Positions 1 to 64,000 of a stretch of 64,000 nucleotides of DNA are shown piece after piece. Numbering within the stretch: the stretch's first letter is position 1; every line of letters starts with the position of its first letter. A program made the translations under genes and the position numbers. The stretch is from Cutibacterium acnes (GTDB lineage: Bacteria > Actinomycetota > Actinomycetes > Propionibacteriales > Propionibacteriaceae), in NCBI RefSeq assembly GCF_003030305.1, contig NZ_CP023676.1, positions 372,001 through 436,000 of the forward strand, given 5' to 3'. The notes beneath the pieces are model-generated. The model did not search any database and was not told the DNA's origin. It saw nothing but the letters and a program-made list of their open reading frames with translations.

Positions 1-980
1 TATGGGGGTTCAAGGGAACTTCTGTCGTTGTGGAGGGTCAGGGTTTTTCCAACAGCATCACTCAGTACGACGAGTTCAAGGCTGGGGCGATGGTCGATAC
101 CGATAATCTCACCCCGTTTTCCATGAAGCTGCGCAAATTCGTGGTCTCTTTTGAGACTGGTACGGTGCAGCGCGGCGCCGCCCGTTCCTTCGACGCCACT
201 GTCGACCTCACCATGGGCGGCAAGACGCAGACCCGAGATTTGCAGGTCAACCACCCACTGCGGATTGGATCAACAAAGGTACACCTGCTTGGGCACGGAT
301 ACGCCGCGGATGTCGTCGTCCGCGACGGTGATGGCAAGGTGGCTTATTCCGGACCGGTTGTCTTTTTGCCACAGGACGCCAACTTCAAGTCTGTCGGGGT
401 CATCAAAGCTCCCGACGCCCGTCCGGATCGTCTGGCCTTTCAAGGGTTCTTTCTACCGACTGGCGCCATCACGGCCGGTGGCCCGACGTCGCTCTTCCCC
501 GACGCCCTTAACCCGCAGCTGTATCTGACCGCCTGGTATGGCAAACCGACTGTGGAGACGGGGGTGCCGTCAAATATTTACACCCTCGACACCACGGGAC
601 TGACCCAGGTGACGAACGGTAAGGACAAGGCCCGCTTTGTGCTATCCCCAGGTCAGAGGTACAAACTGCCCGACGGCAAGGGGTCGATCCAATTCAATGG
701 CTGGCAGAGGTGGGCCAAGATCCAGGTGTCCCAGAACCCGGGGCTCCCGTTGACGTTCTTGTCGGTGGTGCTGTCAGTGGCAGGGCTATGTGTGAGCTTG
801 TTTTCGCGGTCCCGGCGGGTGTGGGTGAGGACTATTCCTGGTGATGACGGCTTGAGAGTAGAGATTGGTGGCCTAGATCGCAGTGACTCCCGATCCGGGG
901 CTGTGGACGACGTAAACTCTCTGCTGGCTGCGCTACATGGGGATAGCATGTCTGGCGATGTCGGGGAGGAGCACTCGTGA
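1..980 (+). CDS. resB: Cytochrome c biogenesis protein ResB (5' partial)
   Basis: The reading frame is open from base 3 through the left edge, so the N-terminus lies outside; 325 residues are visible. ResB is a membrane protein that, with CcsA/CcsB, delivers and attaches haem to apocytochromes c outside the membrane (System II). The visible part opens with the ResB-like stretch VVVEGQGFSNSITQYDEF, continues as a long extracytoplasmic domain and ends with a transmembrane helix near LTFLSVVLSVAGLCVSLF followed by a short basic cytoplasmic tail, the usual ResB C-terminal arrangement. The stop overlaps the next gene's GTG by 4 bases (GTGA), so translation is probably coupled. Identity is supported by this neighbour as well as the sequence. 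Confidence 0.9.
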   Translation, partial: WGFKGTSVVVEGQGFSNSITQYDEFKAGAMVDTDNLTPFSMKLRKFVVSFETGTVQRGAARSFDATVDLTMGGKTQTRDLQVNHPLRIGSTKVHLLGHGYAADVVVRDGDGKVAYSGPVVFLPQDANFKSVGVIKAPDARPDRLAFQGFFLPTGAITAGGPTSLFPDALNPQLYLTAWYGKPTVETGVPSNIYTLDTTGLTQVTNGKDKARFVLSPGQRYKLPDGKGSIQFNGWQRWAKIQVSQNPGLPLTFLSVVLSVAGLCVSLFSRSRRVWVRTIPGDDGLRVEIGGLDRSDSRSGAVDDVNSLLAALHGDSMSGDVGEEHS

Positions 981-1870
981 GTGTGGAGAATCTGTCTGCC
1001 GTTGGCATCGTCACCGCGGCGGTGCTCTATATGCTTGCCTTCCTCGCCCACGCCGTGGAGTGGGCCAGTGTGCGGGGGACCGAACATCCCAGCCACGAGG
1101 AGCGTCTGCGCTCGGAAACGTGGGGCCGTATGGGGCTCAACCTCACCGTGCTGGGTGCGGTTTGCGCAGCAATCGGTGTCGTCTGCCGTGGTATTGCTGC
1201 TCGTCGGTTGCCCTGGGGCAACATGTACGAATTCGTTACCTCGGCGCTGTTCTTCGTCGTCATCGCCTATCTTGTGCTCGTCGCCATCCACCACGTCAGA
1301 TGGATGGGTATCGCCGTCACCCTGCTGCTAGCAGTTGGTAACGGGCTGGCAGCAACGGTGTTCTACGTGGCCGTAGCGCCGCTCGTGCCGGCTCTGCATT
1401 CTGTGTGGTTCGTTATTCACATCGTTGCCGCTTGTATCGCTGCAGCCGCCCTCAACGTCGGGGCTATCGCCTCAATCATGTACCTCATCGCCACGAACGC
1501 CCAGGCAAAGGCCCAACGGACCGGAGTTCCCGTCAAGGGTTTGGTGGCAAAATTGCCTCCCCTGGAATCCATGGACACTCTGGCATATCGCGCCCACGCG
1601 ATCGGCTTCCCGATCTGGACCTTCACTATCGCTGCTGGTTCGGTGTGGGCTGACTACGCCTGGGGACGCTTCTGGGGATGGGATCCCAAGGAGACGTGGT
1701 CTTTGGTGACCTGGGTGGTCTACGCGGCTTACCTCCACGCCCGGTCCACTGCCGGATGGCGCGGTCGCCGGGCCGCCCTGATAGCGATCGTTGGTGCGGC
1801 CTGTTTCTGGTTTAATTTCGTCGGTGTCAATTTGATCTTTAACGGTCTTCACTCGTATGCCGGAATCTGA
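977..1870 (+). CDS. ccsB: Cytochrome c biogenesis protein CcsB/CcsA (haem handling)
   Basis: 297-residue multi-spanning membrane protein of the CcmC/CcmF/CcsA haem-handling family. The tryptophan-rich WWD-type signature is clear (WGRFWGWDPKETWSLVTW, about residues 232-249), and family histidines are visible in helices and loops. It works with ResB to export haem and ligate it to apocytochrome c. The GTG start overlaps the resB stop by 4 bases, and the 3' end overlaps the longest form of the next ORF by 14 bases. A functional cytochrome c maturation route is expected in a facultative anaerobe with a respiratory chain. Confidence 0.93.
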   Translation: MSVENLSAVGIVTAAVLYMLAFLAHAVEWASVRGTEHPSHEERLRSETWGRMGLNLTVLGAVCAAIGVVCRGIAARRLPWGNMYEFVTSALFFVVIAYLVLVAIHHVRWMGIAVTLLLAVGNGLAATVFYVAVAPLVPALHSVWFVIHIVAACIAAAALNVGAIASIMYLIATNAQAKAQRTGVPVKGLVAKLPPLESMDTLAYRAHAIGFPIWTFTIAAGSVWADYAWGRFWGWDPKETWSLVTWVVYAAYLHARSTAGWRGRRAALIAIVGAACFWFNFVGVNLIFNGLHSYAGI

Positions 1871-3320
1871 CATGACAGGTTCCTTTTCTGAATCCCGCGA
1901 CGATTGGCTTCCCCAGCTCTACCAAGAGAGGTGGGACGCCTTCGTGCGGTTGGCCACCTTGCTGTTGGCGGACCAGCAAGTAGCTGAGGATGCGGTGATC
2001 GCGGCCTTCGCCACAAGTTACTTGCGTGATCCGAAACTACATTCGTATGAGCATGCCGTGTCGTATGTGCGCACTGCTGTCGTGAACAAGGCGAGGAGCC
2101 GTCAGCCAGCTGAGCGGGATGCCACCCCACCCGAAACTCCTGAAGACCTGGCCTATTGGTGCCTGAGGGGTCTGCTGGCTCGTCAGCGCGAGGTGCTCGT
2201 TCTTAAGTTGGCTACGCCGGACCTCTCCGACGATGACATCGCTGAGACCCTTGGCATGAGCGTCAGCGCAGTGCGCAATAACGAGACCAAGGGCCTTATT
2301 GCCATTGGAGAGAGGCTGCGTCCGGGATCGCAAACGAATCCGGGCCACGCCGACCCCCGAGTCGAAGCAGTCGTGCGTTCTGCGTTAGAAACCTTCGCGG
2401 AGTCGATCCATCCGATGTCGCGTTATGACGCCATCATATCCCAGATCGCGCGCCGCCCCCATCGTGGCAGGCCTACCACCTGGGTGATTGTGCTCGCCTG
2501 TGGGCTAGCCTTCCTGGTCGATGTACTTTTGCCGTTGCTGGGGTCGGGCAACGGCTCGACGATGGGGGATCCGGAGGCTTTACCGTCTATCCGGACCCCA
2601 GAGTCCAATAGCCAGTCACTGTCGACTCTGCAGACCGATCTCGACGTGTTTTACCTGGGTCGCGACGACGGCCTCATCCACCGTGAGCTGCGTGACCTTC
2701 CCACCTCTGGTGACCGGCTAGGAACGGCCGTCGGCGCCGTCCTCAATGTTGCACCTCTAGACCCGAATTACACCTCGGGTTGGGCAGCTGGGCAGGTGAA
2801 TCGGGCTACGGTGAAAGGTAACCGGATCACTCTCGACCTCTCCGCATCAGCTTTCAGTCAATTCAAGAACGGTGAGCAGGTGCAACGCGCTATTCAGCAG
2901 CTCGTCGTCACGGCTACGGCTGCCGTCGGTGACCGTACCGGCGACAAATCAGTGCGCATCCTTGTTGACGGCTCTCCGAATCTGCCCATTATCGGCAAGC
3001 CGGCGACGGACTTCGTCGACGAGGGGTTTGCTCGGTGCGCCCGGGTGTGGGTGGACTCGCCTCAAGCTGGTGCCGACATGTCGGCTGGCACGATCACCAT
3101 TAGTGGTGTGGCACAGCCGACGGTATCCGTCATGAGCTATGAAGTAAGGCCCCCTCAGAGTAGCCGGATCATCACGAGCGGACAGATCAATCTATCGGCT
3201 AACGATGGTGACAAGTGGCGGCCGTGGCACGCCACCTTCACCATGCCGAAAGGGGAATACGACTTAATCATCCGCGAGGGGACCCACATCGCCGACGAAA
3301 AGGTCATCACGGCCAAGTAG
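1857..3320 (+). CDS. Sigma-70-like / transmembrane / GerMN-Gmad2 fusion protein
   Basis: 487 residues from the ATG at 1857; a second in-frame ATG at 1872 (residue 6) avoids most of the overlap with ccsB, and neither has a convincing Shine-Dalgarno. Residues about 17-80 resemble sigma region 2 and 105-152 a sigma region 4 helix-turn-helix (ARQREVLVLKLA, then DDDIAETLGMSVSAVRNNE). One transmembrane helix follows at about 207-229. The outer part looks like a GerMN domain (about 262-378, ending in VRILVDGSPNLP) and then a Gmad2-like Ig-type domain (about 396-480). GerMN domains occur in spore germination proteins and in actinobacterial LpqB. A membrane-tethered sigma-like domain coupled to an external sensor is inferred from the architecture only. 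Confidence 0.75.
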   Translation: MPESDMTGSFSESRDDWLPQLYQERWDAFVRLATLLLADQQVAEDAVIAAFATSYLRDPKLHSYEHAVSYVRTAVVNKARSRQPAERDATPPETPEDLAYWCLRGLLARQREVLVLKLATPDLSDDDIAETLGMSVSAVRNNETKGLIAIGERLRPGSQTNPGHADPRVEAVVRSALETFAESIHPMSRYDAIISQIARRPHRGRPTTWVIVLACGLAFLVDVLLPLLGSGNGSTMGDPEALPSIRTPESNSQSLSTLQTDLDVFYLGRDDGLIHRELRDLPTSGDRLGTAVGAVLNVAPLDPNYTSGWAAGQVNRATVKGNRITLDLSASAFSQFKNGEQVQRAIQQLVVTATAAVGDRTGDKSVRILVDGSPNLPIIGKPATDFVDEGFARCARVWVDSPQAGADMSAGTITISGVAQPTVSVMSYEVRPPQSSRIITSGQINLSANDGDKWRPWHATFTMPKGEYDLIIREGTHIADEKVITAK

Positions 3321-3331
3321 GTGCGTTGGCT

Positions 3332-4126
3332 TCAGACCTGGAGGTACTTCTCGGATTGAGTCATCACCAGCCGCGCCGGTAGATGTGGCGCCAGCCGCGC
3401 GACGGTGCGGTTAACGAAACCGTCAACGGCGTAGGGGCGATGACGGGCTAGAGCGTCGAAGGCGGTACGGACCACGTCGTCTGGGTCGCGCCGAGCACCG
3501 GCCGCCATACGCGGTACCCCGGCGACGTCGAAGAACCCGGTTTCGGTGGGACCAGGGCAGATCGCGGTGGCGCGCACCCCGGTGCCATTGGTCTCAGCCC
3601 ATAGGGCACGGCTGAAGGACAGCACGAAGGACTTCGATGCCGCGTAGGTGGCGAACTGCGGAATGGGCTGGAAAGCCGCAGTGGAGGCGACATTGATAAT
3701 CGACCCACGTTTGGCTGTGATCATGCCAGGCAGCAGTAACCCACACAGGTGCACGACAGCCTCGCAGTTGACCTCTACCTGGGAGGTTTGACGCTCCGGG
3801 TCGGTCTCAGCGATGCGGCCAGCAGCACCGAATCCAGCATTGTTGACGAGGGTGTCGATGATGATCCCGCGTCCCGCAATTTCGTTGACAAGGGCTAACC
3901 GCTCTGATGCCGAGGAGATGTCACAAGGATGAACGATGGTTTTGATTCCGTACCTGGTGGTGAGCTGGTCGGCGAGGTCGTCGAGGACGTCATGCCGCCG
4001 TCCGGTCACAACGAGGTTGACGCCGCAGCTGGCCAGATGGCGGCTAAATGCCTGCCCTAGACCACCACTGGCCCCGCTCACCAGTGCCCACGGGCGTTCG
4101 TCGCGAGTCGCCTCCATATCATTCAT
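3332..4126 (-). CDS. Short-chain dehydrogenase/reductase (SDR)
   Basis: 264 residues, usual for classical SDRs. The NAD(P)-binding motif is SGASGGLGQAF at about 17-27, followed by the NNAG structural motif (LVNNAGFGAAG), a catalytic Ser in NVAST and the YxxxK pair in YAASKSF. The substrate cannot be told from sequence. A basic residue after the first strand (VVTGRRHD) suggests NADP preference. It converges with the sigma-like fusion gene, 11 bases apart. The first two in-frame ATGs are three codons apart; no strong RBS decides between them. Confidence 0.85.
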   Translation of the reverse strand: MNDMEATRDERPWALVSGASGGLGQAFSRHLASCGVNLVVTGRRHDVLDDLADQLTTRYGIKTIVHPCDISSASERLALVNEIAGRGIIIDTLVNNAGFGAAGRIAETDPERQTSQVEVNCEAVVHLCGLLLPGMITAKRGSIINVASTAAFQPIPQFATYAASKSFVLSFSRALWAETNGTGVRATAICPGPTETGFFDVAGVPRMAAGARRDPDDVVRTAFDALARHRPYAVDGFVNRTVARLAPHLPARLVMTQSEKYLQV

Positions 4127-4342
4127 GTTTCAAGTCTTCCACGCTGTCACCGGAGTGCATGCTGCGCAGGTGAGTTCGGGGTGCCCAATCGTCTGTAGTG
4201 CGCGTGGGTCTTGGTAGGGCTGTCTGGGGGATTGGCAGTCAAACTGGTTGTACGCGGGCATGCCAGCCTGGGAACGAGTTGGCAGCCAGCTTTGCGTCTA
4301 AATGTCTGGATCTGTGGGGTGGCTGGTCGGTTCCTGAGACCG

Positions 4343-5413
4343 TTAGAAACGTGGACGTTGAAATGGATTAATGACCATTCCCAGGAGTCGGAGGCGGGAC
4401 GATTCCTTCGGGGCATGTCCAACTGTGTCTGGCTCTACTATTTGTTGCGGCTCCGACATTCTCAACGTCTGAAGCTGATCTTGCAGATCACGGATATGAT
4501 TTTGCTGGGAGACGACTTCGTTGGTCCTATTGTGCGCGATAAGACACATAATAAAAGTGGGGGTAATGAGCCAGATATCTATGACCAAATATGGTGTCGA
4601 TGCTGATGTCATTTTTGAGGATCCAAACTGAAATGACAGCAGGAATAGAAGTACTGAAAACAGAAAATCAAGGATTCTGGTTGACATCTTGTATATTCCA
4701 GTCCATCGGGCTGTCACTGGGAGAAACATTATAGCTAAGACCACGGAAAATAGTACAGCGGAAATAATGAATACCGCGATTTCTATAGGTGATAGGGATG
4801 TTGTGGCGTTTGGCAGGCTGAAGATTAACAAGATGACGAAAAAGGTTGCTGAAAGTAGAAGTAGGGCTCGGTAGTTTGGCTTTGCGTAGTCGAGGCTATT
4901 TTTTACGGCTCCGAGGCTGTGTGACATGTATTGTTCCGCTGCTGCCCAGACGGCATGCGGGGTGGCATCGCATCTAGCTCCGGTGTCGCACAGGCATGAG
5001 CGGAGCTCGGTGACGCTTGTTGTTGGCCTGGCGTTTTGCTTGTAGGTTGAACATATATCGTAGAATATCTTTTGATCTACTGTCTTGGCTCTATTGTAGT
5101 AATATGAGTTAAATCTATCGCAGAGGCCTCCTATTTGGAGACGAAATCTATTAAAAAGATTATAGTTCTGTCGCTCTATCGTTCTTTGTTCTATTTTCTT
5201 TTCGTGTAGCATCTCGCACACATCAAAAATACTTTTGTTGTATTTTACGGCTACTCCCCCCAATGCTACTGCTTGTTCGGCGACATTTTTACCCGGCCTG
5301 CCTGTTCTATGGGGTGATTTTGGCTTGGTGATGTCACTGTATAGATCGAATATTTCTGTTTTTATTGCTTGAGCGTCTTTGGATTCTGTTGTGCTTTGGT
5401 TGCTGGTGCTCAT
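4343..5413 (-). CDS. Orphan four-helix membrane protein, AT-rich
   Basis: 356 residues with no family I recognise. A soluble N-terminal half rich in Asn, Tyr, Lys and Arg carries several Cys (SCLCDTGARCD); then come four hydrophobic segments (near LLLLSATFFVILLIFSL, IEIAVFIISAVLFSVVLAI, ILDFLFSVLLFLLSFQF and YLVIDIWLITPTFIMCLI) and a short predicted coiled coil (HIRDLQDQLQTLRM). The DNA is visibly richer in A and T than its neighbours and uses AT-ending codons unusual here, which suggests horizontal transfer. Upstream, ATTCTA at 5422-5427 (TAGAAT on the coding strand) lies 8 bases before the ATG, consistent with a leaderless transcript. Helices plus a cytoplasmic-looking coiled coil recall small defence or toxin-partner proteins, but nothing proves that. 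Confidence 0.7.
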   Translation of the reverse strand: MSTSNQSTTESKDAQAIKTEIFDLYSDITKPKSPHRTGRPGKNVAEQAVALGGVAVKYNKSIFDVCEMLHEKKIEQRTIERQNYNLFNRFRLQIGGLCDRFNSYYYNRAKTVDQKIFYDICSTYKQNARPTTSVTELRSCLCDTGARCDATPHAVWAAAEQYMSHSLGAVKNSLDYAKPNYRALLLLSATFFVILLIFSLPNATTSLSPIEIAVFIISAVLFSVVLAIMFLPVTARWTGIYKMSTRILDFLFSVLLFLLSFQFGSSKMTSASTPYLVIDIWLITPTFIMCLIAHNRTNEVVSQQNHIRDLQDQLQTLRMSEPQQIVEPDTVGHAPKESSRLRLLGMVINPFQRPRF

Positions 5414-5623
5414 GTGATGATATTCTAGAAGTTAGATGATGTGATAGTTAGCCCTGCAATGGTGGAACGTCGGCCATGGGGTTCGTGTCGATGGGTTAAC
5501 CGTCGCTGCCGACCGATCTGTTTCGGTCGACTCTGCTTGTCCGGTGATGTGCCCGCGTATGGACCTGATGGTCTGGGGGCTTTGCTGCTTGCCAGTATCG
5601 ACCGGTGGCCTCCACGTCACAGG

Positions 5624-6328
5624 TCAGGGGTGGAGGTGTGCCGTGAAAGGTATGACGGGGGACAACAGTCCGGTGCTCATCCACGCCATGCCGAAGGCCA
5701 TGGCGAAGTCAGCGAGCCCGGAGAGCCGGATTGCGAGGGGCTCGGTAGCGACTACGTGGCAGGTGGGCGCCTTGCCTGGGTTTTCCGCGCGGCCGCTGAT
5801 GGCCCGCCATAGCCCGGCGACGGCCATGGCTAGCAGGGCGACCATAAGCGGAACACCGACCACGGCGTAGTCGTGCATGGCAGCATTCATAGCCGTCTGC
5901 ATGCCGGGACCATGCATGCCACTGTGCGTGTGATTCATCTGGCCCATGCCAGAATCCCGGGGGGCAGTCATGAGCGAGGACATCTTGCGCATCGCGGCCA
6001 GGTGCCAGACCATCGCTGCGAACATCGCGGCGTGACCCCATGACGACCACGAGGATCGCCACGCGGCCATGAACACCATCCATGCGGTGCATATAGCGAA
6101 GATGATGACAGGGGTAATGGGGCCGCCGATGGCAGGGACAATGGGTTTCCACCATGACTTCGGCACCATGAGGATCATGGTCACGGCCATGACGACGTGG
6201 ACCCAGGTGGAAATTCGTGTCACGACAGTGGGGGCTTTGATGGCATCTCGTACTGACCATACGAGTGACCAGGCAAAGAGGATCAATAGCCCGATGAAGG
6301 TGACGGGCGTTGAGGTGAGGGTGAACAT
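5624..6328 (-). CDS. DUF5134-type membrane protein with Met/His-rich loop
   Basis: 234 residues from the ATG at 6328, chosen because AGGAG lies 7 bases upstream; a longer form from 6376 adds 16 residues without an RBS. Several hydrophobic helices are obvious (FIGLLILFAWSLVW, VVMAVTMILMV, VIIFAICTAWMVFMAAW, VVGVPLMVALLAMAVAGLW and a C-terminal pair), as in actinobacterial DUF5134 proteins. The segment at about 113-153 is crowded with Met and His (MNHTHSGMHGPGM), a composition typical of copper or other soft-metal binding. Divergent from mycothione reductase, sharing a 123-bp intergenic region. Function is unknown. Confidence 0.75.
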   Translation of the reverse strand: MFTLTSTPVTFIGLLILFAWSLVWSVRDAIKAPTVVTRISTWVHVVMAVTMILMVPKSWWKPIVPAIGGPITPVIIFAICTAWMVFMAAWRSSWSSWGHAAMFAAMVWHLAAMRKMSSLMTAPRDSGMGQMNHTHSGMHGPGMQTAMNAAMHDYAVVGVPLMVALLAMAVAGLWRAISGRAENPGKAPTCHVVATEPLAIRLSGLADFAMAFGMAWMSTGLLSPVIPFTAHLHP

Positions 6329-6451
6329 TCCGCTCCTGTGAAACCGGCTGGGGCTGGCGATCACCCTACATGGCATTGCTCGACATCACTGGATCCGCGC
6401 CTGCAGCAGGTTGACGGGATCCGCGTGGGCCCGGGATGACACACTGGTGAC

Positions 6452-7852
6452 ATGGAGCATTACGACATCGTCGTCATCGGTTCGGGGTCGGGAAACACGA
6501 TCCTGGATGAAGACTTCGCAGATCGACGCGCCGCGATCATCGATTCTGGTGCGTTTGGGGGCACCTGCCTCAACGTCGGCTGCATACCTACGAAGATGTT
6601 CGTGCTCCCGGCGGACTTTGCGTCCTCGCCGTCCGAGGCTGTCCGAGTGGGAGTCGACCTGCAGTTCCGCGGAGCATCCTTTGCCTCGATCCGTGACCGG
6701 ATCTTTGGCCGAATCGACTCCATATCTAAGGCCGGGCTTTCGTACCGACAGGGACTAGACAATATTGACGTTTATACCGGCGAGGCGGCATTTATCGATG
6801 CACACACCCTTGAGGTGGGAGGCAGGTGTATTACTGCTGACCAGATTGTCCTGGCGGCTGGATCGCGTCCGCGAGTGCCTGATGTGCCTGGTCTCGACGA
6901 TCCCAGCATGGCTGGGTTGATTCACACTTCCGACACCATCATGAGGCTAGCGGAGCTTCCGCAGCGTCTGGTGATCCTTGGTGGCGGGCTTATCGCGGCG
7001 GAGTTCGCTCACATCTTCTCTGGGCTCGGGTCCCAGGTGACCGTTATCAACCGTTCTGGCCGGATGCTGCGTCATGAGGATCGCGACATCTCGCAGCGCT
7101 TCACTGAACAGATGGGACGCCGGGTGCGTCTGCGGATGGCGGAGGGGCTGGTGGGTGTTGACCGTGACCCCGGCGGTCACCTGGTGGTGCTGACCGTCGA
7201 CGGTGATGGGGTCGACTACGACTATCCGGCAGATGTCGTCCTCAATGCCGCCGGTCGGGTTTCCAACGGGGATCGCCTTAACCTGCCGGCGGCCGGTGTT
7301 GACGTTGACGACGACGGGTTCGTGGTGGTCGATAAGCACCAGCGCACCAACGTTGAGCATATCTGGGCCTTAGGCGACGTGTGCTCCCCCTGGGAGCTCA
7401 AACACGTGGCCAATCATGAAGCGCGTGTGGTCCGTCACAACCTGTTGCATCCTGACGATCTGGCTAGTTCTGATCATCGCTTCGTGCCGCACGCGGTGTT
7501 TTCGAATCCGCAGGTGGCGTCGGTTGGTGCCACGGAGCAGGAACTGTTGCAATCCGACACTCTTTACGCGGCGTACCTTCAGGAGTACGCGGACGTCGCC
7601 TATGGCTGGGCCATGGAGGACGAGGGGCACTGCGTCAAGCTGCTGGGAGATCCGCAGACGAGGACGTTGCTGGGGGCGCACATCATTGGGCCTCAAGCGT
7701 CCACCCTCATTCAGACCTGTATTCAGGGGATGAGCGTTGGGCAGACGGTCGACGAAATGGCGCGTGGGCAGTACTGGATCCATCCTGCCCTCTCTGAAGT
7801 CGTCGAAAGTGCCCTGCTGGGGCTTGGCAAGGAAATGGATACCACGAGGTGA
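6452..7852 (+). CDS. mtr: Mycothione reductase
   Basis: 466-residue pyridine-nucleotide disulphide oxidoreductase. It reduces mycothione, the oxidised form of the actinobacterial thiol mycothiol, using NADPH and FAD in the cytosol. Visible: N-terminal FAD motif IVVIGSGSGN, redox-active cysteines Cys39 and Cys44 in GGTCLNVGCIPTK, second dinucleotide fold VILGGGLIAAEFAHIF, FAD-binding ALGDV and the C-terminal dimer base pair His444/Glu449 (HPALSE). The CIPTKMF extension and the overall length fit Mtr rather than dihydrolipoamide dehydrogenase. The ATG at 6452 lacks a clear Shine-Dalgarno. Confidence 0.93.
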   Translation: MEHYDIVVIGSGSGNTILDEDFADRRAAIIDSGAFGGTCLNVGCIPTKMFVLPADFASSPSEAVRVGVDLQFRGASFASIRDRIFGRIDSISKAGLSYRQGLDNIDVYTGEAAFIDAHTLEVGGRCITADQIVLAAGSRPRVPDVPGLDDPSMAGLIHTSDTIMRLAELPQRLVILGGGLIAAEFAHIFSGLGSQVTVINRSGRMLRHEDRDISQRFTEQMGRRVRLRMAEGLVGVDRDPGGHLVVLTVDGDGVDYDYPADVVLNAAGRVSNGDRLNLPAAGVDVDDDGFVVVDKHQRTNVEHIWALGDVCSPWELKHVANHEARVVRHNLLHPDDLASSDHRFVPHAVFSNPQVASVGATEQELLQSDTLYAAYLQEYADVAYGWAMEDEGHCVKLLGDPQTRTLLGAHIIGPQASTLIQTCIQGMSVGQTVDEMARGQYWIHPALSEVVESALLGLGKEMDTTR

Positions 7853-7866
7853 CGGGTCGCCGCCCG

Positions 7867-7902
7867 CATCCCCGAATGCTCCGCTGCGGGCACTCGGGGA
7901 TG
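7867..7902. terminator. Hairpin between convergent mtr and btuF
   Basis: Inverted repeat CATCCCCGA / TCGGGGATG (7867-7875 and 7894-7902) in the 82-bp gap between two converging genes; probably a bidirectional terminator, though the T-tract is poor. Confidence 0.5.
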
Positions 7903-7934
7903 AGAGACGGTGCGCCCTCATGAACTCATCGTGG

Positions 7935-8951
7935 TCACTTCTTGTCCTTGATGAGATCGTGCAGCTTCTCGGTGCCGGTGATCGTCAGCGGGGTCGGGGG
8001 ATCGGTCAGCGCAAAGGACATCGTCACCACGTGACCTTTCTTGACGGCCTTAAGCTCCTTGGCTCCTTTGAAGGATAGGAAGGTCGGTTCCACCTTCGAC
8101 ATCGCGCCAGCACCGGCCAACAGCACAATCCACTCCGGGTTCTTATGCAGGAGGTCCTCCATGTCGGCGTCGAAGACCCGCGTGGTGTTTGAGTGGTACA
8201 TATTGCGCAGACCGTTGGCGGCAAACATCGGTTCAATCATGCTCGAAGAACCGTAGGTGTAAAACTCGGTGCTACCCGGGGTGATGTACAGGGCGACGGC
8301 ATTGGCTTTGGCCCCAGAAGCGGTCTGCTTCTGGATTGTGGAGATCTTGGCGTCGAGCTCTTTGTTGACCTGTTTTGCCTTATCCGGAACGTCAAAAATC
8401 TGTCCGACCTTGGTCACCTCGTCCTTGACCTGGGAGAAGGTGGCGGGAGCCGGCGGTTTCTTGTCGGTGCACATGGCGTCGGTGCTGTACATCTTGACGC
8501 CGGACTTGCGCAGGGCGTCGCGGTCGACCCCGGTGTCGTAACCGATGACGAGGTCAGCGTGTTGGTCCAGGATCGTCTCGGTGGACACTTTGACACCGCC
8601 GGTGTTCAGCTCCTGCGAGGCGATTGTTGGGATGGCCTTGAGCTTGGCAAGGGTCTTGGCGTCGTAGGCCCCCTCCTTGATCCGACCGGCCCGTGCGACG
8701 ACATGGTTGAGCACCCCGAGAGCATTCATGGTGGAGGCGTCGGTGTCGCCGAGCATGATAACTCGTTTGGGAACGCTGGTGAAGGTGAGCTTCTCGTTGC
8801 AGCTCATGACAGTGCGGGCTGGCTCCGAGCTGGACGAGGACGACTTCTCGGTCGATGATCCGGCGCAGGCGCTCATAGATATCGCGCACAGGCCGGTGAG
8901 GACTGCTGCCGTGATGCGAGTCGCGCGACGGCGAGTGTGAGGGGTGGACAT
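7935..8951 (-). CDS. btuF: Cobalamin ABC transporter, substrate-binding lipoprotein
   Basis: 338 residues from the ATG at 8951, which has GAAGGAGAAC 7 bases upstream; an alternative ATG at 8966 overlaps the ATPase stop (ATGA). The signal peptide ends in a lipobox (ISMSAC), followed by a Ser-rich linker typical of Gram-positive lipoproteins. The body is a class III (TroA/BtuF/FhuD-like) binding protein: RVIMLGDTDASTMNALGVLNHVVARA, then LVIGYDTG and a C-terminal PEWIVLLAGAG region. On sequence alone it could be a siderophore or haem receptor; the B12 assignment comes from the riboswitch in front of the operon (10790-10926). Third gene of the operon after permease and ATPase. Confidence 0.75.
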   Translation of the reverse strand: MSTPHTRRRATRITAAVLTGLCAISMSACAGSSTEKSSSSSSEPARTVMSCNEKLTFTSVPKRVIMLGDTDASTMNALGVLNHVVARAGRIKEGAYDAKTLAKLKAIPTIASQELNTGGVKVSTETILDQHADLVIGYDTGVDRDALRKSGVKMYSTDAMCTDKKPPAPATFSQVKDEVTKVGQIFDVPDKAKQVNKELDAKISTIQKQTASGAKANAVALYITPGSTEFYTYGSSSMIEPMFAANGLRNMYHSNTTRVFDADMEDLLHKNPEWIVLLAGAGAMSKVEPTFLSFKGAKELKAVKKGHVVTMSFALTDPPTPLTITGTEKLHDLIKDKK

Positions 8952-8962
8952 GATGTTCTCCT

Positions 8963-9721
8963 TCATCGTGGTGGGTTAAACAAAAGATGGATGTGGCCGT
9001 TGTGGGTGATCCGTTCGACGTTCACCTCATAGACCTTCGAGAGCAGATCGGGCTGCAGGACGTCTTCGCAGGAGCCGGTGGCGACCAGATGCTTCTCGGC
9101 GAGGAGCACCAGCTGGTCGCATACCCGGGCAGCCAGATTGAGGTCATGTAGCACGATGACGGTGGTTGCCTTGATGGTTCGGACGAGGTCGAGCAGGGCG
9201 AACTGATGGCCGATGTCAAGGTGATTGGTGGGTTCGTCAAGAAGGAGATGGCCGGCTTGTTGGGCAATGGCCCGAGCGACGAGCACCCGCTGACGCTCCC
9301 CGCCAGACAGTTGGGTGACGAGTCGGTCAGCCAGGTCGGTGAGGTCGGTACGGGTTAGGGCCTCTTCGACGATGTTGCGATCTGCAGCGTCCCCGTATCC
9401 CATGAGGGACCGGTGCGGCAGTCGACCGAGGGCAACGGTGTCTCGAACTGTCAGTGGTAAGGATGGATCGGGGGTCTGGGAGACGACGGCCACCTCGCGG
9501 GCGATCTCCCGTCGACTCATCGAGGCTAGATCGTGGTCGCTGACCGTGACCTGCCCCGAGGCGATCGAGACGTTGCGATAGAGGGCCGACAGCAACGTGG
9601 ACTTTCCGGCACCGTTGGGGCCGACGACCCCCACCGTCACCCCTTGGCCTGCGGAAAAATCGATGTTCTCTAAAACGATTCGTTGCCCGCGTCGGACTAC
9701 CAGCTGAGAGGCATTGATCAT
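8963..9721 (-). CDS. btuD: Cobalamin ABC transporter, ATP-binding protein
   Basis: 252 residues from the ATG at 9721, which overlaps the permease stop as ATGA; the longest ORF form from 9838 adds 39 residues inside the permease and is unlikely. Walker A is GPNGAGKST, the Q-loop is near VAVVSQTPDP, the ABC signature is LSGGERQRV, Walker B is HLLLDEPTNHLD and the switch His follows in VIVLHDLN. It belongs to the FecE/FhuC/BtuD group serving type II importers for iron chelates and cobalamin. Couples ATP hydrolysis to import through the BtuC homologue. Confidence 0.8.
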   Translation of the reverse strand: MINASQLVVRRGQRIVLENIDFSAGQGVTVGVVGPNGAGKSTLLSALYRNVSIASGQVTVSDHDLASMSRREIAREVAVVSQTPDPSLPLTVRDTVALGRLPHRSLMGYGDAADRNIVEEALTRTDLTDLADRLVTQLSGGERQRVLVARAIAQQAGHLLLDEPTNHLDIGHQFALLDLVRTIKATTVIVLHDLNLAARVCDQLVLLAEKHLVATGSCEDVLQPDLLSKVYEVNVERITHNGHIHLLFNPPR

Positions 9722-10752
9722 GCCAACGTCCCCCTCTTTACGAGTACGAGCAGGAAGGGTGCGCCGAGTAGACCGGTGATGACGCCGATCGGCAGTTCCG
9801 CCGGGCTGAAGACTGTGCGGGAAAACGTGTCGGCCCACACCAGGAAGATCGCTGCTGTAATCGCTGAGGAGACGACCAGACGGCGGTGGCCGTGTCCGAT
9901 GAAGGAGCGCATGAGGTGGGGGATCACTAACCCGACGAAACCGATCCCGCCCGAAATCGCGACGGCGATCGCGACCCCGGCCGAAACGGGGACGAGGAGC
10001 AGAACGCGGATCATCGCTGGGTCGATTCCCACTGCAGTAGCTGTGGAATCACCGGAGGCCAGGGCGTCGAGCCACGGAGCACAGATCCACAAGAGTATAG
10101 AGAGCACGACCGCCACGACGATGCTCGTCCACCCTTGGGCCCAGCTGGCCCGGGACAGATCGCCGAGGGTCCAGAACATTACCGCCCGGGCGGTCTCGGG
10201 AGAGTCGGACGAGAAGATAATGAAGTTGGTGAGAGCTTGGAACACGAATCCCACTGCGAGTCCGGCCAGGATGAGGCGAAGGGTCGACGAGTTGCGCCCG
10301 CCGCCCATGAACAACACGATGGCGGTTGAGGCAAGAGCTCCCAGAAACGCCATGCCGGCCACTCCGAAAGTTGAGGAGATACCGACGAGGATGATTGCTG
10401 TGGCAACCCCCGACGACGCTCCGGCGCTGACTCCCAACACATACGGCTCAGCGAGCGGATTGCGTACCACCGCTTGCAGGGTCACCCCGGCCGCTCCCAG
10501 GATCGCTCCTACCCCCAGCCCAGTGACTATCCGTGGCATTCGGTTCTGCCAGACGATGGCATCGGTGATGGAGTCCCAGGAGAGGTGGACTGGTAGTCCG
10601 CAGTGATCGGCTAAGACCCCGAGCACCTGGCCTATGGGCACTGGGGCGGCGCCGAAGGCGATAGACAGCACTGGGGTGAGGACGAGCAACGCCACCAGCA
10701 GAATGAATCGCACTGGTGTGCGGCGATGCAGGGATCGAACCAAGAAAGCCAT
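9718..10752 (-). CDS. btuC: Cobalamin ABC transporter, permease (FecCD/BtuC family)
   Basis: About ten-helix FecCD-type permease. The longest ORF begins at 10821 (ATGATGCC), but that stretch coincides with the conserved 3' box of the upstream riboswitch (AAGTCCGAAAACCTCCC resembles the B12 box), so I place the start downstream: ATG at 10752 (344 residues) or TTG at 10743, the latter having GAGG 9 bases before it. Family marks include GLGVGAILGAAGVTLQAVVRNPLAEP (one half), PYVLGVSAGAS and GFVGLVIPHLMR near the C-terminus, the loop that contacts the ATPase. The stop overlaps btuD. Siderophore transport is the alternative if the riboswitch call is wrong. Confidence 0.78.
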   Translation of the reverse strand: MAFLVRSLHRRTPVRFILLVALLVLTPVLSIAFGAAPVPIGQVLGVLADHCGLPVHLSWDSITDAIVWQNRMPRIVTGLGVGAILGAAGVTLQAVVRNPLAEPYVLGVSAGASSGVATAIILVGISSTFGVAGMAFLGALASTAIVLFMGGGRNSSTLRLILAGLAVGFVFQALTNFIIFSSDSPETARAVMFWTLGDLSRASWAQGWTSIVVAVVLSILLWICAPWLDALASGDSTATAVGIDPAMIRVLLLVPVSAGVAIAVAISGGIGFVGLVIPHLMRSFIGHGHRRLVVSSAITAAIFLVWADTFSRTVFSPAELPIGVITGLLGAPFLLVLVKRGTLA

Positions 10753-10789
10753 CCTCGTTGGGGCCGAGTCGCGCGGCCGTCGGGTAAGT

Positions 10790-10926
10790 GTGGTCCGGGA
10801 GGTTTTCGGACTTGGCATCATCCGAACGAGCGCCTTCCCGGGTTGTTCCCAGTGGCTTGCTACTTGCCCGTCTGCGTTACCGCTGCGCGTCAGTCCCCGA
10901 TTCTCACGGGGTTCCCTGCATCGGAC
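10790..10926 (-). promoter_or_regulatory. Cobalamin (AdoCbl) riboswitch
   Basis: On the minus strand the leader reads, in canonical order: GGGAA, then CCCCGTGAGAATCGGGG and ACTG (10891-10917), GCAGCGGTAACGC (10874-10886), AAGCCACTGGG, CCCGGGAAGGCG and finally GATGATGCCAAGTCCGAAAA followed by CCTCCC. These match the conserved blocks of cobalamin riboswitches, including the core GGGAA..GGTG.AAATCC..ACTG..CCGCAACGGTAA, the CCACTG/GGGAAGGC paired arms and a B12-box-like element. AdoCbl binding would be expected to hide the permease ribosome-binding site. Boundaries are approximate; no folding was computed. Confidence 0.85.
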
Positions 10927-10932
10927 GGCGGT

Positions 10933-10941
10933 ACTTTAGCA
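10933..10941 (-). promoter_or_regulatory. Extended -10 element of the B12 operon
   Basis: TGCTAAAGT on the minus strand looks like an extended -10 (TGn plus TAAAGT) and would place the transcription start near 10926, just before the riboswitch core. The -35 region falls inside the 22-bp tandem repeat. Confidence 0.45.
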
Positions 10942-10944
10942 CAA

Positions 10945-10988
10945 CCTTTAGTACTACCTCATCTGGCCTTTAGTACTACCTCATCTGG
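10945..10988. repeat. Perfect 22-bp tandem duplication
   Basis: The unit CCTTTAGTACTACCTCATCT plus GG occurs twice back to back (10945-10966 and 10967-10988) with no mismatch, in the promoter zone between the riboswitch and the SIP gene's 3' end. Confidence 0.9.
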
Positions 10989-11002
10989 CTGAACCGGCGC
11001 AC

Positions 11003-11890
11003 TCACATCCCCGCGCTGCCGTGTCTCCAATAGCTCATGAAGGCGATGTGACGACGATCGACGCCGTGATCGTTGACGAGGATCCGTCGCAGGCGGCGCA
11101 CCATTGTGGACTTGCCGGCAATCCACGAGTAAAACTCTTGCGGCGGGCTAGCAGGGGTGTCCCACAACAGATCGTCGGGTCCCTCCTCAGGAGAGTCCTG
11201 TTGGCAGCGCGGCAATGGGAACCGATGCAGGTGGTCCTCGATGGCCTCGGCCAGACGGTCCCCTCGCTCGCCTAACCGCTCCTGCCACCTAATGTTGATC
11301 CGATTGCCGCGCGAGTCGGTCCAGTGGCCGTCCGGGCCGGCTTCGATCTTCCGGGCCAGCTGTGGTACCTCCACCACGGCTTCGACCTCTGCCGCATGGG
11401 TGGGCAGTTGCTCCAGGATCGAGCACACTGCGGGTGCAGCAGCGTCGTCACCCAGGATCAGCAGCCGTTTAGCATCCCCGGGGTGGAAATCGATACCGGT
11501 CTGCTCTGCTCCTGGGGCGGTGGCGTCCAACCCGATGACGAGTACCTGACTGCCCAACGGAGCACTGGTGGCAAACCTGTGCCCCGGGCCGTCCCCGTCG
11601 TGGCAGGCGACATCAATGACGATGCCGTTCTCTATCACCCGGCGCACGGTGTACGTGCGCATCTCGGGCCGGGCGGGATCGTCGAGCCAGAGCTGGTACC
11701 AGCCGTCTCCGACCTTGGGATCGGTGAGCGCCGGGTTTGGATGCTCCCCGATGAACAGCAGTTTGATCCGCCGGTCAAGGCACGGCTGGGGGAATCGCAC
11801 CTCGTCGCCGGTGAGAATGAGTCGGATGAAATTGGGCTCGACGAGGCTTCGCGACGACAACCTCATGAGGTAGGGACGGTACTCAGCCAT
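11003..11890 (-). CDS. Siderophore-interacting protein (FAD/NAD(P)H ferric-chelate reductase)
   Basis: 295 residues from the ATG at 11890, which has GGAG 8 bases upstream; an in-frame extension to 12010 lacks support. SIP/ViuB family: an N-terminal FAD-binding barrel (MRTYTVRR carries the RxYTxR flavin motif), then a C-terminal NAD(P)H-binding half with LLILGDDAAAPAVCSILEQL and the C-terminal WIAGKSTMVRRLRRIL. Such enzymes release iron from imported ferric siderophores by reduction. It lies upstream of the B12 importer on the same strand but is separated from it by the riboswitch promoter. A weak DtxR-like box sits at 11998-12016. Confidence 0.88.
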   Translation of the reverse strand: MAEYRPYLMRLSSRSLVEPNFIRLILTGDEVRFPQPCLDRRIKLLFIGEHPNPALTDPKVGDGWYQLWLDDPARPEMRTYTVRRVIENGIVIDVACHDGDGPGHRFATSAPLGSQVLVIGLDATAPGAEQTGIDFHPGDAKRLLILGDDAAAPAVCSILEQLPTHAAEVEAVVEVPQLARKIEAGPDGHWTDSRGNRINIRWQERLGERGDRLAEAIEDHLHRFPLPRCQQDSPEEGPDDLLWDTPASPPQEFYSWIAGKSTMVRRLRRILVNDHGVDRRHIAFMSYWRHGSAGM

Positions 11891-11997
11891 GGTGGGTCTC
11901 CAGGATTTCGAGGGGAATGACGATCGGTGAGGCGGTCTCCGGATCGTTAATGATCCTGGGGCAGCGGTGTTCAGCGAGCAGCTCCGGTGAGTGCTGG

Positions 11998-12016
11998 CGC
12001 TGTTAGTCAACCCTAA
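11998..12016 (-). promoter_or_regulatory. Possible DtxR/IdeR iron box
   Basis: TTAGGGTTGACTAACAGCG on the minus strand matches the 19-bp DtxR consensus TTAGGTTAGSCTAACCTAA at about 12 positions, including both TTAGG and CTAAC halves, about 110 bp before the SIP start codon. Confidence 0.35.
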
Positions 12017-12116
12017 GATTAGGAATCGAGCAAGGGGAAGCCGGTCAGGTCAGCGCGGAGACATTCGTTGCCATGCTGGTTGAAACGCAGCGGTGTGATG
12101 GAGCTGTCGAGGTCTC

Positions 12117-12893
12117 TCAGCCGAAGCGGCCCGAGATGTAATCCTCAGTGGCTTTTTCCTTTGGGTTGGAGAAAATTCGCTCGGTGGTGTCGATCTCGAC
12201 GAGACGACCGGGCTCTCCCTGAGCTTTCAGGTTAAAGAAGGCGGTCTGATCAGAGACCCGGGCAGCCTGCTGCATGTTGTGGGTTACGATCACCACGGTG
12301 AAGCGCTCCTTGAGCTCACTGACAAGATCCTCGATGGCTAGGGTCGAGATCGGGTCCAGGGCCGAGCAGGGCTCGTCCATGAGTAGGACCTCGGGCTCGA
12401 CGGCAATGGCTCGGGCGATGCACAGTCGTTGCTGCTGGCCACCCGAAAGGGAAGCGCCGGAGCGCTCCAGGCGGTCCTTGACCTCGTCCCACAGGTTGGC
12501 GCCGCGTAGCGACTTCTCACAAGCCTCATCGAGTAACTTGTTGTCACGTACGCCGTTGAGCTTCAGCCCTGCTACGACGTTATCTCGGATGGACATTGCC
12601 GGGAAGGGGTTGGCTCGCTGGAAGACCATGCCAACATTGCGTCGCACGGCTACCGGGTCGACGCCTTTGCCGTACAGGTCAACCCCGTCGAGCTCTACCT
12701 TGCCGGTGCAGTAGGCACCTGGAATGACCTCGTGCATGCGATTGAGGGTCCGCAGCACCGTCGACTTGCCACACCCGGACGGGCCAATGAAGGCCGTCAC
12801 AGTGCGAGGCTCGACGATCAGGTTTACCGACTCGACGGCGTGGAAGGACCCGTAGTAAATGTCGAGGTCTTTGGTCTCGATGCGCTTTGCCAT
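12117..12893 (-). CDS. pstB: Phosphate ABC transporter ATP-binding protein PstB
   Basis: 258 residues, the standard PstB length. Walker [10 protein letters not shown], signature [16 protein letters not shown], Walker [14 protein letters not shown] and switch [20 protein letters not shown] are intact, and the PstB-typical opening [13 protein letters not shown] and [19 protein letters not shown] are present. Powers high-affinity phosphate uptake with PstA and PstC and contributes to phosphate signalling through PhoU. Last gene of pstS-pstC-pstA-pstB, 18 bases after pstA. Confidence 0.96.
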
Positions 12894-12911
12894 ATGCAGC
12901 TCACTTTCATG

Positions 12912-13838
12912 TCACTTGCCCATGCGGCGCATGTAGCGGCGGGAGATCCGACGGGCAATGAGGTTGAGTCCCATGACCAGGATGATGAGGGTAATAGCGG
13001 CTCCCCACACCACCGGGGTATCGACGCCGCCCTGGGTGTAAGCGTTAGTGATGACGGTCGGCAGCGTCGCGAAGTTTGGTGTTGACGGATTAAAGGTCAA
13101 CTCGGTGTTGAACTGCAGCAACACGATCAGCGGAGCCGTTTCGCCCATAACTCGAGCTAAGCCCAGCACGATACCGGTGAGGATGCCAGTCATGGAGGTT
13201 GGCAAGACGACCTTCATGATCGTCTTCCATTGAGAGACGCCCAGGGCGAAGGAGGCCTCACGCAAAGAGTCTGGCACGAGCTTGAGCATTTCCTCGGTTG
13301 ATCGCAGCACCGTCGGAACCATGAGGATCATGAGGGCCAACGAGGAGGCCCACGCGGATTGGGTGCCACCGAAGGTGGTAACGACTACGGCGAAGACGAA
13401 GAGGGCCGCGACGATTGAAGGTACACCGGTTAGCACGTCGACGGCGAAGCTAATGACCTTGGCGATCTTAGTTCCGCGGGCGTACTCGACTAGGAAGATC
13501 GCGGTCATCAGAGCGATCGGTACCGAGATAATCGATGTAATAAGGCCAATTTCAAGGGTTCCGACGATAGCGTGGATGGCGCCCTGCTCGGCCAAGTCGA
13601 AGGAGGGATCCATCGAGTGGGTCCACCACGACGCGTGGAATAGTGATCCGATGCCGCGCCGGACGGCCGCGAAGAGCAGCCAGACCAGTGGGATAACAGC
13701 CAGTACGGTGGCCACGATCATGAATGCTGAGGCGCAGCCGCTCTTGATAGTCCGTTTACCAGACGGGCGGGAGAGATCTAGCTGTCCGGGCGTGTTGTCG
13801 CCATGGTGGGTGATGTGGTCAGGGGTGGTGGCGCTCAT
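12912..13838 (-). CDS. pstA: Phosphate ABC transporter permease PstA
   Basis: 308 residues with about six transmembrane helices and the inner-membrane component signature (LPDSLREASFALGVSQWKT-like EAA loop). The first 30 residues are hydrophilic and cytoplasmic. Start ATG at 13838 overlaps the pstC stop as ATGA, giving translational coupling. Together with PstC forms the channel for phosphate handed over by PstS. Confidence 0.95.
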   Translation of the reverse strand: MSATTPDHITHHGDNTPGQLDLSRPSGKRTIKSGCASAFMIVATVLAVIPLVWLLFAAVRRGIGSLFHASWWTHSMDPSFDLAEQGAIHAIVGTLEIGLITSIISVPIALMTAIFLVEYARGTKIAKVISFAVDVLTGVPSIVAALFVFAVVVTTFGGTQSAWASSLALMILMVPTVLRSTEEMLKLVPDSLREASFALGVSQWKTIMKVVLPTSMTGILTGIVLGLARVMGETAPLIVLLQFNTELTFNPSTPNFATLPTVITNAYTQGGVDTPVVWGAAITLIILVMGLNLIARRISRRYMRRMGK

Positions 13839-14839
13839 CGCTTAACCCCCTTCGCCGCAATCAACCGGGCAGTCGCGTTGACCACGAAGGTAATGACGAA
13901 CAGGGCCAGGGCCGACGCCACGAGGGCACCCAGCGAGGTGGGATCGCTAATGGCCTCGGAGAAGTTACCGGCAATCTTCGACGCGAATGTCTCACCACCG
14001 ACGAAGATCGACAGGTTGAGGTTCTGTTTGAGCGCCATGGGGCTCATCGTCTGCAGGATGAGGGTGACAGCCAGGGTCTCGCCGAGGGCGCGTCCTAGAC
14101 CCAACATGGATCCGGAAATGATGCCGGACCGCGAGTGGGGGAGCACTGCAAGCTTGATGACCTCCCAGCGCGTCGATCCGAGGGCGAGCGCGGCCTCGAC
14201 TTGATCATGGGGCGTCTGGGCCATGACGTCGCGGCTAACAGCAGTGATAATTGGCAGGATCATGATGGCCAGGACGAGACTGGCAAGGTAGACCGTGCCA
14301 GTAGCCGAGGACCACGACGGATCCTCGGAAAAGATCGGAATCCAGCCGAGCGCTTTGATTATGGCCCCGCGTAAACCGTTGATGATTCCCGACGATCCGA
14401 AGACGATGCCGCCCCACAGACCGAAGACGATCGAGGGGACTGCCGCCAGCAAATCGACGACGAACGCGACCGGGCTAGCGAGCTTCCTGGGTGCGAGTTG
14501 GGTGATAAACAGAGCGATGCCCACCGAGAGTGGCACTGCGATGAGCAGGGCAAGCAGGGATGAGATGACTGTCGTCCATAGCAGGGCCTGGATACCAAAG
14601 GCCGGCGGGTTCTGATCCGTTGTCCAAGCCCGGGACGTGAAAAAGTTATCGGTGTTAGCCAACAATGTTGGGGCTGCCGTCTTCATGAGGAAGACGAACA
14701 TCAGGATGACGATGATGGCCAGGGCTATGGCAATAACCGACGAGGCGCCAGCGAAAATCGTGTCCCCGACCCGCGACACCGGCTTCATGCGGGATGCCGC
14801 CGTGAGTTTCCGCTGTGCCGGCGATGTGGTTTCAGCCAT
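13835..14839 (-). CDS. pstC: Phosphate ABC transporter permease PstC
   Basis: 334 residues, six-helix binding-protein-dependent permease. The EAA loop is visible (HDQVEAALALGSTRWEVIKLAVLP) and the VVDLLAAVPSIVFGLWG segment is typical of PstC. Follows pstS after a 108-bp gap that contains a strong GC hairpin (14878-14910), probably an attenuator allowing more binding protein than channel. Overlaps pstA by 4 bases. Confidence 0.95.
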   Translation of the reverse strand: MAETTSPAQRKLTAASRMKPVSRVGDTIFAGASSVIAIALAIIVILMFVFLMKTAAPTLLANTDNFFTSRAWTTDQNPPAFGIQALLWTTVISSLLALLIAVPLSVGIALFITQLAPRKLASPVAFVVDLLAAVPSIVFGLWGGIVFGSSGIINGLRGAIIKALGWIPIFSEDPSWSSATGTVYLASLVLAIMILPIITAVSRDVMAQTPHDQVEAALALGSTRWEVIKLAVLPHSRSGIISGSMLGLGRALGETLAVTLILQTMSPMALKQNLNLSIFVGGETFASKIAGNFSEAISDPTSLGALVASALALFVITFVVNATARLIAAKGVKR

Positions 14840-14877
14840 GGGCTTCCTTCGTCGCGATCATGGTCGTGTTGTGGTGA

Positions 14878-14910
14878 GGGGCGGGAAGACGACTGGCGTC
14901 CTCCCGCCCC
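14878..14910 (-). terminator. pstS-pstC intercistronic hairpin
   Basis: GGGGCGGGAAGAC (14878-14890) pairs with GTCCTCCCGCCCC (14898-14910), a 13-bp stem with one mismatch and a 7-base loop, no T-tract. Its place between the binding protein gene and the permease genes suggests partial termination or 3'-end protection of the pstS mRNA. Confidence 0.6.
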
Positions 14911-14947
14911 GGCGCGCCGGGGCGCTTGTCCCCGGGCAGAGAGTCAA

Positions 14948-16099
14948 TCAGGAGAGGGCCTGGGCGGAACCCAGAACCTTCGAAGCAACGTCGGAGGGTA
15001 GCGGAGCGTAACCAAGGTCCTGGATCTTCTTCTGCTCCCTCTCAGAAGCGTAGAAGGACAGGAAGTCCTTCAAGAGCGCGGCCTTGCCGGAGTCCTGGCC
15101 CTTGGAACAAGCGATCTCGTAGGTTACGAGAACGGCCGGATACACGCCCGCCGGGGTGTTCTTGTACTGGAGCTCGAGCTGCAGGTCATGGCCCTGTCCG
15201 ACGACCTTAGCGGCCGAGACGGCCTTACCGGCAGACTCACCGGTCAGCTTGACCGGACCGTTTCCGTTATCGATGGCGGCCATGTCGAGGCTGTTCTTTG
15301 TAGCGTAGGACCACTCGTCGTACGAGATCGAGTTCTTGGTGCTCTTGACAGCCTGGGCGATGCCGGCCGACTTATCGGCGCCCTTGCCCGCACCTTTCCA
15401 TGTCTTGGAGTGCTTCTCAGTCCAGATGTCACCGGCCGCCTTGTTGAGGAACTTGGTGAAGTTGTCGGTGGTGCCCGACTCGTCCTTGCGGTAAAACACC
15501 TCGATCTGGGCCGACGGCAACGCGGCTTTCGGGTTCTCCTTCTTGATGGCGTCGTCGTTCCAGTTTGTGATGGCGCCGGAGAAAATCTTGGCGAGGGTCG
15601 CGGTGGAGAGGGTTAGATCTTTGACGCCGTCGACGTTGTAGACCACGGCAATCGGGCCAGCAGCCATCGGGAGGTGCCATGGGTCGGCGTTGCAGCGCTG
15701 CTTGGCCTTATCAGGCTCCCCCTTGTCAGCGTTGAGGACGGAGTCAGAACCGGCCCAGTCGGTTTGCCTACCGATGAAGGACTTCACGCCAGCGCCGGAG
15801 CCGGTGGGGGAGTAGTTGACGGTTGCTGAGGAACAGGCAGCCTTGTAGCCGGAAATAACTTGGTTGATGGCGTTCAGCTGAGCCGAGGAACCAGCACCGG
15901 AGATGCTGCCACCAGGGCAGGCGGGCTTGAACGAGACAGCGTCAGCCGAGGAATCGCTGGGCTGGGCGGCGGAGCTGGCAGTCGAGGTGGTCTTGGAGGA
16001 CGAGGCAGAACTGGAACCCTTGTCACCATTGGCACCACAAGCGGTGAGGGAGATGGCGCTGATAGCAGCCAGGGCAGTGATTTTGGCGAAACGATTCAC
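14948..16099 (-). CDS. pstS: Phosphate-binding lipoprotein PstS
   Basis: 383 residues beginning with GTG at 16099, with AAGGA upstream. Signal peptide with lipobox ISLTACG, then a Ser/Thr-rich linker and the PstS fold: GAGSSAQLNAINQVI, the phosphate-binding SPTGSGAGVKSF, a DSVL loop and FYRKDESGTTDNF. Captures phosphate at the outer face of the membrane and delivers it to PstCA. First gene of the pst operon, preceded by a PHO-box candidate at 16193-16214. Confidence 0.95.
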   Translation of the reverse strand: MNRFAKITALAAISAISLTACGANGDKGSSSASSSKTTSTASSAAQPSDSSADAVSFKPACPGGSISGAGSSAQLNAINQVISGYKAACSSATVNYSPTGSGAGVKSFIGRQTDWAGSDSVLNADKGEPDKAKQRCNADPWHLPMAAGPIAVVYNVDGVKDLTLSTATLAKIFSGAITNWNDDAIKKENPKAALPSAQIEVFYRKDESGTTDNFTKFLNKAAGDIWTEKHSKTWKGAGKGADKSAGIAQAVKSTKNSISYDEWSYATKNSLDMAAIDNGNGPVKLTGESAGKAVSAAKVVGQGHDLQLELQYKNTPAGVYPAVLVTYEIACSKGQDSGKAALLKDFLSFYASEREQKKIQDLGYAPLPSDVASKVLGSAQALS

Positions 16100-16192
16100 G
16101 GCACATCCTTCTTCGAGTGATGTACTGGGGCCGCCGTTGCGGTCCTTGGTACAGGGATGACGTTAGGGTTTGGAAATGTCGCAGGGATCGCG

Positions 16193-16214
16193 TCAAGGTG
16201 AACGCAACGTGAAC
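16193..16214 (-). promoter_or_regulatory. PHO-box candidate upstream of pstS
   Basis: On the minus strand two adjacent 11-mers, GTTCACGTTGC and GTTCACCTTGA, form a direct repeat of the kind bound by actinobacterial PhoP/RegX3 regulators. It lies about 94 bp before the pstS start. Confidence 0.65.
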
Positions 16215-16271
16215 ACCGTCGCCACTTTGACCGAAGGAAATCGCCTAAGACGCAGTTTGTGACCTGCTGGT

Positions 16272-17213
16272 TTAGTACCGTGATGAGTGCCACTCTTGGC
16301 GGATTGTGCGTCCCGTTTCATCGAGGTGAACAATCAGGCACTCCGCAGTTGACATAGGGCGATTCGCCCCGCCAAGGGCGTCTCGCATCGTCGGCAGTAC
16401 CGGACGATGGCCACAAATGGCAATTGGTTGGTTGGGGTCTGCCAACGCGCGGCCAATAATTTTTCTCATAGCTGACGTCGCCTTGTGGGGGTCGGCTTCG
16501 TGTGTCTCCTCGCTCAGAGCATCAAGCCCGGTGATCTGCGCTCCAATGGTGTCGGCATATGGCTGAAGAGTTTGCATACATCGCGTCGATGATGAGCTTG
16601 CAAGGCGGGCCACCCCAAAGGCGCTCAGCAAGTCGGCCAAGGCCTTGGCCTGACGGCGACCGCGCCTTTCCAACGGGCGTGTGGCGTCTTTACCGTGTCT
16701 CTTACGGGAGTTCCACTCTTTGCGTGAGACAGCTTTGCCATGTCGTACCAGGATGATTGTTGACGTCGACGGCAAGTCGAGGGCCTCCTCGAGCACCTGG
16801 ACGTCGGTGGGATAGGTGAGGCGCTCAAGAGCCTGGTCGGTTGGCATCCAGAAGGCGCCATCGATCTCCTCAGGACTGGCTGTCGCATTCTCAATGGACC
16901 CTCCGATGGCGACCCCTAGCCACCAGGAGACGACTTTGGCGCGCGACTTTGGCTTGCCGTCACGTGTGGAGTATTTGACGGTGTACTCGATGGGTTGCAG
17001 AGGCATCGTCAACCGGATATTAATGCCGGTTTCCTCGGCCACTTCGCGCACTGCAGTGGTGGGAAGATCCTCGCCAGGTTCGAGTTTTCCCTTAGGTAGG
17101 GAAAGGTCGTCGTAACTGGGACGATGGACGACGAGTACTTCACGAGCCCCGTCATCAATGTCGCGTAGTACGACGGCGCCAGCTGCCTGGATAGGCCCCT
17201 TGTGTCCCCCCAT
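16272..17213 (-). CDS. mutT1: MutT1-like Nudix hydrolase / histidine phosphatase fusion
   Basis: 313 residues in two domains. Residues about 5-140 form a Nudix hydrolase with the box GKLEPGEDLPTTAVREVAEE (about 42-61). Residues about 152-313 form a histidine phosphatase with ILVRHGKA (RHG at 157-159) and a later ICGHRPVLP. The same layout is found in mycobacterial MutT1, which acts on 8-oxo-(d)GTP and dinucleoside polyphosphates and is encoded next to ppk1, as here. Starts 7 bases after the ppk stop, so probably co-transcribed with it. Confidence 0.88.
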   Translation of the reverse strand: MGGHKGPIQAAGAVVLRDIDDGAREVLVVHRPSYDDLSLPKGKLEPGEDLPTTAVREVAEETGINIRLTMPLQPIEYTVKYSTRDGKPKSRAKVVSWWLGVAIGGSIENATASPEEIDGAFWMPTDQALERLTYPTDVQVLEEALDLPSTSTIILVRHGKAVSRKEWNSRKRHGKDATRPLERRGRRQAKALADLLSAFGVARLASSSSTRCMQTLQPYADTIGAQITGLDALSEETHEADPHKATSAMRKIIGRALADPNQPIAICGHRPVLPTMRDALGGANRPMSTAECLIVHLDETGRTIRQEWHSSRY

Positions 17214-17220
17214 CTCGGTT

Positions 17221-19326
17221 TCACCGCCTCCTGTCGCGGGTGCGTCGGATGAGTTCTTCTTGTAAGTCAGTTAGGGGGATGTCGTCCGGTCCGCGTGACA
17301 CCTCGGTCCAAGTGCGATCCTGCAGGTGCCACGACACCGTACCTGGGTCGAAGGCCATGTCGAACATCTCTTCAACCTCCGCCACGTGCTGCTTGTTGGA
17401 CAAGCCGACAAGGGCTTCTACCCGGCGGTCCAGGTTGCGGTGCATGAGATCGGCTGAGCCGATTGCCACCATCGGGCGACCACCGTTGGCGAACCAGAAG
17501 ATGCGGGAGTGTTCTAGGAACCGGCCCAGGATAGAGATGACCCGGATGTTCTCACTGAGCCCGGGAACCCCCGGTCTGATAGAGCAAATACCACGTACCC
17601 ACAGGTCTACTGGAACACCGGCGCGGGAGGCGCGGTAAAGGGCGTCGATGACGCGCTCATCGACGATGGAGTTGACCTTGATCCTCACTCCGGCAGGCAA
17701 CCCAGCCTTCTTATTGTCGATCTCGCGCTCAATCGCGTCGATGATGCCGCTCCGGATGCTTTCAGGGGCTACCAGGAGACGGCGGTAACGTTTCTCAGCC
17801 GTCATCCCGGATAGGTGATTAAACAGCCTCGCGACGTCTTCGGTAATGATCGGGTTGGAGGTTAGTAGACCGAGGTCCTCGTACTGGCGAGCCGTCTTGG
17901 GATTGTAGTTTCCGGTGCCGATGTGGGCGTAGCGGCGCAACCCTTCGCCCTCGTCGCGGATTACCATGGCCAACTTGCAGTGGGTCTTGAGGCCCACCAT
18001 GCCGTAAACGACGTGGACTCCGGCCCGTTCCAGCAGTCGGGCCCAGGTGATGTTGGCCTGTTCGTCGAACCTCGCCTTAATCTCCACGACCGCCAGCACC
18101 TGCTTGCCAGCCTCGGCGGCATCGACGAGGGCGTCAATGATGGGGGAGTCGCCGGAAGTGCGGTACAGGGTTTGTTTGATGGCCAGCACCTGGGGGTCTT
18201 GAGCAGCTTGCTCGATGAACCGCTGCACGCTGGTGGCGAAGGAGTCGTAGGGGTGATGGACGAGCACGTCGCGACGACGGATCGCGGCAAACATGTCGGC
18301 TGGGCGAGCCGTCTCCACCTCGGCCAAGTGCGGATGCGTGATGGGCAGGAAGTTCGGGTAGGACAGATCGTCGCGGTCGACGTCGGCCAGCGAGAACAGG
18401 CCGGTCAGGTCCAGTGGGGCCGGCAGCCGGAAGACCTCCTTGTCTCTGATGTCAAGTTCACGGGTGAGTAGCTCGAGCATCTCCGCGGAAATGTCGTCCT
18501 GGACCTCCAATCGCACCGGAGGGCGGCCCACCTTGCGGCGCAGCAGCTCCTTCTCGAGAGCGAACAGCAGGTTCTCGGCGTCATCCTCCTCGACCTCGAG
18601 GTCTTCGTTTCGAGTGACGCGGAAGGTGGTGTGTTGCAGCACGTGCATGCCGGTGAACAGTTGGTCGAGGTGACGACTGATGATTTCCTCTAGCGGAAGG
18701 AATCGTCCCTCGCCCAGGTTGACCAGCCGAGGCAGCACCGACGGCACTTTGACCCGAGCGAACTGCTCTGCGCCAGTAATGGGATTTGCCAGCATGACGG
18801 CCAGGTTGATCGATAGGCCGCGAATGTACGGGAAGGGGTGGGATGGGTCGACGGCTAAGGGGGTAAGAATGGGGAAAATCCGTTCCGAGAACAAGGTGCG
18901 CATGCGGCCCTTTTCATCATCGGACAGCTCGGCCCAACGCAGGATCTCAATGCCTTCATCTACCAGCCCGGGGCGCACCTCCTCAGCGAATACCCGAGAT
19001 TGTTCAGAAACTAGGTCATGGGTGCGGGCCAGAATGGCATCGTGGAGCTCACGAGGTAGCATCCCAGCGACGGAAGGCACGGCGACTCCAGCGTCGATAC
19101 GGCGTTTGAGACCGGCGACTCGCACCATGAAAAATTCGTCGAGGTTGGACGAGAAAATGGCCAGAAACTTCGCTCTCTCGAGCAGAGGGATGCGTTCGGT
19201 ATCGCGCGCAAGATCCAGCACCCGTTCGTTGAAGGCGAGCCACGATAGCTCACGATCGCTGTAGCGACCCTCCGGCAGCTCGTCGGGAGAAGACGGGGAA
19301 GTCCCGGGGGTGGGCTTCTTGGCCAT
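17221..19326 (-). CDS. ppk: Polyphosphate kinase PPK1
   Basis: 701 residues from the ATG at 19326 (AGGAG 8 bases upstream; a GTG two codons earlier is the longer form). PPK1 polymerises ATP gamma-phosphate into polyphosphate. N-terminal helical domain begins [20 protein letters not shown], the head domain follows, and both phospholipase-D-like C-terminal domains are present: the autophosphorylation region [20 protein letters not shown] and the second histidine region near [16 protein letters not shown]. Upstream of the mutT1-like gene in a likely two-gene operon next to the Pst genes. Confidence 0.95.
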
Positions 19327-19447
19327 GGACACACTCCTTGGAGATTCGTCCGCTCACCATCGGGTGAGCGCAGCTGCATTCAATCTATCGGACGGAGCCC
19401 GCTTGCAGGGCGTGCAACTTTCAGTTGGCCCTACCGTCCGAGCGAAT

Positions 19448-20092
19448 TTAACGTTCCGCCTGGAATCGGTAGCCCACCGACCGCACCGTTTGGATGTGGC
19501 CTTCGTACTCTGGGCCGACTTTGGCGCGCAGACGACGGATATGGACGTCTACGGTCCGGGTACCACCGTAGTAGTCGTAACCCCACACGTCTGACAACAG
19601 GAGGTCTCGGGTAAGTACTCTACCGGGGTGTCCGACGAGGTACTTCAGCAGCTCGAACTCGGTGTAGGTGAGATCAAGGTCCTTGTCCCCGACACTTGCT
19701 GTGTACCCGTCCTCGTCGACGGTGAACGGTCCGGCCACGAGCTGGTTGGTGACCTGGATCGTAAACAGACAGCGAAGCCGGGTCTCGGCTTCCGATGGGG
19801 TTGCCGAATCGCACAGAAAGTCGTCCATTCCCCAGTCGGGGCTGATGACCGAGAGAGTGTCGGAGCCGACCAACAGCAGGACCGGCACTCGTCTCTCGTG
19901 ACAGGACAGCCGCAGACAAGCCTCGCGCGCCTTGGCCGGTTCGTCGTGGCAGTCGACGAGCACGACGTCGACCCCTTCCAGATGAGACATGCATTCCTTC
20001 AGGTCGTCGTAGCGAGAGATGCTGTGCGGTAACAGTTCCAAGGCCTGAGGTAGCGGGGCATCTAACGGACCCAGCAAGGACAGTCGTGCCAT
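19448..20092 (-). CDS. glnR: GlnR-type nitrogen regulator (OmpR-family response regulator)
   Basis: 214 residues from the ATG at 20092, which has GGGAGG upstream; a 23-codon extension to 20161 is unlikely. The C-terminal winged helix is OmpR-type (LTYTEFELLKYLVGHPGRV, WGYDYYGGTRTVDVHIRRLR, then QTVRSVGYRF). The N-terminal receiver-like domain lacks the usual DD/phospho-Asp/Lys set but has the SVISPDWGMDDFLCDSAT stretch and LVDCHD that I associate with actinobacterial GlnR, an atypical, probably unphosphorylated regulator of ammonium, glutamine and urea genes. Follows ppk and is separately oriented from the downstream membrane protein, with which it shares a divergent promoter region. Confidence 0.85.
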   Translation of the reverse strand: MARLSLLGPLDAPLPQALELLPHSISRYDDLKECMSHLEGVDVVLVDCHDEPAKAREACLRLSCHERRVPVLLLVGSDTLSVISPDWGMDDFLCDSATPSEAETRLRCLFTIQVTNQLVAGPFTVDEDGYTASVGDKDLDLTYTEFELLKYLVGHPGRVLTRDLLLSDVWGYDYYGGTRTVDVHIRRLRAKVGPEYEGHIQTVRSVGYRFQAER

Positions 20093-20210
20093 CCGGATGC
20101 CCTCCCATGCTGAAATCGCGTTGTTCGAGATCATGTCGTCAACGATGTCGCATCCCATCATCCCACGGGGGACCGAGCCGTCTCACAATATCGGCACTAC
20201 GATTTGTGTC

Positions 20211-21104
20211 GTGACGAGGATGCCTGACGAGTGGTTCCGTCCGGATGAGGAGGAGTCCGGGCCGGGCGAACCCTGTCCGGCGGAGAGCGTTGAGGGGCCT
20301 CAAGAAAACGAAAATCCGCCTTCTCGTCATGCGGACTCCGAGGAGACTCCGATCTCCTCAACGACTAGCGGCACAATTCGCGTCCTGACCGATGACACCG
20401 GGCCGAGTGTGGTGGTTGGTCACGCCCGTGCTACTGGCGCCTCGGCGTCCTCACATCACCGGCATTTCCCGATCTGGATCCTGGGGGTGGCGGCTGCGCT
20501 AGTCGTCGGATTGGTGCTAGGTACCTTCATCACCCAGTCCCGTGACAGCACCGGCGCGGCGCAAATCGCCCCTAGGGCCTTGGTGCCTGCGTCGACCTCC
20601 ACAGCAGACATGCCATACCAAGGGAAGGTCAAGGCGATTGGCGGTGTGAAAGCCACGGCATCGTGCGTGTCCGACCCTGCGGTTGGCTCTCGGCATGAAT
20701 TGGTTCGCTATGACGCTAAGTACGTGGTCGACGACAAGCCGGAGACGGCGTGGCGGTGCAACGGTTCGGGCGAGGGTCAGCAGATCACCCTCACTCTGCC
20801 CCACCCCTCCCGGATTGTTGGTGTGGGGATGATCAACGGCTATGCGAAGGTGTTCGGAAACGTCGACCTCTATCCGCAATACCGCCGCGTGCGCACGGTG
20901 CGTTGGACGATGCCTGACGGGACGTGGTTCAACCAGGATTTCACCGATGACGATCAAGATCTGCAGAAGGTCATGATCGCCCCACGTACTGTCAAGGGGG
21001 ACATCACCCTCACCATCATCGCGTCGACCCAACCCGGTTCGCTCGGCGAGCCCACCCGGGACTCGGTGCTCATCTCATCGGTGCAGTTGTACGAGGAATC
21101 TTGA
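20211..21104 (+). CDS. Membrane-anchored protein with NADase-type glycan-binding domain
   Basis: 297 residues from the GTG at 20211; ATG 20220 is equally possible and neither has a good RBS. An acidic, Pro/Ser-rich cytoplasmic N-terminus is followed by one transmembrane helix (about residues 85-107, FPIWILGVAAALVVGLVLG) and an external domain of about 150 residues resembling the discoidin-like NADase-type glycan-binding domain (VVDDKPETAWRCNGSGEGQQ, then VGMINGYAK, WFNQDF and VLISSVQLYEE). Such domains bind carbohydrate; the partner is unknown. Divergent from glnR. Zinc-ribbon or FHA parts often seen with this domain are missing. Confidence 0.75.
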   Translation: MTRMPDEWFRPDEEESGPGEPCPAESVEGPQENENPPSRHADSEETPISSTTSGTIRVLTDDTGPSVVVGHARATGASASSHHRHFPIWILGVAAALVVGLVLGTFITQSRDSTGAAQIAPRALVPASTSTADMPYQGKVKAIGGVKATASCVSDPAVGSRHELVRYDAKYVVDDKPETAWRCNGSGEGQQITLTLPHPSRIVGVGMINGYAKVFGNVDLYPQYRRVRTVRWTMPDGTWFNQDFTDDDQDLQKVMIAPRTVKGDITLTIIASTQPGSLGEPTRDSVLISSVQLYEES

Positions 21105-21118
21105 GTTGTACGGATTGT

Positions 21119-21556
21119 TCAGTGCCAATCATCGGTGTCGATGAGAATCGTCATCGGGCCGTCGTTGACTAGACCCACCTTCATATCGGCACCGAAGATT
21201 CCGGTCTCGACGTGGGCTCCCAAGCTGCGCAGGTGGGTTACGAAGTGGTCCACCAGCGGCTCGGACACCGGCCCGGGTGCCGCAGCACTCCACGACGGGC
21301 GGCGCCCCTTACGGGTACTGGCGTAGAGGGTGAACTGGCTGACGACGAGCAGCGGGGCATTAAGGTCGCTGGCAGATTTCTCCTCGGACAGGATGCGCAG
21401 CCCCCACACTTTCTCGGCCAGTTTTTCGGCCGTGGTGGCGGTGTCGGTACCGGTGACCCCGACGAGCACCACCAGCCCGGGAGTCGTCAGTGACCCGACC
21501 GTCCGGCCCTCGACGACGACCTCGGCACTGGTTGCTCTCTGTATGACGACCCGCAT
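21119..21556 (-). CDS. dtd: D-aminoacyl-tRNA deacylase
   Basis: 145 residues, standard length. Hydrolyses D-aminoacyl-tRNA (and glycyl-tRNA-Ala) so that D-amino acids do not enter translation. Diagnostic motifs: [26 protein letters not shown] (the SQxxL motif with catalytic-site residues) and the C-terminal [20 protein letters not shown] containing the GxPx-like cross-subunit loop. Converges on the glycan-binding-domain gene with a 14-bp gap. Confidence 0.96.
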
Positions 21557-21595
21557 GGAATCGAGTCTACGCAGCTGACCTCGTAGAATCGTGAC

Positions 21596-21700
21596 GTGGC
21601 TGAAGCTGATCTTGTGGTTCTGGTGACCGTTGCGGTGGTGGGTGCCGTGTTACCGCTGGTTGCTGTGACCAGGGCTCTGATCGCAGCTTGGCGAGGCTGA
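21596..21700 (+). CDS. Putative 34-residue single-pass membrane peptide (leaderless)
   Basis: GTG start, 34 codons, stop at 21698-21700. The product is almost entirely one hydrophobic helix ([20 protein letters not shown]) with a short acidic N-terminus and a basic C-terminus ([10 protein letters not shown]). TAGAAT at 21583-21588 ends 7 bases before the GTG, just where a -10 element lies in leaderless actinobacterial transcripts. Sits between divergent dtd and the nitrobindin gene. Unknown function; real coding status unproven. Confidence 0.45.
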
Positions 21701-21751
21701 GCACGGCCATCGCTCCGTCTTTCCCGAAAATCTACGACGACACGAGGACCC

Positions 21752-22252
21752 ATGCCTTTCCAGATTCCTGACGACCTGAATCGTGATCTCATGCCCTTGG
21801 CCTGGATGATCGGCCACTGGGAGGGGGAGGGACACGGAAACACTCCAGACGACGGTGAGTTCAGTTTCGGGTGCCAGGTCGACTTCACTGACAATGGTGG
21901 GGACTACTTGCACTACATCTGCCAAACGTTCACCATGAATCCCGACGGCACCCCGGCCGCACCGTTGCGTATGGAGACCGGTTTCTGGCGTCCCAACGTC
22001 GACACTCGCAAGGTCGATGTCCTGATGGCTGCCCCGGAGGGCTGGGCCGAGGTGTGGACCGGGAACATCGACGGCGCCAAGATCGAGCTGGTCACCGACG
22101 CGGTGGCTCGTACTGAGGAGGCCCTGGTGCCCTACACCGGCGGGCAGCGTCTCTATGGTCAGGTCGAAGGCGATCTGTTATGGACCTTCGACCGGGCCAC
22201 CGTCGATGCCCCCCTGCAGCCCTACATGTGGGCTCGCCTCAAGAGGTCTTGA
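21752..22252 (+). CDS. Nitrobindin / FABP-like beta-barrel protein (DUF1794)
   Basis: 166 residues. The opening LAWMIGHWEGEGHGN is the nitrobindin GxWxGxGxG signature, followed by repeated beta strands (LHYICQTFTM, ETGFWRP, ELVTDAVART), making a ten-stranded haem-binding barrel. Related proteins are described as ferric-haem nitrobindins with peroxynitrite isomerase activity; a late His needed as haem ligand is not obvious here, so haem binding is uncertain. RBS GAGGACCC precedes the ATG. The next gene starts one base after its stop. Confidence 0.88.
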   Translation: MPFQIPDDLNRDLMPLAWMIGHWEGEGHGNTPDDGEFSFGCQVDFTDNGGDYLHYICQTFTMNPDGTPAAPLRMETGFWRPNVDTRKVDVLMAAPEGWAEVWTGNIDGAKIELVTDAVARTEEALVPYTGGQRLYGQVEGDLLWTFDRATVDAPLQPYMWARLKRS

Positions 22253-22253
22253 G

Positions 22254-23195
22254 ATGTCTGATCCGGTATTGCTGACCGACGGTCCGGACACCGGTCTGGT
22301 CTCCCACATGAGGAACCCGATCGCTGAGCAGCGCCTGATGGTCGACGGAGGTGGGAGCGTCGAGCTATCCAATCGCGAGGTGCTGGCAATCTCCGGTGTC
22401 GACCGGCTGGGCTGGCTGCACTCTTTGACGTCACAGTTTCTTGACGGCATGGAACCGGGGCGCACTACGACGAGCCTCGTATTATCGCCGACCGGCCATG
22501 TTGAGCACGTCTTGCACGGCGTTGATGATGGCCAGACCTTTTGGGCCTGGACGGAGCCGGGTCGCGGGGCTGATCTGGCGGCGTGGCTGGACTCCATGCG
22601 CTTCATGATGAGGGTCGAAGTTGCGTTGCGCCCGGACATGACCGTCCGATGGTTCGGCCATGACGTCGCCGTTTCCGATGGCGTGGTCCTCGACTCGGAG
22701 GTGGCCGGTGGACACGAGGTGATCCTGCCCGTTGACGCCGAGATCCCTGGGGATGCCGATCCGGTCGGGGTGCTGGCCTGGGAGGCGTTACGGATTGCTG
22801 CCGGCATTCCGCGGATTGGGCTGGATACCGACGATCGAACCATCCCTAATGAGATTGGTCTCTACGGCACTCATATGGATAAAGGGTGTTACCGCGGCCA
22901 GGAGACGGTTGCCCGGGTGTACAACCTGGGGCGCCCGCCGCGTCGGTTGACTCTGCTGCAGCTCGACGGCTCCCGCGCCGAACTTCCCGAGGTCGGTGCC
23001 GACATCCACGCTGGTGGGCGTCGGGTCGGGGCCATGGGGTCGTCCGCCAACCATGGCGTCGACGGTCCGATCGGTTTGGCCCTAGTGCGTCGTGGTGTCG
23101 ATGTCGGTCTGGAGCTGGAAGTCGACGGGATCGCGGCGGGTCAGCAGCCCCTCGTCGATCCTGAAGTTGGCTTGCACGTCTGCCCGGTAGTGTGA
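22254..23195 (+). CDS. ygfZ: Folate-binding protein YgfZ (GcvT-like)
   Basis: 313 residues from the ATG at 22254 (AGAGG upstream), one base after the nitrobindin stop; the longer in-frame start at 22155 lies inside that gene. The diagnostic K-G-C-Y-x-G-Q-E motif is present in HMDKGCYRGQETVARVYNLG, about residues 207-226. YgfZ proteins bind tetrahydrofolate and support repair or assembly of Fe-S enzymes and some tRNA modification. Probably co-transcribed with the nitrobindin gene, which suggests a shared role in oxidative or nitrosative stress (inference). Confidence 0.92.
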   Translation: MSDPVLLTDGPDTGLVSHMRNPIAEQRLMVDGGGSVELSNREVLAISGVDRLGWLHSLTSQFLDGMEPGRTTTSLVLSPTGHVEHVLHGVDDGQTFWAWTEPGRGADLAAWLDSMRFMMRVEVALRPDMTVRWFGHDVAVSDGVVLDSEVAGGHEVILPVDAEIPGDADPVGVLAWEALRIAAGIPRIGLDTDDRTIPNEIGLYGTHMDKGCYRGQETVARVYNLGRPPRRLTLLQLDGSRAELPEVGADIHAGGRRVGAMGSSANHGVDGPIGLALVRRGVDVGLELEVDGIAAGQQPLVDPEVGLHVCPVV

Positions 23196-23235
23196 GTCTG
23201 TTCCCCTGTGCCCACCAGGGTCGAGGAGGAAGTAC

Positions 23236-24621
23236 GTGAAGAAGGATTATTTCAACCGCACCCAGAAATTGGTGACGGTCCTCATTGACGCCATCGTCTT
23301 TGTGGTCGGCATCTTTTTGTCATTCTGGATGCGTTTCGGAATGGTCATTCCGCAGCGAAATCTAGATGACGGAAAAGCCGCGCTCATGGCGTCGGTTATT
23401 GCGTTCCTTATTATCAATGTCTTGTCTGGTGTTTACGTCCTGTATAACAAGACATTGTTAGATATAGGAATTATCACGGTTGTCGACCAGGTCATGGTGA
23501 CTATCGTGATTATGGCGTTGACCTTCTTTGGGCGATGGTTTGCCTTCCCGCGGTCGGTCCTTCTCATCAACTTGGTGGTCGGCATCGTCTTGCTCCTTGT
23601 GTGGCGCAGTGTCGAGGTCGTAGCCTATCGCCATCTACGAGGGGCTAAGCGGGTGATGTTGCTCGGTCCTCCTGAGATGCTTAACCGGGCCGTCATGAAC
23701 TACATGGCGAATAAGGCGACCCGTCATCGCCTTACTCATGTGGTGCGTGGCCACTACTTGGAGCAGATTCGATCTCATATCAACGAGTTTGATACTGCCC
23801 ACGTTTCTGACGATATTCCTTCCTCTGAGCGAGTCGCTATTTATGATCTGCTGCTGAGTGAGGATAAGGAAATCTTCATGTCCACCTCGTTTGAGCATAT
23901 GATGCTCATCAATCCGACAATAATGTCGATTGAAGATGAGACGATCATTGCTGCGAGCCCATTTAAGATTCCGGCAGAAATGGATATTGTCAAGAGGTTC
24001 TTTGACATTTTACTGTCGCTAATCGCCCTGGTTGTCGCGTCGCCAATTATGTTCGTCACCGCGATCCTGGTGAAAGCCAGCTCTCCCGGTCCGGTTTTCT
24101 ACCGTCAGACCCGCATCACTAAGGACGGGCGCGAGTTCAAGATCCTCAAATTCCGTTCTATGGGTGTGATGGCCGAAAAAGAGTCCGGCCCCATGTTGGC
24201 CACTACCAACGACCCGCGCGTGACCACGGTGGGCAAATACTTGCGTAGCTTGCGCATCGACGAGATCCCGCAGCTCATTAACGTGCTCATCGGCGACATG
24301 TCGATCGTCGGTCCTCGCCCCGAACGACCCTTCTTCGTCGACCAGTTCCAAGAGCAGAACGCCCACTACACATTGCGGCACAACGTGCGCGCTGGCATCA
24401 CCGGGTACGCGCAGGTCTACGGTAAATACGCTTCAGACTTCGCCGCCAAACTCAACTTCGATCTTATTTACATCAAGCAGTACTCACTTGTTCTGGACGT
24501 CAAGATCATGATCCAGACCATCAAGATCCTCTTCGACAAGGTCTCTTCGCGAGGTGTTGACGAGACAGCTGAGCCCGACGAGAACATCCACCTGCCTGCG
24601 GAGGTCCAGCAGCTGAACTGA
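23236..24621 (+). CDS. Polyprenyl-phosphate sugar-1-phosphate transferase
   Basis: 461 residues, GTG start with GAGGAGGAAG upstream. Four N-terminal hydrophobic helices, a central Rossmann-like segment (RVMLLGPPEM), a fifth helix (ILLSLIALVVASPIMFVTAI) and the C-terminal bacterial sugar transferase domain with GPVFYRQTRITKDGREFKIL, KFRSMG, DEIPQLINVLIGDMSIVGPR and AGITGYAQVYG. This is the WbaP/CpsE-type initiating enzyme that puts the first sugar phosphate on undecaprenyl phosphate for surface polysaccharide. No other glycan genes adjoin it, so its pathway must be completed elsewhere. A/T-ending codons are somewhat more frequent in the first half. Confidence 0.92.
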   Translation: MKKDYFNRTQKLVTVLIDAIVFVVGIFLSFWMRFGMVIPQRNLDDGKAALMASVIAFLIINVLSGVYVLYNKTLLDIGIITVVDQVMVTIVIMALTFFGRWFAFPRSVLLINLVVGIVLLLVWRSVEVVAYRHLRGAKRVMLLGPPEMLNRAVMNYMANKATRHRLTHVVRGHYLEQIRSHINEFDTAHVSDDIPSSERVAIYDLLLSEDKEIFMSTSFEHMMLINPTIMSIEDETIIAASPFKIPAEMDIVKRFFDILLSLIALVVASPIMFVTAILVKASSPGPVFYRQTRITKDGREFKILKFRSMGVMAEKESGPMLATTNDPRVTTVGKYLRSLRIDEIPQLINVLIGDMSIVGPRPERPFFVDQFQEQNAHYTLRHNVRAGITGYAQVYGKYASDFAAKLNFDLIYIKQYSLVLDVKIMIQTIKILFDKVSSRGVDETAEPDENIHLPAEVQQLN

Positions 24622-24643
24622 CGGGCAGGGGAGTCCTCCTGAA

Positions 24644-25381
24644 TCAGGATTCGCGTGCCACCTTGTACTGGGCGGCCTGGGCGCGAGGACGGACGATCAT
24701 TCGATCAATGTTGACGTGGCTGGGCAGCCCAGAGATCCAACGTACGCATTCGGCAATGTCAGCGGCGACCAGGGGAGAGTCGACCCCCTGGTAAACCTTG
24801 TCAGCTTTGGCCTGGTCGCCGTGGAAACGCACCAGGGAGAACTCCTCGGTGTGCACCATGCCGGGGCTCACCTCGCACACCCGCACCGGATGGCCACATA
24901 GTTCTAGGCGCAGGGCTTCGACAACAGCTCTCTCGCCAGATTTAGCAGCACAGTATCCGGCACCGCCCTCGTAGCCCCATTCAGCGGCGGTGGAGGTGAT
25001 GGTGATGATGGTGCCTTCAGCAATTTCGAGCGCGGGCAGGAGAGCCTTGGTGACCTGCCCCATGCCTAGCACGTTGGTTTGGTACATCGTCGTCCAGGCA
25101 TTGAGGTCAGCCTCAGTGACGGGTTCTTGACCGACGGCGCCACCAGCATTGTTGACGAGGAGATCGACCTTGCCGCCGACAGTCTTGACGAGGTTGGTGA
25201 CAGACTCGTCGCTCGTCACGTCGCATACTACGGCTTGCCCACCGATCTCGGCGGAGAGTGGCTCGATGCGCTCGACTCGGCGGGCTGCACAGATGACGTG
25301 CCAGCTATCGCCCGCTAGAGCGCGGGCCGTGGCCGCGCCGATTCCCGAACTCGCTCCTGTGACCACTGCAGTTTTAGTCAT
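24644..25381 (-). CDS. Short-chain dehydrogenase/reductase (YdfG-like)
   Basis: 245 residues. TGASSGIGAATARAL (residues 8-22) is the coenzyme motif; NNAGGAVG, a catalytic Ser in TITSTAAEWGYEGG and YCAAKSG (YxxxK) follow, with the SDR proline-glycine motif SPGMVHTEEF. Similar to bacterial enzymes annotated as 3-hydroxy acid or serine dehydrogenases (YdfG family), NADP-dependent given AARR after the second strand. A hairpin at 25411-25439 separates it from the upstream ptsI. Confidence 0.85.
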   Translation of the reverse strand: MTKTAVVTGASSGIGAATARALAGDSWHVICAARRVERIEPLSAEIGGQAVVCDVTSDESVTNLVKTVGGKVDLLVNNAGGAVGQEPVTEADLNAWTTMYQTNVLGMGQVTKALLPALEIAEGTIITITSTAAEWGYEGGAGYCAAKSGERAVVEALRLELCGHPVRVCEVSPGMVHTEEFSLVRFHGDQAKADKVYQGVDSPLVAADIAECVRWISGLPSHVNIDRMIVRPRAQAAQYKVARES

Positions 25382-25410
25382 GGCCCTATTGTCCTCCCCC
25401 TGCGGAGCAT

Positions 25411-25439
25411 GCTAAAGCCCCCTCTGCGGGGGCTTTAGC
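25411..25439 (-). terminator. Terminator downstream of ptsI
   Basis: CTAAAGCCCCC / GGGGGCTTTAG (25412-25422, 25428-25438), a perfect 11-bp stem with a 5-base loop, 18 bp after the ptsI stop. Short T-run only. Confidence 0.75.
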
Positions 25440-25456
25440 GGATTGAGGATCGTGTA

Positions 25457-27130
25457 TCAGCTGACAAGAACCTCGACACTCGGGTCAGCTAGCTTCAGGG
25501 CGGCCGTGCGGGCCTCTTCTGGGCTGCAAGCGGCCAGAGCGGCGTCGGCAATTCGGCGGCACTGCTCTAGGTTATGACGAGATAGGGCCGCCTTGACGGC
25601 GGTGATCTTGCCGGCGGCCATCGAGAGCGAACGAATTCCGACGCCCACGAGGACCAAGGCCAGCAGAGGATCACCAGCAGCCTCTCCGCACACGCCAATA
25701 AGCCGCTCGCCGGCTCCATCACAAGTGGCTTTAACCAGCTGAATGACGGCGGGCTGCCACGGCGTCAAAAGTTCGGCCAACTCGCCTTGCAGGCGGTCAG
25801 CGGCCATTGCGTACTGGGTGAGGTCGTTAGTGCCAATGGAGGCAAAATCTACCGGTTCCAGTACCTGGGACGACCGTAGAGCCGTCGAGGGCACCTCGAC
25901 CATGATGCCTACGGTCTTGATACCTGCGGCACGGGCACGGGAGGAGAACCACTCGGCTTCTGCCTTCGTGGCGACCATCGGGGCCATCACGTACGGGTCA
26001 CGACCTGTCTGCTCAGCAGCCTTGGCGAGTGCCTCCAGCTGGGCGTCGATGAGGTCGGTGCGCACCTGGGACAGACGCAGCCCACGACGTCCTAGGGCCG
26101 GGTTTTCCTCAGCGCCCAGGTTGGCAAACGCCAACGGCTTGTCGGCTCCGGCGTCTAGAGTGCGAAAGACAACCTTGGCGCCCTCATCAAAGGTCTTAAG
26201 TACGGTGGCGTACGCCTCAGTTTGCTCGTCAATAGTGGGGGCGTCTTGCCGGTCCAAGAAGAGGAACTCGGTGCGGAACAGGCCGACTCCCTCGGCACCT
26301 TTCTTCTTCGCCGTGGGGGCGTCGGAAGGATTGCCGATGTTGGCGAGTACGAGGATGCGTTCGCCGTCAGTCAGTGTGGCGTCGCCGTCAGGGGCTGATG
26401 CCAACACCTCGGCGCGGCGATTGGCACGCTCGGTGAGCTCGGAGACGGATGCCTCGTCGGGCTCGACAAGGACCGTGCCGGTGACACCGTCAAGGGCTAG
26501 CGGAGTGCCATCTTCAATGTCACGAGCCTCGCTACACCTCACCACAGCGGGAATACCGATCTGGGAGGCCAGGATCGCGGTATGGCTTGTCGGGCCGCCA
26601 GCCGCAGTGATGAGACCACGGACCAGCTCTGGGTTGAGGGTCGCAGTGTCAGCCGGGGCGAGATCTTCCGCGACGAGAATCACTGGTGAATCAAAGGAGG
26701 GAACACCAGGCTCAGGCAGTCCTTGCATGACGGCGACCGCGCGATCGCGGACGTTGCGCAAGTCAGTGACGCGTTCGGCGAGATAGCCGCCAGCTGCGCT
26801 GAGCTGAGCGCAGAAATCGTCGAAGGCTGCCCACAACGCGTGGGCCGGACCATGCCCGTCGGATAGGTGGGACTTGACGCTGGTAAGCAGCCCGGGATCG
26901 CGAGCCATCATGGCAGTGGCCTGCAGTACTGCAAGGGCCGACGGATCGGCGTGAAGGGAGCGCTCATCGAGACGATCAGCAACCTTGCCGAGGGCGGCCT
27001 CAACCTTGGCCAGGTCTGCCTCTGCGCCTCGGCTGGGATCTGAAGCGGGCAGTCCGGGGGCGGGGGAGACGACAAGCGCGTGGGCCTGTCCGACTCCTGC
27101 CGAGACCCCGAGCCCCGAGAGGGTCCGCAT
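25457..27130 (-). CDS. ptsI: PTS enzyme I (phosphoenolpyruvate-protein phosphotransferase)
   Basis: 557 residues from the ATG at 27130, 4 bases after the ptsH stop and with GAGG upstream; the ORF could be extended 23 codons into ptsH. The active-site His is in GGPTSHTAILASQIGIPAVV (about residue 185), followed by PEP-binding GVGLFRTEFLFLDR and GIMVEVPSTAL, the DFASIGTNDLTQY segment and the active-site Cys region VCGEAAGDPLL. Takes phosphate from PEP and passes it to HPr for sugar uptake. Forms a ptsH-ptsI operon. Confidence 0.95.
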   Translation of the reverse strand: MRTLSGLGVSAGVGQAHALVVSPAPGLPASDPSRGAEADLAKVEAALGKVADRLDERSLHADPSALAVLQATAMMARDPGLLTSVKSHLSDGHGPAHALWAAFDDFCAQLSAAGGYLAERVTDLRNVRDRAVAVMQGLPEPGVPSFDSPVILVAEDLAPADTATLNPELVRGLITAAGGPTSHTAILASQIGIPAVVRCSEARDIEDGTPLALDGVTGTVLVEPDEASVSELTERANRRAEVLASAPDGDATLTDGERILVLANIGNPSDAPTAKKKGAEGVGLFRTEFLFLDRQDAPTIDEQTEAYATVLKTFDEGAKVVFRTLDAGADKPLAFANLGAEENPALGRRGLRLSQVRTDLIDAQLEALAKAAEQTGRDPYVMAPMVATKAEAEWFSSRARAAGIKTVGIMVEVPSTALRSSQVLEPVDFASIGTNDLTQYAMAADRLQGELAELLTPWQPAVIQLVKATCDGAGERLIGVCGEAAGDPLLALVLVGVGIRSLSMAAGKITAVKAALSRHNLEQCRRIADAALAACSPEEARTAALKLADPSVEVLVS

Positions 27131-27134
27131 GGGA

Positions 27135-27401
27135 TCAGGCCTCCGGGTCGGTTTGCAGGTTCGCAACGAGGGCATCAAGCACCTCGTCGGCGTTATCACC
27201 CTCCGCGGTCAATTCGACGGTCTCGCCGTGCTTGGCGCCAAGCCCCATCACCGACAAAATCGAGCGGGCATCCACCGGCTCTTCGCCAGGGCGTCCGATT
27301 TTGACGGCCAGGCCGGACTTCGACGCCGCCTGAACGAACATAGCTGCGGGACGGGCGTGCAGGCCGCTCTCGGCTGCAATAGTGGTGGTGCGGCTCGGCA
27401 T
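27135..27401 (-). CDS. ptsH: PTS phosphocarrier protein HPr
   Basis: 88 residues. GLHARPAAMF carries the phosphorylatable His15, and SILSVMGLGAKHGE contains the equivalent of the regulatory Ser46. GAGG-like RBS (aaggaggcaatc on the coding strand) precedes the ATG. Transfers phosphate from enzyme I to EIIA subunits; the sugar-specific EIIA/EIIB genes at 28750-29633 and 35869-36865 are possible partners. Divergent from ispD. Confidence 0.96.
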   Translation of the reverse strand: MPSRTTTIAAESGLHARPAAMFVQAASKSGLAVKIGRPGEEPVDARSILSVMGLGAKHGETVELTAEGDNADEVLDALVANLQTDPEA

Positions 27402-27483
27402 GATTGCCTCCTTGGTGGGCTGAAAATGTCAGGGACGACGATAGCCGACTGCGCGATGATACGACGTGGTGGGTCGGGGCCGA

Positions 27484-27489
27484 TAGAGT
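27484..27489 (+). promoter_or_regulatory. -10 element for leaderless ispD
   Basis: TAGAGT ends 7 bases before the ispD ATG (27497) and no Shine-Dalgarno is seen, so transcription probably begins at the start codon. Confidence 0.5.
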
Positions 27490-27496
27490 GCCAACC

Positions 27497-28300
27497 ATGG
27501 TTGATGAGCACACCCCGCCGGTCGTCGCGGTTGTCGTCGCAGCCGGTATGGGGACACGGTTCGGCGGTTCCGTTCCCAAGCAAGTTACCTCGCTGACCGG
27601 AAAGGCCGTCGTCGCTGTTGCCGTGGAATCCCTAGCCGCAGGCGGTTGTGATGAGGCCGTCGTCGTCGTGAAGGAGGGTATGCACAACCACTTACAGCTA
27701 GCCCTAGCTGCATCTCCGATACCGGTTCACTTCGTTACTGGGGGCAATACGCGCCAGGAATCGGTACGCAACGGGCTGAGGTTTATCGCTCAACATCATC
27801 GGTTGAGCGACGCTACAACGGTGCTCATTCACGATGCAGTGCGTCCGCTGGTTCCGGCATACGTCGTCGAGAATGTTATCGCGGCCGTGGAGAATGGTGC
27901 TGTTGCCGTGACTCCGGTGGTCGATGTGGTCGACACCATACGTCAGGTTGACGGAGACACGTCATCGGTCGTTGACCGCTCGACCCTGCGTGCTGTTCAG
28001 ACCCCCCAGGGATTTAAACGGGCCATCATCACTGAATGTCATGAGCAGCTATCTATCGAGGGCGGTTCGGTGACTGACGACATTTCGTGTTGTGAGCGAT
28101 ACGGCCACCATGCCACCCTCGTCGAAGGCTCCAGGATGTCCCTCAAGATCACTGAGCCGGTCGATCTCGACATCGCAGAGGTGTTTGCGAAAGCGGCTGC
28201 CGGTGCCGGGCATCATTCGGGACGTCGTATTGGCAGGATGCTGCGTGCTGCTAAGCCGTCTACCGTTGTTAGAAAATTGGGTCACGGGAGTCGGCGGTGA
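27497..28300 (+). CDS. ispD: 2-C-methyl-D-erythritol 4-phosphate cytidylyltransferase
   Basis: 267 residues from the ATG at 27497; a longer form from 27404 overlaps the ptsH promoter. Third step of the MEP isoprenoid pathway, making CDP-methylerythritol. Signature: [18 protein letters not shown] (nucleotide-binding glycine-rich loop), [27 protein letters not shown] and the C-terminal [12 protein letters not shown]. The stop overlaps the start of ispF by one base. About 35 residues of basic C-terminal tail follow the usual end of the family. Confidence 0.95.
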
Positions 28301-28803
28301 TGGAAATTCGGACGGGGATCGGGACGGATGTCCACCAGTTAAGCGCGGGCGTGCCGATGCATGTTGCCGGGCTTTCTTTCCCTGACGAGAGGGTTGGGCT
28401 GGTCGGTCATTCTGACGGTGACGTTGCCTGCCACGCCATATGCGACGCGCTGTTATCGGCGACCGGACTGGGCGATATCGGCTCAGTATTTGGCACCGCA
28501 GATCCGCAGTGGGCTGGGGCGGCTGGTGCCGACTTAGTTGGTCATGTGGTAGCTCTCATCGCCGGGAAAGGATGGACAGTCCAGAACGTCGCGGTGCAGG
28601 TTATTGGTCAGAGACCGCGTATGGCCGCTCGCAGGGCCGAGGCGGAGACCGCCCTGGCACAAACCGTCGGGGCTCCGGTTTCCGTGTCGGCGACGACGAC
28701 CGATCACTTGGGGTTTACCGGACGTGGTGAGGGAGTAGCAGCGGTTGCGTCAGCCCTTGTCACTCGAGGGCTCAAAAGTGAGGATAACTCTCTGATCCGG
28801 TAG
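28300..28803 (+). CDS. ispF: 2-C-methyl-D-erythritol 2,4-cyclodiphosphate synthase
   Basis: 167 residues from ATG 28300 (a GTG one codon earlier gives the longer form), with GGGAG upstream. Next-but-one MEP enzyme. [11 protein letters not shown] supplies the metal-binding Asp and His, [19 protein letters not shown] the second His, and the C-terminus has the family's [14 protein letters not shown]. Coupled to ispD through TGATG. Its last 54 bases overlap the convergent PTS gene. Confidence 0.95.
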
Positions 28804-29154
28804 CTGTGGTGGTGGCCCGGACACCTTGATAGCTCCAGCAAGTAGAGATTGGTCGGGGGAATTGAAATACAACGCGACGTGGCCGAGATCGCTGAGATTT
28901 GAGGTTGCGGCTTCTCCGACCTCATCGATGGTGTAGCGAGTGCCAGCGAAGTTGAGGACATCTCCGGGTAGTAGTTCGCGCTGAGGAGTCAGCGGGGAAC
29001 GACCACCGCGATTGTGAACTACGCAAATATCAGACAAGGCATCGGGCACGGGCTCTCCGAACAGCACGATGACTCCGGTATCCAACATGTCCTGGGCGCC
29101 TTTGCCGATGCGGAGCACTACGGCGTTCCACAATGTGCTAGACGTAGTCGCCAT
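28750..29154 (-). CDS. PTS glucitol/sorbitol-type EIIA component
   Basis: 134 residues. Resembles the GutA/SrlB EIIA family: [21 protein letters not shown] (with the likely phosphorylated His), [21 protein letters not shown] and GHVALYFN are typical. Would accept phosphate from HPr. The usual EIIB/EIIC partners are not next to it; instead a galactitol-type EIIB starts divergently at 29340. Overlaps ispF 3' end by 54 bases, so the two transcripts must be antisense to each other there. Confidence 0.83.
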
Positions 29155-29339
29155 GGCTGACCCCCTTGAGTATGGACTCTGTGCCCTTCACGGCACGGTA
29201 TCATTACCATCAGTCTTCTAAGGTGTCATGATCGTAGCGGACTAACCCCCTAAAAGGGGCGCGTTTAACATCGTGAAAGAAGCCCTTGGTAGACCACATC
29301 CAAGGGACGATGAGGTTTCCCAGAGGAGGAGTGGTCACC

Positions 29340-29633
29340 ATGATCGAGAAGAAGATTCTTGTTTGCTGTGGCACTGGTACTGCGACGTCAGTGCAGGTTG
29401 CCAACAAACTTCAGCGGTTGCTGCGTGAGCGCGGGATCAACGCCCGGATGGAGCACTGCCGTGTCGCGGAAGTTCCGCGGGTGGCTGAGAGGTTTAGCCC
29501 TGATGTGATTGTCTCAACGACCGCAGTGAAGCAGCCCACCGAGAACGTCAAAATGTTCCGCGGCGTTGCATTCCTTACCGGTGTTGATGAAGGGCAGTTG
29601 GCAGACGAGATTGCGAACGCATTGAAATCGTGA
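29340..29633 (+). CDS. PTS galactitol-type EIIB component (copy 1)
   Basis: 97 residues from the ATG at 29340, preceded by GAGGAGGAGTG; the longer ORF from 29286 is not supported. The P-loop with the phosphorylated Cys is ILVCCGTGTATSVQVANKL, typical of the lactose/cellobiose/galactitol EIIB fold. It shares length and most of its sequence with the product of 36572-36865, so the two are paralogues. No EIIC gene is in the window. Followed by a terminator at 29663. Confidence 0.88.
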   Translation: MIEKKILVCCGTGTATSVQVANKLQRLLRERGINARMEHCRVAEVPRVAERFSPDVIVSTTAVKQPTENVKMFRGVAFLTGVDEGQLADEIANALKS

Positions 29634-29662
29634 CGATCCCGTGACAGGCGACAAGGCATGAG

Positions 29663-29703
29663 AAACGGGGATTCACCCGAAGTGTGGTGAATCCCCGTTT
29701 TCG
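29663..29703. terminator. Bidirectional terminator, EIIB and carD
   Basis: AAACGGGGATTCACC / GGTGAATCCCCGTTT, a perfect 15-bp stem (29663-29677, 29686-29700) with an 8-base loop and TTTT following on the plus strand, AAAs preceding for the other strand; located between two converging genes. Confidence 0.88.
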
Positions 29704-29716
29704 CAATGAGAATGAA

Positions 29717-30202
29717 TCAGGAGGCGAGAACCTCGTCGAGCATCTCCTCAGCCCGGTCATCAGCTACCTTTTTGGCGAGGGCTAACTCAGACACCAGGAT
29801 TTGACGAGCTTTCGAGAGCATCCGCTTCTCGCCGGCGGACAGACCGCGGTCACGTTCGCGGCGCCACAGGTCACGGACGACCTCGGCAACTTTGAGAACG
29901 TTGCCAGAGTGGAGCTTTTCAAGGTTAGCCTTGTAACGGCGAGACCAGTTGGATGGCTCCTCAACATTGGTCTTACGAAGGACCTCGAAAACATTCTCGA
30001 GACCCTCGTCATCAACGACGTCACGAACGCCGACAAGGTCAAGATTGCTGGCTGGCACTCGCACAACCAAATCGTTTTGTCCGAGAATCCTCAGAACGAG
30101 GTAGAGCTTTTCCTCGCCTTTAATAGTGCGAGTCTCGATATCCTCGATCACGGCAGCGCCATGATTCGGGTAGACAACGGTTTCACCAACGTTGAAAGTC
30201 AT
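29717..30202 (-). CDS. carD: CarD family RNA polymerase-binding regulator
   Basis: 161 residues, the usual length. The N-terminal RNA-polymerase interaction domain ([25 protein letters not shown]) and helical DNA-binding half ([16 protein letters not shown], with the conserved Trp that wedges promoter [19 protein letters not shown]) are both complete. CarD stabilises open complexes and in mycobacteria is essential and controls rRNA transcription. Has a strong sigma-70-type promoter of its own (30227-30256). Confidence 0.95.
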
Positions 30203-30226
30203 TTGTGCGGCCCCTTTCGGGGGTTA

Positions 30227-30256
30227 AGTATATCACATAATAATAGTTGCGGTCAA
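30227..30256 (-). promoter_or_regulatory. carD promoter
   Basis: On the minus strand TTGACC (30251-30256) and TATACT (30227-30232) are separated by 18 bases, a near-consensus housekeeping promoter in a locally AT-rich stretch 25 bp before the carD start. Confidence 0.75.
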
Positions 30257-30446
30257 TATTAATTTTGTACGAATGTCCTCAATAGCGTCACGGCGCGCCG
30301 GCCTCATTGGTTGAAGGCCTTACACATGAACCCGGGGTTCCTTGGCGCTGCCGACGGGTCGCCTTGCTCTAGTGGATGAGGCCCTCATGGACGCCGACTC
30401 GGCTAAACTCAACGACGATATGCGCCCCGGAAGAGGAGATTCCACG

Positions 30447-30947
30447 ATGATCGACCGTCGCCGGACGACTGCTGTCCTTGCTGCCGTCGGGGTTCTTGGT
30501 GTGGTGGCTTGTGGCGCCGATCCTAAGGTCCTTACCAGTTACACCCCGGCGGCTGGTGTCAATGGCAAGTCCGACACCGTCAAAGTGCAGAACCTGGTGC
30601 TCATCAATGGCGGCGGTCAGGCCCGTGTATCCGCCGCAGTTGTTTCTCGCAAGGATGACAAAATTGTCGGGATTACGGGGGAGCCGCTCACGTCGAACAA
30701 CTCTCTATCCGGGCGGTCCTTCACCATGAGGACGGTGAACGTCAAACTTCCGGCCCAAACGTCGGTGAACCTTACTCAGTCCAAACTTCAGGTCCCCGTT
30801 GAGGGGCTGTCGAACGGGCTATTGGCCAAGGTGACGATCAAGTTCGCGAACTCAGCGCCAGTTACTCTGGATGCTCCAGTTGTGTCGTCCACCCATCCGG
30901 ACTTCGCGGAGTACGCTCCTTCAGGAATTCCGTCAGCTCGGTCCTGA
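30447..30947 (+). CDS. Small secreted lipoprotein
   Basis: 166 residues from ATG 30447, with AGAGGAG 9 bases upstream; the longer in-frame start at 30342 lacks an RBS. Signal peptide ending in the lipobox LGVVACG, then a small beta-rich domain of unknown function (VQNLVLINGGGQARVSAAVVS, FTMRTVNVKLPAQTSVNLTQ), resembling short copper-chaperone-like or DUF461-type actinobacterial lipoproteins. No Met/His metal motif is evident. Precedes the convergent regX3-like gene. Confidence 0.75.
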   Translation: MIDRRRTTAVLAAVGVLGVVACGADPKVLTSYTPAAGVNGKSDTVKVQNLVLINGGGQARVSAAVVSRKDDKIVGITGEPLTSNNSLSGRSFTMRTVNVKLPAQTSVNLTQSKLQVPVEGLSNGLLAKVTIKFANSAPVTLDAPVVSSTHPDFAEYAPSGIPSARS

Positions 30948-30999
30948 TCAGCCGAATACACCATTCCTGCGTGGTGCTGCTTTCCTGCGTGGTGTTGCT

Positions 31000-31680
31000 T
31001 TAGGCCTGAAACTTGTAGCCCAGTCCGCGTACGGTGATGATGCGCACCGGACGGGATGGGTCATCTTCAATCTTTGCGCGCAGCCTTTTGATGTGCACGT
31101 CAAGAGTTTTAGTGTCGCCAACATAGTCGGCTCCCCACACTCGGTCGATGAGGGAGGCTCGGGTCATGACACGTCCTGCATTGCGCAGCAGCACCTCAAG
31201 TAGGTCGAACTCTTTGAGGGCAAGTCGCACTGCCGTCCCGCCGACGCTGACCTCATGCCGCTCAACGTCCATCCTTACCCCGCTCTCCTCGAGCACATCG
31301 GGGGAAACCTCTATCTCAGGGCCGCCGCGACGAGTCACAGCGCGGATGCGCGCGACCAATTCTCGGTGGCTAAACGGTTTGGTGACGTAGTCGTCGGCTC
31401 CGAGCTCCAGCCCGACAACCTTGTCGATCTCCGAATCCCTAGCCGTCACCATGATGATCCCGACATTGCCGCGCTGGCGTAGCTGACGGCAGACTTCGGT
31501 CCCTGGAAGCCCTGGCATCATGAGGTCGAGCAGTACGATGTCGGCACCGTTGTGCGAGTAGATTTCGAGACCATCAGCGCCATTGGCGGCAGTATTGACC
31601 TCAAATCCCTCTTTGCGCAGCATGAAGGCGGTGGCCTCGCGATAGGACTCTTCGTCCTCGATGATGAGTACACGGGTCAT
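31000..31680 (-). CDS. regX3: Response regulator, RegX3/PhoP-like
   Basis: 226 residues, OmpR/PhoB family. The receiver has Asp9/Glu10, phospho-acceptor Asp52 (LLDLMMPG) and Lys101 (TKPF), and the winged helix ends VDVHIKRLRAKIEDDP and TVRGLGYKF. The neighbouring SenX3-like kinase, and phoU just beyond, make it the phosphate-responsive regulator. Its ATG overlaps the kinase stop by 4 bases. Likely binds the 11-bp direct repeats before pstS and phoU. Confidence 0.92.
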   Translation of the reverse strand: MTRVLIIEDEESYREATAFMLRKEGFEVNTAANGADGLEIYSHNGADIVLLDLMMPGLPGTEVCRQLRQRGNVGIIMVTARDSEIDKVVGLELGADDYVTKPFSHRELVARIRAVTRRGGPEIEVSPDVLEESGVRMDVERHEVSVGGTAVRLALKEFDLLEVLLRNAGRVMTRASLIDRVWGADYVGDTKTLDVHIKRLRAKIEDDPSRPVRIITVRGLGYKFQA

Positions 31681-32858
31681 GACTCCTCCTGATTGGATTC
31701 GTTGTGGTGATCAACGTCGAGGGTTGGAAGTCGAAGGGTGAACGTGGACCCCTGGCCCAATTTGCTCCACACATCGACAGATCCCCCGTGTGCCTGGCAG
31801 GTGTGCTTAACCAGCGACAATCCCAGGCCGGTTCCACCGTTTTCCCTGGAACGGGAGTAGTCCACCCGATAGAACCGTTCGAAAATACGCTTTTGGTCAG
31901 CCTCGCTAATACCGATTCCGTTGTCGGCGACGGCGATTGCGATGACGTCGGTGTCGACGTCACGGACTCGCCGGGCGGAGACCACTACCCGGGCCTTTGG
32001 TTCGGAATAGACAATGGCGTTGTGAACAAGATTGGCGACTGCTTCGGTGAGCTGGCTTTGATCCCCGAGGACCCACAGGTCGTCGTCGCAGCGCACTACC
32101 AAGGACACCTCTCGATTGGCAGCTTGTTCGCGGTGGCGTGAGACGGCCTCGTCAATGGCGTCTGCGACAGCCACTGGTTCAGCGCGCAGTAGTGGTTCGT
32201 CGGCTTGTAGCCGGGACAAGTCGATGATCTGGGTGACGAGGGCAGACAGTCGTGAGGACTCTGCTGTTAGCCGCTGGGAGAAATGTCGGACGGCCTCTGG
32301 GTCGTCAGCTGCACCTTCGATGGCTTCGGCGAGGATGGAGACAGCACCGATGGGGGTCTTCAACTCGTGAGAGACATTGGCGACGAAGTCTCGGCGGGTC
32401 TCGGCCAGCCTGACATGTCGCGAGCTGTCACTGGCAGAGATAACGGCGTTGCCGTGATCATCGAGAGGACCGACTCGCACGGTGAGAATGAGGTCGGCCC
32501 CCGTGGAGGCCCGTTTCATCTCCATGGTGTCGACGATGTCGCGCCCCTCGCGCCGGGCAGTACGCACCAGTTTGAGCAGAGCCTCGTCAGCGATACGTGA
32601 GCCGCGTACGAGTTCCATCGATCGCGCACCCAGTGTGGTGTGGAGGACCTCGTCATGCGGTCCGACGATGACGGCTGCCTCGGTGGTTAAGTCGAGAGCT
32701 CGGGCGAGGGCCGAATCGACTTCGATAGCCTCGATGTCGGTGGCGAGGGTGTCCACGGGATGACGAGACGACTCCACCACGCGGCTCACGAGGACCGTCA
32801 ATCCAGCGCCGACGACGGCACCAATGATCGCTGACAGAATCATGCCCACAGTTCGCAT
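31677..32858 (-). CDS. senX3: Sensor histidine kinase, SenX3/PhoR-like
   Basis: 393 residues. One N-terminal helix (about 5-26), a PAS-like domain (about 45-145), dimerisation helix with His164 in FVANVSHELKTPIGAVS, and a full ATPase domain: N box LVHNAIVYSE, G1 VADNGIGIS, F box and G2 GGTGLGLSLVKH. Lacks a large periplasmic sensor, as SenX3 does, so phosphate status is presumably read through the Pst/PhoU complex. Co-transcribed with regX3 and divergent from phoU. Confidence 0.92.
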   Translation of the reverse strand: MRTVGMILSAIIGAVVGAGLTVLVSRVVESSRHPVDTLATDIEAIEVDSALARALDLTTEAAVIVGPHDEVLHTTLGARSMELVRGSRIADEALLKLVRTARREGRDIVDTMEMKRASTGADLILTVRVGPLDDHGNAVISASDSSRHVRLAETRRDFVANVSHELKTPIGAVSILAEAIEGAADDPEAVRHFSQRLTAESSRLSALVTQIIDLSRLQADEPLLRAEPVAVADAIDEAVSRHREQAANREVSLVVRCDDDLWVLGDQSQLTEAVANLVHNAIVYSEPKARVVVSARRVRDVDTDVIAIAVADNGIGISEADQKRIFERFYRVDYSRSRENGGTGLGLSLVKHTCQAHGGSVDVWSKLGQGSTFTLRLPTLDVDHHNESNQEES

Positions 32859-32923
32859 AATAGGGGGATGGTCGTCATGCTTGTCACCCGCGTGTCACGG
32901 AGGGCTGACGAGGTTACTGGTCG

Positions 32924-32945
32924 TTCACTTAAGGTTCATGGTGGC
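32924..32945 (+). promoter_or_regulatory. PHO-box candidate between senX3 and phoU
   Basis: Two adjacent 11-mers GTTCACTTAAG and GTTCATGGTGG repeat directly. A weaker pair (TTGTCACCCGC / GTGTCACGGAG) lies just upstream at about 32882-32903. Placed between the divergent senX3 and phoU genes, so it may serve both. Confidence 0.6.
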
Positions 32946-33018
32946 GCTACACGGGAGAAATGTCTGAGTCGACAAGGCCGATAGGCTTGGCTGCACCCCA
33001 CTATGGAAGGACACCGGC

Positions 33019-33687
33019 ATGCGTGAGAGCTATCACGACGAGCTCAATGCCACCAGCGGCAGAATTCTGACGATGGCGGAGCTGGTTCGGGTCGCCGTCA
33101 AAGATGCCACGGCGGCTCTCATCGGTGCGGACCTGACTACCGCTGAGCGTGTCATCTCTGACGACTCGAAGGTCGACTCGTTGAACGAGGAGATCGAACG
33201 TCGTTGTTTTGATCTGCTGGCCCGTCAAGCCCCAGTGGCCGGCGAGTTGCGCACCATTGTCGCGATGCTACGGATGTGTTACGAGCTTGCACGTATGGGC
33301 GATCTTGCTGCCCACGTCGCTAAGATTGCCCGCCTTCGTTTCCCTGAGGTTGCGGTGCCTCCGCAGGTCGCTGACCAGTTCGTCGAGATGTCGAAGATTG
33401 CCGACTCCATGATTGGCAAGGCTGAGAAGACTCTTGCCGATCGCGACGCGGAGGCCGCCGAATCTCTGGCGTCTGAGGACTCCAAGATGGATGATCTGCG
33501 ACGCGATCAGTTCCGTCTGTTACTGGGCGACGACTGGACTTACGGGGTGGAGAGCGCCGTCGACACCGCTTTGTTGGGCCGCTACTACGAGCGTATCGCC
33601 GATCACGCCGTGGCCGTCGGTTCCCGTGTCATCTACATCGTCACTGGTGAGGGCCCCGCTGGTGAAGACTGGCCGAGCGCGTACTGA
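33019..33687 (+). CDS. phoU: Phosphate signalling protein PhoU
   Basis: 222 residues made of two similar three-helix bundles, each with the metal-binding E/DxxxD pattern (VDSLNEEIERRCFDLLARQAP and MDDLRRDQFRLLLGD). Links the Pst transporter to the histidine kinase to shut off the Pho response when phosphate is plentiful. Divergent from senX3-regX3 with PHO-box candidates between. The rest of the pst genes are about 17 kb away. Followed by a hairpin terminator. Confidence 0.94.
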   Translation: MRESYHDELNATSGRILTMAELVRVAVKDATAALIGADLTTAERVISDDSKVDSLNEEIERRCFDLLARQAPVAGELRTIVAMLRMCYELARMGDLAAHVAKIARLRFPEVAVPPQVADQFVEMSKIADSMIGKAEKTLADRDAEAAESLASEDSKMDDLRRDQFRLLLGDDWTYGVESAVDTALLGRYYERIADHAVAVGSRVIYIVTGEGPAGEDWPSAY

Positions 33688-33695
33688 TCAATCTG

Positions 33696-33730
33696 CCCCT
33701 CACGTCGGCGTTTCCCGTCGGTGTGAGGGG
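33696..33730 (+). terminator. phoU terminator
   Basis: CCCCTCAC (33696-33703) pairs with GTGAGGGG (33723-33730), with further pairing GTCGG/CCGTC inside the loop and TTT following; 9 bp past the phoU stop. Confidence 0.7.
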
Positions 33731-33832
33731 TTTGCTGTGTCGCAGTGACAATGCCTTGTACTGAGTACGTACAATTGAGATGATTAATGTGTCGTGGTAC
33801 ACGGCTGATAATTCTCAGTGAGGTCTTGTCAT

Positions 33833-34903
33833 ATGGCTTTTGCCTTCCGTAGCAAAACGATAGCTGGCGCTGTCGTTGTCGTCACTACCGTTTCGATGGC
33901 CATCGCCGGGTGCGCGAGTAGTGACCCAGAGTCTGCTAGCTCCTCGTCGAAATCGGGTGTGAGCTCTGCCCAGTCATCTTCGCAGCCGTCGCCATCGAAG
34001 AGTCCCATCGCGAAGCCCAGCATTTCCAGCGGCGCTAGTGCCCCGGCGGGGTTGCCGAGCGGTCCGGTGCCCGCCGGCGTATTCGGTGTTGGTGCGGCCG
34101 TCACCAAGCCCGCCTGCGCTGAGCCGCCGTCGAATTACTCCCCGCTTAAGGTTCCGGGCACTGTCGTCAAGGACATCGACGGTCTGGAAGCGGGGACGAA
34201 CCACGGCAGGGCTGCCGACAAGTATGTCTACTCGGCTTCGGTGGTGAATCAATGGTTGGAGAAGCCTTCCACCCAGCCCAAGAACAAGAAGATCGTTTTC
34301 GTCACTTTTGACGACGGTCCAACGACCAAATTCACCGGCGAGCAGCTGGATAATCTGGAGAAGGCAGGTGCTCGTGCCACCTTCTTCATGATCCCCCCGC
34401 AGATGCGTGACGTGGGCAAGAACATGCTCAGCCGCTCGCTCAAGATGGGCAATGCGCTGGCCATCCACTCGTACTCCCACGACTACAAATACCTGTACCA
34501 CGGCAGCGCTGCGAACAAGGCCAAGCACATCAGTTGTGACTGGGACTGGGCAATGGCTCAGAGTCGTGCCATCCTCGGGTCGAATTACTTCTCTTCGGCC
34601 TTCCGCTACCCGGGCGGCCACATGTCCTGGACTAATCTGTCTCAGGCTGACGCTACGCTGGCTAAGCGCGGGGTCGGCTGGATCGATTGGAACGCGATGA
34701 GTGGAGATGCTGACGCCCAGCGTCCCACGACTGTTCCTGGATATCTCCAGATGGTTAAGAAGAGCATTAAGGAGTCCAATAACCCGAACGTCGTGGTCAT
34801 CCTCAATCACGACACCTACGGCAAACAGATGACGGCTAAAGCCATGCCTTCCATCCTCGCGTGGCTCAAGAGCCAGGGCTACGAGTTCGGCGTTATTGCC
34901 TAA
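33833..34903 (+). CDS. Polysaccharide deacetylase lipoprotein (NodB family)
   Basis: 356 residues from ATG 33833, GTGAGG 10 bases upstream. Lipobox SMAIAGC, then a long Ser/Pro-rich spacer, then a NodB homology domain: motif 1 FVTFDDGPTTKFT (catalytic base and metal Asp), motif 2 HSYSHDYKY (metal His pair), motif 3 RYPGGHMSW, and a motif-4/5 region VVVILNHDTYGKQM. Such surface enzymes remove N-acetyl groups from peptidoglycan or other glycans, often giving lysozyme resistance; the true substrate is unknown. Confidence 0.88.
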   Translation: MAFAFRSKTIAGAVVVVTTVSMAIAGCASSDPESASSSSKSGVSSAQSSSQPSPSKSPIAKPSISSGASAPAGLPSGPVPAGVFGVGAAVTKPACAEPPSNYSPLKVPGTVVKDIDGLEAGTNHGRAADKYVYSASVVNQWLEKPSTQPKNKKIVFVTFDDGPTTKFTGEQLDNLEKAGARATFFMIPPQMRDVGKNMLSRSLKMGNALAIHSYSHDYKYLYHGSAANKAKHISCDWDWAMAQSRAILGSNYFSSAFRYPGGHMSWTNLSQADATLAKRGVGWIDWNAMSGDADAQRPTTVPGYLQMVKKSIKESNNPNVVVILNHDTYGKQMTAKAMPSILAWLKSQGYEFGVIA

Positions 34904-34915
34904 AGCTCTAGCTTC

Positions 34916-34965
34916 ATGCAACTCGACGGTGCCCCGATATTTCTGGCGGCACCGTCGAGTTGCAT
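34916..34965. terminator. Long hairpin between convergent genes
   Basis: ATGCAACTCGACGGTGCC (34916-34933) and its exact complement GGCACCGTCGAGTTGCAT (34948-34965) form an 18-bp perfect stem with a 14-base loop between the deacetylase and gpmA 3' ends. Confidence 0.8.
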
Positions 34966-34994
34966 CAAGCAGCTTCAGCAGCCTGCGGGCAGGC

Positions 34995-35744
34995 TTACTT
35001 GTTTCCCTGGTTAGCGACTGCCTTGGCGCCGGCGGCAGCGGCCTCAGGGTCGAGGTAGCGGCCCCCCCTAGTCACGGGCTTGAGGTTGTCGTCAAGCTCG
35101 TAGAACAGCGGGATACCGGTCGGGATGTTGAGGCCGGCGATGTCCTCGTCACTGATCTCGTCGAGGTGCTTGACGAGGGCGCGCAGGGAGTTACCGTGAG
35201 CAGCCACGAGCACCGTCTTGCCGTCCTTAAGGTCGGCAGCAATATCAGAGGTGAAGTACGGCACCATGCGGGCCACGACGTCTTTGAGACACTCGGCGAC
35301 CGGACGCTCGGACGCCGGGATGTCGGCGTACCGCGGGTCATGGAACTGGCTGAATTCGCTGTCGCGGTCAAGGTCCGGTGGACGAACATCGTAGGAGCGA
35401 CGCCAAGCCATGAACTGGTCGTTGCCGTACTTCTCCTTGGTCTCAGCCTTGTTGAGACCCTGCAGCGCACCGTAGTGACGCTCGTTGAGGCGCCAGGAGC
35501 GATGCACCGGGATCCAATGGCGGTCGCAGCCGTCAAGGGCTAGGTAGGCGGTATGGATAGCACGACGTAGCAGCGAGGTGTGGACGATATCGGGCAGGAG
35601 GTTTTCCTGCTTGAGCAGGTCGGCGGCGTGACGAGCCTCGCCCTCGCCCTTCTCGTTGAGATCGACGTCCACCCAGCCGGTGAAGAGGTTCTTGGAGTTC
35701 CATTCGCTCTCGCCATGGCGGAGCAGGATGAGCTTTGCAGTCAT
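34995..35744 (-). CDS. gpmA: 2,3-bisphosphoglycerate-dependent phosphoglycerate mutase
   Basis: 249 residues from ATG 35744, supported by TATGGT ending 6 bases upstream (leaderless) and by the family N-terminus; the ORF extends 39 codons further. [20 protein letters not shown] contains the phosphorylated His of the RHGE motif, with [15 protein letters not shown], and the second catalytic His in [15 protein letters not shown]. Interconverts 3- and 2-phosphoglycerate in glycolysis. Stands alone between convergent and tandem genes. Confidence 0.96.
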
Positions 35745-35868
35745 GGTTCTACCATAGTGTGTCTGGGGAATAGCATTCGCGTCCCCTACCCCATCTGCGG
35801 GATTGCAGTCGTTATGTCCCTCGGTAGTTAGATCCGGTGATCTCGGTGTTCGCCCTGACACAACACCG

Positions 35869-36327
35869 TCAGTCTTCTACCGTTGCGAGGACGTCCGGGA
35901 GTGTATTCGCGACCTCCGCGTGGCTGCCGTGCAGCAGAATGCGGTACGACGACTCGTCTTGGATGAGTGTGATGACAGCTTCGAGCATGTCGATTTGATT
36001 GCCGGGGTCAGTGACTAGGGGCCAGATGCTGAGCTGGACGTCGAGGTTGCGCTCGGGATCGTCCATGGCGTGGAAGGTTGTCGATGCACTATTGCGGCAT
36101 ACCAGTAGCCCCGGGGAGATGACGTGTTCGGGATCGATGTGCGGAATAGTGATGGACACGTAGCCGAAGTCAAGCCCGGTGGGGAATTTCTTCTCTCGTG
36201 CACTCACCGCGTTAAGGAATGTGGATTTCACCATGTTGTCAGCGGTGAGACGATCATTGACCTGGGCGTAAAGGTCATTCTGGCTGGTGGCCGTCACGTC
36301 GGCCACGATAAGACGGGGCGTCGGCAT
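35869..36327 (-). CDS. PTS EIIA component (fructose/mannitol/galactitol type)
   Basis: 152 residues of the EIIA-Fru/PtsN/GatA fold: [22 protein letters not shown] carries the phosphorylatable His, followed by [20 protein letters not shown] and a C-terminal LLHGSHAEV. Located 244 bp downstream of a galactitol-type EIIB (36572-36865) on the same strand, so the two probably form one EIIA-EIIB module. No EIIC permease is found here, so uptake needs a membrane partner from elsewhere or the module is regulatory. Confidence 0.85.
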
Positions 36328-36571
36328 TGTTTTACTTTCCTATGGGGGCTTCGACCGGTGACTTGTGTCCTTCGACACGGCCAGCGGACCCGGACACCTT
36401 TGCGCGTCTGATCGGGGTGAGGTGGTCGGCTCATACGTTCGGTTCTGCCCGACAGTTCGGGGGACTAACCAAGTTAGTTACGCACTTATGTGTATTTACG
36501 CCCATGAGGTAGGCGACGGGCAATGAGACGTTTTGCCTATTCCACCTGCAGCAATGACAGCTAGTGACCTG

Positions 36572-36865
36572 TCAGGCTTTGAGGTCGCTAGCGATCTGGT
36601 CTGCGAGTTCCTCGGCGTCAACACCGGTGAGCAGCGGCGTGCCTCGGTAGACCTTGATCTCCTCATCTGGAGGGGTGATAGCGGTGGTGACGACGATGGC
36701 GTCAGGCTGGAATGTCGTCATTTGGGCGGGGACGTTGGCCGTTTTGCATTCCTTCATCGTCGCGGTGATGCCCCGATCACGCAGCATCCGCTGCAACTTG
36801 TTCGCCACTTGGACGGAGGTTGCGATGCCAGTGCCGCAGCAGACCAGAACCTTCTTGTTGACCAT
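36572..36865 (-). CDS. PTS galactitol-type EIIB component (copy 2)
   Basis: 97 residues from ATG 36865, with GAGGAGAGG upstream (a TTG one codon before gives the longer form). P-loop with phosphorylatable Cys: VLVCCGTGIATSVQVANKL, then QPDAIVVTTAITPPDEEIK and GTPLLTGVDAEELADQIA. Same length and close in sequence to the EIIB at 29340-29633, clearly a duplicated pair. Downstream on the same strand lies an EIIA. Confidence 0.88.
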   Translation of the reverse strand: MVNKKVLVCCGTGIATSVQVANKLQRMLRDRGITATMKECKTANVPAQMTTFQPDAIVVTTAITPPDEEIKVYRGTPLLTGVDAEELADQIASDLKA

Positions 36866-37012
36866 CAATGCCTCTCCTCACGTGGATGTCGAACCCACCT
36901 CGTCGGCCACTTCGGGGTGCGGCACGAAGGGGGCGGCGATGCCCTCATATTTACCCACCATGCCTCCATGATTGTCCACGGACAGGCCGTTAGCTAGTGC
37001 TAGCGGAAAATC

Positions 37013-37068
37013 TCACACTTTTTGCGACGAACGTGCATCAAAACTGGGCCCTTGGTGGGAAAGTGTGA
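37013..37068. repeat. Separated inverted repeat TCACACTTT / AAAGTGTGA
   Basis: Perfect 9-bp arms at 37013-37021 and 37060-37068, 38 bp apart, between the asparaginase 3' end and the EIIB promoter. Either a paired operator or part of a terminator. Confidence 0.55.
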
Positions 37069-37071
37069 TAA

Positions 37072-38067
37072 TTAGACGCTGATCTCACCAGCGATGTCGG
37101 TCTCGATCCATCGCTTGAGCTCTTTGCCGTGCAGCCCTTGAGAGAGCAGAAAGACTAGCTTGGCATAGAGAGCCTCGAGAGTCATGTCATGGGCGCTGAC
37201 AGCTCCGCCCTCCGTGAGGGCATGACTTGACTGGTATTGACCCAGTTGGACATCAGCTTGCATGCATTGGGAAGCGACGACGACGGGGGTGCCGGCGGAG
37301 ATGACATCGAGGATGGCGTCGACGACGCCGGGTTCATCACTGGGGATATTTCCGACCCCGAATGCGCGCAAAATGACGGCTTCGGGCAAAGGGTCGAGGA
37401 CGGCGCGGAGGCGTCGAGCGCTGATGCCCGGAGATAGATCAACGACGAGGACGTCGTGACGCTGGTATGGGCCGGGGTTGAGCCAACCGCAACCCGTCGA
37501 TTCATTCTCGACCCATTGCCACGGTGCTCCGGTGCGCGCTAATTGTGGGACGGCGGGCGAATCGAACCCGTTATAGGCCCACGAGGAGAGTTTCGTGACG
37601 CGATTGCCACGCAGCAGTTTGTGGCCAAAGAAGACCGCGACCCCGTTGAGGCGCCCGCTCGTGGCGGCTCGCAGCGCTCCCGTGACGTTTGGCGCAGCAT
37701 CTGTTCCGACGACTCCCAATGAGTACTGTGCTCCGGTGACGACGACCGGCTTACCGAACTCGGTAAGGGCGTAGGACAGCGCGGCTGAGGTGTAGGCCAA
37801 GGTGTCGGTTCCATGAAGAACAACGAATGAGTCGGCATCGTCGCGATGCTCCCACAGATCGTCGACAATTCGGCGCCAGTCATCGGGAGTGGCGTTGGCC
37901 GAGTCAATGAGATGCTCGAAACTCAGGGTCTCAAAGGTTCCGGCGAGTTCGGTGCCAGATAGTAATTGGTTAAGCCAACCCGTCAGATCAGCACCTGGAG
38001 CTAAGCCGTTAGGAGTGGACACCATTCCTAACGTTCCGCCGGTGTAGAGAACGTGGGTTTGCATCAT
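37072..38067 (-). CDS. ansA: L-asparaginase
   Basis: 331 residues. The two asparaginase signature Thr sites are present: VLYTGGTLGM (residues about 6-15) and VVLHGTDTLAYTSAAL (about 83-98), the second with the catalytic Thr-Asp pair; an active-site Lys is in a later segment near TGALRAATSG. No signal peptide, so a cytoplasmic type I enzyme that releases aspartate and ammonia. Begins immediately after (no gap to) the permease stop, forming an asparagine uptake-use operon. Confidence 0.92.
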   Translation of the reverse strand: MMQTHVLYTGGTLGMVSTPNGLAPGADLTGWLNQLLSGTELAGTFETLSFEHLIDSANATPDDWRRIVDDLWEHRDDADSFVVLHGTDTLAYTSAALSYALTEFGKPVVVTGAQYSLGVVGTDAAPNVTGALRAATSGRLNGVAVFFGHKLLRGNRVTKLSSWAYNGFDSPAVPQLARTGAPWQWVENESTGCGWLNPGPYQRHDVLVVDLSPGISARRLRAVLDPLPEAVILRAFGVGNIPSDEPGVVDAILDVISAGTPVVVASQCMQADVQLGQYQSSHALTEGGAVSAHDMTLEALYAKLVFLLSQGLHGKELKRWIETDIAGEISV

Positions 38068-39516
38068 TCACATCCCCTCATCGCTTGGAACCACGTTGTC
38101 GAGCAGGTCGGGTTTGATGCTGTTACGGACTGCGTACCACCCGGCGACCATGGCAATTGCGACCAGGGCGAAGAGGGCTAGTGTCCAGCGCCCCGATTCC
38201 GAAGTGACGTTCGACAGTACGACGATCAGCAGGAAGGCCAATGAGATGTAGTTCGTGACCGGGGCACCAGGCATGCGGTATTCCGGTCGGTTGTCCTTGC
38301 CCCGCCTCACTGCGCTCACGAAACGGGTGTGGGCGAGCAGGACCATCGCCCACGTGCCGGCGATACCGATGCCGGCGAGGTTCATGACGATCTCGAAGGC
38401 GCTATCCGGGAGGAAGGCGTTGAGGGCAACGCCCAGCAGACCGAGGGCGGCGGTCATGGCGATGCCGCCAGAAGGCACGTGGTGACGGTTGAGTTTAGCA
38501 GCGGCTTTTGGTGCTTCGCCGGCAACCGCCAATGACCTCAGGGTGCGTCCGGTCGAGTACAGGCCAGCATTGAGCGAGCTGAGGGCAGCCGTCAGGACGA
38601 TTACCTGGATGATGTCACCAGCGTAGGGAATTCCGATTCCGGTGAAGAAGGTGACGAACGGGGATTCATTGCTTGAATAGGCAGTGTACGGCAGTACCAG
38701 CGCCATCAAGATGATCGAACCGACGTAGAAGACGAAGATACGCAGGATCATCGAGTTGATGGCCTTGGGCAAGATCTTGCTCGCATCCTTGGTCTCGCCT
38801 GCTGCTACGCCGACCATCTCGGTGCCGCCGAAGGCGAAGATCACTCCCAGAGTGAGTGCAAAGACCGGCGCCAGCCCAGCGGGGAAGAATCCGCCATGCT
38901 GGGCGATGTTGTGAAGGCCTGCGGTGTAGTTGCCAACCCGCGCACCCGTGACGATGGCCCAGATGGCCGCGATCATGAACAGGATGATCGCGGCTACCTT
39001 GATAGCAGCGAACCAAAATTCGGCCTCGCCGAACATCTTCACGCTCAACATGTTGAGGGTAAACACCACGCCGAGGGCGATGAGCGCTAACACCCATTGT
39101 GGGATGGCACGCAAGGGCGTCCAATAATGCAGGTACAGCGCCACTGCGGTGATGTCAGCCATCACCGTGACCGACCAGTCAAGGAAGAAGAACCATCCGG
39201 TGGCGTAGGCGCCCTTCTCACCCATGAATTCACGCGCGTAGGACACGAAGGCGCCTGAGGACGGACGACGAATAGCCATCTCACCGAGGGCCCTCACCAT
39301 GAGGAAGGCGAAGATGCCACAGACGGCGTAGCTTATCGCCAATCCGGGGCCACCTTGGGCAAGGCGTCCGCCAGTACCCAGAAACAAGCCGGTGCCGATT
39401 GAGCCGCCGATGGCGATCATCTGCAGGTGCCTGTTCTTTAAGGCCTTGTCGTAGCCGGCATCCCCCTTATCAACGGTGGTGCTGGTGTGCGGGGTGACAG
39501 AATCACCTTCCTGCAT
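38068..39516 (-). CDS. ansP: Amino acid permease, likely L-asparagine (APC family)
   Basis: 482 residues, 12 predicted helices. The APC signature IGGSIGTGLFLGTGG starts helix 1 (about 36-50), and GEMAIRRPSSGAFVSYAREF, FAFGGTEMVGVAAGETKD and STGRTLRSLAVAGEAPK are typical of AnsP/GabP/CycA transporters. RBS GAGGAGG (rev) precedes the ATG. Asparagine is inferred from the adjoining asparaginase; GABA or another amino acid is possible. Confidence 0.85.
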   Translation of the reverse strand: MQEGDSVTPHTSTTVDKGDAGYDKALKNRHLQMIAIGGSIGTGLFLGTGGRLAQGGPGLAISYAVCGIFAFLMVRALGEMAIRRPSSGAFVSYAREFMGEKGAYATGWFFFLDWSVTVMADITAVALYLHYWTPLRAIPQWVLALIALGVVFTLNMLSVKMFGEAEFWFAAIKVAAIILFMIAAIWAIVTGARVGNYTAGLHNIAQHGGFFPAGLAPVFALTLGVIFAFGGTEMVGVAAGETKDASKILPKAINSMILRIFVFYVGSIILMALVLPYTAYSSNESPFVTFFTGIGIPYAGDIIQVIVLTAALSSLNAGLYSTGRTLRSLAVAGEAPKAAAKLNRHHVPSGGIAMTAALGLLGVALNAFLPDSAFEIVMNLAGIGIAGTWAMVLLAHTRFVSAVRRGKDNRPEYRMPGAPVTNYISLAFLLIVVLSNVTSESGRWTLALFALVAIAMVAGWYAVRNSIKPDLLDNVVPSDEGM

Positions 39517-39891
39517 GGGAACCTCCTCGTGACGGAACCACCCGGTCTAGCACGGGAATGCTAGCCCCGAAGGGGCCACTCTGCACCGAAAATAAGTATC
39601 TTTACAAACGGATCAGAAACGAGTGGGCCGGTTGAATTATCGGCGTGGGCGTGTGATAAGGCTCCGTCTGATGAGATGGACGATTGGGGCGTCTCGTCCC
39701 CAGGCTGTCGAGGTCGCAGGATCAGGGTCAGGGAGCCACAGGAGCGAAGAAAAAGGGCAGCGACGAGAAATCGACGGCCCATGTTCTGTTCTTTGCAGAA
39801 CGTGGACCGCCGATCGAAACGGTGCGGAAATTTCGTGAGTGGATACTTGGTGAGAATCCCCGAACTAGGAATCAAGGGGGATTGAGCCCCG
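39517..39891 (-). other. 375-bp intergenic region upstream of ansP
   Basis: Holds the ansP leader. A small inverted repeat CTAGCACGGGAATGCTAG (39546-39563) with an adjoining GCCCCGAAGGGGC hairpin lies 30-70 bp before the start, and GATACTTATT-like AT-rich DNA at about 39590-39600 could be the -10. No convincing gene; a weak GC-rich foldback follows the glyA stop. Confidence 0.5.
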
Positions 39892-41367
39892 TCAGGCCAA
39901 ATCCAGCCCTGGGTAGAGGGGGAAGTTGCCCAGCAGCTCGTCGGCGGCGTCATGGACCTTCTGCGCCACACCGTCGGCAATTTGGTATTTGGCCTTGCCG
40001 GGCTTGCCGGTGGAGGCCGTCATCGGGGTGGTGGCCTCCAAGGTAGTGACGATGAGCTCGGCGACCTGATCGAATTCGTCGGGTCCGAATCCGCGGGAGG
40101 TCAGTGCCGGGGTGCCGATGCGTATGCCAGAGGTGTACCAGGCGCCGTTCGGGTCAGTCGGAATGGAGTTGCGGTTGGTGACCACACCGGCGTCCAGCAG
40201 CGCGGCCTCGGCCTGACGACCGGTCAGCCCGAAGCTCGTCGTGACGTCGAGCAGGTTGATGTGGTTGTCAGTCCCATCGGTGACGAGCTTGACGCCACGT
40301 TTCATGAGTCCTTCGGCTAGGGCCTTCGCGTTATTGGCGACGCGCTGAGCGTAGTCGCGGAAGGTCTGGGTGCGCGCTTCTGCCAGAGCGACGGCCTTGG
40401 CAGCCATGACGTGGGACAGCGGGCCGCCGAGCACCATTGGGCAGCCGCGGTCGACGTCGTCGGCGTAGTCCTTAGTCGTCAGCACCATGCCGCCGCGCGG
40501 TCCGCGTAGCGACTTGTGGGTCGTCGTCGTCACGACCTGGGCGTGGGGGATGGGGTTCTCGTCACCAGTGAAGACTTTGCCAGCTACCAGGCCAGCGAAG
40601 TGGGCCATATCGACCATGAGCACAGCACCGACTTCGTCGGCAATCTCGCGCATCTTTGCGAAATTAACGCGGCGCGGGTAGGCGGAGTATCCGGCGACGA
40701 TGACAAGCGGCTTAAACTCGCGGGCCAGCTCAGCGACCTTGTCGTAGTCGAGCAGGCCCGTTTGCGGATCGGTGCCGTAGGAGCGCTGGTCGAACATCTT
40801 TCCGGAGATATTGGGGCGGAAACCGTGGGTAAGGTGGCCACCAGCATCGAGGCTCATGCCGATCGCCCGCTGGTCATTGAAACGATGACGCAGGGTGTCC
40901 CAGTCAACTTGAGTGAGGTCATTGACAGTGCGGGCGCCAAATTCTGACAGGGCTGGGGTCTCGATATGGTGGGCCAGGATCGTCCAGTAGGCGGTGAGGT
41001 TGGCGTCAATGCCGGAGTGGGGCTGTACGTAAGCGTGCTCAGCGCCGAACAGAGCGCAGGCATGCTCGGCGGCGATCGTCTCGACGGTGTCAACGTTTTG
41101 GCAACCGGCGTAGAAGCGGTGGCCGGCAGTACCTTCGGCGTACTTATCAGAGAACCAGGTACCCATGGTCGCCAGAACTGGCAAGGATGCGTAGTTTTCG
41201 GAAGCAATAAGTTTGAGGGAATGACGCTGGTCGGTGAGTTCAGCACGGGTGGCCTCCGCGATCCGCGGCTCGACCTGTGCGATCGCGTCGAGCATGGTGC
41301 GGTAGGCCGGGGCTAGCTTCTCGGCAATGTCACGGGCAGTGGGATCGACGGCACGGGGATCACTCAC
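39892..41367 (-). CDS. glyA: Serine hydroxymethyltransferase
   Basis: 491 residues, GTG start with AGGAG 7 bases upstream. PLP enzyme converting serine and tetrahydrofolate to glycine and methylene-THF. PLP-Lys is in [15 protein letters not shown]; the N-terminal [12 protein letters not shown] and [18 protein letters not shown] segments are present. It is about 60-70 residues longer than the common 420-430-residue form, with an inserted stretch around the residue 120-190 region and a C-terminal helix, as in the longer actinobacterial type. Downstream of the kdgK terminator. Confidence 0.95.
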
Positions 41368-41442
41368 GGATGGCTCCTGTCATGACGGGACGGTAAGCAC
41401 AAATCTACTCGTCCCGGGAGCCACTTGGGGCTATAGCCTGAA

Positions 41443-41467
41443 AGGACGGCGAACGGCTCGCCGTCCT
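41443..41467 (-). terminator. kdgK-eda operon terminator
   Basis: AGGACGGCGA / TCGCCGTCCT (41443-41452, 41458-41467), perfect 10-bp stem, 5-base loop, followed on the minus strand by TTTCAGG. About 15 bp after the kinase stop. Confidence 0.85.
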
Positions 41468-41480
41468 GCCACGGATCGGA

Positions 41481-42587
41481 TCAGCGTTTCACTCGTGCAG
41501 ATCCGCCTGCTGCCAACGATTCCACCTCGCAGCGGGTGACCATCGAGGTATCGCCGGGCGTCGTCATGGCCAGAGCGCCGTGGGCGGCTCCCAACTCGAC
41601 GGCTTTCTGCAGGTCTCCAGTCTCCATAAGACCAGCCACGAGACCAGCTGCGAAGGAGTCACCACCGCCAACGCGGTCGAGGATTTCCAGGTTGGGGCGT
41701 TCGACCGAGCGGACCAAACCAGTGTCCTTCGACCACGCAATAGCTGACCAGTCGTTACGGCTAGCAGTACGCACCTGACGCAGGGTCGTGGCGACGACGG
41801 AGATATTCGGGAATTTCTCGATGACCTTGTCAATCATGGTGGCATACGAGTTGACGTCGAGATGGGAGAGGTTCTCGTCGTTGCCCTCCACCTCGAATCC
41901 CAGACACGCCGTGAAGTCCTCCTCGTTACCGATCATGACGTCGACCAACCTCGCCAATTCGCGGTTGACACGGCGTGCCTCCTCTTGACCGCCGATCGAC
42001 TTCCACAAGCTCGGGCGGTAGTTGAGGTCGTAGGAGATAACGGTGCCGTTAGCGTGGGCAGCTGCCATGACAGCCTTCGCGGTCTGAGCGCTGCTCTGTG
42101 ACAAGGCGGCGTAGATGCCTCCGGTGTGTAGCCATCGCACTCCCAGTTGTCCAAAGAGACGGTCGACGTCGATGTCTTCGGCACGCAGCTGGCTGGCAGC
42201 ACTATGGCCACGGTCGGAGACCCCGACGGCGCCGCGGACACCGAAGCCACGCTCGGTGAAGTTGAGTCCAGTGCGCACTGTGCGGCCGACTCCGTCAGAG
42301 GGCACCCAGGTGATGAACTGGTCGTCGACTCCACCAGCAGTGATGAGGTCACCGACAAGATGTCCAACCGGATCGTCGACGAGGCTGGTAATGACGGCGG
42401 CGTGTTTGCCGAAGACGCGGGACAAGCCGCGGCTGACGTTGTACTCGCCGCCGCCCTCCCAGGCGTCGAAGGACCTAGCGGTACGGATGCGACGCTCACC
42501 TGGGTCGAGTCGCAGCATTACTTCGCCGAGGGAGACGATGTCGTAACAGCACTGATCTGCGGGGCGAAGGGTGACGGGGCTAGTCAT
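41481..42587 (-). CDS. kdgK: 2-keto-3-deoxygluconate kinase (PfkB family)
   Basis: 368 residues. PfkB fold: LGEVMLRLDPG at the N-terminus, sugar-binding AWEGGGEYNVSRGLSRVFG (motif 1), and the C-terminal ATP and catalytic motif DRVGGGDSFAAGLVAGLM with catalytic Asp. The kinase phosphorylates KDG to KDPG. It is joined to KDPG aldolase (overlap of 4 bases), giving a complete lower uronate/KDG branch to pyruvate and glyceraldehyde 3-phosphate. The sequence alone would also allow another sugar kinase. Confidence 0.85.
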   Translation of the reverse strand: MTSPVTLRPADQCCYDIVSLGEVMLRLDPGERRIRTARSFDAWEGGGEYNVSRGLSRVFGKHAAVITSLVDDPVGHLVGDLITAGGVDDQFITWVPSDGVGRTVRTGLNFTERGFGVRGAVGVSDRGHSAASQLRAEDIDVDRLFGQLGVRWLHTGGIYAALSQSSAQTAKAVMAAAHANGTVISYDLNYRPSLWKSIGGQEEARRVNRELARLVDVMIGNEEDFTACLGFEVEGNDENLSHLDVNSYATMIDKVIEKFPNISVVATTLRQVRTASRNDWSAIAWSKDTGLVRSVERPNLEILDRVGGGDSFAAGLVAGLMETGDLQKAVELGAAHGALAMTTPGDTSMVTRCEVESLAAGGSARVKR

Positions 42588-43231
42588 GACTGCTCCTTGA
42601 CGATGTGGTGGGCGCTATCGACGGCTTCGCGGACTAGGTTGGCGATGGTGTGGCAGTCCCGGGCGGCGACGGCATCAGCCGGGGTGAGCCAGGTACCTCC
42701 GACGGCAGGAATATTGGCGCGGGAGAGGAAATCTGCGAGGTTGTGCGGCTTGACCCCACCGGTGGGGACGAAACGTAGGTGCGGGAAAGGGCCTTCCAGC
42801 GACGCGATGGTGGCTGCACCGCCGAAGGTGCCGGCTGGGAAGAACTTGAAGGTGTCGAGTCCCATGTCGATGCCAGCCATAATTTCGGTCGGGGTGATGG
42901 CCCCCGGCAGAACCGGGATGGCATGGTGCCGACATCGATCGACGACCTCGCGGGAGAGGCCGGGGGAGACGACGAAGCTCGCCCCGGCGCTCACCGCCTC
43001 ATCGACTTGGCGGGCATTGATGACGGTTCCGGCGCCGACGGTGATCCGGCCGTCACCGGCCATGGACTCGATGGCGGCTGGGGCGGCATCGGTACGGAAG
43101 GTCACCTCGGCGACCGGAAGGCCACCGACGACCAGCCCGTCGGTGACGGCTGGGGTAGTGGCGGCGTCATGGATGACGACTACTGGGATGACCAGATGTG
43201 ACAACACAGTGTTGAGTGCTTCATTGCTCAT
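42584..43231 (-). CDS. eda: 2-dehydro-3-deoxy-phosphogluconate (KDPG) aldolase
   Basis: 215 residues from ATG 43231 with GGAG upstream; the ORF can run 10 codons further. Catalytic Glu42 (AEVTFRT) and Schiff-base Lys129 (DTFKFFPAG) are in place, with TVGAGTV and PVLPGAITPTEIMAG phosphate-binding loops. Cleaves KDPG to pyruvate and glyceraldehyde 3-phosphate. First gene of the eda-kdgK operon, positioned next to the hyaluronan-degrading block. Confidence 0.93.
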   Translation of the reverse strand: MSNEALNTVLSHLVIPVVVIHDAATTPAVTDGLVVGGLPVAEVTFRTDAAPAAIESMAGDGRITVGAGTVINARQVDEAVSAGASFVVSPGLSREVVDRCRHHAIPVLPGAITPTEIMAGIDMGLDTFKFFPAGTFGGAATIASLEGPFPHLRFVPTGGVKPHNLADFLSRANIPAVGGTWLTPADAVAARDCHTIANLVREAVDSAHHIVKEQS

Positions 43232-43631
43232 GTTCGATCTCCGACATTGGGTATTGTCCAAGGTTGTCTAGCGGTCGGCGGCCACGGCGACGAGTTGCCA
43301 CGATTTCCCGTAGCTGCGGGCGGACCACCCGATGCGCCGATCCGTGAGGACTCGAGACGCTGTGGCCAAGGACACTCCTGTTCGATGACGGGGGGAGACT
43401 CTATCGGTTCTAACAGGCTACGGGCGGCATATCGACGAGGGGACCGTCGTCCTAACGAGTCGGATCGAGCCTAGCAATGTTCCCCTGATGATGGTGTCAA
43501 TTTTGGTGTTCGAAGCGGTCCTCTAGTGGGGCGGTGAAAGCGATTTCTCACGTTCGTTTAAGACGGGTCCGGGTTCCTTGTAAAGAGTAAGATGGCGAAT
43601 GATCCGAAGTTGACGATGGTGGACCGAAAGG
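43232..43631. other. 400-bp intergenic region, eda to dehydrogenase remnant
   Basis: Contains the eda promoter side and no convincing ORF. The stretch shows no tRNA, repeat or recognised riboswitch. Confidence 0.4.
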
Positions 43632-44653
43632 ATGAAACCAGCAATGACAAGACCCTGTGTGGTGCTGTCCGTTCTGGACCGGTACAAGCCGATGTCTTTC
43701 ACTGTTGAGGCCATGGAGCGTCTTGGTGAGTTGGCGGAATTGCAGATAGACCCCGACCCGCAGTTCCATGCATCTGCGTAGAGCCGCCAAATGCTCAAGG
43801 ATGCAGAGGTTGTTGTCACCGCATGGGAGACTGGCGAGCTCACTGATCTGCTGGATTACACGCCACGGTTGCAGATGGTGATTCACTCGGGGGCTCGGTC
43901 AAGGATGTTATTGGAATGCAGAACTACGAGCGAGGGGTGAGAGTCTCTTCCCAGAGATCCAGCTCAATGCCGAACCCGTTGCTGAATGCTCTTTAGCTAT
44001 GATCATCCTGGCTGCCAGAAGGGGTCTTCCCATCACGGCGTCGGTACATAGAGAACCGAGCCAAGGAGGAGACGTTTTGGGGAACTTCACGGAAGTCGGG
44101 CTGTATGGTGCGCAGATCGACTCATTGGGTGTCGCGAATTTCGCGTTGGGTCATTGACATGCTGGCCCCCTTGCACGATGACATTAAGGTGTCCTCCCAC
44201 CATCTCAACAAGGCACAGGCCCGTAACTCGGCGTCACTGCCGCAAACATCGAGGACATCATGCGTACCTGCGACGTAGTCTCTTTGCACTCGGCGTCGAC
44301 CCCGCGGACCTACCACATGCTGGGAGCCGAAGACTTTGCTACCATGGAAGATGGGGCCGCCTTCATTAATACCGCGCGGGGCGCCATCTGTGGCCAAGAT
44401 GCTCTCATCGCCGAGCTCCAGCGTGACAGAATCAATGCCATCATGTGATGTCACAGATCCTGAGGCCAACGTTCCCGATTCGCCGTTGTGGACGTTACCC
44501 AACATTATGCTCACTCCATACGCGGCCGGTTCTGTCGGCAAGGAGCTTCGTCGTCTTGGTGACGGGGCCGTAACGACTTGGCCCGCTACATCGTAGGTAG
44601 CAAGGTGGTCGGGGAAATCCTGGTCGATCAGTACCGCAGGGCGAGCTTGACCG
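43632..44653 (+). pseudogene. Decayed D-isomer-specific 2-hydroxyacid dehydrogenase
   Basis: Family pieces are scattered over several frames. 43632: VVLSVLDRYKPMSFTVEAME runs to an in-frame TAG at about 43777; the same frame resumes with DAEVVVTAWETGELTDLLDY and breaks near 43895. A second frame gives the helix NAEPVAECSLAMIILAARRG, then a damaged NAD-binding loop (LYGAQIDSLGVANFALG). From about 44250 another frame has CDVVSLHSASTPRTYHMLG and AAFINTARGAICGQDALI, then a stop at 44446 and DSPLWTLPNIMLTPYAAGS in yet another frame. At least one nonsense and three frameshifts, so it cannot make a working enzyme. Confidence 0.85.
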
Positions 44654-44675
44654 ACCAGGGGCCTACTTTTATTGC

Positions 44676-47156
44676 TCAGGAGCTAGTGTGCGGCAGCCCG
44701 AGGGGGTAGGACGAGGCACGGAGGCTTGGCTTTGTCGGTTTGGGCAGCGCAGGGGACAGTGTGACTCTGATGGACTGGCCGCCTAGGTCTGCGGTGTTGA
44801 TGCGTAACGTCGTGGTCTTGTCACTTCGGCTGACGCTGATGCGGTCGCTGGAGTTCTCAACTGTCCAAACGCCCTCGATGGCGACGGTGAGTGAGGGCCT
44901 CTTCTGGGTGGGTTCGGACATGATGACCTCGACCCGGCTTCCCTGGGCCTGCGTCTGTATTATGGCGGGTGCGTCCGCCGTCATCCCGGCACATGTGGCG
45001 GGCTTCCAGAAGGCATAGGTGGTAACCACAGTGGGGTCTTTTGTGAGCAAGCAGCCGGTTGAGCGTACAGCCTGCACCATACGGTCGTTCGATAGCACGA
45101 TGAACAGATTGTCGACAGGTCGCTGAGCCAGCGCCATCGTTTGGGATCGGCTGGCGGTGGGCAACACGGCCCAGGCCACCGGACGATTGTGGTGGGTGAC
45201 GTGGAGAGAGGCGTAGTTGCGCTCAATGGCTTCGTTGAAGCCCTTGACCGTGCGTGCCGGGTTGACGTCGATCCATGAGCCTTTCCTTTTCTCCAACTGA
45301 GCGGTGAGATCGACGTCAGTGGCGAAGACGTATCCACCGACTCCGCGCAGGTGTGCCCAGTGGGGGTTGTCGAAAGACGTCTTCGATGTGATGGTAATGC
45401 CGTCGACTAGCAGTTCCGGCGGTGTCTTACCGACCTTGCGGTGTTCGACCACTGTGGTGGCCTTGGAAGCGTCGGTGGAGACATCGGTCGTCAGCTCCAA
45501 CAAGGCATCTTTGAGCCCCACCCACAGCCGCCGGGCTTTCAAGGTGGAGTCCTGAGAGGTGATTTGTGAGGCGGCGGCAGACCACTCTCCTGACGCCAGC
45601 CCACCGGACCATTCATTGTCGGGGGTTCTCTCTGCCCACGCGGTACCGACGGCGCGTTTCAACGGAGTGGAGTCCACGGTCGTGCCCGTCGGTGCGGAGT
45701 AGTCGACGGTAGCCCAGAACCCGTCCTCGTACTGGCCCATGTCCTCAGGCAACATAAGATAGCGCATTCCTTGGCTGGTCCTTGACGCCCACTCATTTTC
45801 CGAGTTGCCATACTCGTACCACGAGATGCGGTTCGAGCAGTTAGAGACGGCGATGAGCCAATTTGGTGTTCGGTGCACCAGCCGGTCGATAGAGGCAAAA
45901 TAGGTTGGAGTGGACGATTCTGGTATCGGTCGGACATTGGCGGCGGTGTCGAAGAGATCGATATCCCTCAGCGAGGCAGGTTCACTCAGGTGGTCGAAGG
46001 TGTTGCGGGTCATCCATCCGTGTACGGTTCCCCGCCACAGTTCGGCACGGTGAGCGGGGATGGCATTGGCCATGAGCAACATGGATCGTGCGATGGACAT
46101 GCCGTGCATGGCTGCGGGTTCATCGATGCGCGAGATGGAGCGGCCGCGCACACAGTCGAGGATCTGGCCGCCATACATCACGGGCACGATGCCGCGCTCC
46201 ACTTGTGAGAGGAGATTTGCTTGTGCCGAGTCGGTGATGTCGAAGCGTGTCCCCGCCACCAATGGGAGCAGCATTGCCAAGCCGCTCAGCAATACGTCGC
46301 CGTAGGAGCCGGTGTAAGGGACGTGAGAGTGCTGGATGAAGCCGCCGTCGGCACGAAAGCCGTCGCCTTCGGCGACCGTGCGCCAAGAATCGGGGAGCCC
46401 CTGGACCGCATGGCGGAGCTTGGACTCGTCGCCAGTGGCAATTGAGCGACATATCACAGCCCGGGTGAGGTCCATTCGGTTCGCTCCGGTCGAGATGACC
46501 GGTTGTGTGGGATGGGCGGTCGGTTTCACCGATTCTGGTTGCTGATACCAAGGATCGGGGACGAAGTGGTCGATGCCGGCTGCTGCTGCAGCCATGACGT
46601 CTGTGGGCAGGGCGTCGTGCAGGATACACATGACATCGCCGATGGCACGGGATGCGCCATCCTCCCAGTCCCACCAGTTGCCGTACTCGTCCTGTGAGGG
46701 GTGGTAGCGAAGACGACAGAAGTCCTTCAGAGCGTCGATGCAGGCAGAGAGGACATGAGGTTCGGCATGGTAAGCGGAACCAGGAGTGGCCCAGGCGCAC
46801 GCGATGGAACTAATGGCACGGGCGGTTGTGGTAATGAAGGAGGATTCTTCCTTCTGCAGGTTTGCGGAGAGTAGGACAGTGGTCCTACTGCTGCTAGATG
46901 CGAGGTCGGTGAGGATTGTGGCCACCCTTTTGTCGGTCTTAGCGATGATCGCACGAGCTCGTGGATCAGCGGTTTTGGCCGCGTTGCGTCCAGTGATGAT
47001 GTCGGTCCATTTTTCGCACAGTGCCGACCAAATATCGGGATCTGGTGAGGCGAAGGCATCGGGCATCTCAGGGGAAGCGGCAATCGCGATGGCTGATAGT
47101 GCGGACAAGGATAGGAAGGTCCGTCGCGAAGGGACTTGATACGGGATGTCGAACAT
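44676..47156 (-). CDS. Hyaluronate lyase (polysaccharide lyase family 8)
   Basis: 826 residues, intact. Twin-arginine signal SRRTFLSLSALSAIAIAA, then the PL8 alpha/alpha toroid and beta-sandwich domains. The catalytic triad is aligned by spacing to known PL8 lyases: Asn226 (GANRMDL), His276 and Tyr285 (FIQHSHVPYTGSYG), with Arg339 (VRGRSISR). The enzyme cleaves hyaluronan (and to a lesser extent other glycosaminoglycans) by beta-elimination, giving unsaturated disaccharides. Known in C. acnes as a tissue-degrading factor. Flanked by two broken genes; the product must be used elsewhere or lost. Confidence 0.95.
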   Translation of the reverse strand: MFDIPYQVPSRRTFLSLSALSAIAIAASPEMPDAFASPDPDIWSALCEKWTDIITGRNAAKTADPRARAIIAKTDKRVATILTDLASSSSRTTVLLSANLQKEESSFITTTARAISSIACAWATPGSAYHAEPHVLSACIDALKDFCRLRYHPSQDEYGNWWDWEDGASRAIGDVMCILHDALPTDVMAAAAAGIDHFVPDPWYQQPESVKPTAHPTQPVISTGANRMDLTRAVICRSIATGDESKLRHAVQGLPDSWRTVAEGDGFRADGGFIQHSHVPYTGSYGDVLLSGLAMLLPLVAGTRFDITDSAQANLLSQVERGIVPVMYGGQILDCVRGRSISRIDEPAAMHGMSIARSMLLMANAIPAHRAELWRGTVHGWMTRNTFDHLSEPASLRDIDLFDTAANVRPIPESSTPTYFASIDRLVHRTPNWLIAVSNCSNRISWYEYGNSENEWASRTSQGMRYLMLPEDMGQYEDGFWATVDYSAPTGTTVDSTPLKRAVGTAWAERTPDNEWSGGLASGEWSAAASQITSQDSTLKARRLWVGLKDALLELTTDVSTDASKATTVVEHRKVGKTPPELLVDGITITSKTSFDNPHWAHLRGVGGYVFATDVDLTAQLEKRKGSWIDVNPARTVKGFNEAIERNYASLHVTHHNRPVAWAVLPTASRSQTMALAQRPVDNLFIVLSNDRMVQAVRSTGCLLTKDPTVVTTYAFWKPATCAGMTADAPAIIQTQAQGSRVEVIMSEPTQKRPSLTVAIEGVWTVENSSDRISVSRSDKTTTLRINTADLGGQSIRVTLSPALPKPTKPSLRASSYPLGLPHTSS

Positions 47157-47297
47157 TAATCGCGCTCCTAGAGCAAGTGTGACAACGGTGCCACGCGGAT
47201 GGGTATGGGTTCCTAGCAGATTACGGGAAAGCGGTTACCGATAGTGTCGATTTGACGATACAGGCATTTTGCAACTTTATCTAACAGTGGTTCGAAG

Positions 47298-49088
47298 ATG
47301 ACCGTTGGGGAGCGCTCGCATGATCGAAACGAGTTTAGGAACGCGAGTACTGGTGCAAACTGGCTGATCGACTCCTGGATGCCGCGATCGCGCAGGCGAC
47401 CCTGGGACATGCACGGATTGCTATGCCGGGTGCACCTGGGGGGTTGGGAACCGACGTCGACGGACTGGAGGGATTCGCCCGGGTCGGACCGTTGGCGGGG
47501 GCACGATTCGTGGGGGAGCAGGGGAAAGCCCTTCATGAGCTGGCGTCGTGGTGGGCCAACGGCGTCGATCCCAAATCCAGCGAGCGTTGGTTACGCCCGT
47601 CTGAGCATCGGCAGGCAGTGGTCGAGGCATGTTCACTTGCTTTGTTGCTTCACTTCGCCAAACCTTGGATTTGGGAACACTTGTCCCCCGCAGACGCTGG
47701 AACAGCCGGTCGAATGGTTTCAGGACGTACGAAGTCCTCAGATTCCCGACAACAATTGGATCTGGTTCCAGATTATCGTCGAGACTTTCCTGCGCGGAGT
47801 GGGATGAGGATCTAGTTCGACGGCACCGCGCCCGTCATGAACAGTGGTATCGCCGCGACGGATGGATAAGCGACGGACCGAGACGATGCTTCGATCGCTA
47901 TGTCGGATGGGCGATGGAGACGTTGCCCGCACTGTGGACCCTCCTGGCCCCGGACTGGGACGTGGCCAGGAAATTTGCGGACATCCATGGGCCCCGGCTG
48001 GCACGCTATCTCGAGGGCGCCCCTTACCTCGTCGGGGCCGACGTGGGAGGCAGTCGGGGAGTTGCCCCGCTTATCCAAGGCGTAGTCTCATATATCGGTG
48101 GTGCACGTGCGCGCCCCTATGGGCAGGGGTATTCATGAAGGTTTCGCCCCTATCGCCGGGATTAACCAGGCGAATCTGCTCGGGGACAGTGCGCCATTTC
48201 CTCGATCACGGGGTCACCAGCGCTGACATCCTCACAATGGTATGGTTTCACGAGTTCCGACCGATGGCCCAATCTTATTCCGGAGTGGGATCCCCCTACT
48301 GGGCGGCAAAGGGAATGTTGGGACTGGCGTTACCGCCAGATCACCCGGTGTGGACCGAGCCCGAGGAGCCCATTCCGGTCGAGGCGAGTGATATTTATCG
48401 CATCATCGCTGTTCCCGGATGGATGGTCAGCGAAACTTGTCAGGACGGGATCGTGAGGGTTCTCAACATCGGTACCGATGGGCAGGACGAGGGAGAACTC
48501 GTTGGTGAGGCCCCGCTATACACGTCCCTAGGATTCTCGACCGCCACGGCACCTCCTCAGGCGGGGGAGTGGAAGCTCCGGTCGGTAGCCAATGTAGTAG
48601 GGCTCAGGGACGGACAAGGGCAGGTTTCTGCCCGTTCTGACCAGAGGGTTGAGCGGTGCGAATATATTGGTGAGGTGGTCGTCGGTCAGTCGTCGTGGCT
48701 GGCTCACTGGGTTCACGATGACGTTGATGAAGGGGCCGGTTATGGTGCTCGCGGCATTGTGGAGATCGGACCGAAGATTGTGTGCGCCCATGCTTGTCAC
48801 CGTGGTGTCGAGGTGCGTTGCGTATGGGTGGAGGGAGCATTGTGTTCGGGGGTGGTCTTGATGGCGGGATGGCCGACTGATCCTTGCGATGGACCGGAGT
48901 CCTACCTTGAGCCGGTCACGTCCTGGAGCCATCGTGAGCGTTTGGCGGGTCATCGGGTTACTGGTCTGTCGAAGCTAACGACCGTTGAGACCTTGAAGAC
49001 TTCGCTTGCGGGGGGAGGAGCCTTATATCGCATTGGTCGGGTTAGACCAATGCGAGCCTCGCCCACAGGTGAATGTAAACGGCGGTGA
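47298..49088 (+). pseudogene. Decayed DUF2264 gene
   Basis: A DUF2264-like protein is readable only by changing frame several times. Frame of 47298 to about 47352; then KLADRLLDAAIAQATLGHAR and DGLEGFARVGPLAGARFVGE, ASWWANGVDPKSSERWLRP to about 47690; then PQIPDNNWIWFQIIVETF to 47807; then WDEDLVRRHRARHEQWYRRD and GWAMETLPALW to about 48060; then SLIYRW, VSPLSPGLTRRICSGTVRHF onward to 49088. Four frameshifts or more. DUF2264 proteins sit with lyases and act on unsaturated uronates in some bacteria (inference), so the loss would cut hyaluronan use after the lyase. Confidence 0.82.
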
Positions 49089-49603
49089 CGTAGTGGTGTC
49101 TTTCCCCGGGCAACCTACAGTCGTGCTGAAATCCGAGTACTTTCACCGTTGAGAATCGCGATGCGTAGTTGGTTGGTTAGATGGTCTTAAGGCTGGATAC
49201 AGAGTATAGTCCACGCCGTGCAGCTGGCCAGAGAAACGGAGCTGACCATGACGAGTTTCGTGCGACACGTAAACGTGGGATTTGGAGTTGTACCTGACGA
49301 TCTTGGATCGTGCTCACCGCGGCGGCATTTCCGGATGCGGCGATGCTCCATGCGCTCCGTTTCACTGTCTGGCGTGTCGTGCAAGGTAACGCGGTGACGA
49401 TGGCCGTTGGTCCCGGCCAAGGCTGGAGCTCTAGTCGAAATCGGTGTCATTGAATAGCCCGGCGCGATTACTATTGCCTACGCCATGGCCGGCCTAAGTA
49501 TCTGAGGATCATTCCCCCTTTGGAACTCTCATGGCTCGCGCAGACGAATTCGCGAATGCGAACCTACCCCATAGTCCACAGAGCTGCGGCTCTCACTCGG
49601 ATG
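49089..49603. other. 515-bp gene-poor region
   Basis: No recognised gene. Short open frames on both strands (for example 49187-49450 minus) have no RBS and no family resemblance. Probably worn-down DNA following the decayed DUF2264 gene. Confidence 0.45.
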
Positions 49604-50560
49604 TCACAATTTCGCTCCCCGCATCCTTGCCGCCTCATACAGCGCAATGGACGCTGCGACTGAAGCATTGAGGGATTCAACGTCGCTGCTGATGGGGATC
49701 GACGCCAGCACGTCGCACGACTGACGGGTAAGTCGGGCCAGACCGTCTCCCTCTGAACCGACAACAATCACCAGGGGGCCGTCGAATCCAGGAGCTGAAG
49801 CGAAGTCCGAGTCGGCCTCGCCAGCTAGCCCGACGATCATCCAGCCAGCCGCAGCGAACTTGCCGAGAGCCTGGTTGAGGTTCGTTGCCATCGCCACCGG
49901 GATGCGCGCCGCGGCCCCGGCTGAAGTCTTCCACGCCGCAGCCGTCATCGATGCTGACCGCCTCGACGGGATGAGCACACCCTGGGCGCCAAAGGCCGCA
50001 GCAGAGCGGATAATCGCTCCCAGATTACGCGGATCGGTGACCTTATCGAGGGCCACCACGAGCCCACCGCGGTAGGTCTGGGTACCGGCTGCGATGAGGT
50101 CACCGACGGTGGCGTACTCGTATTCAGGCAGGCGCAAGGCCACTCCCTGATGGTTAGACCCACCTGTCATGCGGTCGAGTTCGCCGCGAGTGGCCTGCAT
50201 CAACGCGATGCCATGATCAGCGCAGAAGGTGAGAATCGCCCTCAGCCGAGAGTCATGCTCAGCTCCCTCGGCAACGTAAGCAGTGCGTACTGGAAGACCA
50301 GCATGTAGGGCCTCGAGCACAGGATTACGACCGATAACCCACTCCGGGCCCGCCCCCGTCGACTGTCTATTCGCCGGTTTGCGGGCTGCAGCGCGGGCTA
50401 ATTTCTCCTGCTTGGCCTTGTACGCCTTGTGGTAAACGCGGTCTTCTGCCTTGGGAGTGGGGCCTCGGCCTTTGAGTGCTTTGCGGCCTCGCCCACCGGA
50501 GCCGACAGCGGAACTCTTGCTCTTGTGCCCCTCGCCGCGGCGCTGGGAATTTCCTGCCAT
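49604..50560 (-). CDS. rlmB: 23S rRNA (guanosine-2'-O)-methyltransferase RlmB (TrmH/SpoU family)
   Basis: 318 residues. A basic N-terminal tail (about 80 residues, rich in Lys, Arg and Gly) precedes a substrate-binding domain and the SPOUT knot with the three motifs DPRNLGAIIRSAAAFGAQGVL, LVIVVGSEGDGLARL and IPISSDVESLNASVAASIALY. Methylates G2251 of 23S rRNA. 13 bp after the cysS stop, so co-transcribed with it, a common actinobacterial arrangement. Confidence 0.93.
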   Translation of the reverse strand: MAGNSQRRGEGHKSKSSAVGSGGRGRKALKGRGPTPKAEDRVYHKAYKAKQEKLARAAARKPANRQSTGAGPEWVIGRNPVLEALHAGLPVRTAYVAEGAEHDSRLRAILTFCADHGIALMQATRGELDRMTGGSNHQGVALRLPEYEYATVGDLIAAGTQTYRGGLVVALDKVTDPRNLGAIIRSAAAFGAQGVLIPSRRSASMTAAAWKTSAGAAARIPVAMATNLNQALGKFAAAGWMIVGLAGEADSDFASAPGFDGPLVIVVGSEGDGLARLTRQSCDVLASIPISSDVESLNASVAASIALYEAARMRGAKL

Positions 50561-50573
50561 GTCAGTCTCCTTG

Positions 50574-52004
50574 TCAGCTCAGCGACCAATGGGCGCCGGT
50601 GGGGGTGTCTTCGATCGTCAATCCAAGGTTTGTCAGGGTGTCGCGGATGGCGTCAGCCGTGGTCCAGTCTTTGCGGGCGCGAGCCTCGGCACGCTGGTCC
50701 AGCATGGCCTGCACCAAGCCGTCAACGACCGGTTCTAGACGGGCGTCGCCTGTTGCGGTGTCGGCCCACTCGGGGGCCTGAGGATCGAGTCCGAATACCG
50801 CGAGCATGGCTTTAACCTGGGACAGGTGATGACGGGTGGCCTCAGCATCGCCGATCGACACGGACTTATTACCTTCGGTGATTTGGCTGAACAGGGCCGC
50901 CACCGCCTGGGGAGTACCAAGGTCATCGTCCATCGCAATGACGAACGCCTCCGACAATTCATGCGAAGCCGTCACCTGCTCGCCAACGAGGTTGCTGGCG
51001 CGGTCCAGGAAGGAATCGATGCGCTCGATGGCTTTGGTGGCCTCATCCAGGGAGCCCTTGGTGCCCTCGTCGGAGGGGCTGAACTCGATCATGGAGCGAT
51101 AATGCGGGGCCAGCAGGAAGTACCTGACGGCTCGCGGGCTGTAGGTCTTGGTGACCTCAGACACTTGGGCGGTATTACCCAGGGACTTGCTCATCTTCTC
51201 CCCAGACATCGTCACCCAAGCGTTGTGCATCCAATAGTGGGCGAAAGGACGCCCAGCTGCTGCTGACTGAGCCAACTCGTTTTCATGGTGAGGGAACCGC
51301 AAGTCGATACCGCCACCGTGAATATCGAAGGCCTCGCCCAAATACTTCCCGGACATCGCCGAGCACTCCAGGTGCCACCCAGGTCGACCGCGTCCCCACG
51401 GAGACACCCACGACGCTGTTTCGGGCTCGTCCTCTTTATGGCCCTTCCACAGTGCAAAGTCACGTGGGTCGCGTTTACCACGCGGGTCTGAATCCTCGGC
51501 CGGGCTCATTTCGTCGACACGCATCCCGGACAATTCCCCGTAGCGCGGCCAGGATCGAACATCGAAGTAGACGTCACCGGAGCCATCGGGGGCAGGATAA
51601 GCGTGACCTTTTTCGATGAGGGTCTTCACCAACTCGATCATCTCCGGGATGTGACCGGTGGCTCGAGGCTCATAGGTCGGCGGACGGCATCCCAATGCTT
51701 TATACGCCGCATGAAGCTCATTTTCGTAGTGGTACGCATGGGCCCACCACGGGGTGCCGGCAGCAGCGGACTTAGCGAGGATCTTGTCGTCGATATCGGT
51801 GACGTTGGCGACAACGGTCACCCGGTAGCCAGAACACTCCAACCAGCGCCGCAGGACGTCGAAGACGACCTCCTTGCGGATATGGCCCAGATGTGGACTG
51901 GACTGCACCGTCATTCCACAGTGGTAAATCGACACCTGGCCCTCACGAAGGGGCTTAAAGGTCTCGATGCCATGGGTAGCGGTGTTGTAGAGCTTAAACG
52001 TCAC
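50574..52004 (-). CDS. cysS: Cysteinyl-tRNA synthetase
   Basis: 476 residues from the GTG at 52004; the longer ORF from 52073 adds 23 residues with no RBS, whereas TAACCT ends 7 bases before the GTG. Class I motifs: [15 protein letters not shown] (HIGH equivalent) and [11 protein letters not shown] (KMSKS), with zinc ligands and the [14 protein letters not shown] segment. Charges tRNA-Cys; first of a two-gene unit with rlmB. Divergent from a small ORF at 52053. Confidence 0.95.
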
Positions 52005-52052
52005 ATGACTTAGGTTACCGGTGTACCCTGACACATCACTTACCATGAGGGT

Positions 52053-52271
52053 ATGGCCGAGATTCGCAAGCACAAGCCGTCGTCCAGCCCCATAGCCCGG
52101 GCCTTGGAGGCCGCAATGGGTGAATCCATCAAGCCGGTTGTCCCCGGATCGCGCCCCGACAAGGGCGTTGAGGAGCCGGAGACGAAGCTCGAGTCCTCCC
52201 CATCGGTCGCCGCAAGTCCCGCCCAGTGGGGGTCCTTCACTGTGGCGATGCCGCCGAAGTCCTCAGATTGA
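52053..52271 (+). CDS. Small hypothetical protein, Ser/Pro-rich
   Basis: 72 residues. Basic N-terminus ([20 protein letters not shown]) then low-complexity Pro/Glu/Ser sequence; no membrane helix. No RBS, but TACCAT ends 6 bases before the ATG, suggesting a leaderless transcript divergent from cysS. High third-position GC as expected of real coding DNA here. Ends 10 bp from the converging DUF4032 gene. Function unknown. Confidence 0.65.
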
Positions 52272-52281
52272 TCAGGCTGTC

Positions 52282-53679
52282 CTAGCGTTTCATTCGGGCT
52301 CGTAAGGCGTCGATGTCGAGACGTGACGCAGACTCCACGTCGATAGCTTCGGCATGGGCCTCCCACGGGTCGTAGGGAGCGTCCTCCTCTTCGTCCTCAA
52401 CGTATCCGAGCGACGGGTCGTAGACGTTGACCAGTTCATGTCTGCTGTGCGCCGGTGAACCGTCCACCGGTACTACGGATTCTGTGCTTATGGCCTCGTC
52501 GGGCAACTTGGCGAGAATGTCACGGACGTAGCCCTGGGCTGCTTCAACGTGGGGGACTTCCCGTTGCTGACGCTGAGACTCGTACCACCGATAGTCGAGG
52601 ACCTCGTGGTAAAACTGCGCGAGCTCGCGTTTCCGGGACAGTTCCGGCGGAATTTGCTGGACGACTGGCTCGAAACACTCGGTGAGCCAGCGGTGAGCCG
52701 CGACTGCCTCGTCAACCCCCTGAAGCCCATTGCGCGCCCGGAAAGTGTCGAGATCGTTGAGCAGACGCCGTGCCTGGAATTCTTCGGTGTCTAAGCCAGT
52801 TAGGCGCAGCAAGCGACGCTGGTGGTGCCCGGCGTCAACGACCTTGGGCTGGATGCGTAGTCGCTGGCCGTCCGGCGAGGTTTGGATGTCCAATTCGGCG
52901 ACGTCGAAGCCAAGAGCATTGAGGCGACGTACCCGCGACTCGACCTGGGAGTAATCGCCTCCGTCGAATTCCTCGGCCGCAGTGAGTTCATTCCACAGGT
53001 CGTGATAGCGGTCCTCGATAGTCGTGACCAAGCCCAGGGGGTCCAGGGCATCGTCGAGCATGTCGCCCTCTTCAAGGTCGAGGAACTCGCCATAGAGATT
53101 CGTCCGGGCGATTTGTAGGTCGTGTTCCCGCTGGCCGGTGGTCAGGTGATCGTGCAGCTCACCGGTCTCGGCATCGACTAGATAGGCCGCGAAGGCCTCG
53201 GCATCTCGTCGGAACAGTACGTTCGACAGCGAGATGTCACCCCATAAGAAGCCCACCAGATGAAGTCGCACAAGAAGAACGACGAGGGCGTCAAGGAGCC
53301 GCATGACGGTTCCTTGACGCACACCAGAATGGAAAAGGGACCTGTAGGGCAAAGAGAACCGTAGGTGGCGGGTGAGGATGATCGGCTCCAGCGGTTCACC
53401 GTTGGACGCAACGCGGTCAGTAATGACGCCGATGGGCTCGACCGACGGGGTATCGAGCCTCATGAGGTCGTGCAGCAAGCGGTATTCGTGAATTGCGAGG
53501 TGCTCGACGACCTCCTTGGCGGCGTAGACATCGTCGTCGACAGTGATGAACCGCACCACGTGACGAGAGATGCCCCGAGGCAGCGCGACGAGCCGCTCCT
53601 GCGGCCACTGTGCCAACGGTGTGCTCCACGGCAACGGAAGCAGGCGGGAGTCGGGCTTCGCGCTGAGGAATCGGGTCAC
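52282..53679 (-). CDS. DUF4032 protein with kinase-like domain
   Basis: 465 residues from the GTG at 53679, where CAAACT ends 7 bases upstream (leaderless); the ORF can also start at 53700. N-terminal part resembles Kdo/WaaP-type protein-kinase-like folds (ISRHVVRFITVDDDVYAAKE, then LHLVGFLWGDISLSNVLFRR with a catalytic-loop-like GDxxxxN), and the C-terminal DUF4032 region begins near LDTEEFQARRLL. Widespread in actinobacteria, of unknown function; activity as a kinase is an inference from motifs. A 20-codon ORF and a hairpin lie just upstream. Confidence 0.8.
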   Translation of the reverse strand: MTRFLSAKPDSRLLPLPWSTPLAQWPQERLVALPRGISRHVVRFITVDDDVYAAKEVVEHLAIHEYRLLHDLMRLDTPSVEPIGVITDRVASNGEPLEPIILTRHLRFSLPYRSLFHSGVRQGTVMRLLDALVVLLVRLHLVGFLWGDISLSNVLFRRDAEAFAAYLVDAETGELHDHLTTGQREHDLQIARTNLYGEFLDLEEGDMLDDALDPLGLVTTIEDRYHDLWNELTAAEEFDGGDYSQVESRVRRLNALGFDVAELDIQTSPDGQRLRIQPKVVDAGHHQRRLLRLTGLDTEEFQARRLLNDLDTFRARNGLQGVDEAVAAHRWLTECFEPVVQQIPPELSRKRELAQFYHEVLDYRWYESQRQQREVPHVEAAQGYVRDILAKLPDEAISTESVVPVDGSPAHSRHELVNVYDPSLGYVEDEEEDAPYDPWEAHAEAIDVESASRLDIDALRARMKR

Positions 53680-53708
53680 GAGGAACAGTTTGCCACCCAC
53701 ACTCGGGT

Positions 53709-53726
53709 TAGGTGGTGTGCCACCTA
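53709..53726 (-). promoter_or_regulatory. Small hairpin before DUF4032
   Basis: TAGGTGG and CCACCTA (53709-53715, 53720-53726) with a 4-base loop, between the 20-codon ORF and the DUF4032 start; could sequester a start site or be a short attenuator. Confidence 0.4.
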
Positions 53727-53740
53727 GTCAGAGGGGGAAT

Positions 53741-53803
53741 TCAGACAGTCGCGGCGCCACCTTCGAGGACCGTCAGTCCCTGCATGGTGGTGGACATCGT
53801 CAT
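53741..53803 (-). CDS. Putative 20-residue peptide with Shine-Dalgarno
   Basis: ATG at 53803, stop at 53741-53743. The start is preceded by ACAGGAGGGACC, a near-perfect Shine-Dalgarno although only 4 bases from the ATG. The product is Met/Thr-rich at its start (MTMSTTMQG) and ends GGAATV. It lies 62 bp upstream of the DUF4032 start on the same strand and is divergent from the Asp23 locus. Either a leader peptide or an independent small peptide; too short to recognise. Confidence 0.45.
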   Translation of the reverse strand: MTMSTTMQGLTVLEGGAATV

Positions 53804-53951
53804 GGTCCCTCCTGTCATCGGGTGTTTCTGGAGGTAGCTAAGCCAGGGCGTCGGAAATTTTCGACCAATTTTCGGATCCGCCGTGACGAATGTTCCCCCT
53901 AGACATCTACACATATGAAAGTCCCCACACATCGAATGGAGATGAGCCGAT

Positions 53952-54470
53952 ATGACTGACAACAAGACCGCTTCCGCTAAATCCGATGCCACGAAAACCG
54001 AGAACCTGCCAGAGACAACGACCAAAGAGACCCTGCCTCCCTCGCCGCTGCACACCGATCACGGCTCCACCCTCATCGCTGAGCAGGTAGTCCAGAAGAT
54101 TGCCGGTATTGCCTGCCGTGAAGTCCCCGGTGTGCACGCCATGGGATCCACTGGTCGCCGGATGCTCAGCTCTATCACCGATCGCATCCCCGGATCGACT
54201 ACCAACGTGTCGAACGGCGTCCAGGTTGAAAAGGGCGAGCGTCAGTGCGCTATCGATCTGTCCGTGGTTATTGAGTACGGCTACTCAGTTGTTGAGGTCG
54301 CCAATAAGCTCCGCGAAACCATTATTGACGCCGTTGAGTACGGCACCGGCCTTGAGGTCGTTGAAGTGAATGTCCAGGTCACCGATGTCTACATTCAGGG
54401 TGAGGACGATCACGACGACGACCAGTCTGATCAGGTTGCCGGCCAGCGCAAGAACACCGAACTTTCCTGA
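53952..54470 (+). CDS. Asp23/Gls24 family envelope stress protein
   Basis: 172 residues. After a charged low-complexity N-terminus (TETTTKETLPPS) comes the Asp23 domain: LIAEQVVQKIAGIACREVPG, then IDLSVVIEYGYSVVEVANKL and a C-terminal acidic, His/Asp-rich tail (about 155-165). Asp23 family members associate with the membrane through an AmaP/DUF6286 anchor and respond to alkaline or cell-envelope stress. First gene of an apparent five-gene run. Confidence 0.92.
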   Translation: MTDNKTASAKSDATKTENLPETTTKETLPPSPLHTDHGSTLIAEQVVQKIAGIACREVPGVHAMGSTGRRMLSSITDRIPGSTTNVSNGVQVEKGERQCAIDLSVVIEYGYSVVEVANKLRETIIDAVEYGTGLEVVEVNVQVTDVYIQGEDDHDDDQSDQVAGQRKNTELS

Positions 54471-54481
54471 AAGGCGACACT

Positions 54482-54667
54482 ATGAATGCATCGCGCATCG
54501 GAGCACTCGTTGGACTGCTGTTGGGTGTGATTGCAGTCTGTGTTGGTGTGTGGCAGGCGATTGTCGTGCTGGTGCTGGGGCTGCTCGGTCTCATCATTGG
54601 CCGGATCATTGACGGTCAGCTCGACGTGCACGACATTTTCGGCAAACCAAGTCAACGGAACCGTTGA
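54482..54667 (+). CDS. DUF2273 small membrane protein
   Basis: 61 residues with two adjacent hydrophobic helices (IGALVGLLLGVIAVCVGVW and IVVLVLGLLGLIIGRIIDG), the GxxxG-rich DUF2273 layout often encoded with Asp23 genes. Spaced 11 bp from the Asp23 stop; GAAAGG RBS. Probably helps bring Asp23 to the membrane. Overlaps the next start by one base. Confidence 0.9.
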   Translation: MNASRIGALVGLLLGVIAVCVGVWQAIVVLVLGLLGLIIGRIIDGQLDVHDIFGKPSQRNR

Positions 54668-55080
54668 TGTCCGCCGGCACCACACGCGTACGTTCGGTGC
54701 CCTCGCTGGCGGTCCACAATCGTGAGAAGGCTAGTCGTGGAACCCTAACGGTCACAACAGCGGTCGTCGAGAAAGTCGCTGCTCGCGTGGCGGCTCAAAG
54801 CGAGGGTTTCGGGGCTCCCACCTCGTCCTTCTTCGGATCAGGCTCGCGCGCCGACTTCGACCGAGGCCCGAAGGTTAGTGCGGTCCTTACCGGCCGTACG
54901 GCTGATCTTGAGGTGGAGGTTGCCATTGGCTACCCCGCCCCCGTTCAAGCTCAGTGTGATGATCTGCGAGCCCGATTGACCGAGCAGGTACCGAAGATGT
55001 CCGGAGTGGATATTCGCACGATTGACATCCTGGTGAGCCGGGTCGTCAGCAAAGCCCCGACGATGAAGGAGTTGACCTGA
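54667..55080 (+). CDS. Asp23-like protein (second paralogue)
   Basis: 137 residues from ATG 54667, which shares its A with the previous stop (TGATG). A short Asp23-like domain is visible: TVTTAVVEKVAARVAAQSEG, LEVEVAIGYPAPVQAQCDDL and VDIRTIDILVSRVV. Lacks transmembrane helices. It begins with about 25 residues of basic/serine-rich tail. Next gene starts one base after its stop. Confidence 0.8.
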   Translation: MSAGTTRVRSVPSLAVHNREKASRGTLTVTTAVVEKVAARVAAQSEGFGAPTSSFFGSGSRADFDRGPKVSAVLTGRTADLEVEVAIGYPAPVQAQCDDLRARLTEQVPKMSGVDIRTIDILVSRVVSKAPTMKELT

Positions 55081-55081
55081 G

Positions 55082-55636
55082 ATGAGCAAGCAGTACGTGT
55101 CTCCTCCTCTCATTCGTCGACCCTCCCGGACGCTTCCGGTGACGATCCTGGCTGTCGTGCTCCTGGCAGCCGGGGTGGTGGCCATCATCGCTGCTATCCA
55201 ACGACTCCAGCACGGATCCTTGCCGCAGTGGGTGGCCTGGGGGCGTGGTCACATGACCACCGCGTCATGGCTCAACGACACTGCCCTGACAGTGGCCATT
55301 GTTATCGGTGTCGTCGCGCTGCTGTTTCTGATATGGGCCTTCAAGCCGGGACGGACATCTGGGGTGTTTCTTCAACCGAGCGAGGGTGCTCCTGACAATC
55401 GGGAGATCGTCATGGACAACTCGGACCTGACAGGGTGGCTGTCTCGCTGGCTTGACGAGGAGGACGGCGTCGCATCATCAGTAGTAAAACGTCGTGGCAA
55501 AACTCTCAAGGTCCACGCCGAGACTGACGTCAAGGACCCAGAGGTGATGCGGGAGCAGCTCACGACGAGAATCGCTGCCCGCGTTGATTCGCTGGGGTTG
55601 GAACAACCCCTGAAGGTGGAAGTGAGGTTGCGATGA
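55082..55636 (+). CDS. DUF6286-type Asp23-locus membrane protein
   Basis: 184 residues with two N-terminal helices (VTILAVVLLAAGVVAIIAAI and LTVAIVIGVVALLFLIWAF) followed by a soluble domain of about 95 residues resembling the cytoplasmic half of Asp23 anchor proteins. Located after two Asp23 genes and overlapping the next gene by 4 bases (ATGA). Confidence 0.82.
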   Translation: MSKQYVSPPLIRRPSRTLPVTILAVVLLAAGVVAIIAAIQRLQHGSLPQWVAWGRGHMTTASWLNDTALTVAIVIGVVALLFLIWAFKPGRTSGVFLQPSEGAPDNREIVMDNSDLTGWLSRWLDEEDGVASSVVKRRGKTLKVHAETDVKDPEVMREQLTTRIAARVDSLGLEQPLKVEVRLR

Positions 55637-56349
55637 AGGGCCGCGCAAATAGAACACGACTCGCCGTCGTCGGGATCATCGGTCTGGTAGTGGTTGCGTG
55701 GTTCATGCTGGTGCGGTTCAACGTCGTCTCGTCGTGGGGATGGCGGCAGCCCAAACCCGACGCCCCTATCGTCGACGTGCCGAAGGCATGGCGAACTGAC
55801 TACGCATCATGGGCTCTGCTCATTGTCGGGATCTTAGTCGCGGTGATTGGGTTGGTCTGGCTGCTTCGTCAGTTCTCGTCGAGCAATCGGGCCCACACCT
55901 ACGGCATGAGCCACGAGGCGGACCACGGCTCAACAGTGCTGTCCACAGACGCTCTGGGAAGGGCCGTTGAGGAGCAGATCGAGGAGTTCCCCGGAGTCAG
56001 TAGCGCTAGCGTGAGATTCTTTGGAGCCCGTGTGGCTCCCGAGATGATGGTTCAGATCGACATCGATGACCGCGCCGACGTGCGAAAGCTCGTCGACCGG
56101 TTGGAGTCCGAAGTGGCTCGCGACGTCGAGGCGACCCTGGACGCGAAGCTGGTGCGGTTTGGGACGAAACTGCGGACCGGAGCACACGTCACTGGAATGG
56201 GCGTGAGCCACGTCGGTGTGACCGAAGTGCCCAACATTGACGATTCGGGAGACAGTCTTCCTGCCAATCCGATGCCGAAATCGACATTTCTTCAAGAAAA
56301 GTCCGACCGGGCCAAGCCGAGGACTCGCGAGGGGAAGGTGCTCGCCTAA
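55633..56349 (+). CDS. amaP: AmaP-type alkaline shock membrane anchor
   Basis: 238 residues. Two helices (TRLAVVGIIGLVVVAWFMLV and YASWALLIVGILVAVIGLVW) then a soluble domain with VGRAVEEQIEEFPGVSSASVR-like and IDIDDRADVRKLVDRLE stretches, as in AmaP. C-terminal tail is basic. Anchors Asp23 proteins to the membrane. Closes the first Asp23 unit; 56 bp separate it from the ECF sigma gene. Confidence 0.8.
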   Translation: MKGRANRTRLAVVGIIGLVVVAWFMLVRFNVVSSWGWRQPKPDAPIVDVPKAWRTDYASWALLIVGILVAVIGLVWLLRQFSSSNRAHTYGMSHEADHGSTVLSTDALGRAVEEQIEEFPGVSSASVRFFGARVAPEMMVQIDIDDRADVRKLVDRLESEVARDVEATLDAKLVRFGTKLRTGAHVTGMGVSHVGVTEVPNIDDSGDSLPANPMPKSTFLQEKSDRAKPRTREGKVLA

Positions 56350-56405
56350 GGTGCGCTGGCGGTCGAGGACACAGAAGTGCCCTCGACCGCTGCTAGCGTC
56401 TAATC

Positions 56406-56981
56406 ATGGTCAGCAGAGTCGATGGTCACGGTGGCGACGAGGTCATCCTGGCAGACATTCGCGCTGCTCAGGACGGAGATGCCGGCGCTTATGCTCGCAT
56501 CGTCAAATCGTGGGGCGGGCGGCTTTTGAGATTCTGCCGTAACAACCTTCCGGCTACGATAGACGCCGAAGATGTCGTTCAGGACGTTTTGCTCACTGCC
56601 TGGCAGAAATTGCCTGGCCTCGACGACCGGTCCAGATTCAGGGCGTGGATGTACACCATCGCTCGTAACCGGTGCCGGGAGGTTATTCGGACCGCAGGGA
56701 GGCGCGCTACCGATCCGGTGTCTCCGGAGGAGGTTGCGGTAAAGATCGATTCCAGGCAGGACCCAGCGAGGGCTCATGCCAGAGACGCAGCAATGATGGC
56801 GCTGCGAAAGAGTGTTGCTGGGTTACCGGATACCCAGAGAAGTATTTGGGTAATGGCCCAGATAGACGGTCTCGGATATGCCGAGATCGCCGATATTGAG
56901 GGATTACCATTGTCCACCGTCCGGGGTCGTTTAGCTCGGGCGAGGGCCACCATTGCGAAGGAGATGGAGTCATGGAGGTGA
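56406..56981 (+). CDS. ECF RNA polymerase sigma factor
   Basis: 191 residues, classic ECF length. Region 2 (DGDAGAYARIVKSWGGRLLRFCRN, then DAEDVVQDVLLTAWQKLPG) and region 4 (LPDTQRSIWVMAQIDGLGYAEIADIEGLPLSTVRGRLARARATI) are complete. Stop overlaps the next start by 10 bases, so the two are translationally coupled as sigma/anti-sigma pairs usually are. Likely controls the neighbouring Asp23 genes. Confidence 0.93.
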   Translation: MVSRVDGHGGDEVILADIRAAQDGDAGAYARIVKSWGGRLLRFCRNNLPATIDAEDVVQDVLLTAWQKLPGLDDRSRFRAWMYTIARNRCREVIRTAGRRATDPVSPEEVAVKIDSRQDPARAHARDAAMMALRKSVAGLPDTQRSIWVMAQIDGLGYAEIADIEGLPLSTVRGRLARARATIAKEMESWR

Positions 56982-57496
56982 AGCTCGCTTGTGGCGCGGA
57001 TATGAACCGCGTTTGGGAGGGAGCGACACAGCCTCTCACAGAACATGAGGCCGAGTGCCCAGCTTGCCAAGCTGTGCGCATTGAGGCTCTTCGTGCTGAT
57101 CAGCTGCGTGACGACACGGTTGCTGAGGATGCGCAGACCAAGGTAGTCGTCGATCCACTGAAGCTAAGCTCAGTGTGGAGGTCATACGCTGCTGACCTCT
57201 CGCCGCGCCACTGTGTTTTCGATGATGACGGCGGTCAAGTGGAAGTCCGAGAAACCGTGCTTGCCGCGATTGTGCGTAACAGCCTTGCCGACTGCGAGGA
57301 CGGGAGACTTAATCGGATTCGGTTCTCGGTGCCCCACACCCCATTGAGACTTCGCATTGATTTATCTGTCGCGCGAGGGGTGCGGATACCTGATTGTGCC
57401 GAGCGGGTGCGTCACCGCATTTCGACGGCGATGACCCGTGAGCTTGGTGGCCGTCCGGAAGCGATCGACATCATCGTGGAGGATATCCATGTCTGA
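56972..57496 (+). CDS. ZAS-motif / Asp23 fusion, candidate anti-sigma factor
   Basis: 174 residues. N-terminal part holds the H-x3-C-x2-C signature of zinc anti-sigma (ZAS) proteins (LTEHEAECPACQ, about residues 22-33) with an upstream Cys, and a C-terminal half of about 100 residues is an Asp23-like domain (LRIDLSVARGVRIPDCAERVRHRI, EAIDIIVEDIHV). No transmembrane helix. Gene overlaps the ECF sigma by 10 bases and the next Asp23 gene by 8. Predicted to bind the ECF sigma and to tie its release to the membrane-bound Asp23 assembly. Confidence 0.78.
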   Translation: MEVKLACGADMNRVWEGATQPLTEHEAECPACQAVRIEALRADQLRDDTVAEDAQTKVVVDPLKLSSVWRSYAADLSPRHCVFDDDGGQVEVRETVLAAIVRNSLADCEDGRLNRIRFSVPHTPLRLRIDLSVARGVRIPDCAERVRHRISTAMTRELGGRPEAIDIIVEDIHV

Positions 57497-57842
57497 GCTT
57501 AAGAACGACGACGTCGTCTCTGGAACGCTGCTGACGGGCGAACACATCATCGATGACCTAGCGGGGATCATTGTCACTACCGTCCGTAACACCCCGGGAG
57601 TGACGCGACTCGTGAAGCCGTGGTGGCGTCGAATTGGTAATGATGACCGCTCAGCGATACGGATCAGCGAGGAGGATGGGCTTAGCGAGGTCAAGGTGGA
57701 GGTTACTGTCGACCTGACGGTGCCTATCGTGCAGTTGACACAGGACCTTCGTCACCGGGTTTCTACCGCCATTACCCAGTCGGGACGCACTCCAGGCAAG
57801 GTAGACATTGTCGTATCCAAAGTTGAGCCCAATAACGAGTGA
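57489..57842 (+). CDS. Asp23-like protein (third)
   Basis: 117 residues from ATG 57489 (GGAGG 7 bases upstream). Asp23 domain: IIDDLAGIIVTTVRNTPGVTRLVKP, then KVEVTVDLTVPIVQLTQDLRH and KVDIVVSKVE. Contains an Arg/Trp-rich stretch (VKPWWRRIGN) not seen in the others. Overlaps the ZAS-Asp23 gene by 8 bases and ends the locus; terminator at 57862. Confidence 0.82.
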   Translation: MSELKNDDVVSGTLLTGEHIIDDLAGIIVTTVRNTPGVTRLVKPWWRRIGNDDRSAIRISEEDGLSEVKVEVTVDLTVPIVQLTQDLRHRVSTAITQSGRTPGKVDIVVSKVEPNNE

Positions 57843-57861
57843 TCTGAACCCATGAAACACG

Positions 57862-57892
57862 ACGAGGCCCCCAGTCATACCGGGGGCCTCGT
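57862..57892. terminator. Terminator between Asp23 locus and ugpC
   Basis: ACGAGGCCCCC / GGGGGCCTCGT (57862-57872, 57882-57892), perfect 11-bp stem between two convergent genes. Confidence 0.8.
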
Positions 57893-57907
57893 GGCGTTCA
57901 TCGAGGG

Positions 57908-59008
57908 TCAGGAGATGCGCTCGGTGGTCTCCTGGCTGAAGACGTGGACAGAGGCAGGGTCTACGCCCAGACGTACCTGCTCGCCACGCTGCGGAGGACG
58001 ACGCGAAGAAATACGGGCGACAACCTGGTGAGCCTCGCCATCCTCGATGGAGGCCTGCTTGCCGGATCCGACGAGGGAGCCGTACAGGTAGGCGTCAGCT
58101 CCGAGCTCCTCGACAACAGCAACGTCGAGTCCGATGCCCTCGCTGGCGAGGGTGAATGCCTCCGGGCGGATACCGAGGGTGAGCTTGGTCTCGTTCGGGA
58201 CCTTAGCTAGGACGTCGCGAGAAACCGGGACAACGTAGTCACCGAGCTCGACGCCGCCGTCAACGACATCACCTTCCATGAGGTTCATAGCGGGGGAGCC
58301 GATGAAGCCAGCGACGAAGAGGTTCTTCGGAGTGTCGTAAAGAGCGAGAGGAGAATCGACCTGTTGTAGAACGCCGTCCCTCATAACAGCAACGCGGTCG
58401 CCCATCGTCATGGCCTCAACCTGATCGTGGGTCACGTAGACGGTGGTCACGCCAAGGCGTTGCTGCAGGGCGGCGATCTGGGTACGGGTCTGGACGCGCA
58501 GCTTGGCATCGAGGTTCGACAATGGCTCGTCCATGAGGAAGACCTGTGGGTTACGAACAATCGCACGACCCATGGCGACGCGCTGACGCTGACCACCGGA
58601 GAGTGCCTTCGGCTTACGGTTAAGGAAGTCCTCCAGGCCGAGAAGCTTGGCGGCTTCCAGGACGCGCTGCTGGCGTTCAGCCTTCGGCACGTTCTGCATC
58701 TTGAGGGCAAAGCCCATGTTGTCGGCCACGGTCATGTGGGGGTACAGGGCGTAGTTCTGGAAGACCATGGCGATGTCACGGTCCTTCGGGGGAAGATCAG
58801 TGACATCGCGGTCCCCGATCCAGATGGAGCCGGCATTGACCTCTTCGAGGCCGGCTAGCATTCGCAGAGAGGTCGACTTACCGCAGCCAGACGGTCCCAC
58901 GAGGACCATGAACTCCCCGTCGCCAATGTCGAGGTCGAGCTTGCTGACGGCTGCGCGATCGGTGCCCGGATAAACCCGAGTCGCCTCCTTATATTGCACG
59001 GTTGCCAT
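57908..59008 (-). CDS. ugpC: Sugar ABC transporter ATP-binding protein (UgpC/MsmK/MalK type)
   Basis: 366 residues from ATG 59008 with AAGGAAC upstream; the ORF extends far 5' but without family support. Walker [10 protein letters not shown], signature LSGGQRQRVAMGRAIV, Walker B VFLMDEPLSNLDAKLR, switch TVYVTHDQVEAM, followed by the TOBE/OB regulatory C-terminal region (LTLGIRPEAFTL). Usually a shared ATPase for several carbohydrate ABC importers; no permease genes are near, which supports a multi-task role. Confidence 0.92.
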   Translation of the reverse strand: MATVQYKEATRVYPGTDRAAVSKLDLDIGDGEFMVLVGPSGCGKSTSLRMLAGLEEVNAGSIWIGDRDVTDLPPKDRDIAMVFQNYALYPHMTVADNMGFALKMQNVPKAERQQRVLEAAKLLGLEDFLNRKPKALSGGQRQRVAMGRAIVRNPQVFLMDEPLSNLDAKLRVQTRTQIAALQQRLGVTTVYVTHDQVEAMTMGDRVAVMRDGVLQQVDSPLALYDTPKNLFVAGFIGSPAMNLMEGDVVDGGVELGDYVVPVSRDVLAKVPNETKLTLGIRPEAFTLASEGIGLDVAVVEELGADAYLYGSLVGSGKQASIEDGEAHQVVARISSRRPPQRGEQVRLGVDPASVHVFSQETTERIS

Positions 59009-59716
59009 GACCGTTGTTCCTTTCCACGGGCAGGTACGTGCCCGACGATCCGTTGTGGAAAATCGGTGACGGATGTCACCGGGTCCCTCCGAGGTTTCGA
59101 GGAGCCAAAATTGATCATAATGGACACAACCCACAAAGGTGGGCCGGGGGGTGAAGATGCAGCGATTCTCCTTGTCAAGTGGCGAATTTTCCGCGTGAGG
59201 GGAACTATGAATGAGGTCTTGCCGCAATCTGGCACAGGATGGTCGTCCCGGGACGTGCGCAGAGGACCACCCCTCATGTTCTTCTACATCGCGGCCCACT
59301 GGACTGTGGATTCACGGTTGTTCCCATGCGAGGCTGGTTCAGCTTAATCGCCGTCAAGGTCGAGAAAAAGTTTGTCGGTTGTTCCCATGCGAGGCTGGTT
59401 CAGCTTGGTTCGCTTTTCCGTTTCTTTAACCACCGGTCGCTCCCTTGCGGCAGTGACGGTATGTGGGGTGATTAACCACGGATTTGTGTAATAGATTCCC
59501 TAGGATTTTTGCTTGATCCTCCCGCGGTTTATCCCGCCTTTTATGGTGGAAAGTGTGGGCGGCGTTCGGGGCCAGAGGGTGTGGGCTCGGCCGTGCCAGG
59601 GTTGTCAGAGGATTCCACTGTGGTGCCCGTTCCTGCCAAAAATGCAATGGACAATTGTCAGATCAGCGGTGAAAAAACAGGGGACAACGTGTTGAACCGC
59701 CAATCCCGGCCCCTCG
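59009..59716. other. 708-bp intergenic region with repeats
   Basis: No recognised gene; short ORFs here (for example 59509-59733 plus) lack RBS and family resemblance. The region carries the ugpC promoter side, the two-copy 61-bp-period repeat at 59315-59406 and AT-rich DNA at about 59460-59520. Confidence 0.5.
59315..59406. repeat. Two 31-bp direct repeats with a 61-bp period
   Basis: The unit starting CGGTTGTTCCCATGCGAGGC and ending TGGTTCAGCTT occurs exactly at 59315-59345 and 59376-59406, 30 bp apart. A weaker relative (CGGTCGCTCCCTTGCGG) begins at 59434, 58 bp after the second copy. Period and unit size resemble a type I-E CRISPR, but the repeat has no clear strong palindrome and no cas genes are near. 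Array status is unproven. Confidence 0.75.
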
Positions 59717-59770
59717 ATGCGCCGAGCTGCTAGCACTCGCGTTGCCAATGCGCCGAGCTGCTAGCACTCG
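59717..59770. repeat. Two 23-bp direct repeats over the sdaA 3' end
   Basis: ATGCGCCGAGCTGCTAGCAC followed by TCG occurs at 59717-59739 and again at 59748-59770 (31-bp period). The second copy covers the last codons and the stop of sdaA; the first lies just beyond. Confidence 0.9.
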
Positions 59771-61197
59771 ACGATATTCACGGCCAACCCACCGCGCGCC
59801 GTCTCCTTGTATTTGACCTTCATGTCGCGTCCGGTCTCCATCATCGTCTTCATGACCTGATCCAGACTGACGATCTGGGAGCCGTCCCCAGCCATGGCTA
59901 GGCGGGCAGCTGTGACGGCCTTGATAGCACCAAGGGCGTTGCGTTCAATGCACGGGATCTGTACTAGGCCCCCGACGGGGTCGCAGGTGAGCCCGAGGTG
60001 GTGCTCTAGGCCAATCTCGGCGGCGTTGCAGACCTGGGTCGGCGTCCCGCCCATGACCTGAGCTAGACCAGCCGCAGCCATTGAGCAGGCCACGCCGACC
60101 TCGCCCTGGCAGCCGACCTCGGCCCCAGAGATCGATGCGGACTGTTGGTAGATCTCCCCGACGGCGCCGGCCGCTAGCAGATAATTGACGATGAGGTCGT
60201 CATCACCGGTATCGACGCCAGGAGTGCCCGAATCGATGTCCGAACCGGGGGAGAGGAACTTCACCGCAAAGTGCAGGCAGGACGGGATGATGCCGGCCGC
60301 GCCGTTGGTAGGGGCGGTAACAATACGTCCACCCGCGGCGTTCTCCTCATTGACTGCCAACGCCCACACTGTTAGCCAGTCAACCGAGCCGAATGGTTCC
60401 GGCTTGCCCGGGGTGATCCGCTCCCGGGTGACAAGATCGTGGTGCATCTTCATGGCGCGGCGGCGCACATGCAGACCGCCCGGAAGAACGCCGGCGCGCG
60501 AGCAGCCGCGCTCGACGCAGGCGTGCATGACCGCCCAGATGTCGAGGAGCTGGCCGCGTATTTCCTCCTCTGCACGGAGGGTCATCTCATTGGCCATTGC
60601 GACTTCGGGGATGCTCATCCGATAGTCCGAGCACTGCTCGAGAAGTTCCTTGCCGGTCTTGAAAGGGTAAGGGACCGGTGCCGAGTCGCGCACGATGGCG
60701 GGGTGCTCGTCCTCTCCGTGCTCAACGACAAAACCGCCGCCGATGGAGTAGAAAGTGCGCTCGACCACGACTTCCTGGCCAGACCAGGCGGTGAACGTCA
60801 TGCCGTTGGGATGAAAAGGGAGGGACCGGTTGCGGTGAAGGACAAGGTCGGTCGTGACGTCAAAGGAAATCTCCCGACCGCCATGGACAGCATCCAGAGT
60901 GATACGGCCATCATTGGCGATAGACGCGGCTCGAGCCGGAGTCTGATCCGTGTCGACGGTGGCCGGATCTTCGCCTTCCAGACCCAGCAAGACGGCGGCC
61001 TCAGACCCGTGTCCGTGCCCGGTCGCTCCCAACGAGCCGAAGAGCTCCGCACGCACGCGGGTGACCTCAGGCCATACCGGTGACTGAGCCAGATCAGTCA
61101 CGAAAATCCGGGCGGCTCGCATGGGGCCGACGGTATGAGAACTAGACGGACCGATGCCGACCTTGAAGATATCGAAAACGCTGACTGCCACAGACAT
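59761..61197 (-). CDS. sdaA: L-serine dehydratase (L-serine ammonia-lyase)
   Basis: 478 residues from ATG 61197; the ORF extends 29 codons upstream without support. One-chain iron-sulphur type: N-terminal GIGPSSSHTVGPMRAARIF (beta domain) and the alpha domain with PTNGAAGIIPSCLHFAVKF and VGCQGEVGVACSMAAAGLAQ, then GLTCDPVGGLVQIPCIERNA, whose cysteines hold the [4Fe-4S] cluster. Deaminates serine to pyruvate, feeding fermentation. Shares the upstream region with the divergent ROK fusion gene. Confidence 0.95.
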   Translation of the reverse strand: MSVAVSVFDIFKVGIGPSSSHTVGPMRAARIFVTDLAQSPVWPEVTRVRAELFGSLGATGHGHGSEAAVLLGLEGEDPATVDTDQTPARAASIANDGRITLDAVHGGREISFDVTTDLVLHRNRSLPFHPNGMTFTAWSGQEVVVERTFYSIGGGFVVEHGEDEHPAIVRDSAPVPYPFKTGKELLEQCSDYRMSIPEVAMANEMTLRAEEEIRGQLLDIWAVMHACVERGCSRAGVLPGGLHVRRRAMKMHHDLVTRERITPGKPEPFGSVDWLTVWALAVNEENAAGGRIVTAPTNGAAGIIPSCLHFAVKFLSPGSDIDSGTPGVDTGDDDLIVNYLLAAGAVGEIYQQSASISGAEVGCQGEVGVACSMAAAGLAQVMGGTPTQVCNAAEIGLEHHLGLTCDPVGGLVQIPCIERNALGAIKAVTAARLAMAGDGSQIVSLDQVMKTMMETGRDMKVKYKETARGGLAVNIVEC

Positions 61198-61538
61198 GAT
61201 TCTGCCAAACCCGGGGCTGGAATGTTGTCCAAAGAGGTTGTGTCGGTTCACGGTGAAGCATGGTTCGCGAACCGAATAGACCAAGGCTCTCGAACCTGTC
61301 CCTGGGCCCTATGCACCATCGATGATCTTCTGGGGCGGCTAACCGGCCGGGGGCGGCCCTGCTCGACCTATAACCACTCGTCCCGGATGCGCGATGCCAA
61401 CCAGATTTGCTCGAAGACCTTGACGAGCGTGCTTGCCGGGTTCAATATGTAACCACCTTTTGAAATACGCTTTCGAAACGGTTTTCCATGAGTTTCCGAG
61501 AGCGGGCACGAGATAAGCCCGGACAGGAGTGGCTGACG
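61198..61538. other. 341-bp divergent regulatory region, sdaA and ROK fusion
   Basis: Holds promoters for both genes. Includes tandem GAAA..TTTC operator-like palindromes at 61462-61486 and possible -10 TATGTA near 61446. No small gene is convincing. Confidence 0.5.
61462..61486 (+). promoter_or_regulatory. Tandem GAAA-n-TTTC operator candidates
   Basis: GAAATACGCTTTC (61462-61474) and GAAACGGTTTTC (61475-61486) are adjacent imperfect palindromes of the type used by ROK and LacI regulators, 50-80 bp before the ROK start codon. Suggests autoregulation. Confidence 0.4.
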
Positions 61539-63848
61539 ATGACCTCACAGGAGAGGCCGGCCGGTCGGGGCCAGCGCAAGGACGATGTGCTGCGCGAACT
61601 GCGTGCTGACGGTGCTCTGACTGCCGCTGAGCTGGTCGAACGCACCAGTCTGTCGCGGCCTACCATCATTTCGCTGCTGCGTGAGCTGGAGGAGGATGGA
61701 TGGGTTTCCAGTGAAGTAGGTGGTCACGGTGCTCCTGGACGGCCTGCGACCGCGTGGGCTCCGGCTAGCCGTGCGGGGATCGTCATCGGCGCTGACGTGC
61801 TGGTCGACTCGATGCTGACTGTGGTGTCCACGTTTCACGGGAGAGTTCTCGAGGTCAGGACCGACCAACTCGTCGACCGGTGTCGTGAAGCGCGGCTCGA
61901 TGTTGTTGCCGGTGTGATCGGGGAGGCGCGGGATCGTTGGTCGGAAGGGTTCGGCCTGCTCCGACAGGTCGCGGTGTCCACCACCGGAGTCGTCGACGGT
62001 CACGGCACCGTGCTGCGCAGCGATCTCGTCCCCCAGTGGGAGGGCCTTGATCTGGCTGCAGCGTTGGTGCAACGGCTCGGTGTGTCTGTTAGCGTCGAGA
62101 ACGACATCAACATGGCAGCCTGGGGCGAATTTTGCTGCCGGCGTGGCCAGAGCCTCAGTTCCGACGGCGACATGCTGTTGGTGCAGATGACCAAAGGGCT
62201 GCACACCGGTCTGGTCCTAAGCGGGCGAATCCACCGTGGTCGGCAGTGGAATGCTGGCGAGATTAGCGACGTCCTCGACCTGCGTCTGGAGGACGGGCAG
62301 CACCCCGACGACGAGTGGATCGATCGGGCCGCCTTGACCATCGGGTCGGTGGCCGGGGTGGTGGATCCCGATCTCATTGTCGTAGCGGGGCCGACCAGCC
62401 GATCTTTGGACGTCATTCGACAGGTCATTGCGCGTCTGCATCAACGTCGGGTACCCGGTTCCGTCCCGGTACCGGCCGAGGTCGCTGCCCTGGGCCGTGC
62501 TGCCTCCGTCGTCGGAGCCGTCGACGTCGCACTAGGTCATGCGTCCGCGGCGTTCCTTGGTGTCGAGCGACCGCACCCGGTGGCTTTACAGGGTGTCGAG
62601 CGAATCCACCAAGAGGTCGAGAAAGGTCATCACAGCGTTATGGCGACAACAAGAGACAAGCGAACTATAGAGGTCCTGAGAGTAGGCGTGGTGGGAGTAG
62701 GGGCGCGTTCTCGACTCGCCCTGAATGCCGAGCTGGAGGGTAATGGCGGTGCCATCGTGGCCGTCTGCGAGCCTCACCACCTGGCCCGCCGACGGGTGGC
62801 GGATCGTCTCGGCAAGGACCCCGACTCCATCGTCATCACCAGCGACGTCGCGGGGCTCATCAGGGCAGGGATTGACGTCGCCTTCGTCACCTCCCCTGAC
62901 GACACCCACGTCGAGGTGACTTGCGCCTTATTGGAGGCCGGTGTCCCCGTCTACTTGGAGAAACCATTGGCGATCACCCTGGAGTCGGCAACCAAGGTGC
63001 TGGTGACAGCCCATCGGACCGGGACGAAGCTGTACGTCGGCCACAACATGCGCCACATGAACGTCGTGAGGTCGATGCGTGACCTCATCCGTACCGGACG
63101 GATCGGTGAGGTCAAGGCGATTTGGTGCCGTCACTTCGTTGGCGCCGGAGGTGACTTCTACTTCAAGGATTGGCATGCTACGCGCGAGCATGGCACCGGG
63201 CTGCTGTTGCAGAAAGCAGCCCACGACATCGATGTCATGCACTGGTTCGCCGGCTCCCACACTACTGACGTCGTGGGTATGGGGGGACTGACTCTCTACG
63301 ATCAGATTACCGATCGTTGTGACCACTCCGATGAACTCATGGGGGACTGGTACTCGTTGGACAACTGGCCGCCGTTGTCCCAGAAGGGGCTCAACCCGGT
63401 CATCGACGTCGAGGACCTGTCGATGGTGCTCATGCGCATGGAATCGGGGGTGTACGCCTCTTACCAGCAGTGCCACTATACGCCGGACTACTGGCGCAAC
63501 TACACCGTCATCGGGACCGAGGGGCGCATCGAGAACTTCGGTGACGGTGAAGGCGGCGTCATTCGGCTGTGGAACACGCGCACCCACTACAACGCCGAGG
63601 GGGACGAGACCTTCCCGATCATTGGGGACGCCAATGGCCACGGAGACGCGGACGTGCTCACCGTCACTGAGTTCCTCAACTTCGTGCGCAACGGAACCCG
63701 TACCGACACGTCCCCATTGGGAGCCTGGTATGCGGTCGCGGCAGGAATCGAAGCCACCGAGTCCCTGCGGAGCGGGTCGACGCCGAGGATGGTGCCGTCC
63801 CTGGATGCGGAACTCGTGGAGTACTTCAACAACAACCAGGTCAAGTAA
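61539..63848 (+). CDS. ROK-family regulator fused to Gfo/Idh/MocA oxidoreductase
   Basis: 769 residues from ATG 61539 (CAGGAGTG upstream; an earlier ATG at 61488 overlaps operator-like DNA). Residues about 10-75 form a winged helix (ALTAAELVERTSLSRPTIIS), then a ROK domain to about 345 (VAVSTTGVVDGHG, VENDINMAAWGE), where the sugar-kinase zinc Cys cluster is missing. From about 375 a Gfo/Idh/MocA enzyme begins (VLRVGVVGVGARSRLAL), with YLEKPLAITL and KAAHDIDVMHWF. The frame crosses 62640, an in-frame ATG with only a poor RBS. A natural fusion is likely, but two genes joined by sequencing error or programmed reading remain possible. Confidence 0.8.
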   Translation: MTSQERPAGRGQRKDDVLRELRADGALTAAELVERTSLSRPTIISLLRELEEDGWVSSEVGGHGAPGRPATAWAPASRAGIVIGADVLVDSMLTVVSTFHGRVLEVRTDQLVDRCREARLDVVAGVIGEARDRWSEGFGLLRQVAVSTTGVVDGHGTVLRSDLVPQWEGLDLAAALVQRLGVSVSVENDINMAAWGEFCCRRGQSLSSDGDMLLVQMTKGLHTGLVLSGRIHRGRQWNAGEISDVLDLRLEDGQHPDDEWIDRAALTIGSVAGVVDPDLIVVAGPTSRSLDVIRQVIARLHQRRVPGSVPVPAEVAALGRAASVVGAVDVALGHASAAFLGVERPHPVALQGVERIHQEVEKGHHSVMATTRDKRTIEVLRVGVVGVGARSRLALNAELEGNGGAIVAVCEPHHLARRRVADRLGKDPDSIVITSDVAGLIRAGIDVAFVTSPDDTHVEVTCALLEAGVPVYLEKPLAITLESATKVLVTAHRTGTKLYVGHNMRHMNVVRSMRDLIRTGRIGEVKAIWCRHFVGAGGDFYFKDWHATREHGTGLLLQKAAHDIDVMHWFAGSHTTDVVGMGGLTLYDQITDRCDHSDELMGDWYSLDNWPPLSQKGLNPVIDVEDLSMVLMRMESGVYASYQQCHYTPDYWRNYTVIGTEGRIENFGDGEGGVIRLWNTRTHYNAEGDETFPIIGDANGHGDADVLTVTEFLNFVRNGTRTDTSPLGAWYAVAAGIEATESLRSGSTPRMVPSLDAELVEYFNNNQVK

Positions 63849-63870
63849 GGACCACGACCGAAGGACGATC

Positions 63871-64000
63871 ATGGATCGAAGAGGATTCATCGCAGGTGCG
63901 GCGCTCGCCACTCTGGCTGTCGCAGGTTGCTCGTCGAGCAAGAAGGAGGCTGGCAGTGGGACCGCCAGCATCGCCCCTGACACCTCGGCGGAACTTGTTC
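63871..64000 (+). CDS. Lipoprotein, 3' partial (likely sugar-binding protein)
   Basis: Starts with ATG at 63871 (AAGGACG upstream) and runs off the window after 43 codons. A short twin-arginine-like N-terminus (MDRRGFIAGAALATLAVAGC) leads to a lipobox, then a Ser/Lys/Glu-rich linker, so it is a secreted lipoprotein. Follows the ROK/oxidoreductase gene by 22 bp and is likely in its operon. A sugar ABC transporter binding protein is the usual neighbour of such genes; the mature domain is not visible. Confidence 0.7.
   Translation, partial: MDRRGFIAGAALATLAVAGCSSSKKEAGSGTASIAPDTSAELV

Follow-up and report, generated by a model that had tools for sequence, protein, structure and literature searches.

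An ECF sigma factor gene of Cutibacterium acnes overlaps a gene whose product joins a zinc anti-sigma-like domain to an Asp23 domain, and the pair lies in the last part of an Asp23 operon. Here ‘the window’ refers to the whole 64,000-nucleotide stretch of DNA analysed (contig NZ_CP023676.1, positions 372,001 to 436,000), in which the operon spans 53952-57842, and ‘fusion’ refers to the two-domain protein. Judging from the sequences, we consider it rather probable that the fusion is the zinc anti-sigma factor of the ECF, with its Asp23 half as the sensor, and that the sigma factor transcribes the operon.

The operon contains eight co-directional genes, several of them overlapping and none more than 56 bases from the next, rather than the ‘five-gene Asp23 locus’ of the initial annotation. 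On the + strand they encode, in order, Asp23 protein A (Asp23A, 53952..54470; Pfam Asp23 1.2e-28), a DUF2273 small membrane protein (54482..54667; Pfam 4.5e-08), Asp23 protein B (Asp23B, 54664..55080, start codon uncertain; Pfam Asp23 2.5e-06, 28.3 bits against a cut-off of 28), a DUF6286 membrane protein (55082..55636; Pfam DUF6286 1.6e-17, NCBIfam AmaP 7.1e-08 and below cut-off), an AmaP-like membrane anchor (55633..56349; NCBIfam anchor_AmaP 92.5 bits against a cut-off of 55), and as the final three the ECF (191 aa, 56406..56981), the fusion (174 aa, 56972..57496) and a single-domain Asp23 protein (Asp23E, 57489..57842; Pfam Asp23 0.00097, 20.0 bits and thus below the cut-off of 28). Asp23E was aligned with six copies from the genus and two single-domain genes of f7 loci. 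Asp23 domains therefore occur in four of the eight genes, of which two exceed the Pfam cut-off and two fall short of it; two further genes carry the DUF6286 and AmaP-like domains. A terminator-like hairpin of 14 pairs lies 3′ of the operon at 57862..57892; it was reported on the - strand, and its repeat is symmetric.

The ECF has Sigma70_r2 at residues 33-100 (1.3e-16) and Sigma70_r4_2 at 131-182 (6.6e-12), scores 91.5 bits with TIGR02937 (cut-off 42.9), and contains no other sigma regions, being a short protein with regions 2 and 4 only as ECFs are. Its gene overlaps that of the fusion by 10 nt, as had been claimed of an ECF gene and a protein with HxxxCxxC and Asp23, and both open reading frames are present; the ATG of the fusion sits inside the terminal Trp-Arg-stop of the ECF gene, and the fusion and Asp23E genes overlap by 8 nt. 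The domain identities, the gene overlap and the co-occurrence of pair and operon are supported at the sequence level. In the gap between the anchor and ECF genes, an inverted repeat with a 10-bp stem (56359..56390, +) aligns in seven species, with a consensus energy of -31.5 kcal/mol and one pair showing a compensatory change. The repeat is followed by an invariant GCTAGCGTC immediately 5′ of the ECF start, and the two together could possibly be a processing site, an attenuation site or a second promoter.

The N-terminal domain of the fusion (residues 1-79; 56972..57208, +) carries the motif C7-x17-H25-x3-C29-x2-C32, whose four residues are candidate zinc ligands. HxxxCxxC reads H25-E-A-E-C29-P-A-C32, and C7 upstream of it had gone without mention in the initial annotation. 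Among 16 aligned sequences including that of the window, with identity down to 24%, C7, C29 and C32 are the same in all and H25 is present in 15, so the motif does not arise by chance. The three cysteines are also invariant in 41 aligned N-terminal domains, from which the motif-less L091, L102 and L103 were left out. When a profile of these 41 domains (A3) was compared with the PDB, the top match was RslA (3hug_B, E 6.9e-5), followed by RsiW (0.0075), a zinc finger (0.015) and the anti-sigma DdvA (0.082), so that, of the top four rows, all but the zinc finger are anti-sigmas. With a full-length fusion profile the values are 0.0037 for RslA and 0.043 for RsiW. The domain thus shares with zinc anti-sigma (ZAS) domains HxxxCxxC with an upstream ligand, and it is related in sequence to those already known. 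Pfam zf-HC2 is weak on the fusion family, matching 1 of 47 members, and fold searches with the N-terminal part returned no clear relative. For these alignments, L025, whose fusion is broken, was left out of A1, A2 and A3; A2 is without L032, L086 and L096-L101, and A3 is additionally without the A2 rows L030, L084, L087, L091, L102 and L103.

The fusion, recognised by a family profile, was modelled by AlphaFold2 with a pLDDT of 89.6, showing two short helices (11-16 and 24-28), a long one (30-55) and another at 62-75, after which an alpha-beta domain follows. Neither Pfam nor the model gives a sign of a membrane segment. The C-terminal half (residues ~79-174; 57206..57493, +) is the Asp23 domain. 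The fusion alone scores 19.4 bits with Pfam Asp23 (PF03780), under the cut-off of 28, but a profile-profile comparison (hhalign) of the half with 16 bona fide Asp23 proteins of the Asp23A family gives a probability of 98.0% and E 1.7e-13 over 111 columns, which secures the assignment to PF03780 in spite of the low Pfam score. Asp23 is matched at E<=0.1 by 39 of the 47 family members.

ECF-fusion pairs neighbouring Asp23 operons are found in several families across Actinomycetes. Fusion matches were found in 16 of 57 genomes, counting that of the window, and in 132 of 394 genomes of the class, many of the latter through the Asp23 half alone. The first search supplied 16 neighbourhoods and the second 40, drawn mostly from the best matches. 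Each of the 16 first-set loci has an ECF next to the fusion or what remains of it; Asp23A is present in 15 of these (missing in L034 only) and in 38 of the 40 (absent from L078 and L083). The 10-nt overlap of the two genes recurs across families. Within the window's genus the pair is downstream of the operon and co-directional with it, and outside the genus it is divergent from the operon in 31 of 49 loci. Scanning named genomes yielded 75 loci, in Streptomyces, Nocardiopsis, Streptomonospora, Actinomadura and one unclassified actinobacterium; the ECF adjoins the fusion in 72 of them, and 69 have Asp23A. The zinc motif appears in 73 of the 75, a count uninformative on conservation because the scan patterns contain the cysteines of the motif.

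Several individual loci depart from this layout. In G002, a genome of the same genus, Asp23A, the fusion, the ECF orthologue and the upstream dyad site described below are all absent together. At L025 (5670-6303; G006, same genus) the fusion is frame-broken with C29 lost, and the ECF and Asp23 genes are open; unless the sequence is in error, this is a natural sigma factor without the anti-sigma presumed for it. L096, L097, L098, L099 and L101 of family f22 have a longer Asp23-like protein, encoded divergently from the Asp23 operon, and neither an ECF nor the zinc motif was found at these five loci. Two pairs per genome occur in G025 (L034 and L035) and in one Streptomyces strain (L182 and L213); one copy in G025 is without Asp23A within the 9 kb fetched.

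The initial annotation would have been undermined if the Cys and His residues were not conserved. Overall they are kept, as 40 of 49 ECF-adjacent proteins, window included, have all four ligands (C-H-C-C) in a set that is profile-picked and hence biased toward zinc-bearing members; His is missing in five and the motif in four, and the motif is also absent from all four ECF-adjacent proteins of the control set. A pooled count of 112/126 is available, comprising the 49, the 4 control proteins and 73 named rows (72 with full ligands), but we use 40/49 since the named rows came through cysteine-containing patterns and some duplicate profile-picked loci. On a tree of ECFs, built by a quick method from 71 of the 126 rows with SH-aLRT support only and with several long branches, the C-H-C-C label requires six changes, at least four of which are forced by starred branches. 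Thus ligands changed while the pair stayed, the ECF still being adjacent in the five proteins without His and the four without the motif. Among motif-less proteins, a start codon is available at the same 10-nt overlap in seven of eight, the exception being L152. We read the variation as scattered loss, the counts themselves giving no direction. Because motif-less proteins keep the pair, zinc would be dispensable for its role in some lineages and is probably mainly structural.

A promoter-like dyad, CGTGAC-N15-RCATCY, lies at 53882..53908 (+) and ends 43 bases 5′ of the first Asp23 gene. The CGTGACGA at this dyad is invariant in seven aligned species. The pattern occurs somewhere in all nine genomes of the genus, and eight of the nine species have a copy just upstream of Asp23A, the ninth being G002. 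Four closely related loci in another family of the same order have CGTGAG-N16-ACATCT, and in several families CGTGA[C/G]-N15/16-GTGTCC precedes Asp23 and/or ECF genes; the window dyad matches the latter in the CGTGAC half and spacing, but the second half differs. In 31 divergent ECF/Asp23A regions, from which the pattern itself was derived, a perfect dyad points toward Asp23A in 12, compared with 0 of 1550 shuffles. The 570 kb of fetched loci contain 21 exact dyads, and 16 of these lie upstream of Asp23A or ECF. A test set was assembled from 59 named-genome regions, of which five shared with the discovery set were removed. In the remaining 54, scores of at least 11/12 were obtained toward Asp23A in 32 (6 perfect) and toward ECF in 13; after thinning of similar regions, the numbers were 22/40 and 12/40, with shuffles at about 1% each. 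When spacings of 12-20 were allowed, all 22 test-set dyads ending in [AG]TGTCC fell at 15 or 16: the spacing is 15 after CGTGAC in 4/4 and 16 after CGTGAG in 17/18, the other being at 15. Genome-wide scans showed no wider regulon.

The simplest reading of these patterns is that the ECF reads the dyad and would thereby drive the Asp23 operon, as well as itself where the pair lies in or behind the operon. The dyad could instead be an operator for another regulator. This is improbable in our estimate; it is favoured by the lack of a known transcription start and by the differing second half in the window's order. Moreover, the exact dyad is found in none of 20 control Asp23 loci, whose genomes lack a full fusion, and these loci include four that do have an ECF. 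On the other hand, the remaining 16, in which no ECF was found, fit a dyad read by the ECF, as do the two hexamers at a fixed 15/16-bp spacing and the occurrence of the dyad toward both Asp23A and ECF. As for the fusion, it might be a redox switch like RsrA or RslA, in which oxidation of C29/C32 frees zinc and sigma while the Asp23 half only localises the protein. The CxxC chemistry of RslA (PMC2877774, in the part accessible) and the invariance of C7, C29 and C32 in the 41 domains speak for it, but the ECF and Asp23 remain where His or the motif is missing, including all four control proteins, and the accessible part of the same paper places the sensor of ChrR in its cupin domain rather than in the zinc domain. 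The CxxC may have a redox role, though not in every lineage, since some are zinc-less, and we regard the redox switch as an unlikely account of the fusion. Less likely still is a structural role for the fusion as an Asp23 subunit that bears a zinc clip; sigma activity would then be set by transcription alone, and the overlap would reflect operon packing. Its gene does sit among structural Asp23 genes, and the f22 loci keep their divergent Asp23-like gene without zinc motif or ECF; however, the N-terminal similarity is to anti-sigma domains, and among the fetched loci fusions with the zinc motif almost always adjoin an ECF.

We therefore return to the fusion as anti-sigma factor. The short ZAS domain, C-x17-H-x3-C-x2-C, would hold the overlapping ECF, and the C-terminal Asp23 domain would act as the sensor. 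The sigma factor would transcribe the whole Asp23/DUF2273/DUF6286/AmaP operon, and thus itself and its inhibitor; both the anti-sigma function and the control of the operon are predictions with fair support from the sequences. The Asp23 half may dock on, or compete within, an Asp23 layer under the membrane that is anchored by AmaP and DUF6286, and the free or perturbed state of the layer would set the amount of sigma held, so that the circuit would work as a homeostat gauging what it produces. Docking, signal and direction of the switch are what we only infer. By analogy with staphylococcal Asp23 tethered by AmaP, the Asp23 half should be able to meet the layer. More tentatively, and with some doubt, we conceive that the ECF senses scaffold assembly through an exchangeable Asp23 unit of its anti-sigma, zinc being an optional brace, missing from some lineages in which the Asp23-based switch persists. 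The earlier suggestion that the anti-sigma is itself an Asp23 unit stands as far as a zinc-type anti-sigma domain is fused to Asp23 in the sequences of several families.

Parts of this arrangement have known counterparts. RslA, which binds SigL of Mycobacterium tuberculosis (complex 3HUG) and coordinates zinc via His25 and HxxxCxxC (accessible passages of PMC2877774), has an HxxxCxxC zinc anti-sigma domain like that predicted for the fusion and is the closest solved sequence relative of the N-terminal profile. RslA is membrane-associated, whereas the fusion has no membrane sign, a shorter C-x17-H spacing and a predicted Asp23 sensor half. ChrR of Rhodobacter sphaeroides resembles the proposed layout of the fusion in combining a soluble zinc anti-sigma domain with a separate sensor domain, but there the sensor is a cupin, for singlet oxygen, in place of Asp23 (PMC2877774 and PMC8999054, accessible parts). 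In staphylococci, Asp23 forms filaments and has AmaP, encoded in the same operon, as its membrane tether; the cell-wall stress response is strongly induced when either gene is deleted (PMC6954212, accessible part). The window similarly encodes Asp23 proteins and an AmaP-like anchor in one operon; the staphylococcal asp23 is under SigB (PMC11350273), in contrast to the proposed control by the operon-encoded ECF here, and the accessible passages of both papers mention no zinc-Asp23 fusion.

The mode of control had been called undescribed in the initial annotation, which is only partly right, because the accessible text of PMC8999054 (reporting Casas-Pastor 2021) already has ECF286 and ECF292 encoded beside soluble Asp23-family proteins that are predicted anti-sigmas. 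As these groups are described there, the ECF of the window adjoins a soluble Asp23-family protein; the examples given, S. rimosus and M. cosmeticum, lie outside the 75 named loci. The same text puts ZAS proteins with ECF270 and ECF271 and mentions no zinc-Asp23 fusion. What is added here to the kind predicted in those passages of PMC8999054 is the fused layout, together with the ligand changes and the dyad. A literature search over titles and abstract openings, with sparse coverage of subscription journals, returned no description of a zinc-Asp23 fusion or of the dyad promoter. We know of no established mechanism linking the Asp23 layer to gene control. The module would offer a direct link, with a sigma factor, a candidate promoter, a predicted anti-sigma that is part Asp23, and natural variants without zinc ligands. 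If the proposal is true, a cell could sense the state of its Asp23 layer directly through a switch protein sharing the building block of the layer, and the predicted Asp23-type anti-sigma groups would be extended by a domain architecture, a promoter that is the candidate target, and a natural experiment in what zinc does.

Incidentally, the window contains an msiK RNA motif at 59013-59071 (-; Rfam RF01747, 64.3 bits) upstream of the gene for a sugar ABC ATPase, which is convergent with the Asp23 operon, and a Cobalamin riboswitch at 10780-10976 (-; Rfam RF00174, 76.6 bits). Perfect direct repeats are found between genes at 59315-59406 (31 nt twice, spacing 61) and 59717-59770 (23 nt twice, spacing 31).
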